DNA of 64,000 bases from Streptomyces sp. NBC_00335. GTDB lineage: Bacteria; Actinomycetota; Actinomycetes; Streptomycetales; Streptomycetaceae. The DNA is taken from assembly GCF_036127095.1 (NCBI RefSeq), contig NZ_CP108006.1, forward strand, positions 2,108,001-2,172,000. The letters run 5' to 3'. The number at the start of each line of letters is the position of its first letter. Within the stretch, counting starts at the first letter, position 1. Below the pieces are notes generated by a model, which worked only from the letters and a program-made list of their open reading frames with translations, had not been told where the DNA came from and did not search any database. The position numbers were made by a program, and so were the translations under genes. This document shows, piece by piece, positions 1 through 64,000 of this stretch.

Positions 1-593
1 CGCAGCGTCATCACCGTCACGCGCACCACGTTGGTGAAGGGATCCGTGTTCTCGTCCCACGCCTTCTCCAGGAGCTGCTCGGCGGACACGACCGTGCCTT
101 CGCTGCGCATGAGGACCTCCAGCACCGCGAACTCCTTCGGCGCCAGCTGCACCTCCTTGCCCTCGCGGAACACCTCGCGCCGGTTCGGGTCGAGCTTGAT
201 GCCGGCGCGCTCCAGGACGGGGGGCAGCGCGACCGTGGTGCGGCGGCCGAGGGCCCGTACCCGGGCGGTCAGCTCGGTGAACGCGAAGGGCTTGGGCAGG
301 TAGTCGTCCGCCCCGATCTCCAGGCCCTCGACCCGGTCGCTCACGTCGCCGGAGGCCGTCAGCATCAGCACGCGGGTGGGCATGCCGAGCTCGACGATCT
401 TCCGGCACACGTCGTCGCCGTGCACGAGCGGGAGGTCCCGGTCGAGCACGACCACGTCGTAGTCGTTCACTCCGACGCGCTCCAGGGCCGCGGCGCCGTC
501 GTACACGACGTCCACGGCCATGGCCTCCCGGCGCAGTCCGGTGGCCACCGCATCGGCGAGCAGCTGCTCGTCCTCGACGACGAGTACGCGCAC
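1..593 (-). CDS. cutR: OmpR-family two-component response regulator, CutR-like (3' end cut off by window)
   Basis: Transcriptional response regulator; the window edge removes the end of its winged-helix DNA-binding domain. The receiver domain fills residues 1-115, with the acidic pocket in VLVVEDEQ, phospho-acceptor D51 in VVVLDRDLP, T79 and the invariant K101 in LPKPFAF. The trans_reg_C domain begins near residue 125 (LDPNRREVFREGKEVQLAPK). The GTG start follows a GGAAGGAAA ribosome site. The N-terminus matches what I remember of Streptomyces CutR, whose partner kinase CutS would lie just left of the window. Family is certain; the CutR name rests on recall and on conserved neighbours. Confidence 0.88.
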   Translation of the reverse strand, partial: MRVLVVEDEQLLADAVATGLRREAMAVDVVYDGAAALERVGVNDYDVVVLDRDLPLVHGDDVCRKIVELGMPTRVLMLTASGDVSDRVEGLEIGADDYLPKPFAFTELTARVRALGRRTTVALPPVLERAGIKLDPNRREVFREGKEVQLAPKEFAVLEVLMRSEGTVVSAEQLLEKAWDENTDPFTNVVRVTVMTL

Positions 594-841
594 GTCGTTT
601 CCTTCCTCAGAGCCCGTCAGGGCAGGGGTGTCATGTGTCGACCATCCTGCCCCTTTCGCCGGTAAACCGGCTGTAAGACGCCGCTCGGGGGTGACGGCCG
701 GGGGCGGAAGTGAGGATTCCCTCGCCTTACGAGGTTTCTGGGGCCAAGGCGGCGGGGAGGACGACTTCACACCCCGAACACCTCCCTGACGGCGCACTGC
801 CACGTGCCGCCGCCGACCCACGAAGAGGGGGCGAACCCACG

Positions 842-1015
842 ATGGACGCATTCACCGCGGGTCTCCTGCAGCGCATCAGGAGCACGCAGTCGGACCTCAG
901 GCAGGCTCGTGAAACGGGCGACGACTTCCTCGTGGAAGTGGAACAGGCGGAGCTGGAAGACCTCCAGCGCATCGCCGCCGATCACGGCGTTCCGGTCACC
1001 GTCTCCGCCTGCTGA
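842..1015 (+). CDS. Small conserved acidic protein, unknown function (57 aa)
   Basis: A 57-residue, soluble, mostly helical and acidic protein with no membrane segment and no metal motif; I do not recognise a domain. The ATG at 842 is preceded by a GAGGGGGCG ribosome site, and an in-frame extension upstream has no better start. It diverges from the response regulator gene, sharing an upstream region of about 250 bp, and is followed by a hairpin terminator. Base composition is ordinary for the region and the reading frame shows coding-like third-position GC, so I take it as real. Similar short proteins next to cutR exist in other Streptomyces as far as I recall; no role can be assigned. Confidence 0.6.
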   Translation: MDAFTAGLLQRIRSTQSDLRQARETGDDFLVEVEQAELEDLQRIAADHGVPVTVSAC

Positions 1016-1043
1016 TCCCAGCCGCCGTACCCACACACCCCGG

Positions 1044-1074
1044 ACCCCGGAGGCCGCCACCCGGCCGCCGGGGT
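1044..1074 (+). terminator. Hairpin after the 57-aa gene
   Basis: Inverted repeat with 13-base arms (ACCCCGGAGGCCG and CGGCCGCCGGGGT, one mismatch), starting 28 bases after the stop and followed by TTCCTTC. It fits a factor-independent-like terminator for the small + strand gene. Confidence 0.55.
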
Positions 1075-1097
1075 TCCTTCATGCCCCGCGGCGTCCC

Positions 1098-1121
1098 GGA
1101 ACCCGCCCCGGGGCGGGTTCC
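1098..1121. terminator. Perfect hairpin between convergent genes
   Basis: Perfect 12-base-pair inverted repeat (GGAACCCGCCCC / GGGGCGGGTTCC) with no loop spacer, five bases from the inositol monophosphatase stop. It probably terminates transcription from both sides. Confidence 0.6.
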
Positions 1122-1126
1122 ACCGC

Positions 1127-1966
1127 TCAGTCGTGCCAGGCCCCTGCTTCCTCCAGCAGCGGCCGCAGCGAGGCGAACACCGCGGGGGTCGCGGCCAGCG
1201 CGAGCTCGCCCGAGGCGGGCTCCCCGGGCCGGCCGCCCGTGACCGCGCCGGCCTCCCGCGCGATCAGCTCTCCGGCCGCCAGGTCCCACGGGTTCAGCCC
1301 GCGCTCCCAGTACCCGTCTAGCCGTCCGGCGGCCACGTCGCACAGGTCGATCGCCGCCGAACCGCCGCGCCGGATGTCCCGGACCAGCGGGATGATCCGC
1401 TGCGCGACATCGGCCTGGTGCGCCCGCCGGCTCTGGACGTACGCGAATCCGGTGCCGATCAGCGCCTGGTCCAGCGGAGCGGCCGGCCGGCAGGCGAGGC
1501 GGACGTCGCCCAGCCAGGCCCCGCCTCCCAGCACCGCGTGGTACGTCTCCCCGCGCATCGGCGCCGCCACGACCCCGGCCACCGTCTCGCCGCGGTACTC
1601 GGCCGCGATGGACACGCCCCAGGTCGGCAGCCCGTAGAGGTAGTTCACCGTGCCGTCGAGCGGGTCGATGACCCACCGCACGCCACTGGTGCCGGCCGAT
1701 TCGGAACCCTCCTCGCCCAGCAGCCCGTCCTCGGGCCGCCGTTCCCCGAGGATCCCGGTGATCAGCTTCTCGGCCGCGATGTCCATCTCGGTCACCACGT
1801 CGATCGGGCTCGTCTTGGTCGAGGCGACCGCCAGATCGGCGGGCCGCCCGTCCCTCAGCAGCGCGCCCGCCCGGCCGGCCGCCTCCAGGGCCACGTCCAG
1901 CAGTTCGGTCTTCAGCTCTTCGGAGATCACGCCGGGCTCCCGTTCATCGAGTTCTGCGGACGTCAC
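1127..1966 (-). CDS. Inositol monophosphatase family protein
   Basis: Mg-dependent phosphatase of the IMPase/FBPase superfamily, acting on inositol-1-phosphate or a related sugar phosphate in the cytoplasm. At 279 residues it has family length. Diagnostic motifs are GEEGSE (metal ligand Glu), WVIDPLDGTVNYLYG (the DPxDGT catalytic loop) and NPWDLAAGELIAREAGA (the C-terminal WD motif). The GTG at 1966 is chosen for its GAAGGG ribosome site; an open frame continues upstream through the ferrochelatase gene but is a shadow. It lies 29 bases downstream of the ferrochelatase gene on the same strand, so the two are likely cotranscribed. Substrate not determined by sequence. Confidence 0.9.
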   Translation of the reverse strand: MTSAELDEREPGVISEELKTELLDVALEAAGRAGALLRDGRPADLAVASTKTSPIDVVTEMDIAAEKLITGILGERRPEDGLLGEEGSESAGTSGVRWVIDPLDGTVNYLYGLPTWGVSIAAEYRGETVAGVVAAPMRGETYHAVLGGGAWLGDVRLACRPAAPLDQALIGTGFAYVQSRRAHQADVAQRIIPLVRDIRRGGSAAIDLCDVAAGRLDGYWERGLNPWDLAAGELIAREAGAVTGGRPGEPASGELALAATPAVFASLRPLLEEAGAWHD

Positions 1967-1995
1967 TGCGCGCCCTTCGCTGCGCACACCGGCGG

Positions 1996-3171
1996 CTACG
2001 CGTAGGGGCTGTCCACGCCCGCGGCCGCCGGCCGGGGCCCGCGCGCCGGGCAGCAGCCCACCGCGCACAGGTCGTGGCTCGCGCCGAGCAGCCCGAGCGC
2101 GCAACGCTCCACGGCCTCGCCGCGTTCCGCCGCGGCCCGCTCCAGCACGAGGTCCCGTACCGCCTCCGCGAACCGGGGGTCGGCGCCGACCGTGGCCGAG
2201 CGGGCGATGGGCAGCCCCAGCTCGGCGGCCTTCGCCGTCGCCTCCGTGTCGAGGTCGTACAGCACCTCCATGTGGTCCGAGACGAAGCCGATGGGCACCA
2301 TGACCACCGCCGGGGCGCCCGCCGTGTGCAGGGCCTCCAGGTGGTCGCAGATGTCCGGCTCCAGCCACGGGATGTGCGGGGCGCCGCTGCGCGACTGGTA
2401 GACGAGCTCCCAGGGCAGCTCGGTGCCGGTCTCGGCGCGGACCGCGTCGGCGATCAGCTTCGCGACGTCCAGGTGCTGCTTGACGTACGCGCCGCCCTCG
2501 CCGTCCGCGGAGTGGTCCTCCACCGGGCCGGAGGCGTCCGCGGCCGCGGTCGGGATGGAATGCGTGGTGAAGGCCAGGTGCGCCCCGGCGCGGACCTCCC
2601 CGGGCAGCGCGGCCAGCGAGGCCAGCACCCCGTCGATCATGGGCTGCACGAAGCCGGGGTGGTTGAAGTAGTGCCGCAGCTTGTCGACCTTCGGCAGGTC
2701 CGCCTCGGCCACGCCCTCCTCCACGAGCAGGGCCAGCGCGTCCGCGAGGTTCTCGCGGTACTGCCGGCAGCCCGAGTACGAGGCGTACGCGCTGGTGGCG
2801 AGCACCGCGATGCGGCGGCGCCCGTCGGCGGCCATCTCGCGCATCACGTCGTTCAGGTACGGGGCCCAGTTGCGGTTGCCCCAGTAGACCGGCAGGTCCA
2901 GCCCGTGCCCGGCGAAGTCCTTGCGCAGGGCGTCCAGCAGCTCGCGGTTCTGCCCGTTGATCGGGCTGACCCCGCCGAAGCCGAAGTAGTGCTGCCCGAC
3001 CTCCTTGAGCCGCTCGCGCGGGATGCCCCGGCCACGCGTGACGTTCTCCAGGAACGGCACGACGTCGTCGGGCCCCTCGGGGCCGCCGAAGGACAGCAGC
3101 AGGAGGGCGTCGTAGGGGGCGGCGGGGCTTTCGGCCGAGCCGGGAGCGGAGGCGCGGAGCTGGTCAGACAT
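1996..3171 (-). CDS. hemH: Ferrochelatase (coproporphyrin III type in actinobacteria)
   Basis: Inserts Fe2+ into the porphyrin ring. In actinobacteria this family (also called CpfC) works on coproporphyrin III in the coproporphyrin-dependent heme pathway; this is family knowledge. The 391-residue protein shows [15 protein letters not shown] at the N-terminus, the metal-binding/catalytic His in AFTTHSIP, the ELVYQSRSG and PWLEPDI motifs, and a C-terminal Cys cluster ([11 protein letters not shown]) compatible with the [2Fe-2S] ligands of actinobacterial enzymes. The ATG at 3171 places the first conserved strand at about residue 20. Transcribed toward inositol monophosphatase and divergent from the MFS gene. 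Confidence 0.93.
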
Positions 3172-3316
3172 GCTTCGAATCCTGCCACCCGCCGCCGCCC
3201 GGCGGAAAACAGGCCCGCCCTGCGGGACCGCTCCACCGCGGGCCGGGACCCCCTTCCGGCCCCCCCCGGCTTCATCAGGCGGGCGGCCCGTACGCGGCCG
3301 TAACCTGTATGGGCCA

Positions 3317-4603
3317 ATGACGTCCCTTACGGAGGGCACCTTGCCCAGTCCCTACCGCGCGATCTTCGCCGCTCCCGGGAGCCGGGGCTTCAGCGCGGCC
3401 GGCCTCATCGGCCGGCTGCCGCTCTCCATGGTCGGCATCGGCATCCTGACGATGATCTCCGAGCTCACCGGCCGCTACTCGCTGGCCGGCGCCCTCACCG
3501 CCACCCTCGCGCTCTCCGCCGCCGCGATCGGCCCGCAGGTCTCCCGCCTGGTCGACCAGTACGGCCAGCGCCGCGTCCTGCGGCCGGCGACCCTGCTCGC
3601 GCTCCTGGCCATCTCCGGGCTGCTGCTGTGCGCGGCCAACAACACGCCCGACTGGACCCTGTTCGTCTTCGCGGCGCTCGCCGGCTGCGTACCCAGCGTG
3701 GGCTCGATGATCCGCGCCCGGTGGACGGCCATCTACCGGGATTCGCCGCGCGAACTGCACACGGCGTACTCCCTGGAGTCCGTCCTGGACGAGGTCTGCT
3801 TCATCTTCGGGCCGATCCTGGCCATCGGGCTCTCCACCACCTGGTTCCCGGAAGCGGGCCCGCTGGTCGCCGGGGTCTGCCTGCTGGTGGGGGTGTGGTG
3901 GCTGACCGCGCAGCGCGCCACCGAGCCCGCCCCGCACCCGCGCGGCGGGGACGCCGACCGGACCTCGGCGCTGCGCTCCCCCGGACTCCAGGTGCTGATG
4001 GCCACCTTCGTGGCCACCGGCGCCATCTTCGGCTCCATCGACGTGGTCACCCTGGCCTTTGCCGAGGAGCAGGGACACAAGGCGTGGGCCAGCTTCATCC
4101 TCGCCATCTGGGCGGTCGGCTCCTGCCTCGCGGGCATCGTCTTCGGCCTGCTGCACCTCAAGGGCAAGCCGGAACGCAGGTGGGTGCTGGGCATCTGTGC
4201 GATGGCCGTGAGTATGATCCCCCTCCTACTGGCCGGGAACCTTCCGTTTCTGGCCGTGGCGCTCTTCGTCTCGGGCCTCGCCATCGCTCCCACGATGATC
4301 ACCACGATGGCCCTGATCGAGGCGCACGTACCACGCGCGAAGCTGACCGAGGGCATGACCTGGATCAGCACCGGCCTCGCGGTCGGGGTCGCGCTCGGCT
4401 CCTCCGTGGCCGGCTGGGTCATCGACGCCGCCGGCGCGAAGACCGGGTACGTCGTCTCCATCTCGGCGGGGACCGCCGCGGCGGCGGTTGCGTTCGCGGG
4501 TTACCGCCGGCTGACGAGGTCGGCGCAAGGGGAGGAGCCTTCCAACGATGGCGACGACGGGGACAGCAGGCAGCAGCGGGACACGGACCGCCGCGTGGCA
4601 TAA
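3317..4603 (+). CDS. MFS transporter (12 TM)
   Basis: Integral membrane protein of the major facilitator superfamily, about 12 TM helices, with a cytoplasmic loop near residue 215 and a charged hydrophilic tail after residue 405. Substrate unknown. Motif-A-like residues occur in [15 protein letters not shown] between TM2 and TM3. Start is uncertain: ATG 3317 has no clear ribosome site, whereas TTG 3341, eight codons downstream, is preceded by GGAGGG at good spacing; the N-terminus [15 protein letters not shown] resembles family members I recall, so I keep the ATG. The end overlaps the start of the FAD oxidase gene by 56 bases, so the two are probably one transcription unit. Confidence 0.85.
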
Positions 4604-5882
4604 CTGGGCGGGCAACGTCAGCGCCACGCCCGCGCGCGTGGTCACCCCGGCATCGGTCGGGGAGCTTCAGGAGGCGGTCCGCCGGGCCGCCGGGGACGGG
4701 CTGAAGGTGAAGGCGGTCGGCACCGGCCACTCCTTCACCGCGGCCGCCGCGACCGACGGCGTACTGATCCGCCCGCAGGCGCTGGCCGGGATCCAGGCGA
4801 TCGACCGGAGCGCCGGCACCGTCACCGTGGCGGCGGGCACGGTCCTCAAGGACCTCAACCTGGCCCTCGCCAAGGAGGGCCTGTCGCTCACCAACATGGG
4901 CGACATCATGGAGCAGACGGTCTCGGGCGCCACCAGCACCGGCACCCACGGAACCGGCCGCGACTCGGCCTCCATCGCCGCCCAGATACGCGGCCTGGAG
5001 CTGGTCACGGCGGACGGAGCTCTGCTGACGTGCTCCGAGAAGGAGAACCCCGAGGTCTTCGCGGCGGCGCGCCTCGGCATGGGCGCGCTCGGCGTGGTCA
5101 CCTCGCTCACCTTCGCCGTGGAGCCGCTCTTCTTCCTGACCGCCCGTGAGGAGCCGATGACCTTCGACCGGGTCACGGCGGAGTTCGACCAGCACCACGC
5201 GGAGAACGAGCACTTCGAGTTCTACTGGTTCCCGCACACCGGCAACTGCAACACCAAGCGCAACAACCGCAGCCAGGGCCCGGCCGCCCCGCCCGGAGCG
5301 GTCTCCGCCTGGGTCGAGGACGAGCTGCTGTCCAACGGCCTCTTCCAGGCCGTCAACTCCTTCGGCCGCGCCGTCCCGGCGGCCATCCCCTCCATCGCCC
5401 GGATCGCGAGCCGCGCCCTGTCGGCGCGCACCTACACGGACATCCCGTACAAGGTGTTCACCAGCCCGCGCCGGGTGCGGTTCGTGGAGATGGAGTACGC
5501 CCTTCCGCGCGAGCGCGTCGTCGAGGCGCTGCGGGAGCTGAAGGCCATGGTGGACCGCTCCGGCCTGCGGATCAGCTTCCCGGTGGAGGTGCGGACGGCT
5601 CCGGCGGACGACATCACCCTATCGACCGCCTCGGACCGCGAGAGCGCGTACATCGCGGTGCACATGTACAAGGGCACCCCGTACCAGGCGTACTTCACGG
5701 CCGCCGAGCGGATCTTCACCGAGTACGGCGGGCGTCCGCACTGGGGCAAGGTCCACACGCGGGACGCGGAGTACTTCGCCGGGGTGTACCCGCGCTTCGG
5801 GGAGTTCACCGCGCTCCGGGACCGGCTGGACCCGAACCGGGTCTTCGGCAACGACTACCTGCGGCGGGTTCTCGGGGACTGA
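4548..5882 (+). CDS. FAD-linked D-arabinono-1,4-lactone oxidase family protein
   Basis: Flavoprotein oxidase of the vanillyl-alcohol-oxidase superfamily, 444 residues. The FAD-binding domain spans about residues 20-190 (VKAVGTGHSFTAAAATDGVL, then GATSTGTHGTG) and the ALO C-terminal domain about 190-444. HWGKVH near residue 398 is the conserved C-terminal signature of alditol and aldonolactone oxidases. There is no signal peptide, so it is cytoplasmic. ATG 4548 follows a GGAGGAG site inside the end of the MFS gene, suggesting translational coupling; the pair may import and oxidise a sugar-derived compound, but the substrate is not shown. Confidence 0.88.
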   Translation: MATTGTAGSSGTRTAAWHNWAGNVSATPARVVTPASVGELQEAVRRAAGDGLKVKAVGTGHSFTAAAATDGVLIRPQALAGIQAIDRSAGTVTVAAGTVLKDLNLALAKEGLSLTNMGDIMEQTVSGATSTGTHGTGRDSASIAAQIRGLELVTADGALLTCSEKENPEVFAAARLGMGALGVVTSLTFAVEPLFFLTAREEPMTFDRVTAEFDQHHAENEHFEFYWFPHTGNCNTKRNNRSQGPAAPPGAVSAWVEDELLSNGLFQAVNSFGRAVPAAIPSIARIASRALSARTYTDIPYKVFTSPRRVRFVEMEYALPRERVVEALRELKAMVDRSGLRISFPVEVRTAPADDITLSTASDRESAYIAVHMYKGTPYQAYFTAAERIFTEYGGRPHWGKVHTRDAEYFAGVYPRFGEFTALRDRLDPNRVFGNDYLRRVLGD

Positions 5883-5891
5883 GCCCCGGGC

Positions 5892-6791
5892 TCAGGGAGT
5901 CGGCGCGGAGGCGGCGCCGGTGCCGCTCGTACCGGCGCCGCCCGGCGTCGCCCGGCCGCTGCTCGGCGTCGGGGACTTCGAGGGCGTGGTGCTCGGCGAG
6001 GGATCGGGCTTCGGCGGGGTCGGGCTGGGGCTGGACGACGGGTCCGCGGACGGCGAGGTGTCCGGGTCCGGCTTCGGCTTCGGGCTCTGGCCGCCGTTCG
6101 AGTGCGAAGGGGTCGGGGAGCTCCCGGTGTCCGGGGTCTTCCCGCCCTTCTCCCCCGTGCCGGTGCCGGTGCCCGTGCCCTGCTGCTCCTTGGACGTGTC
6201 CGGCTTGTAGTCGCGGGCCTTACCGACACCGCCGGTGAAGATCGTGCCGCCGCCGGCGCTGACCGCGGTGCCGGCCACCGCCTCGTAGGTCCCCAGACCG
6301 CCGAGCGCGATGGCGAAGGCCGCGCCGGAGGCCACCGCCGTACGCTTCCAGCCCCGCATCCTGGTCCCGTGGACCGTGCCCTCGGAGAACTCCTCGTCGG
6401 TCGGCGGCCCGCCGGCCGGGACGGTGCCCAGCATCATCGTCCCGTCCGGCGCCCGCCCCGCGGGAGCGGACCCGGGCCCGTCCACCGGGACCTGACGGGC
6501 CTTCGGCCGGGCCGTCTCGCGCAACTGGTCGCCGGTGCGGCGGAAGAAGTGCTGGATGACGGGTCCGCCCGCGGTGGCCACCACGCTCACGATGCCGGCG
6601 CCGATGATGGTCCCGTAGAGGCCCATCCCCGAGGCGAGCACGGCCGCCGCGACCGTGGCGAGGGAGGAACCCGCGACCTGAGCCACGCTCAGATCGAGTT
6701 TCTTCTTCTCCTTCTCCTGCTCCGGTTCGACGCCCAGCACCGTCTTCTGACCCATCGCCATCCCCTGCGTGTCCTGCCCCTCGCGCTCCAA
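5892..6791 (-). CDS. Membrane protein with Ser/Pro-rich tail, unknown function
   Basis: No family recognised. About residues 30-85 hold an Ala/Gly-rich hydrophobic hairpin (SLATVAAAVLASGMGLYGT and IVSVVATAGGPVI), a basic linker follows, a second hydrophobic segment lies at about 155-180, and the last 100 residues are a low-complexity Thr/Gly then Ser/Pro/Asp tail typical of extracytoplasmic spacers. The TTG at 6791 has GGGAGAAGG upstream; ATG codons at residues 11 and 13 are alternatives. It converges with the FAD oxidase gene with only 9 bases between, so no separate terminator fits. Two adjacent inverted repeats sit just before the start. Confidence 0.65.
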   Translation of the reverse strand: MEREGQDTQGMAMGQKTVLGVEPEQEKEKKKLDLSVAQVAGSSLATVAAAVLASGMGLYGTIIGAGIVSVVATAGGPVIQHFFRRTGDQLRETARPKARQVPVDGPGSAPAGRAPDGTMMLGTVPAGGPPTDEEFSEGTVHGTRMRGWKRTAVASGAAFAIALGGLGTYEAVAGTAVSAGGGTIFTGGVGKARDYKPDTSKEQQGTGTGTGTGEKGGKTPDTGSSPTPSHSNGGQSPKPKPDPDTSPSADPSSSPSPTPPKPDPSPSTTPSKSPTPSSGRATPGGAGTSGTGAASAPTP

Positions 6792-6806
6792 CGCCTTCTC
6801 CCGTTA

Positions 6807-6839
6807 CTGACACGTCAGCGAAACGGATAGTTCCGTTTC
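6807..6839 (-). promoter_or_regulatory. Two adjacent inverted repeats upstream of the 5892-6791 gene
   Basis: CTGAC-AC-GTCAG (6807-6818) and the perfect 8-base dyad GAAACGGA-TAGT-TCCGTTTC (6820-6839) lie one base apart, 16-48 bases before the TTG start of the membrane-protein gene. The arrangement fits an operator or a 5'-UTR hairpin; no binding protein can be named. Confidence 0.45.
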
Positions 6840-7292
6840 CGGAGATTCTGTGAAGCAAGACACCCGAAAACGGGCGCACGTCCAGGTCCGGCCGGATGTG
6901 GACCCGATTCAGGGCAGCCCAACTCCCGCCGTCCGAGACAAGTTCGGCGGCGCGGCGGTCCACCCAGGTGGCCCGAATGGAGTACTGTGGCGAGCCCTGG
7001 GGCCGTCCTTCCTTTCGGATGTCCGGACTCGGGAGAGGGGGCCGGCTGATGGAAAACGGCACTCGAGACCGGCGATGCCGCGGTTTTGCACGGGATCCTG
7101 CTGCGCACAGTAATCGTTCGGTCACTGTGCGTACCCAACAGGTAACCGTGCCATAACAGCGATCAAGGGCGCATGCCCGACACGCCGGTTTAACTCGGCA
7201 AGGTAGTGGCAGGCTGCACCCGGGCAGGCCACACTCGACTAGCGGAAGCAGCGACGCACGTGACGTCGGCAGGCACCACCCGGGAGGTCCCC
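6840..7292. other. Intergenic region upstream of sepH
   Basis: About 450 bases with no convincing gene; the short open frames across it lack ribosome sites and coding bias. GC is lower than in neighbouring genes. A weak sigma-70-like pair, TTGCAC (7086-7091) and AGTAAT (7109-7114) with 17-base spacing, could drive sepH from a long 5' leader. Nothing else recognisable. Confidence 0.4.
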
Positions 7293-8309
7293 ATGCCCGA
7301 ACTGCGTGTCGTGGCCGTCTCAAATGACGGCACACGACTGGTGCTCAAGGCTGCGGACAGCACGGAGTACACGCTTCCGATCGACGAGCGTCTCCGGGCT
7401 GCCGTGCGCAACGACCGTGCGCGCCTGAACCAGATCGAGATCGAGGTGGAGAGCCACCTCCGCCCCCGCGACATCCAGGCCCGCATACGAGCCGGTGCCT
7501 CCGCGGAGGAGGTCGCCCAGATGGCCGGCATCCCCGTCGACCGGGTACGCCGCTTCGAGGGCCCCGTGCTCGCGGAGCGCGCGTTCATGGCGGAGCGGGC
7601 CCGCAAGACCCCCGTGCGCCGGCCCGGCGAGAACACCGGACCCCAGCTCGGCGAGGCCGTGCAGGAACGCCTCACGCTGCGCGGTGCCGAGAAGGAATCC
7701 GTCCAGTGGGACTCCTGGCGCCGCGACGACGGCACCTGGGAGGTCCTGCTGGTCTACCGGGTCGCGGGCGAACCGCACTCGGCGAGCTGGACGTACGACC
7801 CGCCGCGCCGGCTGGTCGTGGCCGTGGACGACGAGGCCCGCTCGCTGATCGGCGAGTCGGACGACCTGCCGGCGACCCCGGAGCCGAGCTTCCCGTTCGT
7901 GCCGAGGATCGCGCGGCTGCCTCGCGACCGGCCGCTGGACCGGGCGCTCGACCGCCAGATGGAACGACCCACAGCGCCCGCTCCCCCGCCGGAGCCGGAG
8001 GCCGAGGAGGAGCGCGACACGCTGACGGCCCTGCTGGAGGCGGTCCCGAGCTTCCGCGGCGACATGGTGGTTCCGGAGCCGGTGACGGAACCTGAGGTGG
8101 AGGAGCCGCCCGCCGCTTCGGCCTCGGCCGGTGCGGGTTCCGCATACGCGGACGTCCTGATGCCGCGCACCGTGGCGGGACACCGGGACCGGCTGACGGG
8201 CACGACCGACCGGCAGGCGGAGGCCGACGGGGTCCGTCCGGGCCGCCGCGCGGCGGTGCCGAGCTGGGACGAGATCGTCTTCGGCACCCGCCGCAAGAAG
8301 CAGGAGTAG
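7293..8309 (+). CDS. sepH: Septation protein SepH
   Basis: Actinobacterial cell-division protein that, in Streptomyces venezuelae, binds FtsZ and promotes its assembly at sporulation septa (established for the family). The N-terminal DUF3071 region covers residues 1-165 and includes a helix-turn-helix-like segment (GASAEEVAQMAGIPVDRVRR) near 68-87. Residues about 195-338 are disordered, Pro/Glu-rich, and end in the conserved SWDEIVFGTRRKKQE tail. ATG 7293 has a GGGAGGT ribosome site; the longer frame upstream is not needed. Monocistronic, with a long upstream region and a strong terminator. Length of 338 is usual. Confidence 0.93.
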   Translation: MPELRVVAVSNDGTRLVLKAADSTEYTLPIDERLRAAVRNDRARLNQIEIEVESHLRPRDIQARIRAGASAEEVAQMAGIPVDRVRRFEGPVLAERAFMAERARKTPVRRPGENTGPQLGEAVQERLTLRGAEKESVQWDSWRRDDGTWEVLLVYRVAGEPHSASWTYDPPRRLVVAVDDEARSLIGESDDLPATPEPSFPFVPRIARLPRDRPLDRALDRQMERPTAPAPPPEPEAEEERDTLTALLEAVPSFRGDMVVPEPVTEPEVEEPPAASASAGAGSAYADVLMPRTVAGHRDRLTGTTDRQAEADGVRPGRRAAVPSWDEIVFGTRRKKQE

Positions 8310-8315
8310 TACGGG

Positions 8316-8351
8316 CCCGGGCACCGGCGGCGCAGGCCGCCGGTGCCCGGG
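8316..8351. terminator. Strong bidirectional hairpin between sepH and sulfurtransferase genes
   Basis: Perfect 16-base-pair stem (CCCGGGCACCGGCGGC / GCCGCCGGTGCCCGGG) with a 4-base loop, lying 6 bases after the sepH stop and 12 bases from the stop of the convergent gene. It serves both. Confidence 0.8.
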
Positions 8352-8363
8352 GCCGAGCACCGC

Positions 8364-9233
8364 CTAGCCCGGCAGTTCGCCGACCGCCACCTCGCGCGAC
8401 GGGTCCGCGGACCACTCCGACCAGCTGCCCGCGTACAGCGCCGCCGGGATGCCCGCCGCCGCGAGCGCCAGGACCTCGTGGGCCCCCGAGACGCCCGAGC
8501 CGCAGTAGACCCCGACCGGGGTGCCGGTGTCGGCGTGCACGCCCAGGCCCTCGAAGCGGGCCCGCAGGGCTTCGCGGCCCAGGAGCAGGCCGTCGGGTCC
8601 CGCGTTCTCCGTGGTCGGCGCCGAGACCGCCCCGGGGATGTGGCCCCCGACCGGGTCGATCGGTTCGACCTCGCCCCGGTACCGCTCGCCCGCCCGTGCG
8701 TCCAGCAGCACACCCGTCCGGGCCAGCGCCGCCGCCCCGTCGGCGTCCAGGAGTCCGATGGCACCGGGATTTGGCTTGAAATCACCCTCGCTCACAGGAG
8801 TGACCTCGGCCGACAGCGGACCGTCACCGGCCTTCCACGCGGCCAGTCCCCCGTCCAGGACCCGCACGCGCGGGTGACCCGTCCAGCGCAACAGCCACCA
8901 CGCGCGCGCCGCCGCCCAGCCCTGGCCGCCGTCGTACACGACCACCGGCGCGTCCAGCGAGACCCCGGCCCGCCGCATCACCGCCCCGAACTCCTCGGGA
9001 TCCGGCAGCGGGTGCCGGCCGCCGGAGCCCGCCGGGCCTGCGAGTTCCGCGTCGAGGTCGACGTAGACGGCGTTCGGGAGGTGTCCGGCCTCGTACTCGG
9101 GCCTCAGGTTCGGGCCGCCGAGCTGCCAGCGGACGTCCAGGAGCACCGGCGGCAGCGGGCCGGCCAGCTCCTCTTTCAGGTCGGCGGCGGAGACGAGCGG
9201 GGAGCGGGGCGGGTTCGCAGTCATGCGGGCCAT
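8364..9233 (-). CDS. Sulfurtransferase with two rhodanese domains
   Basis: Thiosulfate or 3-mercaptopyruvate sulfurtransferase. Domain 1 (about 15-135) is the inactive rhodanese copy with LLDVRWQLGG; domain 2 (about 165-285) carries the active-site loop CGSGVSGAHE near residue 244, with the Cys that receives the sulfane sulfur. CGSGVSG is closer to mercaptopyruvate-type loops than to the basic loops of classical rhodanese, but the substrate call is inference. ATG 9233 is chosen for GGGGAG four bases upstream; ATG 9224 is an alternative. Likely cytoplasmic and monocistronic. Confidence 0.88.
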   Translation of the reverse strand: MARMTANPPRSPLVSAADLKEELAGPLPPVLLDVRWQLGGPNLRPEYEAGHLPNAVYVDLDAELAGPAGSGGRHPLPDPEEFGAVMRRAGVSLDAPVVVYDGGQGWAAARAWWLLRWTGHPRVRVLDGGLAAWKAGDGPLSAEVTPVSEGDFKPNPGAIGLLDADGAAALARTGVLLDARAGERYRGEVEPIDPVGGHIPGAVSAPTTENAGPDGLLLGREALRARFEGLGVHADTGTPVGVYCGSGVSGAHEVLALAAAGIPAALYAGSWSEWSADPSREVAVGELPG

Positions 9234-9418
9234 TTTGCTCCCCGCCACCCACCCCGCGTAACAAGCTGTGCGTCAACGTGCCGGGACGGGCCGCACTGAT
9301 CCGGACATCTCTCCCGGCTCCCGGAAAACCCGGCCGGTCGGGGCGCGCCGGGCCCCCTGGAGTGGAAGCATCAGCTCCGGGAAGGGTCACGAGCGTGACG
9401 ACGGAGGAGACGGCTGAC

Positions 9419-10213
9419 ATGACCGAGGCATCGGAAGCAACGCGGCGCACGCCCGGCACGCCGTGCTGGGCGAGCCTGATGGTGCACGGCCTCGGTACCA
9501 CCGAGGAGTTCTACGCCGACCTGTTCGGCTGGGAGTACGAGCCCGGCCCCGAGCAACTCGGCCCGTACGTCCGGGCCATGCTCGGCGGGCGGGAGGTGGC
9601 CGGCATCGGCGAGATGCCGCCGGACCGGCAGCTCCCGGTGGCCTGGACCACCTACCTGGCGACGGACGACGCCGATGCCACGGCCGAATCCATCCGCTCC
9701 TGCGGCGGCACGGTCGCGGTGGGCCCGCTGGACGCCGGAATCGCGGGCCGGGTGGCGATCTGCTCGGACCCGCTGGGCGCGATCTTCGGGCTCTGGCAGG
9801 CGGCGTCCCACCTCGGCACCCGGCTGGCCGGGGGGCCCGGCACCCCGGTGTGGCACGAGCTGGTCACGCAGGACACCTCGACGGTCGGGAAGTTCTACGA
9901 GCACGTCTTCGGCCACGAGGCCCGTGCGCACGCCGGCGCGAACGATGCCGCCGACGAATTCGACTACCTCACCTTGTCCCTGCAGGGCCGGCCGGTGGCC
10001 GCCGTGCACGGGGTCGGCCGCTCCCTGCCCCACGACCGGGGGCCGCACTGGATGACGTACTTCGAGGTGGAGGACACCGACGCGGCCGCCGCCCGGGTCC
10101 AGCGGCTCGGCGGCCGGATCGTCCAGCCGCCGCGCGAGGGCCTGAGCGGCCGGCTGGCCGTGGTCACGGACCCGGAGGGCGCGGTGTTCACGCTCGTACG
10201 CGGCCGGGGCTGA
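9419..10213 (+). CDS. VOC (glyoxalase-fold) family protein, two domains
   Basis: 264 residues with two tandem vicinal-oxygen-chelate modules, about 15-125 and 135-260, each beginning with a PxWxxLxxxD/H-type strand (TPCWASLMV, TPVWHELVTQD) and ending in a DPxGAxFxL strand (DPLGAIFGLW, DPEGAVFTLV). This is the common Streptomyces hydroxylase/CFP-30-like layout of unknown substrate. The first module lacks an obvious metal-ligand His and the second has only WHELV, so catalysis is not assured. ATG 9419 follows GGAGGAGA at ten bases; GTG 9395 is an alternative. Confidence 0.82.
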   Translation: MTEASEATRRTPGTPCWASLMVHGLGTTEEFYADLFGWEYEPGPEQLGPYVRAMLGGREVAGIGEMPPDRQLPVAWTTYLATDDADATAESIRSCGGTVAVGPLDAGIAGRVAICSDPLGAIFGLWQAASHLGTRLAGGPGTPVWHELVTQDTSTVGKFYEHVFGHEARAHAGANDAADEFDYLTLSLQGRPVAAVHGVGRSLPHDRGPHWMTYFEVEDTDAAAARVQRLGGRIVQPPREGLSGRLAVVTDPEGAVFTLVRGRG

Positions 10214-10252
10214 CCGCGGTCCGGGGCCGGGGCTGAGCGCCTGCGGGGCGGC

Positions 10253-12754
10253 TCAAGGGGTCGGCCGTGAGGGCCTGGCGTTGACCGTCAGGCCGGCGGT
10301 CAGGCCCGCGAGCAGCACTCCGCCGAAGGCCCACCAGAGGGTGGCGGCATAACCGCCCACCAGGTACTCGTCCATCGCGTTCTGCGACGCGATCCGCGGG
10401 CGGCCGGCGAAGACGGCGGCGAGCACCGCGGCGCCGATCGCCTCGCCCAGCTGGAGGGCCGTCATGGCGGCCGCCGAGGCGGCCCCGATGTGCTGCGGGG
10501 CCATGCCGGCGGTCGCGGTGGCGAGGAGCGGGGCGAAGGCCAGGCCGGTGCCGAGGCCGGCGAGGATCGTGCCGGGCAGCACCTGGGCCTCGTACACGCC
10601 ATGTGCCTCCAGGCCGGTCAGGAGCAGCAGTCCGGCGGCCGCGAGCACCAGCCCGGCCGCGATCAGGACGCCGGGCGCGGCGCGGTGGAGCAGTCGGCCG
10701 GAGATCTGGGTGGATCCGATGACCACGGCCGCGAACATGGGCAGCAACTGCAGCCCGACCGTGCTCGGGGCGTGGCCGAGTACGTACTGCAGGTAGAAGC
10801 TCACGGACAGGAACAGGATGAGGAGGCCGGCCCCGGCCAGGAGCAGGGCGGCGAGGCTGCCGGCGCGGTTGCGGTCCCCCAGGACGTACGGCGGCAGGAG
10901 CGGGTACCGGGACCTGGTCTGCCACCGCAGGAAGGCCACGAGCAGGACGGCGCCGCCCCCGACGGGGAGCAGCACCATGGGGGTGCCCCAGCCGTGCGAC
11001 TCGCTCGCGCCGAGGCCGTAGACGAGGGCGGCGACCGCGGCGGAGCCGAGCAGTACGCCGGGCACGTCGGGGCGGGCGCCGCCGGGGCCCGGGCGGTCGT
11101 GCGGCAGGCCGAGTGCGCAGATCAGGGCGATCACCCCGATGGGGACGGCGGCGTACACCGCCACGTCCCAGGCCAGGACCTGGACGAGCCATCCGCTCGC
11201 GAACAGCACGAACGCGGAGCCGCCGCCCACGAGCGCGGCGTAGATCCCGAAGGCCTTGCCGCGTTCCCTGGGGTCGCTGAAGCCCGCGGCCACCAGGGCC
11301 AGTCCGGCCGGTGTCACCAGTGCGCCGAAGACTCCCTGCAAGACACGGGCCGCGACGAGCACCCCATCGGATCCGAGGCCCCCGCCACCGAGCGCGCAGG
11401 CGGCCACGAATCCGACCAGGCCGATGAGCAGCGTCCGCCGCCGCCCCACGAGGTCCACGAGGTGCCCGCCGAGCAGGAGCACCGCGCCGAAGGCGACCGC
11501 GTAGGCGATGAAGAACGGCCCCGGGCCGCCGATGCGAAGGTCCGCGTGGAGCTCCGGCAAGGCCACGCTGAAGACCGTCGCCTGGAACACCACCATCAGC
11601 TGCGCGAGGACGGCCACCGCCAGCCCCCGCCAGCGCTTGGCGTGCGGGGACACGGACTCCCCGGCGGCCGTGGACGGCGTCACGGCCCAGCCGTCGCCGG
11701 TGGGGACCGGAGCCGGCCCGAAGCCCCGTGCGGGGCCGAAGTCCGCGGGGGCCGTGGGAGCGTATTCGGGCGGCGGGGGCACGGGGAGCCAGGGCTCGGG
11801 GCGTGCGGACGGGACTCGGGGGTCGGCCTGCGCGACGGGCGGCTCGGCGGGCAATGCGGGGGCGTAGTCCAGCAACTGGGCGGCGTGGCGGCCGAGTTGG
11901 GCGAGGACCTGGCCCGGCAGCCATTCCCCCGCCTGGTCGGCGGCCGTGCGCTCGGCCACCTCCCGGGGGGTGGGCCGCTGGGCCGGGTCCTTGTGCAGGC
12001 AGTCGCGTACGAGGTCGGCCAGGGCCTCCGGTACGCCGGTCAGGTCCGCCTCCTCCTCGGCGACGCGGAAGAGGTGGGCGTTCAGGCCGGTGTCCGCGGC
12101 GCCGAAGAGGAGGCGGCCGGTGGCGGCGTAGACGAGGACGGCCCCGAGGCAGAAGACGTCGCTGGCGGGGGTGAGTTCGAGGCCGCGGACCTGCTCCGGC
12201 GACATGAACCCGGCCGAGCCGATCAGCATGCCGGTGTGGGTGAGCAGGCTGTCCCCGGCGAGGCTGTCCATCGCCCGGGCGATGCCGAAGTCGATGACGC
12301 GCGGGCCGTCGACGGTGACCAGGACGTTGGAGGGCTTGAGGTCACGGTGGATCAGACCCGCCTCGTGCACGGCCTGCAGGGCGAGGGCGAGCCGGTTGGC
12401 GAGGGTGCGCACGGAGTGCTCGGGCAGCGGCCCGAAGTCCTTGGCGACCACGGCGTGCAGATCGGGCCCCGGGATGTACTGGGTCGCCACCCAGGGCACT
12501 GCGGCCTCGGGATCGGCGTCGAGGACGGCCGCGGTCCAGCTCCCGCCCACCCGCCGCGCGGCGGCCACCTCCCGGGCGAAGCGCCTGCGGAACTCCGGGT
12601 TCCCGGCGTACTCGGCCTGCACCACCTTGACGGCGACGGTGCGCCCGCCCTCGGAGCGGCCCAGGTAGACCAGGCCCATGCCGCCGGCGCCCAGCCGGGC
12701 GATCAGACGGTACGGGCCGATGCGGGTGGGGTCTTCGACGATCAGCTGATCCAC
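10253..12754 (-). CDS. Serine/threonine protein kinase fused to a 14-TM MFS transporter
   Basis: An 833-residue two-part protein. Residues about 10-270 are a complete Hanks-type kinase: GAGGMGLVYLG glycine loop, VAVKVV lysine, IHRDLKPSN catalytic loop, DFGIAR and SPEQVRG. A Pro/Ala-rich linker of about 100 residues follows, then about 375-825 form a DHA2-like transporter with GHLVDLVGRRRTLL motif A, motif-C-like glycine-rich segments and about 14 TM helices. Kinases usually continue into one TM and a sensor domain; a whole transporter is unusual. GTG 12754 is preferred; no clear ribosome site exists and TTG 12772 is possible. Likely inner membrane with a cytosolic kinase; substrate and phosphotarget unknown. 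Confidence 0.85.
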   Translation of the reverse strand: MDQLIVEDPTRIGPYRLIARLGAGGMGLVYLGRSEGGRTVAVKVVQAEYAGNPEFRRRFAREVAAARRVGGSWTAAVLDADPEAAVPWVATQYIPGPDLHAVVAKDFGPLPEHSVRTLANRLALALQAVHEAGLIHRDLKPSNVLVTVDGPRVIDFGIARAMDSLAGDSLLTHTGMLIGSAGFMSPEQVRGLELTPASDVFCLGAVLVYAATGRLLFGAADTGLNAHLFRVAEEEADLTGVPEALADLVRDCLHKDPAQRPTPREVAERTAADQAGEWLPGQVLAQLGRHAAQLLDYAPALPAEPPVAQADPRVPSARPEPWLPVPPPPEYAPTAPADFGPARGFGPAPVPTGDGWAVTPSTAAGESVSPHAKRWRGLAVAVLAQLMVVFQATVFSVALPELHADLRIGGPGPFFIAYAVAFGAVLLLGGHLVDLVGRRRTLLIGLVGFVAACALGGGGLGSDGVLVAARVLQGVFGALVTPAGLALVAAGFSDPRERGKAFGIYAALVGGGSAFVLFASGWLVQVLAWDVAVYAAVPIGVIALICALGLPHDRPGPGGARPDVPGVLLGSAAVAALVYGLGASESHGWGTPMVLLPVGGGAVLLVAFLRWQTRSRYPLLPPYVLGDRNRAGSLAALLLAGAGLLILFLSVSFYLQYVLGHAPSTVGLQLLPMFAAVVIGSTQISGRLLHRAAPGVLIAAGLVLAAAGLLLLTGLEAHGVYEAQVLPGTILAGLGTGLAFAPLLATATAGMAPQHIGAASAAAMTALQLGEAIGAAVLAAVFAGRPRIASQNAMDEYLVGGYAATLWWAFGGVLLAGLTAGLTVNARPSRPTP

Positions 12755-12761
12755 GCGCCGA

Positions 12762-12778
12762 GGATAGTGCAACTATCC
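12762..12778 (-). promoter_or_regulatory. GGATAG-N5-CTATCC dyad at the start of the kinase-MFS gene
   Basis: A perfect 6-base inverted repeat around a 5-base spacer lies 8 bases before the GTG start, where a ribosome site would be expected. It could be an operator or could sequester translation initiation. No regulator can be named. Confidence 0.4.
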
Positions 12779-12854
12779 AACGTACGGCGGGGCATTGGCG
12801 GAATCAGCGAAATCGTCCGTGGCCGGGCCGGCCGCGAGGGGGCGCGGTCGCCCG

Positions 12855-13361
12855 TCAGTCCTCGGCGCTGGGGCTGCGTTCTCCGTGCAGTCGCAGGACG
12901 TCGGCGTCGCTGCGGAAGCGGTGGGCCCACCGGCGGCCGTCGAAGACGCTGAGGCCGGGGATGTGGCGGGTCTCCAGCGCCAGGATCACGAAGGCCGTCG
13001 CCGCGGCGGCCGGCGCGAGGCGGCCCTGGCCGGCGGCCGCACCGATCGCGGCCGCGGCGAAGATCGCTCCGGCGGTGGTCACCCCGTGGACGAGGTCGCC
13101 CTCGGTGCGGCTCTGGCGGAAGACCAGGCCGCCCCCGATGAACCCGACGCCGGTGATGACTCCCGCGAGGGCGTTGGGTGCGCCGTCCAGGGCGAGGACG
13201 GCCACGAGGGCGGCGCCGACGCCGATCATGGAGAAGGTCCGGTTGCCCGCGGCGGCCCCCCTCAGGGTGCGCTCGAAGCCGAGGAGGTAGGTGAGGACGA
13301 AGGCCACCGCGAGGTGGCCGATCGTGACGAGGGTGGAGGTGTCCGCCTGCCGGTAGTCCAT
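12855..13361 (-). CDS. MgtC/SapB family membrane protein
   Basis: 168-residue membrane protein of the MgtC family, whose members are linked to Mg2+ homeostasis and, in pathogens, to ATP synthase control and survival in host cells. Four to five TM segments cover residues 12-130; the family signature appears as YLLGFERTLRGAAAGNRTFSMIG and in GVGFIGGGLVFR. The C-terminal 35 residues are soluble and shorter than the ACT-like tail of true MgtC. ATG 13361 has GAAGGG at six bases. It lies downstream of the ArsR gene on the same strand, separated by a strong hairpin. Confidence 0.85.
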   Translation of the reverse strand: MDYRQADTSTLVTIGHLAVAFVLTYLLGFERTLRGAAAGNRTFSMIGVGAALVAVLALDGAPNALAGVITGVGFIGGGLVFRQSRTEGDLVHGVTTAGAIFAAAAIGAAAGQGRLAPAAAATAFVILALETRHIPGLSVFDGRRWAHRFRSDADVLRLHGERSPSAED

Positions 13362-13389
13362 CGGCCGCCCTTCGGGTGTCCTCCGCGTG

Positions 13390-13413
13390 AAACTGGCACG
13401 GCTGTCCGTGCCA
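13390..13413 (-). terminator. Perfect hairpin between the arsR-family gene and the mgtC-like gene
   Basis: ACTGGCACGG-CTGT-CCGTGCCAGT, a perfect 10-base-pair stem with a tetraloop, 48 bases after the ArsR stop and 29 bases before the MgtC-like start. It may end the upstream transcript or act as an attenuator in the mgtC-like leader. Confidence 0.55.
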
Positions 13414-13460
13414 GTAGAGCGCGCGGGCCGCCCGGGGCGCCGGGCGCGCCGCCGCGGCGG

Positions 13461-13820
13461 TCAGTTGTGCGGGGCCGTTCCGCTGACCCGGTGGTCGGCG
13501 TGGCTGAGGGCTTCCAGGACGAGCCGGCGCAGATGCCCGTCGCGCAGGCTGTAGTGGATGCGCCGGCCCTCGCGGCGGGTGTCGACGAGGCCCGCCAGCC
13601 GCAGTTTCGCCAGGTGCTGGCTCACCGCGGTCCTCGACGCCTCGCAGCGGTCGGCGAGCGAGCCGACGTCCGACTCCCCCTGGGCGAGCAGCCACAGGAG
13701 GTGCAGCCGGGTGATGTCCGAGAGCATCGCGAAGACCTCGGTCGCCTCGGCGAGACGCGCCCTGTCGGGATCCCGTAGGTGCGCATCGGGTGCAGGTGGC
13801 TGAGGTTCGCGAGCTGGCAT
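13461..13820 (-). CDS. ArsR/SmtB-family metal-responsive repressor
   Basis: 119-residue winged-helix repressor. The recognition helix is in SRTAVSQHLAKLRLAGLV (about 65-82), the wing in DTRREGRRIHYSL (about 83-95), and the final helix contains SHADHRVSG with further His near the C-terminus (TAPHN), consistent with an alpha5-type Ni/Co/Zn site; a Cys lies just before the recognition helix (DRCEAS). ATG 13820 gives family length; a longer frame upstream runs through the promoter. The divergent neighbour is a His-tailed exporter, and the space between them holds a dyad, so it most likely represses that exporter and itself and releases on metal binding. Which metal is inference. Confidence 0.85.
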   Translation of the reverse strand: MPAREPQPPAPDAHLRDPDRARLAEATEVFAMLSDITRLHLLWLLAQGESDVGSLADRCEASRTAVSQHLAKLRLAGLVDTRREGRRIHYSLRDGHLRRLVLEALSHADHRVSGTAPHN

Positions 13821-13886
13821 ACCCCACAGGGTAGGTCGCTCCGGGGAGGCGCAGGGTGAGGACGGAGCCGTAATCCATCGGACATG

Positions 13887-13914
13887 TGCGCAGGTGCGCA
13901 TGTGTGGATATATT
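13887..13914 (+). promoter_or_regulatory. TGCGCA-GG-TGCGCA operator overlapping the exporter promoter
   Basis: Two TGCGCA palindromes two bases apart (13887-13900) are followed by a TATATT -10-like hexamer (13909-13914), upstream of the GGAGGG ribosome site of the exporter. A repressor bound here would block polymerase. Adjacent ArsR gene is the obvious candidate binder. Confidence 0.6.
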
Positions 13915-13966
13915 GGAGACGTCGTCCTCATCGTCCCTGTCCATCCCCCGGCCCGGAGGGAACCGC

Positions 13967-15328
13967 ATGCAGAGCGTGCTGCGCGACCGCACCTACCGCC
14001 GCCTGTTCGGCGCCCAGGTCATCGCCCTGACCGGCACCGGCCTGGCCACCGTGGCCCTCGGCCTGCTCGCGTACGACCTCGCGGGCGCCGACGCCGGTTC
14101 GGTGCTCGGGACGGCGCTCGCGATCAAGATGGTGGCGTACGTCGCCGTCGCCCCGGCGATCGCCGCGGTGGCCGACCGGCTGCCGCGCCGGGCCCTGCTG
14201 GTCGGCTCCGACCTGATCCGGGCGGGGGTCGCGCTCTTCCTGCCGTTCGTGAGCCAGGTGTGGCAGGTCTACGTCCTGATCTTCCTGCTGCAGACCGCCT
14301 CGGCCGCCTTCACCCCGACCTTCCAGGCCCTGATCCCCGACGTCCTGCCGGAGGAGCGCGCCTACACGCGGGCCCTGTCCCTGTCCCGGCTCGCCTATGA
14401 CCTGGAGAGCCTCTTCAGCCCCGCGCTCGCGGCCGCGCTGCTGTCGGTGGTCGGCTACGACCAGCTGTTCCTCGGCACGGCGGCCGGCTTCCTCGCCTCG
14501 TCCGCGCTCGTGGTGTCCGCCGTCCTGCCCCGGCGGGCGCGGGCCGTCGTCGCGTCCGGGCCGGGCGCGTACGCCAAGGCCACCGCGGGGACGCGACTGC
14601 TCCTGCGCGCCCCGCAGCTGCGGTCCCTGCTGGCGATGAACCTCGCGGTCGCGGCCGCCGGGGCCGTGGTCACGGTCAACTCCGTCGTGTACGTACGGGA
14701 CTTCCTGGAGCTGTCCGCCGAGTCGGTCGCCCTCGCGCTCGGGGCGTACGGGGCCGGCTCCATGGCCGTGGCCCTGGCACTGCCGCGGATCCTGGAGAAC
14801 CGCCCGGACCGGCGGGTGATGCTGACCGGAGCCCTGCTGCTCCCCGTGGCGTTCGGCGCCCTCGGCTTCATCACCTCGGCGGACAGCGGCGGTTGGCGCT
14901 GGCCCGCGCTGCTGGTCACGTGGGCGGCGTTCGGGGCGGCCTGCTCGATGGTGCTCACGCCCGCCGGCCGGGTGCTCCGGCGGGCCACGCCGGAGGGGGA
15001 CCGCACCGCGGTGTTCGCCGCCCAGTTCTCCCTGTCGCACGCCGCCTGGCTGCTGACCTATCCGCTCGCGGGCTGGGTCGGCGCGAAGGCCGGGCTCGGA
15101 TGGGCGACGGCGGCCCTCGGCGCGATCGCGCTCGCGGCCGCGGCCCTCGCCGCCCGGCTGTGGCCGGCCGGGGCGGCCACGGAGGAGGTCCTGGGCCACG
15201 TACACGAGCACGAGCACCGCGGGCTGACTCCCGGGCATCCGCACCTCCACGGAGCACGCCGGGCCGGGGCGGGGTGGCGGCACAGCCACCACCACTTCAC
15301 GGACGAGCTGCACGCCGCCCACGGCTGA
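13967..15328 (+). CDS. MFS metal exporter with histidine-rich C-terminus (NreB-like)
   Basis: 453-residue MFS protein with about 12 TM helices from residue 15 to 400, then a 50-residue cytoplasmic tail unusually rich in His (clusters HVHEHEH, HPHLH and HSHHH). NreB-type nickel-resistance transporters have this design, with the His tail binding the exported metal. ATG 13967 is set by GGAGGG six bases upstream; the frame continues upstream through the operator and is not needed. Divergent from the ArsR-family repressor with a dyad between them, so expression is likely induced by excess metal (Ni, Co or Zn). No other pump subunits are nearby. Confidence 0.82.
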   Translation: MQSVLRDRTYRRLFGAQVIALTGTGLATVALGLLAYDLAGADAGSVLGTALAIKMVAYVAVAPAIAAVADRLPRRALLVGSDLIRAGVALFLPFVSQVWQVYVLIFLLQTASAAFTPTFQALIPDVLPEERAYTRALSLSRLAYDLESLFSPALAAALLSVVGYDQLFLGTAAGFLASSALVVSAVLPRRARAVVASGPGAYAKATAGTRLLLRAPQLRSLLAMNLAVAAAGAVVTVNSVVYVRDFLELSAESVALALGAYGAGSMAVALALPRILENRPDRRVMLTGALLLPVAFGALGFITSADSGGWRWPALLVTWAAFGAACSMVLTPAGRVLRRATPEGDRTAVFAAQFSLSHAAWLLTYPLAGWVGAKAGLGWATAALGAIALAAAALAARLWPAGAATEEVLGHVHEHEHRGLTPGHPHLHGARRAGAGWRHSHHHFTDELHAAHG

Positions 15329-15330
15329 GC

Positions 15331-15370
15331 CGCCCCGAGGCCACCCGAGGCGACCCGAGGCGACCCGAGC
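15331..15370 (+). repeat. Four imperfect copies of a 10-base tandem repeat
   Basis: Units of consensus C-G/C-A/C-CCCGAGG in direct tandem begin just after the exporter stop codon. Four copies with one or two changes each. Cause unknown; possibly slippage. Confidence 0.6.
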
Positions 15371-15533
15371 GGACGATCCGACGACGCACAGCGGACGTAC
15401 GGCCGACGGACTGAATTCGATCACCCGTTAGTCACAAGCGATCACATCGAGTGACCCCTTTCTGCCTATTTGTGTGAATAGATCACCACACTGGTCCTCC
15501 TAGGGGCGAGTCCTCTTCCCCGAAGGGCAGCCG

Positions 15534-16952
15534 ATGCGACGTGTCGTGAGAAGCCGCGCCGGTCTCCCGTACCGGCGCCGGCGCACGGTGGCCGCGCTCT
15601 CCGCGGTGGCCGCGTGCGGCTTCCTTTCCACGGCGCCTTCCGCCGCATCGGCCCCGCCGGACCCCGGTACCACCGCCTCCGAGTCCCCCGGGCCCTCCGC
15701 GTCCGCCCTACCGGCCGCGCCCGCCGCCGGTACGGGACAGCCGTCCTCGGGAACGGAACCCCGCGGCGACACGGGACGAGTGGAGGAGCCCGGGGCGGAC
15801 AGCGGGGCCGCCTCGCAGCAGCTCCGGGAGGGCGCGGATCTGGCGGTGTCGGGTACCCTGCGGCCGACCGAGACCGCCGACCGGGAGAGCGCCGCTTCGG
15901 CGGCGCGGGAAACCTTCGACTACGTCGTGACGGTGACCAACCGGGGACCGTCCACCGCCCGGCAGGTGCGCGTCACCGACCGGTTGCCGCTCGCCCTGGA
16001 ATTCGTCTCGTCCCGCGACGGCTGCACCGCGAGCGGCCGGACCGCGGTGTGCGGGCCGTTGGCCACGCTGGCGGTGGGCGCCTCGCACGCCTGGGTGATC
16101 ACCGTGCGGCTCGCTCCCGGCTACCGCGGAGACGGTACGGACATCGTCAACGAAGCGGTCGTCGACTCGGCCACGTCGGACCCGGACTCCCGGAACAACA
16201 CCTCCACCCTGACCGGCCTGGAGATCCCGCCCAGTGCGCGAACGGCCGACCTGTCGCTCCGCAAGACGGCGGTGCTCCCGAGGGGACGGGAGCACGTCAG
16301 GCCGGGCGAGAAGTTCACGTACCTGATCACGGTGCGCAACGAGGGCCCGGCGACGGCGCGGCAGCTCCAGGTCACCGACCTCCTGCCGTCCTCGCTGGTC
16401 CTGCTCTCCTCACCCGACGACTGCGCGGTCGCGAAGAGCGGGGAGCGGCGGGTGGTCTGTCCGCCGCTGGACCGTCTGGCGGCCGGGGAGACGACGGAGT
16501 ACCGGATCACGGTACGGGCCGTCACCGGGGACCGGGCCGCCCAGCCGCCGCCCGACAAGTGCACGCCCATCGAGAACCTCGCCCGCGTCACCTCGGCGAG
16601 CTTCGACCCCGACCTCTCGGACAACGCCAACCGGCCGGGGACCACCGGGCCGGGCGGCGGCCGGCTGTGTCTGGTGTCCGACGGGCACGGGGAGCAGCAC
16701 CACGGGCACGGCGGGCACGACGGTCGCGGGGACGGCGGAGACGGTCGCGGGGACGGCGGAGACGGTCGCGGGGACGGCGGGGACGGCCACCACGGCCGCG
16801 ACGACCACCACGACGGCCGGGAGCAGCACGGCGGCCGCGGCGACCTGGCCCACTCCGGGGCCACGGTCCCGGCCTGGCTGCTGTGGACCTCCACCGCGCT
16901 GGTGGCCGCGGGAGCGGCGCTGCGGACGGCCTTCCGGGTGCGGCGCCCGTGA
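15534..16952 (+). CDS. Secreted DUF11-repeat surface protein with sortase-like anchor
   Basis: 472 residues. A basic N-terminus and hydrophobic stretch form a Sec signal ending near residue 40 (SAASA). Two DUF11 immunoglobulin-like repeats follow (about 98-225 and 235-365), each with the TVTNxGPxxA strand and paired Cys. Residues 373-437 are a His/Gly/Asp-rich low-complexity spacer, coded partly by a 21-base tandem repeat. The end is wall-anchor-like: LAHSG at 438-442, a hydrophobic span, then RVRRP. LAHSG deviates from the LAxTG seen by class E sortases, so anchoring is inference. ATG 15534 follows GAAGGGCAG. First of three related genes. Confidence 0.8.
   Translation: MRRVVRSRAGLPYRRRRTVAALSAVAACGFLSTAPSAASAPPDPGTTASESPGPSASALPAAPAAGTGQPSSGTEPRGDTGRVEEPGADSGAASQQLREGADLAVSGTLRPTETADRESAASAARETFDYVVTVTNRGPSTARQVRVTDRLPLALEFVSSRDGCTASGRTAVCGPLATLAVGASHAWVITVRLAPGYRGDGTDIVNEAVVDSATSDPDSRNNTSTLTGLEIPPSARTADLSLRKTAVLPRGREHVRPGEKFTYLITVRNEGPATARQLQVTDLLPSSLVLLSSPDDCAVAKSGERRVVCPPLDRLAAGETTEYRITVRAVTGDRAAQPPPDKCTPIENLARVTSASFDPDLSDNANRPGTTGPGGGRLCLVSDGHGEQHHGHGGHDGRGDGGDGRGDGGDGRGDGGDGHHGRDDHHDGREQHGGRGDLAHSGATVPAWLLWTSTALVAAGAALRTAFRVRRP
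16722..16784 (+). repeat. 21-base tandem repeat, three copies, inside the DUF11 anchor gene
   Basis: Three consecutive 21-base units coding GRGDGGD; the first two identical, the third with one change. It encodes part of the Gly/Asp spacer and is a likely site of length variation between strains. Confidence 0.8.
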
Positions 16953-17032
16953 CCGGCGGTCCGCCGCGGCCCCCGCGGCGGACGACCGCCGCACGCCCCA
17001 CCGCAACGCGAGAAGACAAGGAACGTTCCGGT

Positions 17033-19156
17033 ATGACGATGCCCCGGAGTGCCCGGTGGCGCAGGGCCGCCGCGGCCTTGCTGTGCACGACGGCGCTGGT
17101 CCTGCCCGCAGCCCTCGCCCCACCCGTGACGGCGGCCCCGGCCGCCGGGGCCGACCCGGCCGGCGGCCCCCGGCCGCGGGCGCTCGCCTTCCCCGTCAAC
17201 GAGACCTTCGACAGCTCCACCAACCTGGGCAGCACCAGCGGCAACGCGAGCTATCCGGAGGGCGGCGGCTGGCTGCGGCTGACGTCCGCGAGCTCCACCC
17301 AGGCCGGCACCTGGAAGCTGAAGGACTCCTTCCCCTCCAGCCTCGGCATCCTCGCCGAGTTCAGCTACGCCACCTACGGGGGAACGGCCTTCGAGGGCAA
17401 GCGCGGTGACGGGCTGTCGTTCTACCTGGCCGACGGCGCGGCGGCCGACGGGGTCGGCTCTTCCGGCGGAGCCCTCGGCTACGCCTGCTCGGGCAGCGCG
17501 GACTCCTGTGCCACCTCGGGCGTACCGGGCGCGTACCTCGGCATCGGGCTGGACGAGTTCGGCAACTTCTCCTCGAACACCGTCGGCAACGGCGGCCCGG
17601 GCGGCCAGCCCAACAAGATCGTGGTGCGCGGCGGAGGCAGCGGAAGGACGGGGTACCGCTTCGCCACGTCCGCCGACGGGCCGGGCAAGACCGTGGAGAC
17701 CGGCAGCCGCGCCAAGGAGCGCACGGTACGCGTGTCCCTGCTGCCCAGCGGTACGAAGATGCTGCTGTCGGTGTGGTCCGACAGCGGCCCCGGCACGACC
17801 ATGACCCAGCTGATCACCGACTTCGACGTCACGGGCATCACCGGCCAGCCGAAGCTTCCGGCCACCCTCAAGGTGGGATTCTCCGGGAGCACCGGTGGCG
17901 CGACGAACGTGCACGAGATCGACGGCCTCAGGATCAACGTGCCGGCCGACCTGACCATCGCGAAGACGGGCTCCCCCGCGACCGTGCCCGCGGGCGGCGG
18001 ACCGGTGACCTACACCCTGGCCGTCTCCAACAGCCAGGCCAACGAGGTCGCCGGCGCCGCCGTACGCGACACCGTGCCCGGACTGACCGGCGTGACCTGG
18101 ACCTGCCGCCCCGGCACCGGCGGGACCTGCGGGCAGGCCTCCGGCAGCGGGAACGCCCTGAACACCACGGCCGACTTCCAGCGGGGCGGCTCCGTCACCT
18201 ACACGGTCACCGGCACGGCCCCGGCCCAGCCGGTCACCCTGTCCAACACCGCCACCGTGACCGCCCCGGCGGACCGTACGGACACCAATCCGGCGGACAA
18301 CAGCTCCACCGCCCCCGCCACGGTGGTGACGGCCCGCGCCGACGTGGCCGCGGAGAAGGAGGGGGTCGGCCCCGGACCGGTGGTCCCGGGGCAGGAGTTC
18401 GCGTACCGGATCACCGCACGGAACCTGGGGCCCTCCCACACGAGCGCGGTCCAGGTCTCCGACACCCTTCCCGGGCCGCTGAGGTTCGTCTCCTCCGCCG
18501 ACGCGTGCACGGCCTCGGGGCAGCAGCTGTCCTGCCCGGTCCGCGAGCAGCTGAGTGCCGGTACGAGCGCCTCGTGGACCGTACGCGTCCGGCTGGACCC
18601 GGCCTATCAGGGGGACGGCTCGGACCTCGGCAACGTCGCGTCCGTCCGGCACGCCCTCCCCGATCCGCAGCCCGCGAACGACACCAGCGCGGCCGCCGCC
18701 CCGCCGGGCGGAGTGGCGGCCGCCCGGGCCGACCTCTCGCTGGTGAAGGCCGTCGAGACCCGCTCCCCCGTGGCGCCCGGGGAGACCTACACGTACACGG
18801 TGACCGTGCGCAACGGCGGCCCGTCCGTGGCCCGGAAGGTCACGGTCGCCGATCCGCTGCCGACGGCGCTCGCGTTCGTCGCGTCGGCCGGCGGCTGCAC
18901 CGCCATCGGCCGGGACGTCACCTGCGCCGCGGCGGCGACGCTGGACCCGGGCGGGGTCCGTTCGTGGACCTTCACCGTGCGCCTCGACCCGGCGTACACC
19001 GGTGACGGGACGGGCCTGCTGAACACCGCGACCGCCCGCGCGGACACCGCCGATCCGAACCTCCTCGACAACAGCGGCTCCGCCGGTGTGCCCGGCGGGC
19101 GCGTCCGCCCGCCGAGCGCCGACATCGAGCTCGCCAAGCGCGCGACGGCGGGCTGA
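17033..19156 (+). CDS. Secreted lectin-like protein with three DUF11 repeats
   Basis: 707 residues with a Sec signal peptide (residues 1-35, ending VTAAPAA). About 53-302 resemble an L-type (concanavalin-like) lectin: ETFDSST start, GDGLSFYLADG, AYLGIGLDEFGNFSSN and the closing VHEIDGLRINV strand. Three DUF11 repeats follow (about 303-434, 435-564, 565-697). The chain then stops 11 residues into what would be a fourth repeat (ADIELAKRATAG). It has no C-terminal anchor. ATG 17033 has AAGGAA upstream. It lies 80 bases after the anchored DUF11 gene and may be an extracellular glycan-binding partner of it; function is inference. Confidence 0.82.
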   Translation: MTMPRSARWRRAAAALLCTTALVLPAALAPPVTAAPAAGADPAGGPRPRALAFPVNETFDSSTNLGSTSGNASYPEGGGWLRLTSASSTQAGTWKLKDSFPSSLGILAEFSYATYGGTAFEGKRGDGLSFYLADGAAADGVGSSGGALGYACSGSADSCATSGVPGAYLGIGLDEFGNFSSNTVGNGGPGGQPNKIVVRGGGSGRTGYRFATSADGPGKTVETGSRAKERTVRVSLLPSGTKMLLSVWSDSGPGTTMTQLITDFDVTGITGQPKLPATLKVGFSGSTGGATNVHEIDGLRINVPADLTIAKTGSPATVPAGGGPVTYTLAVSNSQANEVAGAAVRDTVPGLTGVTWTCRPGTGGTCGQASGSGNALNTTADFQRGGSVTYTVTGTAPAQPVTLSNTATVTAPADRTDTNPADNSSTAPATVVTARADVAAEKEGVGPGPVVPGQEFAYRITARNLGPSHTSAVQVSDTLPGPLRFVSSADACTASGQQLSCPVREQLSAGTSASWTVRVRLDPAYQGDGSDLGNVASVRHALPDPQPANDTSAAAAPPGGVAAARADLSLVKAVETRSPVAPGETYTYTVTVRNGGPSVARKVTVADPLPTALAFVASAGGCTAIGRDVTCAAAATLDPGGVRSWTFTVRLDPAYTGDGTGLLNTATARADTADPNLLDNSGSAGVPGGRVRPPSADIELAKRATAG

Positions 19157-19193
19157 CGGGGCGCCCGCCCGCTGCCCGCCCTCCCCGGAACTC

Positions 19194-19215
19194 CCGTACA
19201 GCTCTCTCTGTACGG
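19194..19215 (+). promoter_or_regulatory. Perfect 8-base inverted repeat between DUF11 genes
   Basis: CCGTACAG-CTCTCT-CTGTACGG lies 37 bases after one DUF11 gene and 31 bases before the next. It could be a short transcription-attenuating hairpin or an operator for the third gene. Confidence 0.4.
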
Positions 19216-19246
19216 TCCTCTCCCGCACGAAACGGAACGATGCGCG

Positions 19247-21337
19247 ATGACGACGACACCAGGCCGGCGGCCGGCGGTGTGGGCCCTGGCTCCGCTGCTC
19301 TGCGCCGCGGCCCTGTGGGCCGGACCGGTCCCCGGGGCCGCCGCCCTGCCCGGCGGAGGGCCCAGGATCGAGGTGACGGCACAGCGGGCCAAAGCTCCCG
19401 GTGACCTGATCACCTACACGCTGACCGCGAGGAACAAGGGCCCGTCGGTGGCCCGGAAGGTCACCGCGACGGACAAGCTCCCGGCCGGGATCTCCTTCGT
19501 GGGCTCCTCCGACGGCTGCACCGCCATCGCTCAGACCGTCACGTGCGGGCCCGAACCGCAGCTCGCCGCCGGGGAGACCAAGAGCTGGAGCTTCCAGGCC
19601 CGGCTGAGCCCCTCGTACCAGGGCGACGGTTCCGACCTCGGCAACAGCGCCACGGGCAGCTCCGAGGCCACCGATCCGGACCCCGCCAACAACAAGCCGG
19701 ATCCGGTGCTGCCTCCGGGGCCGTTCGATCCCGTGTCGGACCTGGCCACCGTCAAGACCCCGCTGGGCGCGGGGCCGACGGTCCCGGGCCAGGAGTACGA
19801 GTACGAGGTCCGTACGACCAACAAGGGCCCCTCGGACGCGCGCAACGTCGCGGTGACCGACACCCTGCCCGTCGGTTTGGCCTTCGTCTCCTCCGCCGAC
19901 CCGTGCACGGTGTCCGGACGGACCGTCACCTGCGGTCCGCTGGCCCGGCTCGTCCCCGGCGGCGAGGTGGTGTGGACCTTCAAGGTGAAGCTGGACGCCG
20001 CCTACTCCGGTGACGGCAGCGACCTGCGCAACACGGCGACCTCGGCCTCCGCGTCCAAGGATCCGGAGCCCGCCGACAACACCTCGCAGGCCGTGCTGCC
20101 GCCGGGCGGGGTCACCGCCCCGCAGGCCGACGTGTGGACGACCAAGCGGACGGCCGACAGCACTCCCGTCGCCCCCGGACAGACCTTCGACTATGTGGTG
20201 AGCGCGACCAACGACGGCCCGTCCCGGGCCCTCGGCACCACCGTCACCGACAAGCTGCCCGCGCAGCTCGCCTTCGTCTCCTCCCCCGACGGCTGCTCGG
20301 TCACGGACGGCACGGTCAACTGCGGCCCGGTGGCCGTACTGGAGCCCTCGGCGTCCCGGACCTGGCGGTTCACCGTCCGGCTGGACAGCGGCTACACCGG
20401 CAACGGATCCGACATCCGCAACACGGCGACCGCCGGCTCACGGACCAAGGACCCCAAGCCGGAGAACAACACGAGCAGCCCGGCCGGCCTGCCCGGCAGC
20501 ACCGTCAACAAGCCGACCGCGGACCTGGAAGTGGTCAAGGAAGCCGTCGGTACGAAGCCTCCGGTGCCGGGCGAGACCTTCGACTACCGGATCCGGGTCA
20601 CCAACAACGGCCCGTCGGCCGACGCCTTCAACGTCAAACTCACCGACGCCCTCCCCGAGGGCCTCTCGTACGTGACCTCCTCCCCGGCCGGATGCACCGT
20701 CGCCGGACACCTGGTCTCGTGCAGGCGCACCGGCCCGCTCAGGGTCGGTGACACGGTCGAGTACCTGCTCACCGTCAAGGTGGATCCCGCCTACGCCGGA
20801 GACGGCAGCGACCTGAAGAACACCGCACAGGTGACGGCCGACAACATCGACCCGGCGAGCGAGAACGACAAGAGCAGCGCGACCGTGCCCGGCGGGCACG
20901 TCACCGCGCCGGCCGCGGACCTCGCCATCACCAAGAAGCCCGTCCAGACCAGCCCCGTGGCCCCGGGCGAGACCTTCGACTACGCCCTGACCGTCACCAA
21001 CAACGGCTCCTCCCAGGCCCAGCAGATCACGGTCTCCGACACACTGCCGACCGCGCTGAGCTTCGTCTCGGGCGATGCCACGTGCACCTCCGGACGGACC
21101 GTCACCTGCGGCCCGCTGCCGCGGCTGGCGCCCGGAGCATCGATGACCTGGGTGATCAAGGTGAAGCTGGACCCGGAGTACACGGGGAACGGCTCCGACA
21201 TCCGCAACACCGCCACCGTCGACTCCCTGACGGGCGATCCCAAGCCCGCGAACAACACGAGCGCGGCCGCCGGCCCGCCCGGCGGCACGGTCAAGGACCC
21301 GACGGCCGACCTGGAGGTCGGCAAGACGACCCCCTGA
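19247..21337 (+). CDS. Secreted protein of five DUF11 repeats
   Basis: 696 residues: Sec signal (1-34, ending PGAAA) and five tandem DUF11 domains beginning near residues 39, 164, 294, 424 and 557, a period of about 130. Each has an ADLxxxK opening strand, TxTNxGPS, a Cys pair around CTVxGRTVTCGP, and the YxGxGSDxxNTA segment. The final residues (ADLEVGKTTP) are the first strand of an unmade sixth repeat, as in the preceding gene. No anchor, enzyme domain or TM is present. The repeats are similar at DNA level. A strong terminator follows. Probably an extended extracellular stalk or adhesin; role not known. Confidence 0.82.
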   Translation: MTTTPGRRPAVWALAPLLCAAALWAGPVPGAAALPGGGPRIEVTAQRAKAPGDLITYTLTARNKGPSVARKVTATDKLPAGISFVGSSDGCTAIAQTVTCGPEPQLAAGETKSWSFQARLSPSYQGDGSDLGNSATGSSEATDPDPANNKPDPVLPPGPFDPVSDLATVKTPLGAGPTVPGQEYEYEVRTTNKGPSDARNVAVTDTLPVGLAFVSSADPCTVSGRTVTCGPLARLVPGGEVVWTFKVKLDAAYSGDGSDLRNTATSASASKDPEPADNTSQAVLPPGGVTAPQADVWTTKRTADSTPVAPGQTFDYVVSATNDGPSRALGTTVTDKLPAQLAFVSSPDGCSVTDGTVNCGPVAVLEPSASRTWRFTVRLDSGYTGNGSDIRNTATAGSRTKDPKPENNTSSPAGLPGSTVNKPTADLEVVKEAVGTKPPVPGETFDYRIRVTNNGPSADAFNVKLTDALPEGLSYVTSSPAGCTVAGHLVSCRRTGPLRVGDTVEYLLTVKVDPAYAGDGSDLKNTAQVTADNIDPASENDKSSATVPGGHVTAPAADLAITKKPVQTSPVAPGETFDYALTVTNNGSSQAQQITVSDTLPTALSFVSGDATCTSGRTVTCGPLPRLAPGASMTWVIKVKLDPEYTGNGSDIRNTATVDSLTGDPKPANNTSAAAGPPGGTVKDPTADLEVGKTTP

Positions 21338-21352
21338 CCCCGCACCCCCTAC

Positions 21353-21389
21353 GGAAGGCCGGCAGGGCACCCCGCCCCGCCGGCCTTCC
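21353..21389 (+). terminator. Hairpin terminator after the DUF11 cluster
   Basis: GGAAGGCCGGC and GCCGGCCTTCC form a perfect 11-base-pair stem with a 15-base loop, 15 bases after the stop. It closes the three-gene cluster. Confidence 0.7.
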
Positions 21390-21540
21390 GGCGTACGCCC
21401 TCCGCGGCGGCTCTTACAGGACCGGGCCCACCGCGCGGATTCACCCGAATGGCGGCGCTCCAATGTCCCCGCGCGCCCCCGGCACCGACGCTGGGCGCAA
21501 CGCAGGACCCCCGGCGTCCCGCCCGACGAAGGAGCCTCTC

Positions 21541-21984
21541 GTGGCACAGGCAACGCCCCCCAGCAGGGCCCCCCACAGCAGGTACACCGCCGACGAGAAC
21601 CCGTGGGCGGCGAGCGGCACCGTGTTCGCCGGTGTGCTGATGCTCGTGGAAGGCGTCCTCGGCATCCTGAAGGGAATCGTCGGCATCGCGAACGACGACG
21701 TCTACGCGAAGGTGGGCGACTACACCTTCAAGTTCGACACCACGGCGTGGGGCTGGATCCACCTGCTCCTGGGCATCGTGCTCGTGGTCGTCGGTGCCGG
21801 CATCCTCAAGGGCGCTGCCTGGGCCAGGGTCACGGGCGTGGTGATCGTGGCGCTGGACATCATCCTCAACTTCCTGTGGCTGCCCTACACGCCGCTCTGG
21901 GCCCTCATCTCGATCGCCATCGGCGTCTTCATCATCTGGGCGCTGTGCACGGATTCGGCCAGGAACCGCTCCACCGCCGCCTGA
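21541..21984 (+). CDS. DUF7144-type four-TM membrane protein
   Basis: 147 residues with four predicted TM helices (about 25-47, 72-94, 98-116, 119-137) and the family-typical WAASGTVFAGVLMLVEGVLG and GWIHLLLGIVLVVVGAG segments. This is a common small actinobacterial membrane family; no biochemical role is known to me. GTG 21541 follows AAGGAG at good distance. It lies beyond the DUF11 terminator, so is transcribed separately, and is convergent with the next gene. Confidence 0.82.
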   Translation: MAQATPPSRAPHSRYTADENPWAASGTVFAGVLMLVEGVLGILKGIVGIANDDVYAKVGDYTFKFDTTAWGWIHLLLGIVLVVVGAGILKGAAWARVTGVVIVALDIILNFLWLPYTPLWALISIAIGVFIIWALCTDSARNRSTAA

Positions 21985-22045
21985 ACGACGCACGGGTGCC
22001 GGGCCCGCGGAGGGCCCGGTACCCGTGGGCCGGTGCGGAGCAGGG

Positions 22046-22732
22046 CTACTCCTCGCGAGCCTCGCCCCGCAGGTACCCGGTCAGCCCTTGGACGACGGCC
22101 CGCCGGGCCTTCACTCTGGCGCGGATCCACTTCGCGTCCAGCCTCACGTGGAGGGGCACTTCGTCCCCCTTGCCCACGGTGATGCTGCCGACGTGACCGC
22201 CGGCCCGGCCGGCTTCGAGTGCGACCACCGCGTCCAGGAGGCGGAGTTCCACCTGGGCCGTGTCGAAGCGGCCCTCGCGCCATTCCCGGGGCGGGGCATC
22301 CGGATAAGCCGGCAGGTCGAAGCGGATGAGGACCGACGACCCCTCCTCGTGCCAGCGGACTTCGCGCACCGTGACGCCGTCGAGTCCGGGCACCGCCCGC
22401 TCCCCGTAGACCGCCCGGATGACCTCGGGGTTGTCCACGAACTCCAGCCAGCTCGGTTCCGGCGCGGGACCCGCCGCCTCCGCGGGAGCGACCTCCTCGG
22501 GCAGGGGCGGCCGTACGCGGCCGGTGCGCCGCCGCTCGCTCGCTCCGAACTCCGCGTAGTTCTGCCGGGCCCCTCGGAGCGTGACGTGGTTGGGGCCACC
22601 CACGTACTCGTCGGGATCCCGGTAGTCCCCACCGTCGTCCTGCCATCCGCAGACGGGGCAGATCTCGTGATGGCCCCTCACCTGCACCGTCAGGCTCCCG
22701 CAGACGATGCAGGGTGATGCGGCTGTCGTCAC
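22046..22732 (-). CDS. CPCC zinc-ribbon plus Imm50-like immunity protein
   Basis: About 228 residues. Residues 1-60 are a cysteine-rich CPCC-type module (CIVCG ... CPVCGWQDDG) usually found at the N-terminus of bacterial proteins near polymorphic toxins; about 90-215 match my recall of the Imm50 immunity family (SWLEFVDNPEVIRAVYG, SVLIRFDLPAYPDAPPREW, DTAQVELRLLDAV). GTG 22732 is chosen because GGAG sits five bases before it; GTG 22738 is the other option. No toxin gene is adjacent, so it is an orphan immunity-type gene. It would act in the cytoplasm; the fusion assignment is from motif memory, not a search. Confidence 0.7.
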   Translation of the reverse strand: MTTAASPCIVCGSLTVQVRGHHEICPVCGWQDDGGDYRDPDEYVGGPNHVTLRGARQNYAEFGASERRRTGRVRPPLPEEVAPAEAAGPAPEPSWLEFVDNPEVIRAVYGERAVPGLDGVTVREVRWHEEGSSVLIRFDLPAYPDAPPREWREGRFDTAQVELRLLDAVVALEAGRAGGHVGSITVGKGDEVPLHVRLDAKWIRARVKARRAVVQGLTGYLRGEAREE

Positions 22733-22992
22733 TGTCACTCCGGTTCTGGTTGCCCGTCCCGCCTGAAGGAGCTGGCGAAAATGGCAATGATCCTACTGGA
22801 TCCGTGCGTCGGCCTCCTCGCCGTCAGGATCCGGCGCGAGGCCCGGCAGGCCGAACCGCGTGAACGGGGCGTTCATACCTCTGGGTGAGGCCGGTGGAGT
22901 TCGAGGGGGTCGGAGCACACATCTGTCTAGGGTGACTTCAGGTGGCGGGCAGCCGCTCCGATCGGCGCGTCGACCTATGTACAGGAGCTTGT

Positions 22993-24966
22993 GTGGCGCA
23001 GCAGCACACGACGTCACTCCGGCTCCGGCTCCGGTACCGCTTCGACCATCTGCTCTCGGGCGGCACGACCGCGCTCATCGGCTGGCTCGCCCTGGCCTGC
23101 CTCGCCGTCGTCGTTCCGGCCAGCGCGGTCCTCGTCTGGTCCGACCGGGCCGCCCCGGACACGCTCTCGGGCCGGCTCACCGCCGTGTGGGTCAGCGTCG
23201 GCCAGACCCTGAAGATCGGGGGTGCGGTCGGCTCCCCGCTGTACGTGCTGGCCTCGGTCTCCCTCGCGCTCGTGGCGCTGCTGTTCGTGTCGACCCTGGT
23301 CAGTCTGATCACCACGGGCATCAACCGGCGCATCATGTTGCTGCGCCGAGGTCACTCCACGGTGTTGGAGACCCGGCACACCGTCGTACTGGGCTGGTCG
23401 GACCAGGTGTTCCCGGTGATCGGGGAACTGGTGGCCGCCAACGCCAACCAGCGCCGCTCCGCGATCGCCGTGCTCGCCCCTCAGGACAAGGTGTGGATGG
23501 AGGAGGAGATCTCCGCGCGCGTCGGCGACAGCGGCAGGACGCGGATCATCTGCCGCAACGGGAGCACCACCGACCCGGCCGAGCTGCGCCGGGTGAGCCC
23601 GCGCACGGCGAGGGCGGTGCTGGTGCTCCCTCCCACCGGGGACACCGGTGACGCCCACGTGGTGAAGACCCTCCTGGCCCTCGACGCGGCCGTCCACGGC
23701 TCCGCGGAGGCGGAGGGAACGGAAAGGGAGGGGGGAGGGGAAGGGGCGGTGGTGGTCGCCGCCGTCCGCGACTCCCGCAACCACCTGACCGCCAGGCTGG
23801 CCGCCGGGCCCACGGGACACGTCCTGTGCGTGGACGACATCGTCGCCCGGCTCCTCGTCTCGACGGCCCGGCAGCCCGGTCTCTCGCTGGTCTACGCGGA
23901 GTTACTGGACTTCGACGGCGACGAGTTCTATCCGGTGGCACCCGGGGACCTCGTGGGACGTATGTTCGGCGAGGCGCTGCTGTCCTTCGACACGTCCTCG
24001 GCGGTCGGCCTGCTGCACGGCGGCGGGAACGTCACCCTCAATCCGGACCCGGGGACGGTGATCGGCCCGGCCGACCGGATCATCGTCATCTCCCGGGACG
24101 ACGACACGGCCGTACGGGCGGAGGTGGCCGCCCACGTCGAGGAAGCCGCGATCGTGACGGCCGCACCCGCGACCGCCCGGGCCGAACGCCTCCTCCTGCT
24201 CGGCTGGAACCGCCGCGCCCCGCTCGTCATCGAGCAGCTCGACCAGTACGTCGCCCCGGGAACCACCCTGGACGTCGTGGCGCTCGGCGTGCACGCGGCC
24301 ACGGGCGGCGGCGCCCGAGGCGTCACGGCCGTGCGCTCCCGCCTCGAAGTCTCCTTCCACGACGGTGACGTCACCGACCCGATCACCCTGGCCAAGCTGG
24401 ACGTGCCCTCGTACGACGGCGTGATCGTGATCGGTGAGACGGAGCCCGAGGCCGCGGACGCGCCCATGGCCCCCCTCGCTCCGGTGACGGATCCGCAGGC
24501 GCGGGCGGACGACCGGACGCTGGTCACCCTGCTGCACCTGCGGGCCATCGGGGACACCGCGCAGCGGGACATCGTACTCACCACCGAGATGTCCGACGAC
24601 GGGAACCGGCTCCTCGCACCGGCGCAGGACGGCGCCGACTTCATCGTGAGCGGCAGGCTGATCAGCCTGCTGATGACCCAGATCTCCGAGAGCCCCTACC
24701 TCGCCGCGGTCTTCGAGGAGCTCTTCGACGCGGAGGGCCACGAGTTCCACCTCAAGCCGGCCACGGACTACGTACGGGCCGGTCATGAGGTCTCGTTCGC
24801 CACCGCCGTCGAGGCTGCGCGGCGGCGCGGGGAGTGCGCGGTGGGCTACCGGCTGCGGGCGCGGAGCAGCACGGGGCCTGACTACGGGGTGCGGATCAAT
24901 CCCGACAAGCGCCGGCGCGTCCGCTTCGGCGAGGACGACTGGCTGATCGTGCTCGCCGAGAGCTGA
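22993..24966 (+). CDS. CASTOR/POLLUX-related ion channel with two RCK-like domains
   Basis: 657 residues. Two TM segments near the N-terminus (about 24-50 and 77-105) flank a region that should hold the pore. Two Rossmann-type TrkA-N/RCK modules follow, opening with HTVVLGWSDQVFPVIGEL (about 136) and RLLLLGWNRRAPLVIEQL (about 400). The layout is that of bacterial relatives of plant CASTOR/POLLUX and Streptomyces SLO-like proteins, regulating cation flux across the membrane. A Gly/Glu insert near 237-250 is coded by a polypurine tract. GTG 22993 follows AGGAG. Ion specificity cannot be read from the sequence. Confidence 0.82.
   Translation: MAQQHTTSLRLRLRYRFDHLLSGGTTALIGWLALACLAVVVPASAVLVWSDRAAPDTLSGRLTAVWVSVGQTLKIGGAVGSPLYVLASVSLALVALLFVSTLVSLITTGINRRIMLLRRGHSTVLETRHTVVLGWSDQVFPVIGELVAANANQRRSAIAVLAPQDKVWMEEEISARVGDSGRTRIICRNGSTTDPAELRRVSPRTARAVLVLPPTGDTGDAHVVKTLLALDAAVHGSAEAEGTEREGGGEGAVVVAAVRDSRNHLTARLAAGPTGHVLCVDDIVARLLVSTARQPGLSLVYAELLDFDGDEFYPVAPGDLVGRMFGEALLSFDTSSAVGLLHGGGNVTLNPDPGTVIGPADRIIVISRDDDTAVRAEVAAHVEEAAIVTAAPATARAERLLLLGWNRRAPLVIEQLDQYVAPGTTLDVVALGVHAATGGGARGVTAVRSRLEVSFHDGDVTDPITLAKLDVPSYDGVIVIGETEPEAADAPMAPLAPVTDPQARADDRTLVTLLHLRAIGDTAQRDIVLTTEMSDDGNRLLAPAQDGADFIVSGRLISLLMTQISESPYLAAVFEELFDAEGHEFHLKPATDYVRAGHEVSFATAVEAARRRGECAVGYRLRARSSTGPDYGVRINPDKRRRVRFGEDDWLIVLAES
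23726..23746 (+). other. Polypurine tract with G-quadruplex potential inside the channel gene
   Basis: Four or more runs of at least three G separated by single or double A, on the coding strand, within a Glu/Gly insert of the first RCK domain. It fits the usual G-quadruplex pattern. Function not shown. Confidence 0.45.
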
Positions 24967-25052
24967 CGACGGGCGGCTGACGGCCGGTGGCAGGTGGCCG
25001 GTGCCGGTGGCCGGCGGCGGGGAGCCGACGCCGACCGCCGTCGGGGCCGCCG

Positions 25053-27020
25053 CTACGCCGTGTGCACTTCCAGGGCGGTCCGCACCGCGGATTCCAGGGC
25101 TCCCTCGATCCACGCGGGCTTGATGGAGGTGTGGCAGCCGGCGAAGTGCAGGTTGCCCTCGGCCTTGCGGACATGGGGGAAGAGCTCGGTGTGCTGGCCG
25201 GGCAGCAGTACGGACGCCTCGCCGTACGCGTACGGGTCGCGCATCCAGGACTGGGTGCGGCCGACGCCCGTGTAGAACACCTCGACGCGCTGCCCGAACA
25301 CCTCCTGGACTCCTGCGAGGGCGCGCGGGTAGCGCTCCTCGTCGTCCAGGGAGTCCCATTTCAGGGCGTCGTCCGACCAGCTGTAGGAGGCGAGGACGAC
25401 ACCGCCGGCGCTGCCCTCGACGGGGTAGGAGGGCTGGAACATGAAGCGGTTGGGGTTGTCCGTCACCGAGCCGCCGCCGATGACGCGGGCTGCCTCGGGC
25501 TGATCGCGGGTGACCACGCGGCTGGCGGCGTAGTGGGAGCGCTGGCCCTCGGAGACGTGGCCCTCGGGTACGGAGGAGTGGGCGCCCAGCAGGGATCCGT
25601 TCGCCGGGCTCTGCCCGGTCTGGTACTTGCGGTACAGCCCGGGCTGTACGGTCTCCAGCTCGCGCTTCCAGTCCGCCTCGTCGAACTCCCACCAGCGGCG
25701 GCTGAATTCGAGCAGCACCTTGGTGGCGGCGTCGTAGTGCAGCTCGGTGACCGCGCGCCGCTTGCCGTACGAGAGCGCGGGGGTGACGGGGATGTGGCGC
25801 AGCCCCGAGAAGGGGACGGTGATGATGGCGGTGTCGGCGGTGAAGGTCTCGCGCCGCACGGGGCTGCCGCCGCGGCCTTCGGAGACGGTCTCGACGGTGA
25901 CCTTGCCCTCGCCGTGGGTGATGCGGGTGGCACGGCGGTCGAGGCGCACGAGGTCCTTGACGCGCGCGTACATCGCGTCGGCCAGGGTGGCGGTGCCGCC
26001 GGGCAGTTCGTAGAAGGCGGTGTCGGGGCTGATCAGCGAGGCGCCGATGAAGCTGTGCACGAAGGCGAGGTGCAGGCGGGAGGTGAGGTTCTCGACCGTG
26101 CCGATCAGGTCGATGGTCCGCTCGTCGAGCTTGGCCTCCTCCGTCAGGAAGCGGTACATCGACATGTGTCCGTAGCGCTGGATGACGCGCGCCCAGCCCT
26201 CGACGAGTTCCTTGTCCTTCTTGCCCTCGATCTCCCCCCGTACGGGGGCGAAGGCGTCGCGGACGATCTGCGAGGCGGGCACGGACTCGTACGCCTGCGG
26301 CACTCCGAAGGAACGATTGAGCGCCTGCGGGGCGCGCGCGTAGTCGGCGCGGCGGACGCGGATGCCGTTGATGTGGATCCACGTCCGGTAGGCGGGACGG
26401 CCGGACGCGTCGACGTCGACCAGGTGGAAGCGCCTGCGCTTGAGGCCGAGATCGTCCATCAGTCCGGTCACCAGCGGATGGCTGTCCGGGATGCGCATCG
26501 CGCCGGCCTCGGCGTACTGCTTGGGGTCGGCGAAGGGCTGGGCCGCCTTCTCGTGGCCGCCGGTGCGGAAGGTCTTGATCCGGCCGCCCACCCGGTTGGC
26601 GTTGGCCTCGATGACGGTGACCTTGTGTCCGGCCTCGCGCAGGAGGTGCGCGGCGGTGAGGCCGGCCGGCCCGGCGCCGACGATCAGCACCTTCTTGCCG
26701 GGGCGGCGCGAGCGGGGCAGGCCGTTGTTCAGCAGGATGTCGGCGTAGCGCGGTACGAGCGGCTGGTCCTGGTCGTCCCGTACGAGGATGGCCCGGGCGA
26801 TCGTCAGGCAGGTGTCCCAGTCGGCGACCGCGACCCCGGGGACGGCCTGCGAGGTCTCGGCGGAGGTGACGGCCACCGTCAGCCCGCCGGCCGCCGCGAC
26901 GGCGGCCGCGCCGGCGATGACGGTACGGCGGGAGGGCCGGTGGGAGGCCGCCACTGCGGGCTCGCCGGAGGCTCCGGAAGCATCAGGGGTTTGGGAGTTG
27001 GCATCGGGATCCATGATCAT
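25053..27020 (-). CDS. Tat-exported flavin amine oxidase (L-amino-acid oxidase-like)
   Basis: 655-residue flavoenzyme of the monoamine oxidase superfamily. A twin-arginine signal ([17 protein letters not shown]) around 28-50 predicts folded export. The FAD dinucleotide fold is [18 protein letters not shown] near 110, with [15 protein letters not shown] as its second strand; the C-terminal FHFAGxHT-type block is [23 protein letters not shown]. The size and signal fit Streptomyces extracellular L-amino-acid or amine oxidases, which release H2O2 and ammonia; substrate is unknown. Start 27020 is picked to include the Tat motif; ATG 27014 is close. The frame upstream is not coding. Divergent from the YrhB-type gene. 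Confidence 0.85.
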
Positions 27021-27190
27021 GACCCAACTCTTGCCGCCCGCCCGGGCAGTGGAGACCAGAAGCCGCCCGCGCGGGCAAGGACCACCCGGACGTGCGAATC
27101 CCTCCGCGCGGCGCTGACGAACTGGGTTTCGTACGAGCGACCTTGAGGCCCCCGGGCACCTTCGGGAGCCCGAGCACTTCCCATGTCCCC

Positions 27191-27226
27191 CTATCCCCCA
27201 TCGTCTATCCCCCATCGCCTATCGCC
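27191..27226 (+). repeat. 14-base tandem repeat, two copies plus a partial third
   Basis: CTATCCCCCATCGT and CTATCCCCCATCGC in tandem, then CTATCGCC, lying in the promoter region between the divergent amine oxidase and YrhB-domain genes. It may affect promoter spacing. Confidence 0.6.
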
Positions 27227-27246
27227 GGCACGGTCAGGAACCAGAG

Positions 27247-28272
27247 ATGCTCACGTTGAACGAGGCCGTGGAAACGGCGCACCCTTACCTCGCACGGGCA
27301 TTCGCCCACGAGCCATGGACCGTCGTCGTCCAGCCGCAGCTGAGCGAGGAACACGACCTGGCCTGGATCATCAGGTACGTAACCCGGCAGCGCGTCGACA
27401 CCACCGCCGCGGCCGGCCCTCTCACCACGATGGTCCTGGTCCCCAAGGACGGCGCCCCGGTGCGCTTCCCTCCCTCGCACCTCCCCTTGGGCGAGTACTT
27501 CGCCTACGTTCGGCACGGCGGCTGGGACACCGCCGGCCTGGCGAGGACCGTGCGTGCCGAGCCGTGGCAGACGGCCCTGCAATGGCTGCTCACCACCTAT
27601 CGCGGCCTGGTCGAACTGGCAAGCACCGCACCGGTCGCCGAGGATGCCGGTACGTGGTTGTTCGCGTGCCGGTCGATCGAGCAGCCCGGCTCCCCGCGGA
27701 CCCCGATGCTGGCCGCTTCCGTGGTGGTGCCCAAGGACCTCGGGGTGCCGTTCCACCCGGCGGCCGATCATCCCTGGGGCGATGCTGCGGCATACACGCA
27801 GAACCCTGTGGAGCGTGATCCGGAGGGGCAGGCGCTGCGGCTGAACTCGCGTGGATGCGTGGTCACGGTGGCCGCCGCGATCGCGGGCCGGCCGTCCACG
27901 CCACTGCCGTGGCAGCCGGCGCACGAGGCGCCGGGGTGGTGGCAACTGCTGCTACGGCGCTACTTCCCGACGGCCGAGCAGGTGCGGTGTGCCGACTGGG
28001 ACGAGGTGATCACGCAGGCCGAGGAGTCCGGGCCCGGCACGCAGGGCGTGGTGTGGGTGCGGCGGGAGATCCGCGGGACCGAGGTCAGTGGCCACCTCGT
28101 GTACGCGCACAACAACAACGGAGCCGTGGTGTTCCTGGACGGCATGACCGGCGGTCTGGCGCGACTGGACACGGTCGGGCTGCGGGAGCTGGTCTTCGCC
28201 CGGATTCGCGCAGGCGCTCCACGACACGGCACGGCACGGCGGTTCAGGGGACGTGGCGGGCGTAGCGCCTGA
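27247..28272 (+). CDS. YrhB/Imm35-like protein with glutamine-deamidase-type toxin fold C-terminus
   Basis: 341 residues. Residues 1-95 look like the YrhB (Imm35) immunity family, with TVVVQPQLSEEHDLAWIIRY. Residues about 200-330 resemble the papain-fold protein-glutamine deamidase region of polymorphic toxins: GVVWVRREIRGTEVSGHLVYAHNN with a candidate catalytic His, then VVFLDGMTGG with a candidate Asp. No secretion signal is present, so it is probably a cytoplasmic domestic relative or immunity-toxin chimera rather than an exported effector. The expected catalytic Cys is not obvious, so activity is doubtful. ATG 27247 follows CAGGAACC. Confidence 0.6.
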   Translation: MLTLNEAVETAHPYLARAFAHEPWTVVVQPQLSEEHDLAWIIRYVTRQRVDTTAAAGPLTTMVLVPKDGAPVRFPPSHLPLGEYFAYVRHGGWDTAGLARTVRAEPWQTALQWLLTTYRGLVELASTAPVAEDAGTWLFACRSIEQPGSPRTPMLAASVVVPKDLGVPFHPAADHPWGDAAAYTQNPVERDPEGQALRLNSRGCVVTVAAAIAGRPSTPLPWQPAHEAPGWWQLLLRRYFPTAEQVRCADWDEVITQAEESGPGTQGVVWVRREIRGTEVSGHLVYAHNNNGAVVFLDGMTGGLARLDTVGLRELVFARIRAGAPRHGTARRFRGRGGRSA

Positions 28273-28294
28273 ATTCGTGACCGGGTTCGCCCGG

Positions 28295-28582
28295 TCACCT
28301 CCGTTCCTGCACCGCCAGGGCTTCCTCGGCCCGCAGCGCGCCCGCACCGGGCCCGACGAGGCAGACCTTCCCGTGGTGCGTTTCGTCGAGCACCTCCCGG
28401 GGATGCCCGTACCACTCGATCTCCGTCAGTTCCACGGTTCCGTCCGCCGGGGAAGGCAGCCGGTAGAGCGTCCCGACGCGTGCGGGGCCGTACAGGCTCC
28501 GTACCACGCACACGGCCCGCGAGGCTTCTGGGCTCTCGACCGAGATGATGAGGAGCCGGTGGGCGTCAGACGCCATGCTCAT
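28295..28582 (-). CDS. Small protein of unknown function (95 aa)
   Basis: Beta-rich 95-residue protein (RLLIISVESPEASRAVCVV, TVELTEIEWYG) without TM or signal; not recognised. It sits convergent to the YrhB-domain gene, 22 bases from it, and divergent from the DUF1963 gene, among immunity-type genes, so an immunity or accessory role is possible but unproven. GAAGGG lies 3 bases before ATG 28582 and 9 bases before ATG 28576; the latter may be the true start. Codon bias is normal. Confidence 0.55.
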   Translation of the reverse strand: MSMASDAHRLLIISVESPEASRAVCVVRSLYGPARVGTLYRLPSPADGTVELTEIEWYGHPREVLDETHHGKVCLVGPGAGALRAEEALAVQERR

Positions 28583-28671
28583 GAGCCCTTCGAACGCATT
28601 CCGAGATCTGTTCCGACGGCAGTTCAGGGACGTCGTATTCCGGCAAGGGGACCATGACCCGGTCACTCGGC

Positions 28672-28692
28672 CCCAGGGCCCAGGGCCCAGGG
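28672..28692. repeat. CCCAGGG heptamer in three tandem copies
   Basis: A perfect 7-base tandem (three copies, followed by partial CCC) in the 164-base gap between two divergent small genes. Each unit is itself nearly palindromic. Confidence 0.6.
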
Positions 28693-28746
28693 CCCCACGA
28701 ACTCGCCGGACCGGCGCGACCACCCCGAACAGCAAGTGAGGATCTC

Positions 28747-29595
28747 ATGACCCGCACCACCCCGCCCCGCCCGGTCGACGCCGAGGCCCTGTTCCCCGCC
28801 CTCGGCGACCACCGCCGTACCAGCACGCGCCTCCACCCGCGCCCCGGCTCCCCGAAGGCAGACGACAGCTCGGTGGCCGGCCCGCTCCTGTGGCCCGCCG
28901 ACGAACCGTGGCCCCTGTGCACCGCCGTCCATCGCAAGGGCAGAGGGCATCGTCTGTCAGACGTGCGCCTCCGGCGGCGGATCCTCGACGAGGCATGGCA
29001 CCGCGATCCCAAGTCGGGTCCCACCGATGCGGAACGCGAGGTCCTCGACACCCTCCGGCCCGGGCGGCACGCCCCGCAGATCGCGGACGCGGACCCGATT
29101 CCGCTGCTCGCCGCCGCGCAGCTCTTCGTACGCGACGTCCCCGACCTGACCGGACCGGACGGTTGTGACCTGCTCCAGGTCCTCTGGTGTCCTTTCGAAG
29201 CGCACGGCCCCGACCGGACCATCGAGGTCGTGCTGAAGTGGAGGCGCTCCCAGGACGTGGGCGAGGTCCTCCAAGTGATCCCTGAACCCGTGGTGGTGGG
29301 CAGGGACGGATGCGTCCCGAACACGTGCGTGCTCCACCCCGAACAAGTGGTGGAGCACGAGTACGAGGGTCTGCTGGACGAGGACCTGCAGGAGGCCATC
29401 GAAGCGTGGGAGGTGGGAGACGACGAAGAGCACGAAGAGGTCGAAGAGGGCGATGGCGCCTCCGGCTCCTCCGGTTTCGACACGTACGAGGAGGACGAGG
29501 TGACGTACCGGGGTGATCTGTCCATCGCGCCCGGCTGGAAGGTAGGCGGCTTCGCCTCGTGGCACCTCACCTACCCGGCGCTCAGGCGTGGTTGA
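28747..29595 (+). CDS. DUF1963/YwqG-like protein, probably truncated at its 3' end
   Basis: 282 residues. The family signature is seen in GPLLWPADEPWPLC near 45 and DLLQVLWCPFEAHGP near 139, followed by an acidic insert (about 215-245) and APGWKVGGFASWHLT near the end. Family members I recall run on past this last motif into a Cys-containing C-terminal block that is missing; here the chain ends in YPALRRG, and the stop codon falls inside the direct repeat at 29591. I infer that the insertion event that brought the RHS operon cut off the gene. ATG 28747 follows GTGAGGA. Function unknown; often found with polymorphic-toxin immunity genes. Confidence 0.65.
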   Translation: MTRTTPPRPVDAEALFPALGDHRRTSTRLHPRPGSPKADDSSVAGPLLWPADEPWPLCTAVHRKGRGHRLSDVRLRRRILDEAWHRDPKSGPTDAEREVLDTLRPGRHAPQIADADPIPLLAAAQLFVRDVPDLTGPDGCDLLQVLWCPFEAHGPDRTIEVVLKWRRSQDVGEVLQVIPEPVVVGRDGCVPNTCVLHPEQVVEHEYEGLLDEDLQEAIEAWEVGDDEEHEEVEEGDGASGSSGFDTYEEDEVTYRGDLSIAPGWKVGGFASWHLTYPALRRG

Positions 29596-29612
29596 CCGGG
29601 AGGTCGTCCGGG
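29591..29612 (-). repeat. Short direct repeat matching the 3' end of tdk (copy 3)
   Basis: 22 bases that match the tdk 3' end at 38611 with one substitution, in the same orientation. Read on the minus strand it encodes SPDDLPVN followed by two codons and TGA, the same frame and stop spacing as in the other copies. It supplies the stop codon of the DUF1963 gene and abuts the stop codon of the immunity-candidate gene. Confidence 0.75.
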
Positions 29613-29613
29613 C

Positions 29614-30084
29614 TCACCACGGAGCGGACTTCGGCACGCGCCACCACCAGACGTGGGCCTGCGGCGCCCGGCCGCGCGCGGTGCGCAACCACGGGTCGAG
29701 CGCTCCCGTCACGTCCTGGTCGGTGGCGGCCCCGAACCGGGCGTCCAGTGCGTCCAGCATCTCCGCCAGCTCCGCCCGCACCGGCGCAGGGAGGGCTTCC
29801 ATCACCTCTGCCAGCGCGTCCCTGCCGTCGAGGTCGTTCTCGTAGGCGCTGAACGGGTAGAACTCCTCCGGGCGGGGTCCCGCTTCCAGGATCCGCCCCA
29901 GGCGCTCCCACGCCTCGAACCGCCGACGTACGGAATACACCGGTTCCGTGACCGCCTCCCGCCGCTCCGGCGCGAGGCGGGCCCGTTCCAGCTCCAGCCT
30001 CTCCGCGTCGACGACGGCCACCGCCGCCACCGCCGCGGGCGACAACCGCGCCCACAAGGCGTCCGTCTCGGGGGTCCCGGTCAT
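29614..30084 (-). CDS. Candidate immunity protein for the RHS toxin
   Basis: 156-residue soluble, mostly helical acidic protein ending in HVWWWRVPKSAPW; no family recognised. It begins 7 bases after the RHS toxin stop; an ATG at 30099 even overlaps that stop. ATG 30084 is preferred because GAGG lies five bases upstream. Position as the last gene of a toxin operon, right after the variable C-terminal domain, is the classical place for the cognate immunity gene, and that is the basis for the call. Its stop codon touches the 22-base repeat. Expected partner: the last 104 residues of the RHS protein. Confidence 0.65.
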   Translation of the reverse strand: MTGTPETDALWARLSPAAVAAVAVVDAERLELERARLAPERREAVTEPVYSVRRRFEAWERLGRILEAGPRPEEFYPFSAYENDLDGRDALAEVMEALPAPVRAELAEMLDALDARFGAATDQDVTGALDPWLRTARGRAPQAHVWWWRVPKSAPW

Positions 30085-30091
30085 CCGTGCC

Positions 30092-33000
30092 TCATTCATT
30101 GATCTGTTCCAAGTAGTAGTCGTAGCCGCGGTCCGGTTGCATGAAGGTGCCGTTCTCCCCTTCGCGGATGAGCATCGTGCCGGTCGAATCGTCCCACCAG
30201 GCCCATCGCGGCGTACCCGAAGGCGTACTGCGCATCTTCACCCCCGGGTTGTTGGTCATCATGTCTTCCAGGTACTCCGGCACGTCCAGGTCGTCGACCC
30301 CGGGAATGCCCCGGTTCTTGACGTCGCCGTGTGCGGCGATCTTGTCCGCCAGCATGGGGAGGTTGCCCCCCTGACTCGCCGGGTCCGCCTCCCCGATCTT
30401 GCATTCCGGGGCCAGGCCGAGGTAATCGGTCCAGGTCAGCGGGTCGTTGACGTACGTGGCCGGGTTCGGCGCCGGCCCCAGGCCCAGCGGGTCCGGGCTG
30501 AGGTAGCGGGCGGTTTCGGGGTCGTAGGTGCGGAAGTAGTTGTGGTGCAGGCCGGTTTCGGGGTCGTAGTACTGGCCCGGAAAGCGGAGTGGCGTGTACG
30601 CGGTCGCGTCGCGGTTCCACGCGGTGGCGCCCCACAGCGTGGCCCGGACGCGCCAGGCGATCTCCCCGTCCTCGCCGACCAGTTCCCTCGGAGTGCCGAT
30701 CAGGTCCGTGACGATCGCGAAGAACCGCTCGTCCACCGTCTCCTGGGTGGCGTCGGCAACGATCCGCTCCGTCTGGGCCAGCGGGTGCAGCCCGTTGTGG
30801 TCCCAGGAGACGACCATCGAGCGGTCCTCCCCCTCCGGGTCACCGGAGGCCGCGGACGCCAAGGTCGTGGTCTGCTCGCACAGGATGCTCTCGTCCCACG
30901 TGAAGAGCGTTTCCTCGGCGACCCGACCGTCGTCGGCCAAACGCTGCTTCGACGTCCGTCGGCCCAGCGCGTCATGGCGGTAGCGCCAGCGGGTCCCGTC
31001 CGGAGTGACCACCCCGGTGAGCCTCCCGTCCGCGTCCCACGTGTAGCGCCAGGTGTCCGGCTTGCGGGAGAGCCGCGCCTTCTGGCGCAGGACCACACGA
31101 CCCCGGGCATCGTGCTCGTAGCGCACCGCGCCCGCTCGGACGATGCGGGTGCCTTCGTACGCGCGCTCCCCGCGGGCCTCGGCGCCCGGGTGGCCGTCGG
31201 GCCAGGAGGCGGCGCTCTGGTTGCCCGCCTCGTCGTAGGCGTACCGCTCCGTCCAGTCCTGCGCCCGGACGGCCGTGATCCGGCCCCCCGCGTCCCGTTC
31301 GAAGGTCCTGGCGCCCCCCAGGGCGTCCTCGATCCCCGCCAGTCGGCCGTCGGCTCGGTAGGTGTACCCCCGCCGCTGGAGGAGGGCGCCGTCCCGCCCC
31401 GCCACCTGCTGGCCGGTGATCCGGCCCAGCTCGTCGAACTGGTGGAGGACGGTGGCCGCGGTTCCGACCGTGCGGGAGACCTCGCGGCCCGCCGCGTCCC
31501 GGTCGAAGGCGACGGTGCGGCCCGACGTGACGAGCGTGCTGCGCCGGCCGGCCGCGTCGAAGGACCAGCGACTCTCCGCTCCCCCGGGGGTGGTCCGCGC
31601 CGCGCGCCGGTCCAGCTCGTCGTAGCCGTACGTGAGGGTGCGGCCGTCGACGGTCTCGGACAGGAGGCGGCCGTGGCGGTCCCTCAGCCGGGTCAGCCGC
31701 GTTCCGTCCGGGGTCGTCGCGGCGGCGAGTTCGTCGAAGACGTCGTACTCGTACTCCGTGACACCGTCCGCACTCCGTTTGAGGACGGTCTGGCCCAGTG
31801 CGTTGTACGCGAAGGTGACCGGCTCGGCCCCGCCGTCGGCCCGTGAGACGAGGCGCCCCGCCGCGTCGTGGCCGTACTCGACCGTGCGCCCGTCGAAGTC
31901 CGATTCCGAACGGAGCCGGCCGGCCTGATCGTAGGCGTAGTCCCAGGACATCCCCTGCGGGCCCGTCACCCGGGTCAGCCGCAGTTCGCCGTCGTAGTCG
32001 AACGCGTACCGCAGGCCGTCGGGCCCGGTCCGCGCCGCGAGCAGGTCGAAGTCGGTGTACTCGAAGACGGTCCTGCCGCCCAGCCCGTCCGTACGGCTGA
32101 GGCAGTTGCCCTCACCGTCGTACGTCCACGACTGCTCGCTGCCGTCGGGGGCGATCCGGCGGGCGGGCTTGCCCTCCACCGTCCACTCCATGCGGGTGAC
32201 GGCTCCCAGCGGGTCGGTGAATCGGACGACCCGGCCGAAGACGTCCCGCTCGAAGCGGCTGACGGCGCCCAGAGGGTCCGTCACACGGGACGCCAGGCCG
32301 GAGCTGTCGCATTCGACACGGGTGACCGCACCGAGTGCATCGGTCAGGGAGATCAGTTGCCCTCGATCGCCGTACTCGGCCGTCCTGCCGACTCCGGTGG
32401 GCGAGGTGACCGAGGTGCGGTTGCCCCGCTCGTCGTAGGTCTGGCGGAAGACCCGGCCGTCTTCGGCGACCACCTTCACCGGCAGGCCGAGGTCGTCGTA
32501 CTCCATCCGGCCCCGGCGCCCGTCCGGCCGGACGAGTTCCGTGAGCAGGCCGCGTGCGTCGTAGGTGCGTCGGGTGGTCAGACCGAGCGCGTCCGTTTCC
32601 GCCACCAGCCGGCCCTGGCGGTCGTACTCGTACCGCAGGGTGGCGCCCAGCTCGTCGGTCCGGGCGACCACACGGTAGGCCTCGTCGACCACGTAGCGGC
32701 GGGTGTGGCCCGAGCCCGTGGTGGCCGTGGTCACGCGCAGCCCGGTCCCGGGGTCCGCTTCGGAGTACGCGAGGGTGAGGGCCATGTGGCCGGCGGCGCC
32801 GCCTTCCGCGACGCAGCGGTCCCGCTCGTCGTAGGCGTACTCGTAGCGGCGGTCGTTCGTGTCGGTCCACGAGGTGATGCGGGCGCGCTCGTCGTAACCG
32901 AAGCGCAGGGGCAGACCGGATGAGTTGACGACCTCGGTGAGGTGACCGTCCGTGTAGCCGTACGCCACGACGCGCGGGCCGCCGGTCAGGTGGAGCGCGG

Positions 33001-34720
33001 TGATCCGGCCGTCGGCGGTCTCGAAGCGCAGGTGGTGGCCACCGCTGTGGGCGATGCCCAGCGGGGTGCCCTCGGCGTCGTACTCGAAGGTGATCGTGTT
33101 GCCGTTGCGGTCCTCGATGAAGTCGATCACCGCGTGTCCGTACGCGTCGCCCTCGCCCTCGCCCTCGCCGTCCGCGGGAGCGGTGAAGTGCCGGATGCGG
33201 CCCAGGGCCGGGTCGGTGACGGTGTAATCGCCTTCCGGAGTCCGGTCCAACGACCATCGCGGGCCGCTGGTGGCCAGCACCGGGACCCCGGGTGCCGGGT
33301 GCGGGTACGCGACGACCAGCCCGTCCGCGGTGACCAGGACGACGCCCTCGGGGTCGATCTCCAAGTGTTCGTCGACGGTGGAGGACCACGACGGACCGAA
33401 CCAACGGCCCCCCTTGTAACCGGACTCCGCACGGCGTGTGAAGGCCAGAGGCAGGGTGCCGGGCAGCACGATGTCCGTCTGAGGCAAGAACATCCGGCCG
33501 GTGGCGAGGTCGACCGGGTCGGTCCCGTCGCACTGCTTGTCGCAGTCCGGCTTGTCCCGCTGGTTCGGTCCGTCCTTGTCCAGGCCGGTGCGACCGGGGC
33601 CCTTGAGGTCGTCGGCGTGCTTGGCGGCGGAGCCGACCTTCTTCAGGGCGCCCATGCCCTTGGAACCGATGAGCTCCGGGATCAGCTTGCCGATGCCCTC
33701 GGAGGGGTCCTTCATGAACTCGTCGAGCATCTTCTTGCCCGCACCGAGCGGGTCGTTGGCCATGGTGACCAGACCCGCCGCCGTCGAGTTCAGGTTCGTG
33801 ACGTACTCCGCCGGATGCGTCAGGTTGTACGGATCCATCGGGTTCAGCGCCCGCGCGAAGTTCACGATCCCGGCCGTGCCCTTGATGACGCCGCCGGTCA
33901 GGTGCGTCTTGGCGAGGTCGAGGTAATCCATGCCGTCGCCGAGCTGCTTGGCGTACGAGGGCTTCGGCGGAGCCGCGTCACGTGCGGCGCGGACCGCCGT
34001 ACGGACGGTCTCCGCAACGTCGTTGCGCTGCTTGCGGGCGCTGTCGAGCTTGTCCTGCGCGGCCGTCGCGATCGCGGTCCCCGGATCGGTGAAGTTCTCC
34101 GAGGGGCGGGGCGGCAGCGGATCCTGCTTCGCCTTCAGCGCGTTGTTGTAGGTGTCGACCAGCTTGTTGTGCGCGGTGCGGGCCTCGCCGGAGACCTTCT
34201 TCGCCCGGTTGTACTCCTCCAGCGCCTCCTTGGCCTGGCCCTGCGCCCACTCCACGGTCTCCGCGAACCGGCCCATCGCGTCGGCGGCCTTCCCGAAGGC
34301 CTCGGACGCCTTGAACCAGCGCGGCGGCTCCTTCGCCACCGACTCCCGGAAGGAGTCCGCCGTCTTGCCCTTCAGGCCGTCCGGCTCGCCCATGCCCTTC
34401 AGGCCGTTGCCGACCTTGTCGAAGGACGCCTTGAAGTCGTTCAGGTGGGAGACCTGTGCGCGTATCTTCGACACGCTGCCGTAGACCAGCTTGTTCGGGT
34501 CCTCGGTCTGGCCCAGCTCCAGCTCGGCCACGTCCGCGCCGAGTTGATTGGCGGCGGAGCGGCTCTTGTCACGGATCCAGTCGCCCGCGTCGTCCAGGCC
34601 GACGTCCTCGGCGAAGTCGGCCGTCTTGTCGCCGGCCCACTCGACCGCGTCACCGACCTTCTCGGCACCCTTCTCGACGCCGTCCTCGATGACGTCCGGT
34701 ACGAAATCCCGCCAGCCCAT
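30092..34720 (-). CDS. RHS-repeat polymorphic toxin with T7SS-type N-terminus
   Basis: 1542 residues. About 1-300 are helical and WXG100-like (putative type VII-secreted N-terminus); a DUF6531-type strand region is near 395-455 (DPVDLATGRMFLPQTDIVLPG begins it); RHS/YD repeats fill about 500-1370 and form the usual cocoon shell. The core ends with PLRFPGQYYDPETGLHHNYF, then RYLSPDPLGL and DYLGLAP near 1438. The last 104 residues are the variable toxin, with AAHGDVKNRG, VKMRSTPSGTPRW and GTFMQPDRGYDYY; I do not recognise the family, though a compact RNase-like (BECR) fold is possible. The ATG overlaps the upstream stop by one base (TGATG). Role: contact- or secretion-dependent inhibition of competitors. 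Confidence 0.88.
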   Translation of the reverse strand: MGWRDFVPDVIEDGVEKGAEKVGDAVEWAGDKTADFAEDVGLDDAGDWIRDKSRSAANQLGADVAELELGQTEDPNKLVYGSVSKIRAQVSHLNDFKASFDKVGNGLKGMGEPDGLKGKTADSFRESVAKEPPRWFKASEAFGKAADAMGRFAETVEWAQGQAKEALEEYNRAKKVSGEARTAHNKLVDTYNNALKAKQDPLPPRPSENFTDPGTAIATAAQDKLDSARKQRNDVAETVRTAVRAARDAAPPKPSYAKQLGDGMDYLDLAKTHLTGGVIKGTAGIVNFARALNPMDPYNLTHPAEYVTNLNSTAAGLVTMANDPLGAGKKMLDEFMKDPSEGIGKLIPELIGSKGMGALKKVGSAAKHADDLKGPGRTGLDKDGPNQRDKPDCDKQCDGTDPVDLATGRMFLPQTDIVLPGTLPLAFTRRAESGYKGGRWFGPSWSSTVDEHLEIDPEGVVLVTADGLVVAYPHPAPGVPVLATSGPRWSLDRTPEGDYTVTDPALGRIRHFTAPADGEGEGEGDAYGHAVIDFIEDRNGNTITFEYDAEGTPLGIAHSGGHHLRFETADGRITALHLTGGPRVVAYGYTDGHLTEVVNSSGLPLRFGYDERARITSWTDTNDRRYEYAYDERDRCVAEGGAAGHMALTLAYSEADPGTGLRVTTATTGSGHTRRYVVDEAYRVVARTDELGATLRYEYDRQGRLVAETDALGLTTRRTYDARGLLTELVRPDGRRGRMEYDDLGLPVKVVAEDGRVFRQTYDERGNRTSVTSPTGVGRTAEYGDRGQLISLTDALGAVTRVECDSSGLASRVTDPLGAVSRFERDVFGRVVRFTDPLGAVTRMEWTVEGKPARRIAPDGSEQSWTYDGEGNCLSRTDGLGGRTVFEYTDFDLLAARTGPDGLRYAFDYDGELRLTRVTGPQGMSWDYAYDQAGRLRSESDFDGRTVEYGHDAAGRLVSRADGGAEPVTFAYNALGQTVLKRSADGVTEYEYDVFDELAAATTPDGTRLTRLRDRHGRLLSETVDGRTLTYGYDELDRRAARTTPGGAESRWSFDAAGRRSTLVTSGRTVAFDRDAAGREVSRTVGTAATVLHQFDELGRITGQQVAGRDGALLQRRGYTYRADGRLAGIEDALGGARTFERDAGGRITAVRAQDWTERYAYDEAGNQSAASWPDGHPGAEARGERAYEGTRIVRAGAVRYEHDARGRVVLRQKARLSRKPDTWRYTWDADGRLTGVVTPDGTRWRYRHDALGRRTSKQRLADDGRVAEETLFTWDESILCEQTTTLASAASGDPEGEDRSMVVSWDHNGLHPLAQTERIVADATQETVDERFFAIVTDLIGTPRELVGEDGEIAWRVRATLWGATAWNRDATAYTPLRFPGQYYDPETGLHHNYFRTYDPETARYLSPDPLGLGPAPNPATYVNDPLTWTDYLGLAPECKIGEADPASQGGNLPMLADKIAAHGDVKNRGIPGVDDLDVPEYLEDMMTNNPGVKMRSTPSGTPRWAWWDDSTGTMLIREGENGTFMQPDRGYDYYLEQINE

Positions 34721-35283
34721 CAGTGACCGTCCCCGTCACGCTTCGCCTGCTCCAGCAGGTCCTTCAGCGAACCGATCCGCCCGCTCGAGCTGACCGTGTC
34801 CCCCGTCTCCGACCAGGTCTTCTTGATGTCCTCGGCACTCTTCTCGAAGGACTCCGGGCTGTAATCGGGCTTGTAGACGTCCGCGGAGAAGATGTCCCCC
34901 CACGGCTTCTTCTCGATCTCGTCCTCACTGGCGTGCGGATTGCCGTACGCCGCGTTCGCGACCACCCGGAACGTGCCGTGGAGGTACTGCTCCTCCTCCC
35001 ACACCGTGCCCGCCGCGATCCCGAGCGACTGCGCCAGCGTGCTCGCGTCCTGCACCAGGCTGCGTACGCCCCACTCCCAGCGCTCGCAGAAATCCTCGAA
35101 ATCGGTGGCCAGACCCGCGTGCCCGGCCTCCATCCCCGTCATCGCCAGATTCTCGAAGCCCGCACCCATCGAGGCACCGGCCGCGTCCCCCGACTCCCGC
35201 AGCTCCCCGATCGCCGCCCGCAGACCGTCCTGAATGTTCTTGACCGCCGCCGGCGAAACCTCAAGATCCCCGTTGCCCGCCAT
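34720..35283 (-). CDS. WXG100-like helical protein, RHS operon
   Basis: 187-residue protein with a long helical N-terminal half resembling ESX/WXG100 helpers (FEDFCERWEWGVRSLVQDA gives the WxW turn near 70). No TM. It overlaps the genes on both sides by one base (TGATG junctions), so it is made in step with the SseB-like and RHS proteins. In actinobacterial toxin loci such proteins are taken to accompany the effector through a type VII apparatus; no secretion genes are in this window. Specific role is inference. Confidence 0.75.
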   Translation of the reverse strand: MAGNGDLEVSPAAVKNIQDGLRAAIGELRESGDAAGASMGAGFENLAMTGMEAGHAGLATDFEDFCERWEWGVRSLVQDASTLAQSLGIAAGTVWEEEQYLHGTFRVVANAAYGNPHASEDEIEKKPWGDIFSADVYKPDYSPESFEKSAEDIKKTWSETGDTVSSSGRIGSLKDLLEQAKRDGDGH

Positions 35284-35693
35284 CAGACGGCCTCCCCACG
35301 ACCGACCAGATCCACGGCATTCGCGTCCGGAACGATCCCCGCCACCGGCGGGAAGAACATCGACCCGTCCTCGTCCGCCACGTTCACGACCACACCCGCC
35401 GGAGCATCCGCCAACGGAACCACCTCATCGACCAGGCGCGCACCCAGCACCGAGAGGAACTCCCACTCCCGGCCGGCCTCCGCCTCACCGCGCGCCGCCG
35501 CGAACCGGGCCAAAGCCTCCTCATCGGTGAACGCGTAGATCCAGCGGATGCCCCCCGACACCGCCGACATCAGACCACCGTCAGCACCATCGGCCAGCGG
35601 AACCAGCAGGACCGCCCGCCGGAACTCCCCCACCAGACGGCCGGAATCACCCAGCCCGTCCCGAATCGCCGCGATCTCTGCGGTCAGTTCCAT
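35283..35693 (-). CDS. SseB-like protein, first gene of the RHS operon
   Basis: 136 residues with an SseB N-terminal-type fold: VLLVPLADGADGGLM, IRWIYAFTDEEALARF and GARLVDEVVPLADAPAGVVVN are typical strands. SseB-family proteins occur widely beside Streptomyces WXG100/RHS toxin genes; function not established. ATG 35693 is preferred because GGAGGGG lies 9 bases upstream, whereas ATG 35702 abuts it. Its TGA overlaps the ATG of the next gene by one base. The promoter should lie in the 90 bases up to the tdk-like fragment. Confidence 0.78.
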   Translation of the reverse strand: MELTAEIAAIRDGLGDSGRLVGEFRRAVLLVPLADGADGGLMSAVSGGIRWIYAFTDEEALARFAAARGEAEAGREWEFLSVLGARLVDEVVPLADAPAGVVVNVADEDGSMFFPPVAGIVPDANAVDLVGRGEAV

Positions 35694-35784
35694 GGCTTGC
35701 ATCCCCTCCGGCGCCAGGCAGCGTCCTGGAAGAACACGCTATCGGGAGCCCCACCGGTTCCCTCAGACCCCCCGGGACACCCTC

Positions 35785-35850
35785 TCAGCCGGGGTTGACC
35801 GGGAGGACGTCCGGGGAGAGGGCGCCCGCGCGGGCCGGCGCCGAGGTCAC
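35785..35850 (-). pseudogene. Fragment of thymidine kinase 3' end (copy 2 of the direct repeat)
   Basis: On the minus strand this encodes 21 residues plus TGA that match the last 21 residues of the tdk product at 16 positions (shared TSA, then AGALSPDVLPVN). At DNA level 35794-35837 match 38611-38654 at 43 of 44 bases. It has no start and no rest of the gene, and lies in frame behind the histidine kinase stop. It is best read as a leftover of an insertion or duplication that used the tdk end. Confidence 0.75.
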
Positions 35851-35886
35851 GATGCGGGCCGGGAGGGCGTCCGGTGCCCGGTGTTC

Positions 35887-37122
35887 TCAGGGGGCGGGGA
35901 CCGGGACGGCGGCGGTCAGGACGGCGCCCTCTCCGGGCGCCGACTCGATGGTCAGGGTCCCGCCGAGCTGGCGCATCCGGACGCGCATCGCCGGGACGCC
36001 GTGTCCGCGCACGCCGGACGGGACCTCGGGGAGGGCGGTGGGGTCGAACCCGTGTCCGTTGTCGGCCACGTCGAGGACGACCTGATCGTCGAGCCGGGTG
36101 AGGGTGAGCGCGGCGGTGGTGGCACCGGAGTGCTCCCGTACGTTGGCCAGCGCGCCCTGTGCGATGCGCAGCAGCGCGGACTGCACGCGTTCCGGCAGCG
36201 GGGTGACGTGCCCGCCCGCGTCGATGTGGACGCGCACCGTGAGTCCGGCGCCGGACTCCCGTTCGGCGAGGGCGTGCAGCGCGGCGTCGAGGCCACTGCC
36301 GTGCGCGAGGTCGGCGGGTGCGAGGTCGTGCACGAAGCGGCGGGCCTCGGCGAGGTTGAGCTCGGCGATGGACGCGGCGGTGCGGACGTGACCGCGGGCC
36401 TTGGCCGGGTCGGTGTCCCAGGTCCGGTCGGCGGCCTGGAGCAGCATCCGCTGGCTGGACAGGCCCTGGGCGAGCGTGTCGTGGATCTCCATGGACAGCC
36501 GCTGGCGTTCGGCGAGGGTACCTTCGCGGCGCTCGGTGGCGGCGAGCTCGCGGCGGGTGCGGACGAGGTCGTCGATGAGGGCGTGCTGGCGGGCCGCTTG
36601 CCGCTGCATGTGGAGGAAGACGGCGGTGGTGAGCGCGGAGACGGCGGCCGGGCCGATCACCAGGTCGAGGTTGAAGCGGGGGGCCAGCGTCAGCTGCGCG
36701 AAGATCACGAGGAGCGTGAGGAACACGACGAGGACGTACGCGGCGACGGGCGGCAGGGTGCGCAGCACGGAGTAGAAGAGGGGGACCGCGACCCACGCGA
36801 AGCTGGGCGCCAATAGGACGAGGACGGCCCACGCGGTGACGACCATCCCCAGCCAGGCCAGCCGGGGTGCCGGGGGCCACGGCCTGCCGCCACGGCCCGG
36901 GGGCGCCTTGGCCTCCGTGGCGGGGCCCAGCAGGTAGAGGACGGCGAGCACGACGGCGAGGGCGATCACCCAGGGGGCACGGGCCTCCTGGGTGTGGCGC
37001 TGGACGAAGCGGACCATCGAGGTGCCGACCAGCACGAAGAAGGTGACGCGCATGACCAGCGCCAGCCACCGGTCGTCCGGATCACCGCCGGAGCCGGAGG
37101 GGTCGCTGGGGTCGGGCCGCAC
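35887..37122 (-). CDS. NarL-type sensor histidine kinase, SenS-like, without an adjacent response regulator
   Basis: About 411 residues. Five to six TM helices occupy roughly 20-165; a HisKA_3 dimerisation domain has the phosphorylated His in ERQRLSMEIHDTLAQGLSS near 222; the HATPase_c domain shows DVADNGHGFDP and GHGVPAMRVRMRQLGG. GTG 37122 follows AGAGG; GTG/TTG codons up to 37158 are alternatives. Divergent from an HbpS-like heme-binding protein, the arrangement of the HbpS-SenS redox sensor in Streptomyces reticuli as I recall it. The SenR-type regulator expected downstream is missing; instead the tdk fragment and the RHS operon follow. Confidence 0.82.
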   Translation of the reverse strand: MRPDPSDPSGSGGDPDDRWLALVMRVTFFVLVGTSMVRFVQRHTQEARAPWVIALAVVLAVLYLLGPATEAKAPPGRGGRPWPPAPRLAWLGMVVTAWAVLVLLAPSFAWVAVPLFYSVLRTLPPVAAYVLVVFLTLLVIFAQLTLAPRFNLDLVIGPAAVSALTTAVFLHMQRQAARQHALIDDLVRTRRELAATERREGTLAERQRLSMEIHDTLAQGLSSQRMLLQAADRTWDTDPAKARGHVRTAASIAELNLAEARRFVHDLAPADLAHGSGLDAALHALAERESGAGLTVRVHIDAGGHVTPLPERVQSALLRIAQGALANVREHSGATTAALTLTRLDDQVVLDVADNGHGFDPTALPEVPSGVRGHGVPAMRVRMRQLGGTLTIESAPGEGAVLTAAVPVPAP

Positions 37123-37161
37123 GTGCACCTCTTGACATAGGGTCCCCGAAGTGGACAAACA

Positions 37162-37184
37162 GTCACATTGTCGCCGAGTGTGAC
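37162..37184. promoter_or_regulatory. GTCACA-N11-TGTGAC dyad in the hbpS-like/kinase intergenic region
   Basis: Perfect 6-base arms around an 11-base spacer, about 40 bases from the kinase start and 164 bases from the HbpS-like start. It is a plausible operator for control of the divergent genes; the binding protein is unknown. Confidence 0.4.
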
Positions 37185-37347
37185 CGTACCGGGGTCAACC
37201 GATCGGATGACCCGCGTGTCCCCCCTCCTGCCCGCCGCAGGCACCCGGCCAGTCGACGGGTCAGGGCCGCCGCCGGGCCCAGGATTGATGTCAGAGCGGG
37301 GCAGCCGGAACGGACGGCCCCCACCCCTCATCAAGGAGCCGGTACAC

Positions 37348-37920
37348 ATGCAGCAGGTCAAGAAGGTCTCCCAGCGCACCCGTGCGATCACCGGCGGCGC
37401 CCTGGTCGCCGCCCTCGCCCTCGGCGGCTTCGGCGCCTACGCCGCCAGCGCCGCCCCGGCCGCCCAGGCCCCGGCCGCCCAGGCCGATGCGAAGGCGGAT
37501 GCCAAGAACAAGAACCTGACCCAGTCGACCCACCTGACCATCGACGCCGCCACGAGGGCCGCGCAGACGGCGCTCGACGCCGCGAAGAAGGAGAACCAGC
37601 GCGTCACCGTCGCGGTGGTGGACCGCAACGGCAACACCATCGTCACGCTGCGCGGCGACGGCGCCGGCCCGCAGTCCTACGACGCCGCCCAGCGCAAGGC
37701 CTACACCGCCGTGTCCTGGAACTCCCCCACCTCGGTGCTCGCCGGCCGCCTCGCCCAGACGCCGACCCTGAAGGACATCCCCGGCACCCTCTTCCTCGGC
37801 GGTGGCGCCCCGGTCACCGCGAAGAACGCCCCGATCGCGGGCATCGGTGTCGCGGGCGCGCCCTCCGGCGACCTGGACGAGAAGTTCGCCCAGGCCGGTG
37901 TCGCCGCGCTGAACAAGTAG
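37348..37920 (+). CDS. Secreted HbpS/GlcG-family heme-binding protein
   Basis: 190 residues: signal peptide about 1-43 (ALVAALALGGFGAYAASA, then Ala/Pro-rich), followed by a GlcG/HbpS domain (about 55-190) with LTIDAATRAAQTALDAAKKE, VAVVDRNGNTIVTLRGDGA, SYDAAQRKAYTA and GIGVAGAPSGDLDEKFAQAG. HbpS of S. reticuli binds heme and iron outside the cell and modulates the kinase SenS; here the divergent kinase gene suggests the same pairing. ATG 37348 follows AAGGAG. The ankyrin gene starts 52 bases later and may be cotranscribed. Confidence 0.85.
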   Translation: MQQVKKVSQRTRAITGGALVAALALGGFGAYAASAAPAAQAPAAQADAKADAKNKNLTQSTHLTIDAATRAAQTALDAAKKENQRVTVAVVDRNGNTIVTLRGDGAGPQSYDAAQRKAYTAVSWNSPTSVLAGRLAQTPTLKDIPGTLFLGGGAPVTAKNAPIAGIGVAGAPSGDLDEKFAQAGVAALNK

Positions 37921-37972
37921 CAGCGCAGGCCTGACGGCGCGACGCGCCCTGACCCACCCGAGGAGGACCCCC

Positions 37973-38569
37973 ATGCCCCCTGCCGACCGAGACCTGCTGG
38001 CCGCCGCCGGCGAAGGCGGCGCCGACGCCGTGCGCGCGGCGCTGGCCGCCGGCGCCGACATCGAGGCCCGCGACGAACACCGCCGCACCCCGCTCCTGCT
38101 CGCCGCCCTCGGTGACCACGTGGCGGCGGCCGAGGTCCTCGTCGGTGCCGGCGCCGACCCGAACGCCCAGGACGACCGCGACGACAGCCCCTGGCTGGTC
38201 ACCGGTGTCACCGGCAGCGTCCGGATGATGCGTACCCTGCTCCCGGCCCGCCCCGACCTCACCCGGCTCAACCGCTTCGGCGGCATCGCCCTGATCCCCG
38301 CCGCCGAACGCGGCCACGTCGACTACGTGCGGGCCCTGCTCCGGGAAACCGACATCGACGTCGACCACGTCAACCGGCTCGGCTGGACCGCACTGCTCGA
38401 AGCCGTCATCCTCGGCGACGGCGGCCGCGCCCATCAGGAGATCGTGGAACTGCTCATCACCGCCGGCGCCACGGCGCACCTTCCGGACGGCGACGGCGTG
38501 ACCGCGCTCGAACACGCGGAACGCCGCGGCTTCACACAGATCGCCGACCTGCTCAGGGCCGTACGGTAG
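37973..38569 (+). CDS. Ankyrin-repeat protein
   Basis: 198 residues with about five ankyrin repeats covering the whole chain (for example DEHRRTPLLLAALGDHVAAA, GHVDYVRALLRE and GVTALEHAERRGFTQIADLL). No signal peptide or TM; cytoplasmic protein-binding scaffold. In Streptomyces, ankyrin genes next to catalase or heme-related genes are common, and here it follows the HbpS-like gene; its partner is unknown. ATG 37973 follows GGAGGA. It ends 32 bases from the convergent tdk stop; no strong hairpin is seen between. Confidence 0.85.
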   Translation: MPPADRDLLAAAGEGGADAVRAALAAGADIEARDEHRRTPLLLAALGDHVAAAEVLVGAGADPNAQDDRDDSPWLVTGVTGSVRMMRTLLPARPDLTRLNRFGGIALIPAAERGHVDYVRALLRETDIDVDHVNRLGWTALLEAVILGDGGRAHQEIVELLITAGATAHLPDGDGVTALEHAERRGFTQIADLLRAVR

Positions 38570-38601
38570 GAACGACCACGGGACGGGCAAGGGGCTCGCG
38601 A

Positions 38602-39252
38602 TCAGACCGAGTTGACCGGGAGGACGTCCGGGGAGAGGGCGCCCGCGTGGGCCGAGGCGCTCGTCATCTGCTTGCGGTGGTGGCGACGGCACAGGACCTC
38701 GTACCCGATCTCCCCCGCCGGGCGGTTCACGTCGCCGACCACGACCTGCTCTCCCTCGACCACCATTTCGCCGCCCACCGTACGGGCGTTGTGCGTGGCG
38801 CGGGCTCCGCACCAGCACAAGGCCTCCACCTGGAGCTGCTCCAGGCGGTCCGCCAGCTCGATCAGGCGCTGGGAGCCGGGGAAGAGCTTCGTGCGGAAGT
38901 CCGTCGTGATGCCGAAGGCGAAGACGTCCATGTCGAGGTCGTCCACGATGCGCGCCAACTGGTCGATCTGGGCAGGGGCCAGGAACTGGGCCTCGTCCAC
39001 GATCACGTAGTCCGCCTTGCCGCCCTTGGTGAGCTGGGCGACCACGTACGCGTACAGGTCCATGCCCTCCGGCGCCTCCACCGCCTCCGTCACCAGGCCG
39101 AGGCGGGAGGAGAGCTTCCCCTCCCCCGCCCGGTCGTCACGGGTGAAGATCACGCCCTGCAGACCCCGCGCGTCACGGTTGTGGGCGATCTGGAGCGCCA
39201 GCGTGCTCTTTCCGCAGTCCATCGTTCCGGAGAAGAACACCAGCTCGGGCAT
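38602..39252 (-). CDS. tdk: Thymidine kinase (type II)
   Basis: Phosphorylates thymidine to dTMP in the pyrimidine salvage pathway. The 216-residue protein carries the P-loop GTMDCGKST (8-16), the DEAQFL Walker B at about 87, the FRTKLFPGS and LELADR-type (LIELADRLEQL) lid region, and Zn-ribbon cysteines (CWCGARATHNAR and CRRHH), all typical of the human TK1-like type II family. The ATG at 39252 places the P-loop correctly. The gene starts 60 bases from the stop of the alkaline-phosphatase-fold gene upstream, so may be cotranscribed with it. Its 3' end, coding AGALSPDVLPVN, is the source of the repeat seen at 35794 and 29591. Confidence 0.92.
   Translation of the reverse strand: MPELVFFSGTMDCGKSTLALQIAHNRDARGLQGVIFTRDDRAGEGKLSSRLGLVTEAVEAPEGMDLYAYVVAQLTKGGKADYVIVDEAQFLAPAQIDQLARIVDDLDMDVFAFGITTDFRTKLFPGSQRLIELADRLEQLQVEALCWCGARATHNARTVGGEMVVEGEQVVVGDVNRPAGEIGYEVLCRRHHRKQMTSASAHAGALSPDVLPVNSV
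38611..38654 (-). repeat. tdk: Direct repeat, resident copy inside the tdk 3' end (copy 1)
   Basis: Matches 35794-35837 at 43 of 44 bases (the first 37 are identical) and 29591-29612 at 21 of 22. It is coding here and ends two codons before the tdk stop, so it is taken as the original sequence. Distances to the copies are 2.8 kb and 9.0 kb. Confidence 0.8.
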
Positions 39253-39312
39253 GGGGAGTACAGGGCCTTTCGGAGGGAGGGGGAGGCGGGGGAAGGGGTG
39301 CGGCCCCGAGGG

Positions 39313-40518
39313 TCAGGAGCGGATTTCGAGCAGCGGGACGAGCTGCTCGGCCGGGGTCATGGAGCCGTGCATGCCGGCGAGGGCCGACTCGTTGGGCTCG
39401 GCGCGTGAGGCGGTGATCGCCACGTCGGCCTGGGCGGCGGCGATCACGTCGCCGATGCGGCCGAGGACCCGCTCGTCGCATTCTCCCGGTGCCCCGAACC
39501 AGCCCAGTTCCAGGGCTTCCGCCCGGCTCGCGACCCAGAAGCGGTCGCCGAGGACCTCGCGCCAGACGGTGAGGACGTCGGCCTCGGCGCCCGGTACGGC
39601 GTACACGTGCCGGGCCCGGCCCTCGCCGCCCAGCAGGGCCACGCCCGCGCCGAGTTCCCAGTCGTCGTCGTAGTCGATGCGGGAGTCCTCGTCGAAGGGG
39701 ACGTCCACCATGCCGTGGTCGGCGGTCACGTACAGCGCGGTGCGCGGCGGCAGTTGCTCGGCGAGCCGCTGGACGAGGCGGTCCACGTACATGAGCTGGC
39801 CGCGCCAGGCGTCGGAGTCGACGCCGTGCCGGTGGCCGGCTCCGTCGAGCTCGCTGTAGTACGTGTAGACGAGCGAGCGGTCACCGGCCGCGAGCCGCTC
39901 GGCCGCGAGGTCCATGCGCTCCTCGCCGGTCATCCGGCCGAGGAAGGTGCCGCCGCTCAGGGCGACCTTCGTCAGCGGGGTGGTCTGGAAGGCCGGCGAG
40001 GACACCTGCGCGGTGGCCACCCCGGCCGCGTCCGCCCGCTGGAAGACGGTCGGGTACGGCTGCCAGGGCTTGGGCGGGGTCCACGGGTGCCAGCGGAGCT
40101 GGTTCATCAGTTCGCCGGTGGCGGGATTGCGCACGGTGTACCCGGGCAGGCCGTGCCGCGCGGGCGGCAGGCCGGTGCCGACGGAGGCCAGCGAGGTGGC
40201 GGTGGTCGCCGGGAAGCCCGCGGTGATCGGGCGGCCGGTACCGCCGCGCGAGGTGGAGAGGAGGGAAGTGAGGTACGGGGCCTCGTCCGGGTGGGCCTTG
40301 ATCTGCTCCCAGCCCATGCCGTCGACCAGGAACACGCAGTTCCGGTCGGCCGGGCTCAGCTCGGCGATCGAGGCCTCGAAGCCGGGTACGCCCTGGCCGG
40401 CCACGAGGGTGGGCAGCAGGTCGGCGAGCGAGCCGGTGCCGTAGTGCGGCACCGGGGCGCCGGCCAGGTCCAGCAGCTCGGGCTCGTCCTGCCAGCTCTG
40501 CGCGGCGGAGTACGCCAT
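39313..40518 (-). CDS. Alkaline phosphatase-fold nucleotide pyrophosphatase/phosphodiesterase family protein
   Basis: 401 residues of the alkaline phosphatase superfamily. Metal and nucleophile elements are visible as FLVDGMGWEQI (Asp near 64), PITAGFPATTATSLASVGTG (candidate Thr nucleophile near 100), YYSELDGAGHRHG (near 217-229) and VTADHGMVDVP (near 265). No signal peptide, hence cytoplasmic, hydrolysing a phosphodiester or pyrophosphate of unknown identity. Its ATG overlaps the TGA of the DUF5998 gene by one base, so the two are coupled. Conserved upstream of tdk in Streptomyces as far as I recall. Confidence 0.85.
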   Translation of the reverse strand: MAYSAAQSWQDEPELLDLAGAPVPHYGTGSLADLLPTLVAGQGVPGFEASIAELSPADRNCVFLVDGMGWEQIKAHPDEAPYLTSLLSTSRGGTGRPITAGFPATTATSLASVGTGLPPARHGLPGYTVRNPATGELMNQLRWHPWTPPKPWQPYPTVFQRADAAGVATAQVSSPAFQTTPLTKVALSGGTFLGRMTGEERMDLAAERLAAGDRSLVYTYYSELDGAGHRHGVDSDAWRGQLMYVDRLVQRLAEQLPPRTALYVTADHGMVDVPFDEDSRIDYDDDWELGAGVALLGGEGRARHVYAVPGAEADVLTVWREVLGDRFWVASRAEALELGWFGAPGECDERVLGRIGDVIAAAQADVAITASRAEPNESALAGMHGSMTPAEQLVPLLEIRS

Positions 40519-41114
40519 CAGCGGGCGGGGGTGGAGGTGGCCGCAGTCGCTTCGCTGAGCGCCTGGGCGAAGACCAGGGTCTGGCGGACCGCCTCGGGGC
40601 CGTCGCCGGCTTCGCTGACGCGCAGGCTGAGGTCGTCGGCGGTGGAGTTGCCGGTGTAGCCGTGGTCGGCGTCGCAGTTGGCGTCGCCGCAGGCGGCGGG
40701 CTCCAGGTCGATGCGCGAGACCGCGCCCCAGCCGATGGTCAGGACGACCTCGCGGGGCAGGGTGCCGGGAGTGTAGGACTCCGGGTTGGCGACGACGCGG
40801 CTGAGCACCACGGAGGAGATGCTGGCCAGCTTGACCGACTCGGTGGAGGTGGTCGCGTACGGGGAGGGGGACCCGGCGTCGGCGGCCTGCTCGTCGGTGT
40901 GGCTGACGATGAAGCGGTTGCCGGTCAGGACCAGCACGGTGACGTGCCGGCGCACCTCGTTGGAGTCGAAGGTCGTCTCCTGGTGGACCAGGTACGACGA
41001 AATCGGCTCGCCGCCGACCGCGGCCTCCACGGCCTCGGCCACGAGGGCCGGGTAGTAGCCGCTGCGCTCGATCGCCGTGCGCAGCCCCTGGGTCGTCGTA
41101 CCGGATTTCGCCAT
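40518..41114 (-). CDS. DUF5998 family protein
   Basis: 198-residue actinobacterial protein, beta-rich, without TM or signal. Recognisable segments are ALVAEAVEAAVGGEPISSYLVHQETTFD, HVTVLVLTGNRFIVSHTDE and GWGAVSRIDLEPAACGD; a small Cys/His/Asp cluster occurs in ACGDANCDADHGYTG and may bind a metal. I recall it as a conserved phosphodiesterase-neighbour of unknown function. ATG 41114 gives MAKSGTTTQGL; ATG 41123 is possible. Translationally coupled to the alkaline-phosphatase-fold gene. Confidence 0.8.
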   Translation of the reverse strand: MAKSGTTTQGLRTAIERSGYYPALVAEAVEAAVGGEPISSYLVHQETTFDSNEVRRHVTVLVLTGNRFIVSHTDEQAADAGSPSPYATTSTESVKLASISSVVLSRVVANPESYTPGTLPREVVLTIGWGAVSRIDLEPAACGDANCDADHGYTGNSTADDLSLRVSEAGDGPEAVRQTLVFAQALSEATAATSTPAR

Positions 41115-41171
41115 GAGGTCCATCCTAAGGCCCGTATGGGGCACCTCGGCCGCCCTGGGGCCTGTCGGACC

Positions 41172-44051
41172 TCAGTAGCTGGGCAGGGTCCGCGGGCCGA
41201 GGTCGCCGCGGGCGGGCGGGTGGGCGACGCGGACGCTCGCGCTGAGCACGGACAGCCCCTCGGTGGCGACGACGACGGGCTCCAGGGCGACCCCGACCAC
41301 CTCGGGGTGATCGTCGACGAGGCGGGAGAGGCGCAGGAGGAGTTCCTCCAGGGCGGGGGTGTCCACGGGGTCGCTGCCGCGCCAGCCGAAGAGCAGCGGG
41401 GCGGTGCGGATCGAGCGGATCAGGCTCGCCGCGTCCTTGTCGGTGGCGGGAACCAGCCGGTGGGCGGTGTCGCCGAGCAGCTCGGAGGCGACCCCGGAGA
41501 GCCCGAAGGACAGGACGGCGCCGGCGGCGGGGTCGATGACGGAGCGGATGACGGTGTCGACGCCCCGCGGGACCATCGACTGGACCACGGGGAGCAGCTC
41601 CTGCGGTTTGCCCAGCGCGTGGGTGAGCTCCTCGTACGAGCGGCGCAGTTCGGCCTCGGTGGTGAGGTCGAGGCGGACCCCGCCGAGGTCGGCGCGGTGG
41701 CGCAGGTGCGGGGCGGTGGTCTTGAGCGCGACGGGGTAGCCGAGGACCGCGGCGGCGCGGACCGCGGCGTCCGCGCTGGGGGCCGGGAGCGTGGAGAACA
41801 CCCGGATCCCGTACCGGGCGAGCAGCTCGCGGGCATCGGGGTCGTCCAGGGTCGCGACCTCCTCCTCCCCTACGCCGGCCAGCAGGCGGGCGAGCTGTGC
41901 GGCGGCCCCGCTCTCGTCGATGTCCTCGAACTCGGGCACCTGCCCGACCTCGGCGATGCCCCGGCGCCACTGCCCGTACCGGACGGCTTCGGCGACGGCC
42001 TTGACCGCCCGCTCGGCGGCGGGGTAGCTGGGGATCCGGGCGGTCCCGGGGGCGGGCACGGCCGCACTCTCCGCGCCGCCGGGGGCCGGCTCCGGCGCCG
42101 GCTCGGGGGCGGGGGCTGCGCCGGACCCGGGGGCCGGGGCGGAGCCGGAGGCCGCCAGGGCCGTCGCGGGCGTCGGCAGCGTCGCGGGCAGGGCGTCCGC
42201 GAGGGCCGTCGCGGCGGCCGGTGCCGTGGCCGCCGAGAGGGCCTCCGCGAGGGCGCCCAGCTCCACGTGGACCACGGCGACCGGCTTGCCCGGATGCCCT
42301 GCGGCGGCCGCCCGCAGGGCCTCGGCCAGATCGTCGGCGAGCGCGTGCTCGCTCACCCACGGGATCGCGGTGACGACGACGGCGTCGGTGTCCGGCGAGG
42401 CCAGCGCCGCGGAGACGGCGGTACGGAAGTCCTCCGGCGAGGCGGCCGTGGTCAGGTCGAGCGGCGGCAGCGGCCGCAGCCCCTCCGTGAGGCAGGCGTC
42501 GTAGGTGAGGACCCCGAGCGATTCGGAGTTGCCGAGGATGGCGACCCGCGGCCCGGCCGGTACGGGCTGTGAGGCCAGCAGCAGGCCGACGTCCACCAGC
42601 TCGGTCACCGTGTCGACCCGGATGACGCCGGCCTGCCGCAGCAGCTCCGAGACCGTCGCCTCGGGCAGCCGGGTGCCGGGGACCACGTGTCCGGCGGGGG
42701 TGTGCCGGCCTCCCCTGGCGACGACCACGGGCTTGACGGCCGCGGTGCGCCGGGCGAGCCGGGTGAACTTCCTCGGGTTGCCGAGGGTCTCCAGGTACAT
42801 GAGCGCGACGTCGGTGGCCTCGTCGTCGTACCAGTACTGGAGGATGTCGTTTCCGGAGACGTCGGCCCGGTTCCCGGCGGAGATGAAGGAGGACAGGCCC
42901 TCCCCGCGCCGCAGCAGCCCGGAGAGCAGCGCGATGCCGATCGCCCCGGACTGGGTGAAGAGGCCGACCCGTCCCCGCGCGGGGGCCGGAGCGGGGGCCA
43001 GGGAGGCGTTCAGCTCCACCTCGGGGGCCGTGTTGATCACCCCGAAGGCGTTCGGACCGATCAGCCGCATGCCGTACGAGCGCACTTGCCGCACCAGTTC
43101 GCGCTGGCGGGCCAGGCCCTCGGGCCCGCTCTCCCCGTATCCGGCGGACAGGACGACCAGCCCCTGCACCCCGTGTTCACCGCAGGCCGCCACCGCGTCC
43201 GGGACCCGGTCCGCCGGGACCGCGATGACGGCGAGGTCGACCGGGGCGCCGACGGCGCCGAGCGTGGGGTAGGCCCGTACGCCGTCGAGCAGATCGCGGG
43301 TGACGGCCTCGTTGACGGCGTAGAGGTGGCCGTGGAAGCCGCTGTCGCGCAGGTTGCGCAGGGCCGCCGCGCCCACGCCCGCGAGGGAGCGGCTGACGCC
43401 GATCACCGCCACCGAGCCGGGTGACAGCAGCCGCTGGACGGATCGGGCCTCGGCGCGCTGTTCGCGGGCGCGCTGGACCGCGAGGGACTCGGCGGTCGGT
43501 TCGAGGTCGAGGGTGAGGTGGACGGAGCCGTCTTCGAAGCTGCGCTTCTGCTGGTAGCCGGCGTCGGTGAACACCTTGATCATCTTGCTGTTGGCCGGCA
43601 GCACCTCGGCCGCGAAGCGGCGGATCCCGCGCTCGCGGGCCACCGCACCGATGTGTTCGAGCAGGGCGGAGGCGACCCCGCGTCCCTGGTGGGCGTCCTG
43701 GACCAGGAAGGCGACCTCGGCCTCGTCGGAGGGTCCGGTGGCCGAGCGGCCGTCGGCGCCGATCCGGTCGTAGCGGACGGTGGCGATGAACTCGCCGCCG
43801 ATCGTCGCGGCGAGGCCGACCCGGTCCACGTAGTCGTGGTGCGTGAAGCGGTGCACGTCCCGGTCGGAGAGGCGGGGGTAGGGAGCGAAGAACCGGTAGT
43901 ACTTCGACTCGTCCGAGACCTGCTCGTAGAAGCTGACCAGCCGGCCCGCGTCGTCGGTGGTGATGGGCCGGATCCGGGCCGTTCCGCCGTCACGGAGGAC
44001 CACGTCGGCTTCCCAGTGGTCCGGGTACGAGGGGTCGGACTCGGTCGTCAT
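41172..44051 (-). CDS. patA: Protein acetyltransferase: N-terminal GNAT fused to NDP-forming acyl-CoA synthetase-like domains
   Basis: 959 residues. A GNAT domain lies at about 15-180 (AFLVQDAHQGRGVASALL is the acetyl-CoA loop), a CoA-binding Rossmann domain at 205-305 (SVAVIGVSRSLAGVGAAAL), succinyl-CoA-ligase-like flavodoxin domains at about 345-590 (GLFTQSGAIGIALLSGL), and an ATP-grasp subdomain from about 715. Between them residues 600-672 are an Ala/Pro-rich insert. The GNAT-first order is that of Streptomyces lividans PatA, reported to acetylate and control acetoacetyl-CoA synthetase. ATG 44051 follows AAGGTGA. Divergent from ptsH. Confidence 0.85.
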   Translation of the reverse strand: MTTESDPSYPDHWEADVVLRDGGTARIRPITTDDAGRLVSFYEQVSDESKYYRFFAPYPRLSDRDVHRFTHHDYVDRVGLAATIGGEFIATVRYDRIGADGRSATGPSDEAEVAFLVQDAHQGRGVASALLEHIGAVARERGIRRFAAEVLPANSKMIKVFTDAGYQQKRSFEDGSVHLTLDLEPTAESLAVQRAREQRAEARSVQRLLSPGSVAVIGVSRSLAGVGAAALRNLRDSGFHGHLYAVNEAVTRDLLDGVRAYPTLGAVGAPVDLAVIAVPADRVPDAVAACGEHGVQGLVVLSAGYGESGPEGLARQRELVRQVRSYGMRLIGPNAFGVINTAPEVELNASLAPAPAPARGRVGLFTQSGAIGIALLSGLLRRGEGLSSFISAGNRADVSGNDILQYWYDDEATDVALMYLETLGNPRKFTRLARRTAAVKPVVVARGGRHTPAGHVVPGTRLPEATVSELLRQAGVIRVDTVTELVDVGLLLASQPVPAGPRVAILGNSESLGVLTYDACLTEGLRPLPPLDLTTAASPEDFRTAVSAALASPDTDAVVVTAIPWVSEHALADDLAEALRAAAAGHPGKPVAVVHVELGALAEALSAATAPAAATALADALPATLPTPATALAASGSAPAPGSGAAPAPEPAPEPAPGGAESAAVPAPGTARIPSYPAAERAVKAVAEAVRYGQWRRGIAEVGQVPEFEDIDESGAAAQLARLLAGVGEEEVATLDDPDARELLARYGIRVFSTLPAPSADAAVRAAAVLGYPVALKTTAPHLRHRADLGGVRLDLTTEAELRRSYEELTHALGKPQELLPVVQSMVPRGVDTVIRSVIDPAAGAVLSFGLSGVASELLGDTAHRLVPATDKDAASLIRSIRTAPLLFGWRGSDPVDTPALEELLLRLSRLVDDHPEVVGVALEPVVVATEGLSVLSASVRVAHPPARGDLGPRTLPSY

Positions 44052-44196
44052 GGGGTCACCTTAAGGCTCGAACGCTTCAAGTGGCCCGGGCGCGGCGCAT
44101 CGGGCAAGCTGGCTCGAATCAGGGCAAGCTGGGGTAGGTCGAATGGCGGGAAACTCGGGCCGAAGGTCGGTTCGACCATTCCGGACGCCGTGAGAG

Positions 44197-44212
44197 ACTG
44201 GTCTAGACAACC
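44197..44212 (+). promoter_or_regulatory. DasR-responsive element (dre) upstream of ptsH
   Basis: ACTGGTCTAGACAACC agrees with the dre consensus (ACTGGTCTAGACCACT) at 14 of 16 positions, with the palindromic GGTCTAGAC core intact. DasR, the GntR-family N-acetylglucosamine regulator, is known to control pts genes including ptsH in S. coelicolor. It lies 24 bases before the start codon. Confidence 0.85.
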
Positions 44213-44235
44213 GTAAGAACCTGAAGGGCATCACC

Positions 44236-44517
44236 ATGGCAGAGCGCCGCGTCAACGTCGGCTGGGCCGAGGGCCTGCACGCTCGTCCCGCCTCGATCTT
44301 CGTCCGCGCGACGACCGCTTCCGGCGTCCCGGTGACCATCGCGAAGGCCGGCGGCGACCCCGTCAACGCCGCCTCCATGCTGGCGGTTCTGGGCCTGGGC
44401 GCCCAGGGCGGCGAGGAGATCGTCCTCTCCTCCGAGGCCGACGGCGCCGAGGCCGCGCTGGACCGCCTCGCGAAGCTGGTCGCCGAGGGGCTCGAGGAGC
44501 TTCCCGAGACCGTCTGA
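44236..44517 (+). CDS. ptsH: Phosphocarrier protein HPr
   Basis: General phosphotransferase carrier that passes phosphate from enzyme I to EIIA proteins of the PTS. 93 residues; the phosphorylated His is in GLHARPASIF (H15), and the region around Ser47 (VNAASMLAVLGLGAQGGEEI) carries the regulatory Ser position of Gram-positive HPr, though the surrounding residues differ from the KSIMGVM form. ATG 44236 follows CTGAAGGGCATC. A dre site precedes it and a strong terminator follows, so it is monocistronic and under DasR control, linking amino-sugar sensing to PTS transport. Confidence 0.95.
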   Translation: MAERRVNVGWAEGLHARPASIFVRATTASGVPVTIAKAGGDPVNAASMLAVLGLGAQGGEEIVLSSEADGAEAALDRLAKLVAEGLEELPETV

Positions 44518-44567
44518 CCCTTCGGGTTCGACCCGCAGGACTCGCAGACTTACAGGACTTGCACGGC

Positions 44568-44611
44568 GAAGCCGTTGCCCATCGACCGTCACGGTCGGGG
44601 GCAACGGCTTC
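44568..44611 (+). terminator. Terminator after ptsH
   Basis: A perfect 13-base-pair stem (GAAGCCGTTGCCC / GGGCAACGGCTTC) enclosing a smaller CGACCG-TCA-CGGTCG hairpin, 50 bases after the stop, followed by TCTGCTTTC. The rest of the space to 44810 holds no gene I can support and is noticeably richer in A/T. Confidence 0.75.
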
Positions 44612-44810
44612 TCTGCTTTCCGCGCTGCAATCCGGGCCGCCCCCGTGGACTCCACCCCCGCAGGATCGCCGGATCGTCGAATCGGACGGAAATACGCACG
44701 CCGCTATTCCGACACACTCGATTCCCGTGGCCGAATTCCGGCACAATGGCACGCGAGACACGGGCGCCAATTACCCGGCCCGGATATCCCACCTTTGTAT
44801 ACGGCGTTTG

Positions 44811-45476
44811 TTAATGCGGAACGCTTGCCGTGTTTACGGCAGGTTGCAAAGTCCTCACGCGCAGCCGGTGCGCCCCCGCCGCCCTGTCCACGTGCACCGC
44901 GGTCAGCGCCCGGGCCCGCTCGGCGTCGCCCCGGGCCACCGCGTCCACGATCGCGCCGTGCTCCGCCCAGGACTCCACGGGCCGCGCCGGGGCCTCCACC
45001 ACGTACATCCAGGCCACCTTGTGCCGCATCTGGGTGAGCAGCGCGATCAGCCCGGGGCTGCCCGAGGCCTGGGAGAGCGTCTCGTGGAACCAGCCGCCCA
45101 GGGAGCGCAGATCCTCGCCCTGGCCCCTCCTGGCCCGCTCCTGGCCCAGCCTGACCAGGCCGCGCAGCACCTTGAGGTGGGCCTCGCTGCGCCGCCGGGC
45201 CGCCCGGGCGGCCGCGAGGGGCTCCAGGAGCATCCGCAGCTCCAGGAGGTCGGCCGCCTCCTGTTCGGTCGGCTCGGCCACGCAGGCGCCCGCGTGCCGC
45301 CGGGTGGTCACGAACCCCTCGGACTCCAGCGTGCGCAGCGCCTCGCGCACCGGGACGCGCGAGACTCCGTACCGGCGGGCCAGCACCTCCTCGGTCAGCC
45401 GGCCGCCGGGCCCGAACACTCCGGAGACGATGTCGTCGCGGATCGCTGTGCATACCGTGTGCGCGGGAATACGCAA
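44811..45476 (-). CDS. GntR-family (FCD/FadR-type) transcriptional regulator
   Basis: 221 residues: winged helix about 5-75 (RYGVSRVPVREALRTLESEGFV contains the recognition helix) and an all-helical FCD ligand domain about 85-210 whose metal-binding residues include FHETL and the HxxIVDAVARGD motif (EHGAIVDAVARGD). Ligand unknown. The start is a TTG at 45476, chosen because a strong GGAGG lies seven bases upstream; longer frames upstream are unneeded. Convergent with ptsH, and upstream there is a GTTGC/GCAAC dyad that may be its own operator. Confidence 0.83.
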   Translation of the reverse strand: MRIPAHTVCTAIRDDIVSGVFGPGGRLTEEVLARRYGVSRVPVREALRTLESEGFVTTRRHAGACVAEPTEQEAADLLELRMLLEPLAAARAARRRSEAHLKVLRGLVRLGQERARRGQGEDLRSLGGWFHETLSQASGSPGLIALLTQMRHKVAWMYVVEAPARPVESWAEHGAIVDAVARGDAERARALTAVHVDRAAGAHRLRVRTLQPAVNTASVPH

Positions 45477-45511
45477 GACCGGACCTCCGCCTTTTTCGTA
45501 TGACTGTGCGC

Positions 45512-45530
45512 GTTGCGACTCTATTGCAAC
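45512..45530 (-). promoter_or_regulatory. GTTGC-N9-GCAAC dyad upstream of the GntR gene
   Basis: Perfect 5-base arms in an A/T-richer stretch 36-54 bases before the TTG start; suitable for autoregulation. Motif strength is low. Confidence 0.35.
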
Positions 45531-45654
45531 ACACGATAATTTCCGAGAGCGGCCGGAAATACGAAACATTCACACACCGCGGAACACAAGGCGGGGTACA
45601 AGGCGGAGCACAAGACCCGGGTACGGCGCGGAGGACCAAGCGCGCGGCGAGAAG

Positions 45655-45693
45655 CGCGAAGGCCCCGGCTCGAAGAGAGCCGGGGCCTTCGCG
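45655..45693 (-). terminator. Very strong terminator after the M23 peptidase gene
   Basis: Perfect 17-base-pair stem (CGCGAAGGCCCCGGCTC / GAGCCGGGGCCTTCGCG) with a 5-base loop, 26 bases beyond the peptidase stop. It isolates the peptidase from the GntR gene. Confidence 0.85.
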
Positions 45694-45718
45694 GAAGACG
45701 TGCGGTGGGGCGAGCGGG

Positions 45719-46513
45719 TCAGACGGTGACGCCGTGCGAGCGCAGGTACGTGACCGGGTTGATGTCCGAGCCGTAGTCGGCGCCGGTGCGGGCCTCGAAG
45801 TGCAGGTGCGGGCCGCTGGAGTTGCCGGTGGAGCCCGACAGGCCGATCTTCTGGCCCGGGGTGACCTGCTGGCCGACGGAGACGCTCAGCGAGGACATGT
45901 GGCCGTACTGGGTGTACGTGCCGTCGGCGTGCTTGATCACGACGTTGTTGCCGTACGCGCCGCCGTAGCCCGCCTCGACCACGGTGCCGAGGCCCACGGC
46001 GTGCACCTCGGTGCCGGAGGCGGCGTGGAAGTCGATGCCGGTGTGGCTGCCGGAGGACCACATGCCGCCACCCGCGTGGTACTGGGTGCTGACGTAGGTG
46101 TTGTCGAGCGGCGACACGAAGGTGTTGAGGCGCTTGCGCTCCTCTTCGCGGGCGGCGCGCTCGGCGGCCTCGCGCTCGGCCTTGGCCTGCGCTTCGGCCT
46201 TCGCCTTGGCTTCGGCGGCCCGCTGCCTGGCGTCGGCCTCGGCCTGCGCCTTGGCGGCGGCGGCCTCGGCGGCGCGCTGCTGGGACTGGGCCTGGGCCTC
46301 GACGTCACCGGCGAGCTCGTCGGCCACCACGATGGTGTTGAGGGTGCCGGTGTCCTCGATGGAGGGGGACTGGTCCGCGGCGAACGCGGGACCGGCCAGG
46401 GAGCCGACGACGCCGGTTGCGGCGAGGGCGGCTATGCCGGCGTAGCCGGCGGTCCTGCGGCTCATACGGCTCGGGCCACGGTGCTTGCCGGCGGCACTAC
46501 TGCCAAACGCCAT
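45719..46513 (-). CDS. Secreted M23 (LytM) peptidoglycan endopeptidase
   Basis: 264 residues. Signal peptide about 1-45 (basic, then AALAATGVVGSLAGPAFA). Residues 70-128 are an Ala/Glu/Lys/Arg coiled coil. The LytM domain covers 135-264 with Zn ligands in SGSHTGIDF (His, Asp near 157) and GPHLHFEAR (near 237). It cleaves peptide cross-links or activates amidases during wall remodelling. A ydaO-type c-di-AMP riboswitch precedes it, so expression should fall when c-di-AMP is high. ATG 46513 lies after GAAAGGATC. Confidence 0.92.
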   Translation of the reverse strand: MAFGSSAAGKHRGPSRMSRRTAGYAGIAALAATGVVGSLAGPAFAADQSPSIEDTGTLNTIVVADELAGDVEAQAQSQQRAAEAAAAKAQAEADARQRAAEAKAKAEAQAKAEREAAERAAREEERKRLNTFVSPLDNTYVSTQYHAGGGMWSSGSHTGIDFHAASGTEVHAVGLGTVVEAGYGGAYGNNVVIKHADGTYTQYGHMSSLSVSVGQQVTPGQKIGLSGSTGNSSGPHLHFEARTGADYGSDINPVTYLRSHGVTV

Positions 46514-46537
46514 GAAGGGGCTGATCCTTTCCTTCCC

Positions 46538-46690
46538 TCTCGCCTACCGGGTTAGCTGACGGGTTCGGAGCAGGAAGGTCTCCTACGGGCCCCCTCTTGC
46601 GAGGCGGTCCGATTCACCCCAGGGACACAAGTGGGTCCCCGGCTCCCCAGGCTCGCGCCTGACGGGGACTCGGCGATCGCTGTCCGGTGC
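46538..46690 (-). promoter_or_regulatory. ydaO-type c-di-AMP riboswitch
   Basis: On the minus strand the leader contains the conserved blocks of the ydaO aptamer: a CCTGGGG-type segment, GGGGTGAATCGG, then GTAGGAGACC, and finally TCCGAACCCGTCAGCTAACC and GGTAGGCG close to the peptidase start. In Streptomyces this riboswitch is known upstream of cell-wall hydrolase genes such as rpfA and M23 peptidases, where c-di-AMP turns expression off. Ends are approximate. Upstream of it (46691-46835) I see only an A/T-rich promoter region. Confidence 0.88.
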
Positions 46691-46835
46691 CGCGGGCGCG
46701 GCGGTTACAACTGACGAACAGCACGGCCGACGCTAGGCGGATCATCAGTCAATCGCCAAACAGACACGCCCTTTTGTTGCGCACGCCACACCACATACAA
46801 GCAACCACACCATCAAAGGGACAGAAAAGGCAAAA

Positions 46836-46866
46836 GGGACCCCGGCGGACAAGCCGCTGGGGTCCC
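46836..46866 (-). terminator. Terminator of the M16 peptidase operon
   Basis: GGGACCCCGGCGG and CCGCTGGGGTCCC pair with one mismatch around a 5-base loop; on the minus strand it is followed by CTTTTGCCTTTT, a proper T-rich tail. It lies about 60 bases after the stop of the second M16 gene. Confidence 0.8.
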
Positions 46867-46924
46867 GTGCCGGATTTCCGCGCCCGGCGGGCCAGTTGGC
46901 GGCCCGCCGGCAGTCAACGGACGG

Positions 46925-48316
46925 TCAGTTGGTGACCACGGTCACTTCGCCGATCCCGAGGGCCCGCACCGGCTCCTCGATCTGCGAGGCGTCACCGACC
47001 AGGACCGTGACCAGGCGGTCCACCGGGAAGGCGCTGACGACCGCCGAAGTGGCCTCCACCGTTCCGGTTTCGGCGAGGCGCGCGTACAACTGCGCCTGGT
47101 AGTCGTCCGGGAGCTCCTGCTCGACCTGGTCGGCGAGCGTGCCCGCGACCGAGGCGGCCGTCTCGAACTTCAGCGGGGCGACGCCCACCAAGTTCTGCAC
47201 GGCCACGTCCCGTTCGGCGTCGGTCAGGCCGCCCTCCGCGAGGGTGCGCAGCACCGTCCAGAGGTCGTCCAGGGCCGGGCCGGTGTTCGGGGTGTCCACC
47301 GAGCCGCTGATGGCGAGCATCGAGGCACCCTTGCCGTCGGCGGTGGAACGCAGCACCTGGCCGAAGGCGCGCACGCCGTACGTGTACCCCTTCTCCTCGC
47401 GCAGGACCTTGTCCAGCCGGGAGGTGAGGGTGCCGCCCAGGCAGTACGTGCCGAGCACCTGCGGGGCCCAGACCCGGTCGTGCCGGTCGGCGCCGATGCG
47501 GCCGATCAGCAACTGCGTCTGGACCGCGCCGGGGCGGTCCACGATGACCACGCGGCCCGTGTCGTCGGCGGTGATCGGCGGGACCGGGCGCGGGGCGGTG
47601 GTGTCACCGGTCCACGCGCCCAGGGTGTCGGCCAGGACGGCGTCCAGGTCGATGCCGGTCAGATCGCCCACGACCACCGCGGTGGCGGTCGCGGGGCGCA
47701 CGTGGGCCTCGTAGAAGGCGCGTACGGCCGCGGAGTCGATGCGGGCGACCGTCTCCTCGGTGCCCTGGCGCGGGCGGGACATCCGCAGGGAGGCCGGGAA
47801 GAGCTCCTTGGAGAGCTGCTTGGCGGCGCGGCGCTGCGGGTTGGCGCTCTCGTGCGGGATCTCGTCGAGCCGGTTGCGCACCAGACGGTCGACCTCGGAG
47901 TCGGCGAAGGCCGGTGCGCGCAGCGCTTCTGCGACCAGGCCCAGCGCCTTGTGCAGGCGGGAGGCCGGGACCTCCAGGGAGACCCGCAGGCCGGGGTGGT
48001 CGGCGTGCGCGTCGAGGGTGGCGCCGCAGCGCTCCAGCTCGGCGGCGAACTCCTCGGCGGAGCGCTTGTCGGTGCCCTCGGACAGGGCGCGGACCATGAT
48101 CGTGGCCACGCCGTCGAGGCCCTCGGGCTCCGCGTCGAGCGGGGCGGTGAGGTTGATCTCGACCGCGACCACCTGCTGGCCCGGGCGGTGGCAGCGCAGC
48201 AGGGTCAGGCCGTTGGCCAGCACCCCGCGCTCGGGGGCCGGGAAGGCCCACGGCTGCGGCTCGCCGGCCTCGGGGCGCGGGTGGAAGGTCATCGTGACGG
48301 CTGCGGTGTCGCTCAC
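46925..48316 (-). CDS. M16-family peptidase, non-catalytic partner subunit
   Basis: 463 residues with the pitrilysin/MPP fold but without HxxEH: the corresponding segment reads GLDGVATIMVRALSEGT. The C-terminal substrate-binding R/Y pair is kept in LTSRLDKVLREEKGYTYGV (near 330). Paired M16 genes, one with and one without the zinc site, form heterodimers as in mitochondrial processing peptidase and bacterial M16B enzymes. Its GTG overlaps the end of the catalytic gene by four bases (GTGA), supporting a 1:1 complex. Cytoplasmic or membrane-associated; substrate unknown. Confidence 0.88.
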   Translation of the reverse strand: MSDTAAVTMTFHPRPEAGEPQPWAFPAPERGVLANGLTLLRCHRPGQQVVAVEINLTAPLDAEPEGLDGVATIMVRALSEGTDKRSAEEFAAELERCGATLDAHADHPGLRVSLEVPASRLHKALGLVAEALRAPAFADSEVDRLVRNRLDEIPHESANPQRRAAKQLSKELFPASLRMSRPRQGTEETVARIDSAAVRAFYEAHVRPATATAVVVGDLTGIDLDAVLADTLGAWTGDTTAPRPVPPITADDTGRVVIVDRPGAVQTQLLIGRIGADRHDRVWAPQVLGTYCLGGTLTSRLDKVLREEKGYTYGVRAFGQVLRSTADGKGASMLAISGSVDTPNTGPALDDLWTVLRTLAEGGLTDAERDVAVQNLVGVAPLKFETAASVAGTLADQVEQELPDDYQAQLYARLAETGTVEATSAVVSAFPVDRLVTVLVGDASQIEEPVRALGIGEVTVVTN

Positions 48317-49671
48317 TGCTCCGCCCCCTCGTTCTCGTCGCTCGCGTCGGTCTCTTCGGTGTCGTCCACGGCGATCGGCTCATAGACGAGCACCGCCCGG
48401 TTGTCGGGGCGCAGTCGGGCCGCGGCCACGGCCTGCACCTCCTCGGCGGTGACGTCGAGGACGCGCTGGACGGCGGTCAGCGCGAGCTGCGGGTCGCCGA
48501 ACAGCACCGCGAAGCGGCACAGTTCGTCGGCGCGCCCGGCCACCGTGCTCAGCCGGTCCAGCCACTCGCGCTCCAGCTGGGCCTGCGCGCGCTCCATCTC
48601 CTCGGCCGTCGGGCCCTCGGCGGCGAACCGCGCGAGCTCCTCGTCGACGGCCGCCTCGATGGCGGGCACCTCGACCCCGCTGGAGGTCTTGACGTCCAGC
48701 CAGCCCAGCGAGGGCGCGCCGGCGAGGCGCAGCATGCCGAAACCGGCCGCGACGGCACTCTGGTCGCGGCGCACCAGGCGGTTGTGGAGCCGGGAGGACT
48801 CGCCGCTGCCCAGGACGGTCAGCGCCACGTCGGCGGCGTCGCACTCGCGGGTGCCGTCGTGCGGGAGCCGGTAGGCGGCCATCAGCGCGCGGGCCGGCAC
48901 CTCCTCGACGACCTCTTCGCGCAGCTGCGCCCCCATGATCTCGGGCAGCGAGCCGTCGCGCGGCGGCTGCTTGCCGTCGTGGCCGGGGATGGTGCCGAAG
49001 TACTTCTCGACCCAGGCGAGCGTCTTCTCGGGGTCAATGTCGCCGACGACCGAGAGCACCGCGTTGTTGGGCGCGTAGTACGTACGGAAGAACGCGCGCG
49101 CGTCCTCCAGGGACGCGGCGTCCAGATCGGCCATGGACCCGATCGGGGTGTGGTGGTACGGGTGGCCCTCGGGGTAGGCCAGGGCCGTCAGCTTCTCGAA
49201 GGCCGTGCCGTACGGGACGTTGTCGTACCGCTGGCGGCGCTCGTTCTTGACGACGTCGCGCTGGTTCTCCATGGACTCGTCGTCCAGGGCGGCCAGCAGC
49301 GAGCCCATCCGGTCCGCTTCCAGCCACAGCGCGAGCTCCAGCTGGTGGGTCGGCATCGTCTCGAAGTAGTTGGTCCGCTCGAAGCTCGTGGTCCCGTTGA
49401 GGGAGCCGCCGGCTCCCTGGACCAGTTCGAAGTGGCCGTTGCCGGAGACGTTCTTCGAGCCCTGGAACATCAGGTGCTCGAAGAGGTGAGCCAGACCCGT
49501 ACGTCCCTTGACTTCGTGGCGCGAGCCGACGTCGTACCAGAGGCAGACCGCGGCGACCGGGGTCAGGTGGTCCTCGGACAGCACCACGCGCAGGCCGTTG
49601 GCCAGCCGGTGCTCGGTCGCTGTGAGGCCGCCGGAGCCGGCGTGAGCTGTGGCCGTGTGACCCATGGGCAT
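48313..49671 (-). CDS. M16-family zinc metallopeptidase, catalytic subunit
   Basis: 452 residues with the inverted zinc motif HLFEHLMF (near 62) and the downstream Glu in the ENQRDVVKNERRQ helix (near 135-147), both required for catalysis in the pitrilysin family. The C-terminal half (about 230-435) is the second M16 domain, and the last 20 residues are acidic. ATG 49671 is preceded by GAAGGGA. It forms an operon with the inactive partner downstream and is divergent from parC. Confidence 0.92.
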   Translation of the reverse strand: MPMGHTATAHAGSGGLTATEHRLANGLRVVLSEDHLTPVAAVCLWYDVGSRHEVKGRTGLAHLFEHLMFQGSKNVSGNGHFELVQGAGGSLNGTTSFERTNYFETMPTHQLELALWLEADRMGSLLAALDDESMENQRDVVKNERRQRYDNVPYGTAFEKLTALAYPEGHPYHHTPIGSMADLDAASLEDARAFFRTYYAPNNAVLSVVGDIDPEKTLAWVEKYFGTIPGHDGKQPPRDGSLPEIMGAQLREEVVEEVPARALMAAYRLPHDGTRECDAADVALTVLGSGESSRLHNRLVRRDQSAVAAGFGMLRLAGAPSLGWLDVKTSSGVEVPAIEAAVDEELARFAAEGPTAEEMERAQAQLEREWLDRLSTVAGRADELCRFAVLFGDPQLALTAVQRVLDVTAEEVQAVAAARLRPDNRAVLVYEPIAVDDTEETDASDENEGAEQ

Positions 49672-49925
49672 GTGGTCCCTTCGATCGCGATGCAGAGATT
49701 CCTGTCAGACCTGCCACTGTATGCAAGCGTGTCGGGGCGCGGAGAAGTTCCCGGCCCAGTCCTGGGTCGGAGTCGGCGTTGTCGGTGCCTCGGGCCACAA
49801 TGGTCCGCGTCACCCCTGTCCGAAACCGCCCGCCCGCCCGACGCAGTCCCGTCCCACCCCCAGTCCCGTCCCCACCCCGTGAGAGCTCAGCTCATCCCGA
49901 TTCTTGGTTAAGGAGCCGCGCAGCG

Positions 49926-52382
49926 ATGGCCCGCCGCAGCACGAAGACCCCGCCGCCGGAGGATTTCGAGGAGAAGATCCTCGACATCGACGTCGTCGAC
50001 GAAATGCAGGGCTCCTTCCTCGAGTACGCGTACTCGGTGATCTACTCCCGTGCCCTGCCCGACGCCCGCGACGGCATGAAGCCGGTGCACCGGCGCATCG
50101 TCTACCAGATGAACGAGATGGGCCTGCGCCCCGACCGCGGCTACGTGAAGTGCGCCCGTGTCGTCGGCGAGGTCATGGGCAAGCTGCACCCGCACGGCGA
50201 CGCGTCGATCTACGACGCCCTCGTGCGCATGGCGCAGCCCTTCTCCATGCGGCTCCCGCTGGTCGACGGCCACGGCAACTTCGGCTCGCTCGGCAACGAC
50301 GACCCGCCCGCCGCGATGCGGTACACCGAGTCGAAGATGGCCGACGCCGCCTCGCTGATGACGGACGGGATCGACGAGAACACCGTCGACTTCGCCGCGA
50401 ACTACGACGGCCAGGAGCGCGAACCGGTCGTCCTGCCGGCCGCGTACCCGAACCTGCTGGTCAACGGCGCGTCCGGGATCGCGGTGGGCATGGCCACCAA
50501 CATGGCCCCGCACAACCTCGGCGAGGTCATCGCGGCCGCCCGCCACCTGATCCGCTACCCGGAGGCGGACCTGGAAGCGCTGATGCGCTTCGTGCCGGGT
50601 CCCGACCTGCCCACCGGTGGCCGGATCGTGGGCCTCGCCGGAATCAAGGACGCCTACGAGAACGGCCGCGGCACCTTCAAGATCCGTGCCACGGTGGCCC
50701 TGGAGGACGTGACCCCGCGCCGCAAGGGGCTGGTCGTCACCGAACTGCCCTTCACGGTCGGTCCCGAGAAGGTCATCGCGAAGATCAAGGACCTGGTCGG
50801 CTCGAAGAAGCTCCAGGGCATCGCGGACGTCAAGGACCTCACGGACCGCTCGCACGGCCTGCGCCTGGTCATCGAGATCAAGAACGGCTTCCACCCCGAG
50901 GCCGTGCTGGAGCAGCTGTACAAGCTGACGCCGATGGAGGAGACCTTCGGCATCAACAACGTCGCGCTGGTCGACGGACAGCCGCTGACGCTGGGCCTCA
51001 AGGAGCTGCTGGAGGTCTACCTCGACCACCGCTTCGAGGTCGTGCGCCGGCGCAGCGAGTTCCGCCGCGGCAAGCGCCGCGACCGGCTGCACCTGGTCGA
51101 GGGCCTGCTGGTGGCGCTGCTCGACATCGACGAGGTCATCCGGATCATCCGGGACAGCGACAACTCCGCTCAGGCCAAGGAGCGCCTGATGGAGCGCTTC
51201 TCGCTGAGCGAGATCCAGACCCAGTACATCCTGGACACCCCGCTGCGCCGGCTCACCCGCTTCGACCGGATCGAGCTGGAGTCCGAGCGCGACCGGCTGG
51301 CCGGCGAGATCGACGAGCTGACCGGGATCCTCGACTCCGACAGCGAGCTGCGCAAGCTCGTCTCGGCGGAACTGGCCGCGGTCTCGAAGAAGTTCGGCAC
51401 GGAGCGCCGTACGGTGCTGCTGGAGTCGGCGGGGACGCCGGTCGCGGCGGTCCCGCTGGAGGTCGAGGACACCCCGTGCCGGGTGCTGCTGTCCTCCACG
51501 GGGCTGCTCGCCCGTACGCCGAACGCCGACCCGCTCCCCGAGGAGGAGGGCGGCGCCCGCGCCAAGCACGACCTGATCGTCTCGCAGGTCGCGGCGACCG
51601 CGCGGGCGGACATCGGCGTGGTCACCTCGTACGGGCGGCTCCTGCGGCTGTCGGTGATCGACCTGCCGCAGCTGCCCGACACCCACGCCGCGCCGAACCT
51701 CGCGGGCGGCGCCCCGGTCACGGAGTTCCTCTCCGCACTGGAACCCGACGAGAAGGTCGTCTGCCTGACCTCGCTGGACGAGTCCGGGCAGGGGCTGGCG
51801 CTCGGCACCGAGCAGGGCGTGGTCAAGCGGGTCGTGCCGGACTATCCGGCCAACAAGGACGAGCTGGAGGTCATCACCCTCAAGGACGGTGACCGGATCA
51901 TCGGAGCGGTCGAGCTGCGCACGGGCGAGGAGGACCTCGTCTTCATCACCGACGACGCCCAGCTGCTGCGCTACCCGGCGGGCCAGGTCCGCCCGCAGGG
52001 CCGCCCCGCGGGCGGTATGGCGGGCATCAAGCTCGCGGACGGCGCCAAGGTGATCCACTTCTCGGCGGTGGACCCGGCGCGCGAGGCCGTGGTATTCACG
52101 GTGGCGGGCTCGCACGGGACGCTGGACGACTCGTTGCAGTCCGGGAAGCTGACCCCGTTCGACCAGTACCCGCGCAAGGGCCGGGCCACCGGCGGCGTGC
52201 GCTGCCAGCGCTTCCTGAAGGGCGAGGACGTCCTGCTGCTGGCCTGGGCGGGCACGTCCCCGGTCCGCGCGGCGGCGGCGAACGGCACTCCGGCGCTCCT
52301 GCCGGCCGTGGACCCGCGCCGGGACGGCTCGGGCACGGCGCTGCCGGCCGTGGTCGCGGCGCTGGCGGGCGCGGTGCTGTAG
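49926..52382 (+). CDS. parC: DNA topoisomerase IV subunit A
   Basis: 818-residue type IIA topoisomerase A subunit. The breakage-reunion domain (about 25-480) shows [29 protein letters not shown] (quinolone-region counterpart) and the active tyrosine Y133 in [10 protein letters not shown]; the GyrA-like C-terminal beta-pinwheel (about 500-800) lacks a GyrA box, favouring topoisomerase IV over gyrase. It decatenates daughter chromosomes with ParE, which is not in this window. ATG 49926 follows AAGGAG. The long N-terminal open frame from 49779 is not needed. Confidence 0.92.
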
Positions 52383-52498
52383 GAGTTGCAGGTCATTCGG
52401 GTGGTGCTGCCGTCGCGACTGGGCGGACGTACCACCCGAATGGCGACTAGTGTTTTCCCTCTTGGCACTGTCGGGTGGGGCGGGGAGACACAGAACTG

Positions 52499-54592
52499 AT
52501 GAGTCGTCGGTCGGGCGGATTGATCAGTGACTGGGCCGAGGCCCAGCGCCGGACGCAGCAGACGCAGCTGATCCAGCAGCGCGAGGCCGAACGCCGGCAG
52601 CGGGCGTACGAACGGGACGTGGCCCGGGGGCAGCGCGAGCAGCAAGCCGCCTACAAGCAGCACCGCGAGGCCGAGGCCCGGCGGGCGACCGAGCGGCTCG
52701 ACGCCCAGGTCGCGGCCCTGCAGGGACTGCTGGCCGCGGGCTGCCGGGCCCCGGCGTTCCGGCTGGCCGCCCTGGCCAGGACCGAGCGGCTCGAACCCTT
52801 CGACCCGGGAACCCTGGCGCACCCCGTGCCGCTGCCACAGCTGCACCACTTCCAGCAGCAGAGCGGCGGCTGGACGCTGGGCTCGAACCGGCGAGCGCAG
52901 GCGGAGCGCGAGGCGCACGCCCGGTACACGCAGGCCTGGCAGGCGGCGCAGGCCGCGGAGGCACAGCGGCAGCAGCAACTGGCGGCGTACCGACAGCAGT
53001 ACGACCGCTGGGCGGCGGAGCAGCTTGCCGGGATCCGCGGGCACAACGCCGGGCTCACCGAGCTGGCCGGGGCGCTGCGCGCGGGCGACGCGGAGGCCGC
53101 GGTGGAGTACTTCTCGGCGGCCCTGTACGCCTCGGCCGGCTGGCCGGAGAACCTCCCCCGACAGGTGTCGGCGGCCTACGACCCGGCGCGGCGCCAGCTG
53201 GTGCTGGACTGGGAACTGCCCGGCTACGAGGTGGTGCCGGAGGCCAAGTCGGTGCGGTACGTGCCGAGCACGGACCAGGACAAGGAGACGGCCCGCCCGG
53301 CCACGCAGCGGCGGGCGGTCTACCGGGACCTGCTGGCGCAGTGCGTGCTGCTGGTGGTGCGCGATCTGTACGCGGCCGACGAGTTCGGCGTACTGGAGTC
53401 CGTCGTCGTCAACGGTTTCGTGGACGCCCACGATCCGGTGACGGGGCGGGAAGCGCAGCTCGTCCTCGCCTCGGTGTCGGCGGCGCGCTCCGCTTTCACC
53501 GGGCTGCGGCTGGAGCTGGTGAGCGCGGTGGACTGTCTGGTGGAGGGGCTGGGCGGGCAGTTGTCGGCGCGGCCGGACCAGCCGGCCGCCGTGCGCCCGG
53601 AGCGTCGGCCCGGTGAGGTCGGCGGCGTCGTCAGTCACGGAGGGCACGCGGGCCGCGACGACGACGAGGACGAGCCTGACCTCTTCGCGATGGACCCGAT
53701 CGCCTTCGAGAACCTGGTCGCGGAGCTGTTCCGGGCCATGGGCATGGAGGCGCTGACGACTCAACGGTCGGGCGACGGCGGGGTCGATATCGAGGCGAAC
53801 GACCCGTCCCCGATCACGGGCGGACGGATCGTGGTGCAGGTCAAGCGCTACCGCAACACCGTGTCACCGACGGCGGTCCGGGATCTTTACGGCACGGTGC
53901 AGGACAAGGGGGCGAACAAGGGAGTGCTGGTCACCACCGCGACCTTCGGCCCCACGTCGTACACCTTTGCCGACGGCAAGCCGCTGGAGCTGGTTCCCGG
54001 GGCCGCACTCGTGGATCTGCTGCACCGGCACGGACTGCGCGGCCGTCTCGGCCCGGGGACGGTGGCCTCGGTCCCGGCCCAGCGGACGGCCGGGCCGCAG
54101 CCCGCCGCGGACCACAACGTGCTCGGCATGTCCTGGGCGGGGCCGGTCGCGCTGGACGTGTGCGCGCTGGTCTGCGAAGGCAGCCGGGTGCTCAGCGAGG
54201 ACCACTTCGTGTTCTTCAACAACCCGAACACCCCGGACGGTTCGGTACGGACCCACGCGCACGCGGCGCCCGACAAGGCGGCGCTGCTGGTCTCCTTCGA
54301 CGCGCTGCCGCAGCGTTGCGACCGCCTGGTCCTCATCGCCGCGGTCGACCCGGAGGTCAATCCGCACGCCGACCTGGCCGGCTTCACGGACGCCCGGATC
54401 CGGCTGCTGGACGCGGCGGGCGGCGAACTGGGCGAACTGGAGGTCTCCGACGGCCGCGCCGGCGAAACCGCCCTGGTCCTCGGCTCCTTCCGGCGCCGCC
54501 CGGGCGGCGACTGGGACTTCGTCCTCGGCGGCAAGGGCTACCCGGGCGGCCTGGAACCCCTCCTCGGCGACTTCGGCATCGAGGTCGCCTGA
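52499..54592 (+). CDS. Mrr-type restriction endonuclease fused to a TerD domain
   Basis: 697 residues. About 1-200 are Gln/Arg/Ala-rich coiled coil. An Mrr-like PD-(D/E)XK nuclease follows near 395-510: PIAFENLVAELFRAMGMEA, then the GDGGVDIEA Asp and IVVQVKRY with the Q-x-K catalytic pair. The C-terminal about 530-697 is a TerD-type calcium-binding stress domain (DVCALVCEGSRVLSEDHFVFFNN, RTHAHAAPDKAALLVSFDALPQ, the DPE/HADL loops and GETALVLGSFRR). The mix suggests a DNA-cleaving defence or damage-response protein controlled by its TerD part. ATG 52499 is preferred over GTG 52475 because GGGGAG lies upstream. No methylase is adjacent. Confidence 0.82.
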   Translation: MSRRSGGLISDWAEAQRRTQQTQLIQQREAERRQRAYERDVARGQREQQAAYKQHREAEARRATERLDAQVAALQGLLAAGCRAPAFRLAALARTERLEPFDPGTLAHPVPLPQLHHFQQQSGGWTLGSNRRAQAEREAHARYTQAWQAAQAAEAQRQQQLAAYRQQYDRWAAEQLAGIRGHNAGLTELAGALRAGDAEAAVEYFSAALYASAGWPENLPRQVSAAYDPARRQLVLDWELPGYEVVPEAKSVRYVPSTDQDKETARPATQRRAVYRDLLAQCVLLVVRDLYAADEFGVLESVVVNGFVDAHDPVTGREAQLVLASVSAARSAFTGLRLELVSAVDCLVEGLGGQLSARPDQPAAVRPERRPGEVGGVVSHGGHAGRDDDEDEPDLFAMDPIAFENLVAELFRAMGMEALTTQRSGDGGVDIEANDPSPITGGRIVVQVKRYRNTVSPTAVRDLYGTVQDKGANKGVLVTTATFGPTSYTFADGKPLELVPGAALVDLLHRHGLRGRLGPGTVASVPAQRTAGPQPAADHNVLGMSWAGPVALDVCALVCEGSRVLSEDHFVFFNNPNTPDGSVRTHAHAAPDKAALLVSFDALPQRCDRLVLIAAVDPEVNPHADLAGFTDARIRLLDAAGGELGELEVSDGRAGETALVLGSFRRRPGGDWDFVLGGKGYPGGLEPLLGDFGIEVA

Positions 54593-54966
54593 CGCAGGCG
54601 GCGTAGCCCCCAGATCCACGTCGACGGCTGCGACCAGTGGTACGCCCACAGCCACCCCGGCAGCCGCCGGTGCGGGACGAAGCTCCAGAGGTCGTCGTCG
54701 GCCTCGTTGCCCCGCGGCCGGGCGCGCAGCAGGTCCAGGGAATCCCGGTCGACGGTGCCGTGCAGCCGGGCCGTGTGGGCCAGGGCGATGACGCCTTGGC
54801 GGCGGATCTCCGGATCGGGCGACCGCATCGCGCGGGCGACCCGGGGCAAGATCGCCCCGGCTTCGGGGTGGTTGAGCGCGAGGGCGATCACCATGACCCC
54901 GGCGTGGGGGTCACCGCGCTCGAAGGCCGCGTCCACGTCTTCGGGGTCGTCGGTCTCGTTCCACAC
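54538..54966 (-). CDS. HEAT-like repeat protein, unknown function
   Basis: 142 residues with two HEAT-like helical pairs (HPEAGAILPRVARAMRSPDPEIRRQGVIALAHTARLHG) and a Trp-rich end (LPGWLWAYHW). No enzyme motif. It starts at GTG 54966, ten bases past the stop of the CobW gene, so belongs to that operon, and its 3' end overlaps the Mrr-TerD gene on the other strand by 55 bases. No clear ribosome site is visible. I take it as real because of the coherent repeat pattern; function unknown. Confidence 0.6.
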   Translation of the reverse strand: MWNETDDPEDVDAAFERGDPHAGVMVIALALNHPEAGAILPRVARAMRSPDPEIRRQGVIALAHTARLHGTVDRDSLDLLRARPRGNEADDDLWSFVPHRRLPGWLWAYHWSQPSTWIWGLRRLRQATSMPKSPRRGSRPPG

Positions 54967-54976
54967 CGGGCGGCGC

Positions 54977-56107
54977 CTAGAAGTCGTCGGGATCGGGATC
55001 GGTGGCCGAGTCGGAGTCCGGTTCGAAGTCCGGGGCCGGCTCCGCCGGGCGGTGTACGTAGCGCAGGACGCCCCACATGCTCTCCGGGGGCGCGTGCCAC
55101 GGCTCCGGTTCGCGGCAGGCCTCCAGCTCGCGGAGCAGGGCGGGGCCGTCGGTGCCCGAGCCGATCAGGACGAGCTGCGTCAGGCGCGGTTCGCCCGGGC
55201 CCCAGGGGTGCGGGGCGAAGCGGAGGAAGCGGCCGACCGCCTGGACCTCGTAACGCTCCTCGTGGCCGGGAACGCCGAAGTGGACGGAGCCCTTGATCCG
55301 GTAGAGGCCGGCCGGGCGGCGGTCGAGGAACTCGATGAACCGGCGCGGGCCGAGGGCCTGCTCGGACACGAACTCCGTGCTCGTGTAGGCCGCGTGGACG
55401 TGCTGCGCGTGATCCGTCTCGTGGTCGTGATCCGTCGCACGAGCATGGTCGTGGTCGTGGGCCTGGGCCAGCAGGTCCTCGAAGGAGAGCTGGCCGCGCG
55501 TCTCGGTCCACGGGCGGCGGTCGAAGAGCAGTTCCGGATCGATCCGCCCGTGGTCCGCGCCGACGACCGGGATCCCCGGTGCGCAGAGCGCGGCGAGCGC
55601 GCCCTCGATCCGGGTGCGTTCGACGGCGTCGATCCGGTCGGTCTTGTTGAGCACCACCAGGTCGGCGACGGCCAGGTGCCGGTCGGTCTCGGGGTGCTTG
55701 TCCCGGGTGGCGTCGAACTCCGCCGCGTCGACGATCTGCACCATGCCGCCGTAGCGGACCGCCGGATTCTCGTTGGCGACGAGCATCCGGACCATCTCTT
55801 CGGGCTCCGCCAGCCCGCTCGCCTCGATGACGATCACGTCGATGCGGTGGACGGGGTCGGCGAGCTTCTCCAGGTACGCGTCCAGCTCGCTGCCGTCCAC
55901 CGCGCAGCACAGGCAGCCGCCGCCGAGGGAGACCATCGAGTCGCCGACCTGGCCTGCCACCGACATCGCGTCGACCTCGATGGAGCCGAAGTCGTTGACG
56001 ACGACCCCGATCCGGGTGCCGCCCCGGTTGCCGAGGAGGTGGTTGAGGACGGTCGTCTTGCCGGATCCGAGGAAGCCGGCCAGGACGATGACGGGGATGC
56101 TGTTCAC
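54977..56107 (-). CDS. CobW/COG0523 metal-chaperone GTPase with histidine-rich loop
   Basis: 376 residues. G1 P-loop GFLGSGKTT (9-17), the family CxCC metal site in GGGCLCCAVDG (near 64-68), a VIVIEASGLAEPEE switch and NKTDRID G4 motif. A His-rich loop (about 212-242, DHDHARATDHDHETDHAQHVH interrupted by other residues) precedes the C-terminal CobW_C domain (about 250-355). Such proteins deliver Zn or Co to client enzymes; the loop suggests Zn storage. GTG 56107 is chosen next to the P-loop; GTG 56140 is possible. Conditions of expression (zinc starvation) are family knowledge only. Confidence 0.87.
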   Translation of the reverse strand: MNSIPVIVLAGFLGSGKTTVLNHLLGNRGGTRIGVVVNDFGSIEVDAMSVAGQVGDSMVSLGGGCLCCAVDGSELDAYLEKLADPVHRIDVIVIEASGLAEPEEMVRMLVANENPAVRYGGMVQIVDAAEFDATRDKHPETDRHLAVADLVVLNKTDRIDAVERTRIEGALAALCAPGIPVVGADHGRIDPELLFDRRPWTETRGQLSFEDLLAQAHDHDHARATDHDHETDHAQHVHAAYTSTEFVSEQALGPRRFIEFLDRRPAGLYRIKGSVHFGVPGHEERYEVQAVGRFLRFAPHPWGPGEPRLTQLVLIGSGTDGPALLRELEACREPEPWHAPPESMWGVLRYVHRPAEPAPDFEPDSDSATDPDPDDF

Positions 56108-56150
56108 CCGGTCGATCGTAGCCAGTGCCGTCCCGGTCACAGCACTGGCG

Positions 56151-57311
56151 TCAGCCGAGGGCGGGCACTGGCCGGGGCGGGGTCGGGCCGGTGTAGCGGG
56201 CGGCCGGTCGGATGATCTTCGGGTCGGCGGCCTGCTCCAGGACGTTCGCGCTCCACCCGACCACGCGGGCCGCGCAGAAGGTCGGCGTGAACATCTCGCG
56301 CGGCAGGCCGCACAGCTCCATGACCACGCCCGCGTAGAACTCCACGTTGGTGTGCAGTTCCCGGCCCGGCTTGAGCTCGGCGAGGATCTCCTCGACGTGC
56401 CGCTCGACCTCCACGGCGAAGTCCACGAGCGGGCCGCCGAACTGCAGGGCGATCCCGCGCAGCATCCGCGAGCGCGGGTCCTCGGTGCGGTAGACGGGGT
56501 GTCCGAAGCCCATGATCCGGTCGCCGGCGAGGACCCGCTCGCGGATCCACGGGTCGATCCGGTCGGCCGTGCCGATGGCGTCCAGGGTGTCCAGGGCCCG
56601 GCTGGGGGCGCCGCCGTGCAGCGGACCGGAGAGTGCGCCGATCGCCCCGGTCAGGCAGGCCGCGACGTCGGCGCCGGTGGAGGCGATCACGCGGGCGGTG
56701 AAGGTTGAGGCGTTGAAGCCGTGGTCGATCGTGGAGATCAGGTACCGCTCGACCGCGCGGGCCCTGACCGGCTCGGGTTCCCGTCCGGTCAGCATGTGGA
56801 GGTAGTTCGCCGCGTACGGGAGGTCGTCCCGCGGTTCCACCGGCTCCAGCCCCTGGCCGAGCCGGTACAGGGCGGTGAGCAGGGTCGGTACGGCGGCGCA
56901 GGCGGCCAGCGCGTCGGCGGCCCGGCGCTCGGGGGTCAGGTCGTAGACCGGGCGGAAGCCCGCGGAGGCGCCGAGCAGGGAGAGCGCCGTGCGCAGTCCG
57001 GCGAGCGGGCCGGACAGGGCGGTGGCGCGGGCCAGGGCGGGCAGGGCGTCCCGCACCTCGGCGGGGAGCCTGCGCAGCGGGGCGATCTCGGCCGCGAAGG
57101 CGGCCCGTTCGGCGGCGTCGGCCGGCAGGGTCCCGCGGAACATCAGGTGCCACACGTCCTCGAAGGTGCGGCTCCCGGCGAGCTCGACGGCCGAGTACTG
57201 GCGGTAGTGGTAGAAGCCTTCGCGGCCTCGGACGTCACCGAGCTGGGTCTCGGTGACCACGACTCCCGCGAGTCCGCGGGGGGTTTCGGCAGGTGCGACG
57301 GTGGTGTTCAT
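56151..57311 (-). CDS. Citrate synthase (citrate synthase 2 type)
   Basis: 386-residue citrate synthase-family enzyme condensing acetyl-CoA (or a homologue) with oxaloacetate. Active residues are the His in GPLHGGAPSRAL (near 220), His in MGFGHPVYRTEDPR (near 268) and Asp-equivalent context in TNVEFYAGVV where Glu replaces the usual Asp (near 324), a change worth checking. The ATG at 57311 is used; the codon at 57329 is an alternative. It is divergent from the HTH-citrate synthase fusion with a 70-base shared A/T-rich promoter that carries a dyad, so both genes are probably controlled together. Confidence 0.88.
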   Translation of the reverse strand: MNTTVAPAETPRGLAGVVVTETQLGDVRGREGFYHYRQYSAVELAGSRTFEDVWHLMFRGTLPADAAERAAFAAEIAPLRRLPAEVRDALPALARATALSGPLAGLRTALSLLGASAGFRPVYDLTPERRAADALAACAAVPTLLTALYRLGQGLEPVEPRDDLPYAANYLHMLTGREPEPVRARAVERYLISTIDHGFNASTFTARVIASTGADVAACLTGAIGALSGPLHGGAPSRALDTLDAIGTADRIDPWIRERVLAGDRIMGFGHPVYRTEDPRSRMLRGIALQFGGPLVDFAVEVERHVEEILAELKPGRELHTNVEFYAGVVMELCGLPREMFTPTFCAARVVGWSANVLEQAADPKIIRPAARYTGPTPPRPVPALG

Positions 57312-57343
57312 GGATCGACCATCCATGATGGACTCAATCACTG

Positions 57344-57363
57344 TCAATATTGATCCAATCAAT
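57344..57363. promoter_or_regulatory. Overlapping palindromes in the divergent citrate synthase promoter
   Basis: TCAATATTGA (57344-57353) overlaps ATTGAT-CCA-ATCAAT (57349-57363) in an A/T-rich island. The minus strand also has a TTGACA hexamer here (57341-57346 region). The site is well placed to regulate both genes and is a natural target for the HTH of the adjacent fusion protein. Confidence 0.55.
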
Positions 57364-57381
57364 ATATGTAGGGTGTGCGTC

Positions 57382-58635
57382 ATGAGCGACGAGCCCGGTG
57401 AGCGAAGGATCGGCACCCAGGAGGCGGCCCGGCTGCTGGGGGTGAAACCCGCGACCGTGTACGCGTACGTCAGCCGCGGCCAGCTCACGAGCCGCCGCGA
57501 CCCGGTCGGACGCGGCAGCAGTTTCGACGCCCGAGAGGTGGAGGCCCTGGCCCGGCGCAGCCGCCGCGAGGCGGCGGGACCCTCCGGTTCGGCGGCCTCC
57601 GCCGGGGAGCTGTCCGTACGCACCGCGCTCACCCTCATCGAGGCCGACCGGTACTACTTCCGCGGGGTGGACGCCGTGGAGCTGGCCTCGCGGTACCGCT
57701 ACGAGGAGGTCGCCGAGTGGCTCTGGACGGGGACCCTGGTGCGCGGGGCCCGGTTCACCGCTCCCCCGGAATCCCTCGCCGCGGCCCGGCGGGCGGTCGC
57801 CGCGCTGCCCGAGCACAGTGGTCCGATCGACCGGCTGCGGGTGGCCGTCGCCGCCGCGGCGGTCGCGGACCCGCTGCGCTTCGACCTGTCCGGGCCGTCC
57901 GTACTGGGCTCCGCGCGCTCCCTGATCCCCACCCTGGTCGGCGCCCTGCCCGAGGTGGGCCCCGCGCAGTGGGGCGGGGACGGCCGCCTCGCCCGGCAGC
58001 TGTGGCCCCGGCTCTCCGCCCTGGATCCCGATCCGGACGCGCTGGCCGTACTGGACCTGGCCCTGGCCCTGCTGACCGACCACGACCTGGCCGCCTCGAC
58101 CCTGGCCGTACGGGTGGCCGCGTCGGCGCGCGCGCATCCGTACGCGGTGGTCTCGGCCGGGCTCGGCGCGCTCGAAGGGCCCCTGCACGGAGCGGCCGGG
58201 CGGCTCGCGCACCGGATGCTGGTGGAGGTGCTGGAGCGGGGCGGCGCGGCCCCGGTGGTGGCGGAGTACCTGCGGGCCGGGCGCCGGGTGCCCGGGCTCG
58301 GGCACCGGTTGTACGAGGGCCAGGACCCGCGGGCGACGGCCCTGTTCGCACGGCTGGAGCCGCTCGCGCAGGCCGCTCCGGCGCTGGGCGCGGCGCGCGA
58401 GGTGGCCGGGGTGACGGCCCGGCACGGCGGCGGCCTGTACCCCAACGTGGACCTGGCGCTGGCGGTGCTGACGGTCTCCTTCGGAATGGCCCCGGAGGCC
58501 GGGGAGACCGTCTTCGCGGTGGCCCGTACGGCCGGGTGGATCGCGCACGCGCTGGAGGAGTACGAGGAGCGCCCGCTGCGGATGCGACCGAGCGGGCAGT
58601 ACCACGGGCCCCGCCCGCCACAGCCGTTGCCGTGA
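57382..58635 (+). CDS. Helix-turn-helix domain fused to citrate synthase-like enzyme
   Basis: 417 residues. Residues about 8-63 are a MerR/excisionase-like winged HTH (GTQEAARLLGVKPATVYAYV, then SSFDAREVEAL). About 75-410 are a citrate synthase domain with His in GPLHGAAGR, His in GLGHRLYEGQDPRA and Asp in YPNVDLALAVL, so all catalytic positions are kept. A DNA-binding domain on a metabolic enzyme suggests a sensor that links acetyl-CoA or oxaloacetate levels to gene expression. ATG 57382 has no strong ribosome site; GTG 57373 is possible. Divergent from the ordinary citrate synthase. Confidence 0.85.
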   Translation: MSDEPGERRIGTQEAARLLGVKPATVYAYVSRGQLTSRRDPVGRGSSFDAREVEALARRSRREAAGPSGSAASAGELSVRTALTLIEADRYYFRGVDAVELASRYRYEEVAEWLWTGTLVRGARFTAPPESLAAARRAVAALPEHSGPIDRLRVAVAAAAVADPLRFDLSGPSVLGSARSLIPTLVGALPEVGPAQWGGDGRLARQLWPRLSALDPDPDALAVLDLALALLTDHDLAASTLAVRVAASARAHPYAVVSAGLGALEGPLHGAAGRLAHRMLVEVLERGGAAPVVAEYLRAGRRVPGLGHRLYEGQDPRATALFARLEPLAQAAPALGAAREVAGVTARHGGGLYPNVDLALAVLTVSFGMAPEAGETVFAVARTAGWIAHALEEYEERPLRMRPSGQYHGPRPPQPLP

Positions 58636-58669
58636 CGGGCGCGGTGGTTCCGACGGTCCGGCCGCGGCG

Positions 58670-60277
58670 TCAGGTCCGCAGCCAGACCGCCGTGTCCTGC
58701 CCGAGCAGCCCGTCCGCATCCAGGGCGGAGCTGCTCAGCAGGAGGCTCGTGTGGGCCGGCAGCGGGACCGGCTCCGGGGACAGGTTGGCCACGCAGACCA
58801 GCCCGTCGGGGCGGCTGAAGGCGAGCACCCCGGGCGGCGCGGGCAGCCACTGAAGCGATCCGCCGCCGAAGCCGGCCGCGGCGCGGCGCAGGCCCAGGGC
58901 CGTCCGGTAGAGGGTGAGCATCGAGGCCGGGTCCCCGTCCTGCCGGTCCGCGGCGTACTGCGGCCAGCTCGCCGGCTGGGGCAGCCAGGGCTCGTTCCAG
59001 GGCTCGGCGGTCCACGGCAGTGGGACCCTGCAACCGTCCCGTCCGGGATCGGTGCCGCCCGACCGGAAGTGCATGGGGTCCTGGATCCGGCCGAGCGGGA
59101 TGTCGGCCTCCGGAAGCCCCAGTTCCTCGCCCTGGTACACGTAGACGGCGCCGGGCAGGGCGAGGGTCAGCAGCGCGGCGGCGCGGGCCCGCCGGGTGCC
59201 CAGGGCCAGGTCGGCGGGGGTCCCGAAGGCCTTGGTGGCGAAGTCGAAACCGGTGTCGGCGCGCCCGTAGCGGGTGACCGTACGGGTCACGTCGTGGTTG
59301 CACAGCACCCAGGTGGCCGGGGCTCCCACGGGGGCGTGCTCGGCGAGTGTCTCCTCGATGGAGGTGCGCAGCCGGCCGGCGTCCCACGGGCAGCTGAGGA
59401 AGGAGAAGTTGAAGGCGGTGTGCAGTTCGTCGGGGCGCAGGTAGCGGGCGAAGCGCTCGGAGTCCGGCAGCCAGACCTCGCCGACGAAGATGGCCCCGTA
59501 CTCGTCGGCGATGGCCCGCCACGAGCGGTAGATGGTGTGCAGGTCGTCGCGGTCGATGTACGGGTGCACCTCTCCGGGCCACGGCTCGGGTGAGCGGCCG
59601 GCCAGGTCGGGCAGGGCCGGGTCCTTGGCGAGCAGGGCCGCGGAGTCGATCCGTACGCCGGACACTCCGCGCTCGAACCAGAACCGCAGGACTTCCTCGT
59701 GTTCCCGGCGGACGGCGGGATGGTCCCAGTTGAGGTCGGGCTGCTCGGGGGTGAAGAGGTGCAGGTACCACTCCCCGTCCGGTACCCGCGTCCAGGTGGC
59801 CGCTCCGTTGAACTGCGAGGGCCAGTCCCCCGGCGGCAGTTCGCCGTTCTCGCCGCGGCCGGGGCGGAAGTGGAAGAGCTCCCGCTCGGGACTGCCGGGG
59901 CCGGCGTCGAGGGCTGCCTTGAACCAGGCGTGCTGGTCGGACACGTGGTTCGGGACGATGTCGACAATGGTGCGGATGCCCAGCTCACGGGCTTCCGCGA
60001 TGAGCTTCTCGGCTTCGGCGAGGGTGCCGAAGGCGGGGTCGATGGTGCGGTAGTCGGCGACGTCGTAGCCGCCGTCGGCGAGCGGGGAGAGGTACCAGGG
60101 GGTGAACCAGAGGGCATCGACGCCCAGTTCGGCGAGGTAGGGGAGACGGGCCCGGACGCCCACCAGGTCACCGGTGCCGTCCCCGTCGCCGTCGGCGAAG
60201 CTCCGTACGTACACCTGGTAGATGGCGGCCGAGCGCCACCAGTCGGCGGCGTTTTCGGGCAGGGGAAAGTCAGCCAC
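58670..60277 (-). CDS. GH13 alpha-glucosidase
   Basis: 535-residue glycoside hydrolase family 13 enzyme, (beta/alpha)8 barrel. Catalytic residues: nucleophile Asp in GVRIDSAALL (near 207), acid/base Glu in IFVGEVWLP (near 263), and transition-state Asp in CNHDVTRTV (near 326); region I is TIVDIVPNHVSDQH. No signal peptide, so it cuts imported alpha-glucosides inside the cell. It is the last gene of the sugar ABC operon, 68 bases after the second permease. GTG 60277 has AAAGGACCC upstream. The class (oligo-1,6 versus 1,4) is not resolved. Confidence 0.9.
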   Translation of the reverse strand: MADFPLPENAADWWRSAAIYQVYVRSFADGDGDGTGDLVGVRARLPYLAELGVDALWFTPWYLSPLADGGYDVADYRTIDPAFGTLAEAEKLIAEARELGIRTIVDIVPNHVSDQHAWFKAALDAGPGSPERELFHFRPGRGENGELPPGDWPSQFNGAATWTRVPDGEWYLHLFTPEQPDLNWDHPAVRREHEEVLRFWFERGVSGVRIDSAALLAKDPALPDLAGRSPEPWPGEVHPYIDRDDLHTIYRSWRAIADEYGAIFVGEVWLPDSERFARYLRPDELHTAFNFSFLSCPWDAGRLRTSIEETLAEHAPVGAPATWVLCNHDVTRTVTRYGRADTGFDFATKAFGTPADLALGTRRARAAALLTLALPGAVYVYQGEELGLPEADIPLGRIQDPMHFRSGGTDPGRDGCRVPLPWTAEPWNEPWLPQPASWPQYAADRQDGDPASMLTLYRTALGLRRAAAGFGGGSLQWLPAPPGVLAFSRPDGLVCVANLSPEPVPLPAHTSLLLSSSALDADGLLGQDTAVWLRT

Positions 60278-60345
60278 GGAGGGGTCCTTTCACAGCGTTC
60301 TTTTCACAGGGGGCGGCCGGGCACGGCGGCGGTGCGGGGTGGTGC

Positions 60346-61221
60346 TCACCCCTTGAGGGAGCCTGCCGTCAGGCCGCTCATGATGTTGCGCTGGAAGATC
60401 AGGAAGATGATGAGCGTGGGCGCCGAGGCCATCGCGAGCGCGGCGACGAGATGGTTCTCGGGCACTCCCCTGGCGAGTGAGTAGATGCCGACGTTGAGCG
60501 TCTGCAGGGCCGGGTCGGGGAGGGTGAGCATGGGCCAGAGGAAGTCTTTCCACACTCCGACGATGGCGAAGATCGACACGACGCCGAGGACGGGCCGGGA
60601 CATCGGCAGGACCACGGAGCGCAGGATGCGCAGGGCGGAGGCTCCGTCGATGGCGGCGGCATCGAGGATCTCGCCGGGGATGGAGTCGAAGAATCGTTTC
60701 AGAAGGAAGATGTTGAAGGCGTTCGTGACCGAGGGCAGCCAGATCACCCAGGGTGTGTTGAGCAGGTTCCGCTCGATGAGCGGCATGTCCAGGACCGTGA
60801 GGTACTGCGGTACGACGAGGACGGTGGCCGGGATCATCAGGGTCGCCAGCATCATGCCGAGGACGGCCTTGCCGAAGACCGGGCGGAGCTTGGACAGCGA
60901 GTAGGCGGCGGCCACGTCGAGGACGAGCTGGAAGGCGAGGGCGCCGAAGGCGTAGTAGAGGGTGTTGAACAGCAGCTTGGCGAGGTCCATGACCTTCCAG
61001 GCCGCCGAGTAGTTCTCGGCGTGCAGGGAGTCCGGCACCACGGTCGGCGGGACCTGGGTGAACTCCGCGGTGCTCTTGAGCCCGTTGGCGACCATCCAGT
61101 AGAGGGGCCCGAGGAAGACGACCGTGAAGCCGATCACGACCACGGCCAGGACGGTCCAGTAGGCGATCTTGCCCCGGGTGCGGCCGAGTTGGGCCGGCGA
61201 TATGAGCGTGCGCTCCGACAT
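60346..61221 (-). CDS. Carbohydrate ABC transporter permease (MalG type)
   Basis: 291 residues, six TM helices, with the ATPase-coupling EAA loop as EILDAAAIDGASALRILRSVVLP near 190-212. It pairs with the MalF-type permease directly upstream (14 bases apart). No ATPase gene is present in the operon; Streptomyces sugar systems commonly share the MsiK ATPase encoded elsewhere. ATG 61221 follows GGGAGC. Confidence 0.9.
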   Translation of the reverse strand: MSERTLISPAQLGRTRGKIAYWTVLAVVVIGFTVVFLGPLYWMVANGLKSTAEFTQVPPTVVPDSLHAENYSAAWKVMDLAKLLFNTLYYAFGALAFQLVLDVAAAYSLSKLRPVFGKAVLGMMLATLMIPATVLVVPQYLTVLDMPLIERNLLNTPWVIWLPSVTNAFNIFLLKRFFDSIPGEILDAAAIDGASALRILRSVVLPMSRPVLGVVSIFAIVGVWKDFLWPMLTLPDPALQTLNVGIYSLARGVPENHLVAALAMASAPTLIIFLIFQRNIMSGLTAGSLKG

Positions 61222-61235
61222 GTGAGGTGCTCCCG

Positions 61236-62144
61236 TCAGTTCTCGTTGTCGCGGCTCAGCCGGACGTACACGGCGGAGAAGCCGGCGAGCAGGACGAGCA
61301 GGCACAGGCCCAGGGCCGCGGCGCCGCCGTACTGGTTGAAACTGAAGGCGTACTGGTAGATGAGGACGACGACGGTGGTGGTCGATCCTTCGGGACCGGC
61401 GCCGCCCGTGAGCATGAACGGTTCGACGAACACCTGCATCGTCGCGATGACCTGCATGAGCAGCATCAGCGAGAGGATGAGCTTGGTCTGCGGGATCGTG
61501 ACGTGCCAGATCTTGCGCAGCACCCCGGCTCCGTCGAGCTCCGCCGCTTCGTAGAGCTCTCCGGGAATGCCCTGGAGGGCCGCCAGATAGATCAGGGTCG
61601 CGCCGCCCATGTTCATCCACGTGGAAGCGATGACCACGGAGAGCATCGCGGTATCGGTGGATTGCAGCCAGTCTTGCGCCGGCAGGTGCAGGAATTCCAG
61701 AATCCTGTTGAAGACCCCGTAACCGGGGTCGTAGAAGTACTTGAAGAGCAGGATCGAGGCCACCGGCGGCATCATCACCGGGAGGTAGACCAGCAGGCGC
61801 AAGTAACCCTGCGCGTGCCGGAATTCGTTGAGCACGACCGAGACCACGAACGGGACGGCGAAGCCGAGGACCAGCGCGAGGCCGCTGAAGAGCAGGGTGT
61901 TGCGCCAGGCCTGCCAGAACGCCGGGTCGTTGAAGACGTAGCGGAAATTGTCCCAGCCGACCCAGTGGACGGCTCCGCCCTCGGTCTTCTGGAAGGCCAG
62001 CAGGAACTCCCGGACCATCGGGTACCAGGAGAAGAAGGAGAAGCAGAGGACGGCGCCGATCAGAAAGCCGTGGGCCGATAGGTTCCGCTTGAACGCCCGG
62101 GAGAACTCCTCGCGAGAGGTACCGGACAGGGTGGGAGCCGACAT
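61236..62144 (-). CDS. Carbohydrate ABC transporter permease (MalF type)
   Basis: 302 residues with six TM helices and the EAA motif ELYEAAELDGAGVLRKIWHVTIPQ near 213-235. It forms the membrane channel with the MalG-type subunit. ATG 62144 is set by AAGGAGCGAG upstream. It follows the binding-protein gene by about 100 bases, with no visible terminator between. Confidence 0.9.
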   Translation of the reverse strand: MSAPTLSGTSREEFSRAFKRNLSAHGFLIGAVLCFSFFSWYPMVREFLLAFQKTEGGAVHWVGWDNFRYVFNDPAFWQAWRNTLLFSGLALVLGFAVPFVVSVVLNEFRHAQGYLRLLVYLPVMMPPVASILLFKYFYDPGYGVFNRILEFLHLPAQDWLQSTDTAMLSVVIASTWMNMGGATLIYLAALQGIPGELYEAAELDGAGVLRKIWHVTIPQTKLILSLMLLMQVIATMQVFVEPFMLTGGAGPEGSTTTVVVLIYQYAFSFNQYGGAAALGLCLLVLLAGFSAVYVRLSRDNEN

Positions 62145-62247
62145 CGCCGCTCGCTCCTTGGTGGGTCGTCGCCATCGGTTTGCGGGGTACGGGACCTGCG
62201 GGCGGGTCCGGGCCGGGGAGGCCGCCCGGACCCGCGCCCTGGGACCG

Positions 62248-63648
62248 CTACTGGTTGGCCAGCACCTGGTTGACGGCCTTCTCGGCCTCCGCGAGGAGCT
62301 GCGCCGGGTCGGCGTCCTTGTTGGTCAGGACCCCCGACATCACCTTGTCGAGGACCTTGTAGACCTCCTGGGCCTTCGCCGGCTCGGCCTTGCCGGCCAC
62401 CGGGTTGTCCAGGAAGGACTTGAAGTTGGCGACCGGCATGGTGGCGCTGGCGGCCTTCAGCTCGTCGTCCTTGGCCTTGCTGGCGCCGGTGAAGAAGGCG
62501 GGCTGCGGAAGCCCGACCGGCAGGCCGTCGGTCTTGGAACGGTCGTACTGGAACTGCCCCTTGCCGACCGCGAGCGTCTTGAAGTTCAGCCAGGCGATCG
62601 CGGCCTTGACCTTGTCCGGCGAGCTGCCCTTCTTGATCATGTAGCCGTTGCCGCCGGCCAGCGTCGCGGCGCCGCCGGGGATGGGGCCCATGCCGAAGTT
62701 CTCGTACTTGCCCGCGAGCTGCTGGACCATGTAGGTGATGTCGTCGGGCGCGGCGAGGAACATGCCGAGCTTGTCCGAGGCCATCTGCTTCTGCAGGTCG
62801 CCCCACTTGAGCAGCTGGGTCTTGCCCATGCTGTCGTCCTCCCAGCGCATGGCGCGGAGGTTGTCCACGACCTGCTTGCCTGTCGCGTTGTTGAAGGCCG
62901 CCTTGCCGTCGGCTCCGACGACGTCGCCGCCCAGGCCGTACATGGCGGCCGTGAAGTGCCAGCCGCCGGTGTTCTCGACGCTGTACTCGCCGTAGCCGGC
63001 GGTGCCGTTTCCGAGGCCCGCGATCTTCTTGGCGGCCGCGCGGACCTCGTCCCAGGTGCGCGGGGGCTGGTCGGGGTTGAGGCCCGCCTGCTGGAAGAGC
63101 TTGCGGTTGATCAGCAGGCCCATCGTGTAGTTGCTGGTGGGCAGCCCGTAGAGCTTGCCGTCCTGCTTGAGGGTGTTGACGACGTTCTTGTCGATGTCGT
63201 CGATGCCCGGAACCGTCTTGGCCGTGACGTAGGCCGAGATGTCCTCGGCGCCGTCGTTGTCCAGGACCTGCTTGAGATCGGTGAAGTAGGCGTAGAAGAC
63301 GTCCGGCTGCGACTTGGCCTTGAGCATCGCCGTGAACCGCGGGGGCTCCAGGCACTGGCCGGGGGTGGAGCGGCCGTCGATCGTGACGTTCGGGTAGGTC
63401 TTGTTGAACTCCGCCACGTCCTCCTTCCACTGCTTGAGCTCGGCGGCCTTCGCCGCCGGCGGCATGCAGTCGATGGAGATGGTGACCTTGGCCTTCGGGT
63501 CGAGCGGCGCGGAGGCGTCCGTGGAACCGCCGGACGGCTGGTTCTTGGTGTCGTCCCCGCTGCTGCTCGTACCGCAGGCCGCGAGGGCGGTGACGGCGAG
63601 CGCCGAGACGAGGGCGGTCGCGGTGGTGCGGCGGATGTTGGTTCTCAT
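62248..63648 (-). CDS. Sugar ABC transporter substrate-binding lipoprotein
   Basis: 466-residue family 1 extracellular solute-binding protein. Lipoprotein signal ends at ALAACGTS (lipid-carrying Cys near 25). The binding domain shows PKAKVTISIDCMPP, the family-typical TWDEVRAAAKKI and GMFLAAPDDI segments. ATG 63648 follows AAGGGGACC; a longer open frame beyond it is not coding. It heads the operon with two permeases and an intracellular glucosidase, so an oligosaccharide with alpha-glucosidic bonds is the likely ligand. It does not look like MalE as I recall it, so I give no symbol. Confidence 0.9.
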   Translation of the reverse strand: MRTNIRRTTATALVSALAVTALAACGTSSSGDDTKNQPSGGSTDASAPLDPKAKVTISIDCMPPAAKAAELKQWKEDVAEFNKTYPNVTIDGRSTPGQCLEPPRFTAMLKAKSQPDVFYAYFTDLKQVLDNDGAEDISAYVTAKTVPGIDDIDKNVVNTLKQDGKLYGLPTSNYTMGLLINRKLFQQAGLNPDQPPRTWDEVRAAAKKIAGLGNGTAGYGEYSVENTGGWHFTAAMYGLGGDVVGADGKAAFNNATGKQVVDNLRAMRWEDDSMGKTQLLKWGDLQKQMASDKLGMFLAAPDDITYMVQQLAGKYENFGMGPIPGGAATLAGGNGYMIKKGSSPDKVKAAIAWLNFKTLAVGKGQFQYDRSKTDGLPVGLPQPAFFTGASKAKDDELKAASATMPVANFKSFLDNPVAGKAEPAKAQEVYKVLDKVMSGVLTNKDADPAQLLAEAEKAVNQVLANQ

Positions 63649-63734
63649 CGGTGGTCCCCTTCGAGCATCGAGCAGGAGGCGTGGGGCGTGTATGGAGGCG
63701 AGCGCGGCACACTCAACCACCACCGACAGATGAA

Positions 63735-63765
63735 CGCAATATCTCGCGCAGATTTCGCAAGAGAT
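63735..63765 (-). promoter_or_regulatory. Candidate LacI-type operator upstream of the sugar ABC operon
   Basis: Two direct CGCAA motifs 21 bases apart (63735-63739, 63756-63760) and inverted ATCTC/GAGAT (63741-63745, 63761-63765) lie about 90-115 bases before the binding-protein start. CG-centred repeats of this kind are usual for LacI repressors; the adjacent LacI gene is the obvious candidate. Confidence 0.4.
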
Positions 63766-63806
63766 TGGCAGCAGAGCGCCGGGTGGCACGGAGGGTGAAC
63801 GCAAAA

Positions 63807-63845
63807 CAGGGCCCCGAAACGTCAGCGGGACGTTTCGGGGCCCTG
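63807..63845 (-). terminator. Terminator between the LacI regulator gene and the sugar ABC operon
   Basis: Perfect 17-base-pair stem (CAGGGCCCCGAAACGTC / GACGTTTCGGGGCCCTG) with a 5-base loop, 38 bases after the regulator stop. Shows that the ABC operon has its own promoter downstream. Confidence 0.85.
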
Positions 63846-63882
63846 TGGCCGGGGGCTCAACTCGGTGGAGCCCGGCGGGGCG

Positions 63883-64000
63883 TTACTCCGGACGGGGGCG
63901 CGGCACCTGCGCGGTGGAGCCCCGCACGACGAGCTCGGGCTCGAAGAGCAGCTCTCCGGGCTGTACGGCGGCCCCCTGGATCTGTGCGGTGAGCAGCTCC
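63883..64000 (-). CDS. LacI-family transcriptional regulator (C-terminal end only)
   Basis: Only the last 38 residues are in the window; the gene continues beyond the right edge. LLTAQIQG followed by FEPELVVRGSTAQVPRP is the characteristic C-terminus of LacI/GalR repressors, where the ELVVRGST strand closes the ligand domain. Immediately upstream of the sugar ABC/glucosidase operon in the same direction, so it is presumably its repressor, released by an imported sugar. Confidence 0.85.
   Translation of the reverse strand, partial: ELLTAQIQGAAVQPGELLFEPELVVRGSTAQVPRPRPE

What the first reader, a model, noticed from the sequence alone, without database searches (positions are those of the whole stretch)
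29591..38654. Three direct copies of the tdk 3' end bracket an RHS toxin operon and a heme-sensor block
Seen directly: 38611-38654 (coding, end of thymidine kinase) matches 35794-35837 at 43 of 44 bases and 29591-29612 at 21 of 22. All copies have the same orientation and encode SPD-x-LPVN followed by exactly two codons and TGA. One interval (29.6-35.8 kb) contains the RHS operon and nothing else; the other (35.8-38.6 kb) holds the kinase, HbpS-like and ankyrin genes. Inference: cargo has repeatedly integrated at the tdk end, with each element restoring the reading frame. No integrase remains, so the mechanism is open.
Basis: partly seen in the sequence, partly recalled or inferred. Interest (0 to 1): 0.8.

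Follow-up and report, generated by a model that had tools for sequence, protein, structure and literature searches.

The report
Toxin-gene hotspot inside thymidine kinase
In some Streptomyces bacteria a DNA-inserting enzyme appears to slot foreign DNA, often toxin genes, repeatedly into the start of the thymidine kinase gene, leaving cut, decaying copies of that gene behind; the three repeats in this window are best read as one working copy and the last scraps of two cut ones.

Summary
The repeats are real: three exact copies of the 22-base core, all here, in a 9.0-Mb genome. The inferred insertion site is wrong; repeated insertion is right. In relatives the extra copies are tdk fragments that begin at the Walker A codons: 25 segments in 14 genomes start at residue 12-17, and 18 of them run to residue 213 or beyond. 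Related arm sequences stand just before the cut (26 junctions). Six genomes keep an orphan tdk 5' end of about 17 codons before a complete second tdk, and a large serine recombinase starts 36-37 bp from the displaced copy in three genomes. The deduced attP is an inverted repeat around AC. So the attachment site is tdk codon 17, and elements bring a replacement tdk. Window copies B (19 codons) and A (8 codons) are best read as eroded tails of displaced tdk genes: ISL-66 shows the immunity-gene end found at copy A still followed by an arm and an almost full tdk fragment. Parts of all three window cargo modules recur in tdk slots of other species. Accretion and gene-restoring insertion are known; I did not find this target, recombinase clade and whole-gene replacement in print.

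The parts
38602..39252 (-). Intact thymidine kinase gene (tdk), 216 aa; its last 22-44 bases are repeat copy C
   Evidence: PF00265 E 5e-25; the one tdk match in this genome in the survey
39178..39230 (-). Predicted attB inside tdk (Walker A codons); predicted AC crossover at 39204-39203
   Evidence: Homology of AP-93 and G012 to the window flank stops at base 39203; sequence read; displaced copies in relatives start here
35785..35857 (-). Repeat copy B: tail of a displaced tdk (19 recognisable codons plus two codons and stop)
   Evidence: tblastn residues 196-214, 84%; in strain AP-93 the same HK-plus-tail block exists with the tail decayed further
29582..29612 (-). Repeat copy A: last 8 recognisable codons plus two codons and stop of an older displaced tdk, fused to the end of the immunity ORF
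   Evidence: ISL-66 has the same immunity-ORF end followed by 119 bp ending in the arm, then an almost full tdk fragment
35887..37158 (-). Histidine kinase (HisKA_3, HATPase_c), cargo of slot 1
   Evidence: HK plus tail B aligns with AP-93 at 86% DNA identity, 84% protein
37348..37920 (+). HbpS-like protein, slot 1
   Evidence: PF03928; in the arrays searched only a weak partial match (38%, E 3e-4) in G384
37973..38569 (+). Ankyrin-repeat protein, slot 1
   Evidence: Ank families; no counterpart in the arrays searched
35283..35702 (-). SseB-like small protein, first gene of the RHS operon, slot 2
   Evidence: PF07179 just under its cut-off; same position after tdk in G082, G125, G177, G320
34720..35283 (-). 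187-aa small protein of the RHS operon
   Evidence: no Pfam hit; conserved with the operon
30092..34720 (-). RHS polymorphic toxin with T7SS signal domain, 1542 aa
   Evidence: PF21725, PF05593, PF20148
29614..30099 (-). Probable immunity ORF, 161 aa
   Evidence: no Pfam hit; position after the RHS gene; 3' end shared with ISL-66
28654..29595 (+). Unknown protein of a third cargo module
   Evidence: no Pfam hit; homologue next to the intact tdk in ISL-66 (85.5% DNA) and in a G226 slot
27247..28272 (+). Papain-fold toxin 1 (Gln_amidase) / Imm35 protein, third cargo module
   Evidence: PF15644, PF15567; 90% DNA identity to a tdk slot of AP-93
39313..40518 (-). Phosphodiesterase/phosphatase-like gene, conserved flank upstream of tdk (label from recall; no family search)
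   Evidence: found upstream of tdk in all 15 regions compared
25053..27086 (-). Amine-oxidase-like gene (label from recall; no family search), conserved far flank; follows a displaced tdk directly in G082 and G012

Best explanation
tdk is the attachment site of a family of mobile elements with a large serine recombinase (LSR). SHOWN by comparison: displaced tdk copies begin at the Walker A codons behind a related arm; some elements carry a complete second tdk at one end and the LSR at the other; five arrays hold two to seven displaced copies with varied cargo. INFERRED: the LSR recombines attP with attB at codon 17 (AC crossover). Insertion cuts tdk into an orphan 5' piece of about 17 codons and a displaced rest without a start; the element's own complete tdk keeps thymidine kinase in place and offers a fresh attB, so further elements can stack. 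Later the orphan is lost, displaced copies decay, and slots are reshuffled by recombination between tdk repeats. In the window the LSR, arms and orphan are gone and only tails A and B remain, separating three cargo modules (histidine kinase block; RHS toxin operon with its probable immunity gene; glutamine-deamidase toxin module).
For: (1) 25 partial tdk segments in 14 of the 30 multi-match genomes start at residue 12-17. (2) Related arms at 26 junctions (22, 4); AC follows at 25, the exception being G046:10058. AC is also tdk's own codon 17, so it marks where tdk homology stops and is not independent proof of the crossover; the arms at G046:15556 and 21082 fit the consensus less well. (3) Six orphan / complete-tdk arrangements with similar left ends. 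(4) Where both ends are known, the attP arms match as inverted repeats at 17, 17, 18 and 16 of 26; 3, 2, 1 and 20 of 100,000 shuffles reach this. (5) The LSR starts 36-37 bp from the displaced copy in G012, G256 and G309, and a 21-residue LSR stub lies 37 bp away in G301. (6) AP-93 (G256): a 20-kb element with orphan, second tdk, LSR and displaced tdk; homology to the window flank stops at 39203, the predicted crossover. (7) Control: 7 of the 16 loci with more distant LSRs (36-42%) were fetched; none has tdk in its 8-kb stretch. (8) G301: upstream gene and displaced tdk are both nearest to G145 (93.1, 92.5%), the intact tdk to G190 (94.3%); G256 likewise (upstream gene and displaced copy nearest the window, 97.0 and 92.3%; intact tdk nearest G012's, 89.9%). 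(9) Transitional form of window copy A in ISL-66. (10) Broken displaced copies lie farther from the intact gene (within-array permutation p 0.0017, five arrays; retained length p 0.016, six arrays).
Against: The window keeps no arm, LSR or orphan, so its own history is inferred from relatives. No excision or integration was observed. G082, G125, G320, G177, G208 and G046 have an intact tdk without an orphan, and no RHS slot has an LSR, which needs extra steps. In G174 the LSR is not at the element end, and in G301 it is split and mostly elsewhere. In G012 the 147 kb between the two ends holds core genes, so that copy is rearranged. In G309 both tdk copies are divergent and native or foreign status is unclear; in G376 it is the displaced copy that resembles element-borne tdk. 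The element-borne tdk genes are not one clade (AU p 6e-62). HbpS and ankyrin genes have no good counterpart in other arrays.
Confidence: 0.88

Rival explanations
1. Insertion at the tdk 3' end: each element carries the last 22-44 bases of tdk and restores the end of the reading frame.
For: In the window alone only 3' ends are repeated.
Against: In relatives the copies extend to residue 12-17 and stop there behind an attP-like arm; orphan 5' ends exist; homology breaks at 39203, inside the 5' part.
Confidence: 0.03
2. Homologous recombination alone: tdk-RHS units spread between strains by crossing over in tdk, duplicating it, without a dedicated recombinase.
For: The tdk 3' end and RHS operon form one homologous block in several species; slot order differs between the window and AP-93; the element-borne tdk genes are not one clade; no RHS slot has an LSR.
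Against: The fixed start at the Walker A codons, the related arms and the inverted-repeat attP, and the adjacent LSR, are not expected. Probably a secondary process.
Confidence: 0.08
3. The repeats are a conserved functional signal (for example a terminator or regulatory motif) rather than gene remnants.
For: Core conserved at 22 bases while the flanks diverge.
Against: All three are in frame as a tdk C-terminus, longer copies are tdk, and AP-93's copy next to the amine-oxidase gene is decaying.
Confidence: 0.01

Closest known systems
Islands integrated in the 5' end of dusA (PMC4482086; abstract and passages seen)
   Same: Integration near the 5' end of a conserved enzyme gene; the island supplies new gene sequence; a remnant 5' end is left; mosaic cargo; over 200 bacteria.
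   Different: There an integrase family (tyrosine type by recall) and a new 5' end for the resident gene; here a serine recombinase, a complete second gene, and arrays of up to seven displaced copies.
Accretion of AICEs in Streptomyces (PMC9513070; abstract start and passages seen)
   Same: Successive elements at one site in Streptomyces, with decayed remnants and empty sites in other strains.
   Different: The accretion case shown there is at tRNA-Arg among conjugative elements; the AP-93 element shows no FtsK/TraB-type match and the target is tdk ('thymidine' is absent from that text).
SCC elements of staphylococci (recalled, nothing read)
   Same: Serine recombinases, accretion at one protein-coding gene, elements without recombinase genes at the same site.
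   Different: Recalled target is the 3' end of rlmH; here the 5' part of tdk and a whole replacement gene.
Large serine integrases of actinophages, such as Bxb1 (best solved-structure relative 9iu2, 'Integrase', E 7e-37; that it is Bxb1 is recalled)
   Same: Domain order Resolvase, Recombinase, zinc ribbon; inverted-repeat attP (the latter for phage integrases by recall).
   Different: At most 31.9% identity to the phage integrases listed; no close relative in IMG/VR.

Membership tests
Elements integrated by a large serine recombinase | LSR gene with Resolvase, Recombinase and zinc-ribbon domains | tested here: met
   In the relatives: L055:18039-19727, PF00239, PF07508, PF13408. In the window's own genome no close relative.
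Elements integrated by a large serine recombinase | attP an imperfect inverted repeat around a short core shared with attB | tested here: met
   Arms 16-18 of 26 identical around AC in the four genomes with both ends known.
Elements integrated by a large serine recombinase | LSR gene adjacent to an attachment site | tested here: met
   36-37 bp in G012, G256, G309; stub in G301; not at the end in G174.
Elements integrated by a large serine recombinase | Integration and excision by the enzyme shown | not testable with these tools
   Needs an experiment or reads across the circle junction.
AICE (actinomycete integrative and conjugative element) | FtsK/TraB-type transfer protein within the element | tested here: not met
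   PF01580 has no match at E <= 0.001 in the AP-93 element span (G256:C33 about 273.6-293.9 kb).
dusA-type gene-restoring islands | Island supplies replacement sequence for the interrupted gene and leaves a remnant | tested here: met
   Orphan 5' end plus complete second tdk in G012, G256, G174, G190, G238, G301.
dusA-type gene-restoring islands | Tyrosine-type integrase at the site (type recalled) | tested here: not met
   No PF00589 match near the tdk arrays of G000, G046, G082, G125; G012 has three at 2584-2586 kb, inside the rearranged span. Other array genomes were not searched for it.
SCC elements | ccr recombinases and rlmH target | not tested
   Compared from recall only.
Integron cassette arrays | IntI integrase and attC sites | not tested
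   Considered as an analogy only.

The most novel reading that the evidence does not exclude
tdk is an open-ended cassette platform: because each insertion regenerates a functional tdk with a fresh attB, toxin-immunity operons bounded by tdk sequence and an attP arm, lacking their own recombinase, are captured in trans by the tdk-specific LSR. The array would be a position-ordered record of past toxin arsenals, the displaced tdk copies serving as clocks, an integron-like system run by a serine recombinase.
Probability: 0.25. Interest if true: 0.82.

Novelty: new variant of a known kind. Interest (0 to 1): 0.62.

Why it matters
It names a target gene for serine-recombinase islands that I did not find described, with a deduced att pair and a recombinase clade in Streptomyces, and shows islands that bring a complete replacement of the enzyme gene they cut. 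The displaced copies give an ordered record of how competing strains swap toxins, immunity genes and biosynthetic genes at one address, so turnover of polymorphic toxins may become datable. It also offers a candidate integration tool at a gene that can be followed by a simple phenotype.

Tried and rejected
Rejected: a 3'-end attachment site (fragments in relatives start at residues 12-17). Rejected: one origin of all element-borne tdk genes (AU test p 6e-62); only pairs such as G012/G256 (92/88) and G190/G301 (100/98) group. Rejected: G012 as an intact 147-kb element; its interval holds core genes and its left flank is collinear with the window for only 2.6 kb. An amine-oxidase locus scan (80 loci kept of 106) gave tdk sequence within the fetched flank in only 3 of 80; in the arrays read whole the two genes lie farther apart. 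The ten single-copy genomes fetched share none of the window's cargo downstream of tdk, but also lack the amine-oxidase gene there (one 56-bp match aside), so they are not strict empty-site partners. In one search HbpS and HK hits under 40 and 50% identity and RHS pieces under 300 bp were dropped. No attP arm remains in the window. IMG/VR held no close LSR. Literature: seven searches and passages of five papers showed no tdk-targeting element; 'thymidine' does not occur in the main text of PMC3218068, PMC12924846, PMC9513070 or PMC10083194; PMC4482086 was not searched for it; supplements were not read. Junctions were picked by a pattern at tdk codon 18, so copies that lost this stretch are not among the 26. 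Partial copies not starting at 12-17 exist: eroded pieces, G041 (residues 5-214, with an overlapping piece on the other strand) and G208:C69 (19-83, 65%), not followed up. Sixteen of the 30 multi-match genomes show no copy starting at 12-17; of these G166 has an arm and G190 and G238 have orphans. Several of the single core matches are an unrelated gene.
Full report
Observation. The 22-base core occurs three times, exactly and in one orientation, in the window and nowhere else exactly in the 9.0-Mb genome. Copy C is the end of an intact tdk (216 aa, PF00265). Copy B matches the last 19 codons recognisable by tblastn; copy A matches 8.

What the copies are. Among 150 genomes of the genus, 24 have the core with at most one mismatch and five have it more than once (G000, G012, G046, G082, G125); several of the single matches are an unrelated gene. 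Reading those loci showed that the extra copies in the relatives are not short repeats: they are tdk fragments that begin at the Walker A codons. A survey of 392 genomes found tdk in 379 and more than one match in 30 (a lower bound, since the window's own short tails do not register). In the detailed search of those 30, 25 partial segments in 14 genomes start at residue 12-17; 18 of the 25 run to residue 213 or beyond. Adding one genome with an arm (G166) and two with orphans (G190, G238), 17 genomes carry a diagnostic junction.

The junctions. Upstream of codon 17 of the displaced copies stands a related arm, roughly TGGYGGATGSYCNAGYAARAGG, followed by AC at 25 of 26 junctions. AC is tdk's own codon, so it marks where tdk homology stops rather than proving the crossover; two G046 arms fit less well. 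Six genomes (G012, G256, G174, G190, G238, G301) keep the first 17 tdk codons as an orphan followed, after a short stretch, by a complete tdk beginning MSELVFF; their left ends resemble each other. Left and right arms form an inverted repeat: 17, 17, 18 and 16 of 26 bases in G012, G256, G174, G301, reached by 3, 2, 1 and 20 of 100,000 shuffles; in the G012 region 68 of 173,947 positions reach 17 of 26. Homology of AP-93 and G012 to the window's upstream flank stops at window base 39203, the second base of the predicted AC crossover.

The recombinase. A 562-aa large serine recombinase (PF00239, PF07508, PF13408) starts 36-37 bp from the displaced tdk in G012, G256 and G309. Of 392 genomes, four have it at 80% identity or more (G012, G256, G309, G174) and a fifth, G301, in two pieces at 82 and 70%. 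G301 also has a 21-residue stub next to its displaced copy; in G174 the gene lies inside a 93-kb span. Of 16 loci with more distant homologues I fetched seven (36-42%); none has tdk in its 8-kb stretch. In a protein search at E <= 1e-100, 12 of 47 clusters have 75% identity or more; the eight of them with an organism name are Streptomyces; the next is at 45%. The clearest whole element is the 20-kb one of AP-93; the smallest is G309, tdk - LSR - displaced tdk. The AP-93 element has no FtsK/TraB match; of ten of its 18 called ORFs, Pfam named five (DUF6928, exonuclease, NUDIX, methyltransferase, HAD) and PHROGs one more as a transcriptional regulator.

Foreign tdk. In G301 the upstream gene and the displaced tdk are both nearest to G145, while the intact tdk is nearest to G190, another element carrier; G256 shows the same pattern. 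The tree separates EL_G301 from DI_G301 with strong support. In the 10 genomes tested besides G301, own intact and displaced copies differ by 6 to 25%. Against a simple picture: in G309 both copies are divergent, and in G376 the displaced copy is the one nearest to element-borne tdk (G376's own locus appears twice in that comparison), as if an element's tdk had itself been displaced.

Cargo. Slots hold RHS operons in the same position after tdk (G082, G125, G177, G320), RHS genes in other slots (G046, G226, AP-93), a papain-fold toxin module (AP-93), and biosynthetic genes: P450, MFS, ATP-grasp, PALP and hexapeptide proteins in ISL-43, and a condensation domain, aconitase-like and homocitrate-synthase-like proteins in APSN-46.1. 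In the window, the RHS operon, the 28.7-kb gene, the 27.2-kb toxin and the histidine kinase with tail B each have a counterpart in a tdk slot of another species. For HbpS only a weak partial match in G384 and for the ankyrin gene nothing was found (right frame; the HbpS query was out of frame).

Why the window shows only tails. In ISL-66 an immunity ORF with the same 3' end as the window's is followed by 119 bp ending in the arm, then an almost full tdk fragment; in the window the same end is joined directly to the last tdk codons. In AP-93 the kinase plus tail B block lies next to the amine-oxidase gene with the tail decayed further, so slot order has changed. Across five arrays, broken displaced copies lie farther from the intact tdk than whole ones (permutation p 0.0017; retained length over six arrays p 0.016; classes typed by hand), as expected if new elements enter at the intact gene.

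Verdict. A serine-recombinase attachment site in tdk, used repeatedly, is well supported by comparison; the window is a decayed example. Gene-restoring insertion (dusA, PMC4482086, abstract and passages) and accretion in Streptomyces (PMC9513070, abstract start and passages) are known kinds; the target, the LSR clade and the whole-gene replacement were not found in the searches listed. Integration itself is untested.

Noticed in passing
G012:C1:2483000-2629900 (L055, L223-L229, L056): The span between the element's tdk end and its LSR end holds core genes (names from sequence recall: homoserine dehydrogenase, threonine synthase, prfA, ATP synthase operon), suggesting a large rearrangement with a breakpoint in the element.
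   Followed up: partly
G174:C7:136800-138620: A protein of about 1326 aa with several FtsK/SpoIIIE domains (EccC-like by recall) lies within the 93-kb span between intact and displaced tdk.
   Followed up: no
L099:7300-8095: Downstream of a displaced tdk in AP-93, an orphan piece reading like the end of an RHS core (DPLGL) with a toxin-like tail and a possible immunity ORF.
   Followed up: no
L213:487-9014 and L049:11303-18967: ISL-43 and ISL-66 share biosynthetic-type genes (P450, MFS, hexapeptide transferase and others) as tdk-slot cargo.
   Followed up: partly
L101:13-4780: APSN-46.1 carries a condensation-domain protein plus aconitase-like and homocitrate-synthase-like genes beside a displaced tdk.
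   Followed up: no
L253 about 7620 and L254 about 3900: In G174 and G301 the arm beside the LSR is followed by the same non-tdk sequence (AAAAAGATCCATTCAGACC), perhaps a secondary site or an internal att relic.
   Followed up: no
G309:C28:299952-303123: A very small element: intact tdk, antisense LSR, displaced tdk, with almost nothing else between.
   Followed up: partly
G004:C1:982506 (L036): A tdk-like tail (SPDVLPVNHT, stop) on another contig than the intact tdk of that genome (C2:4918330), preceded by non-tdk sequence.
   Followed up: no
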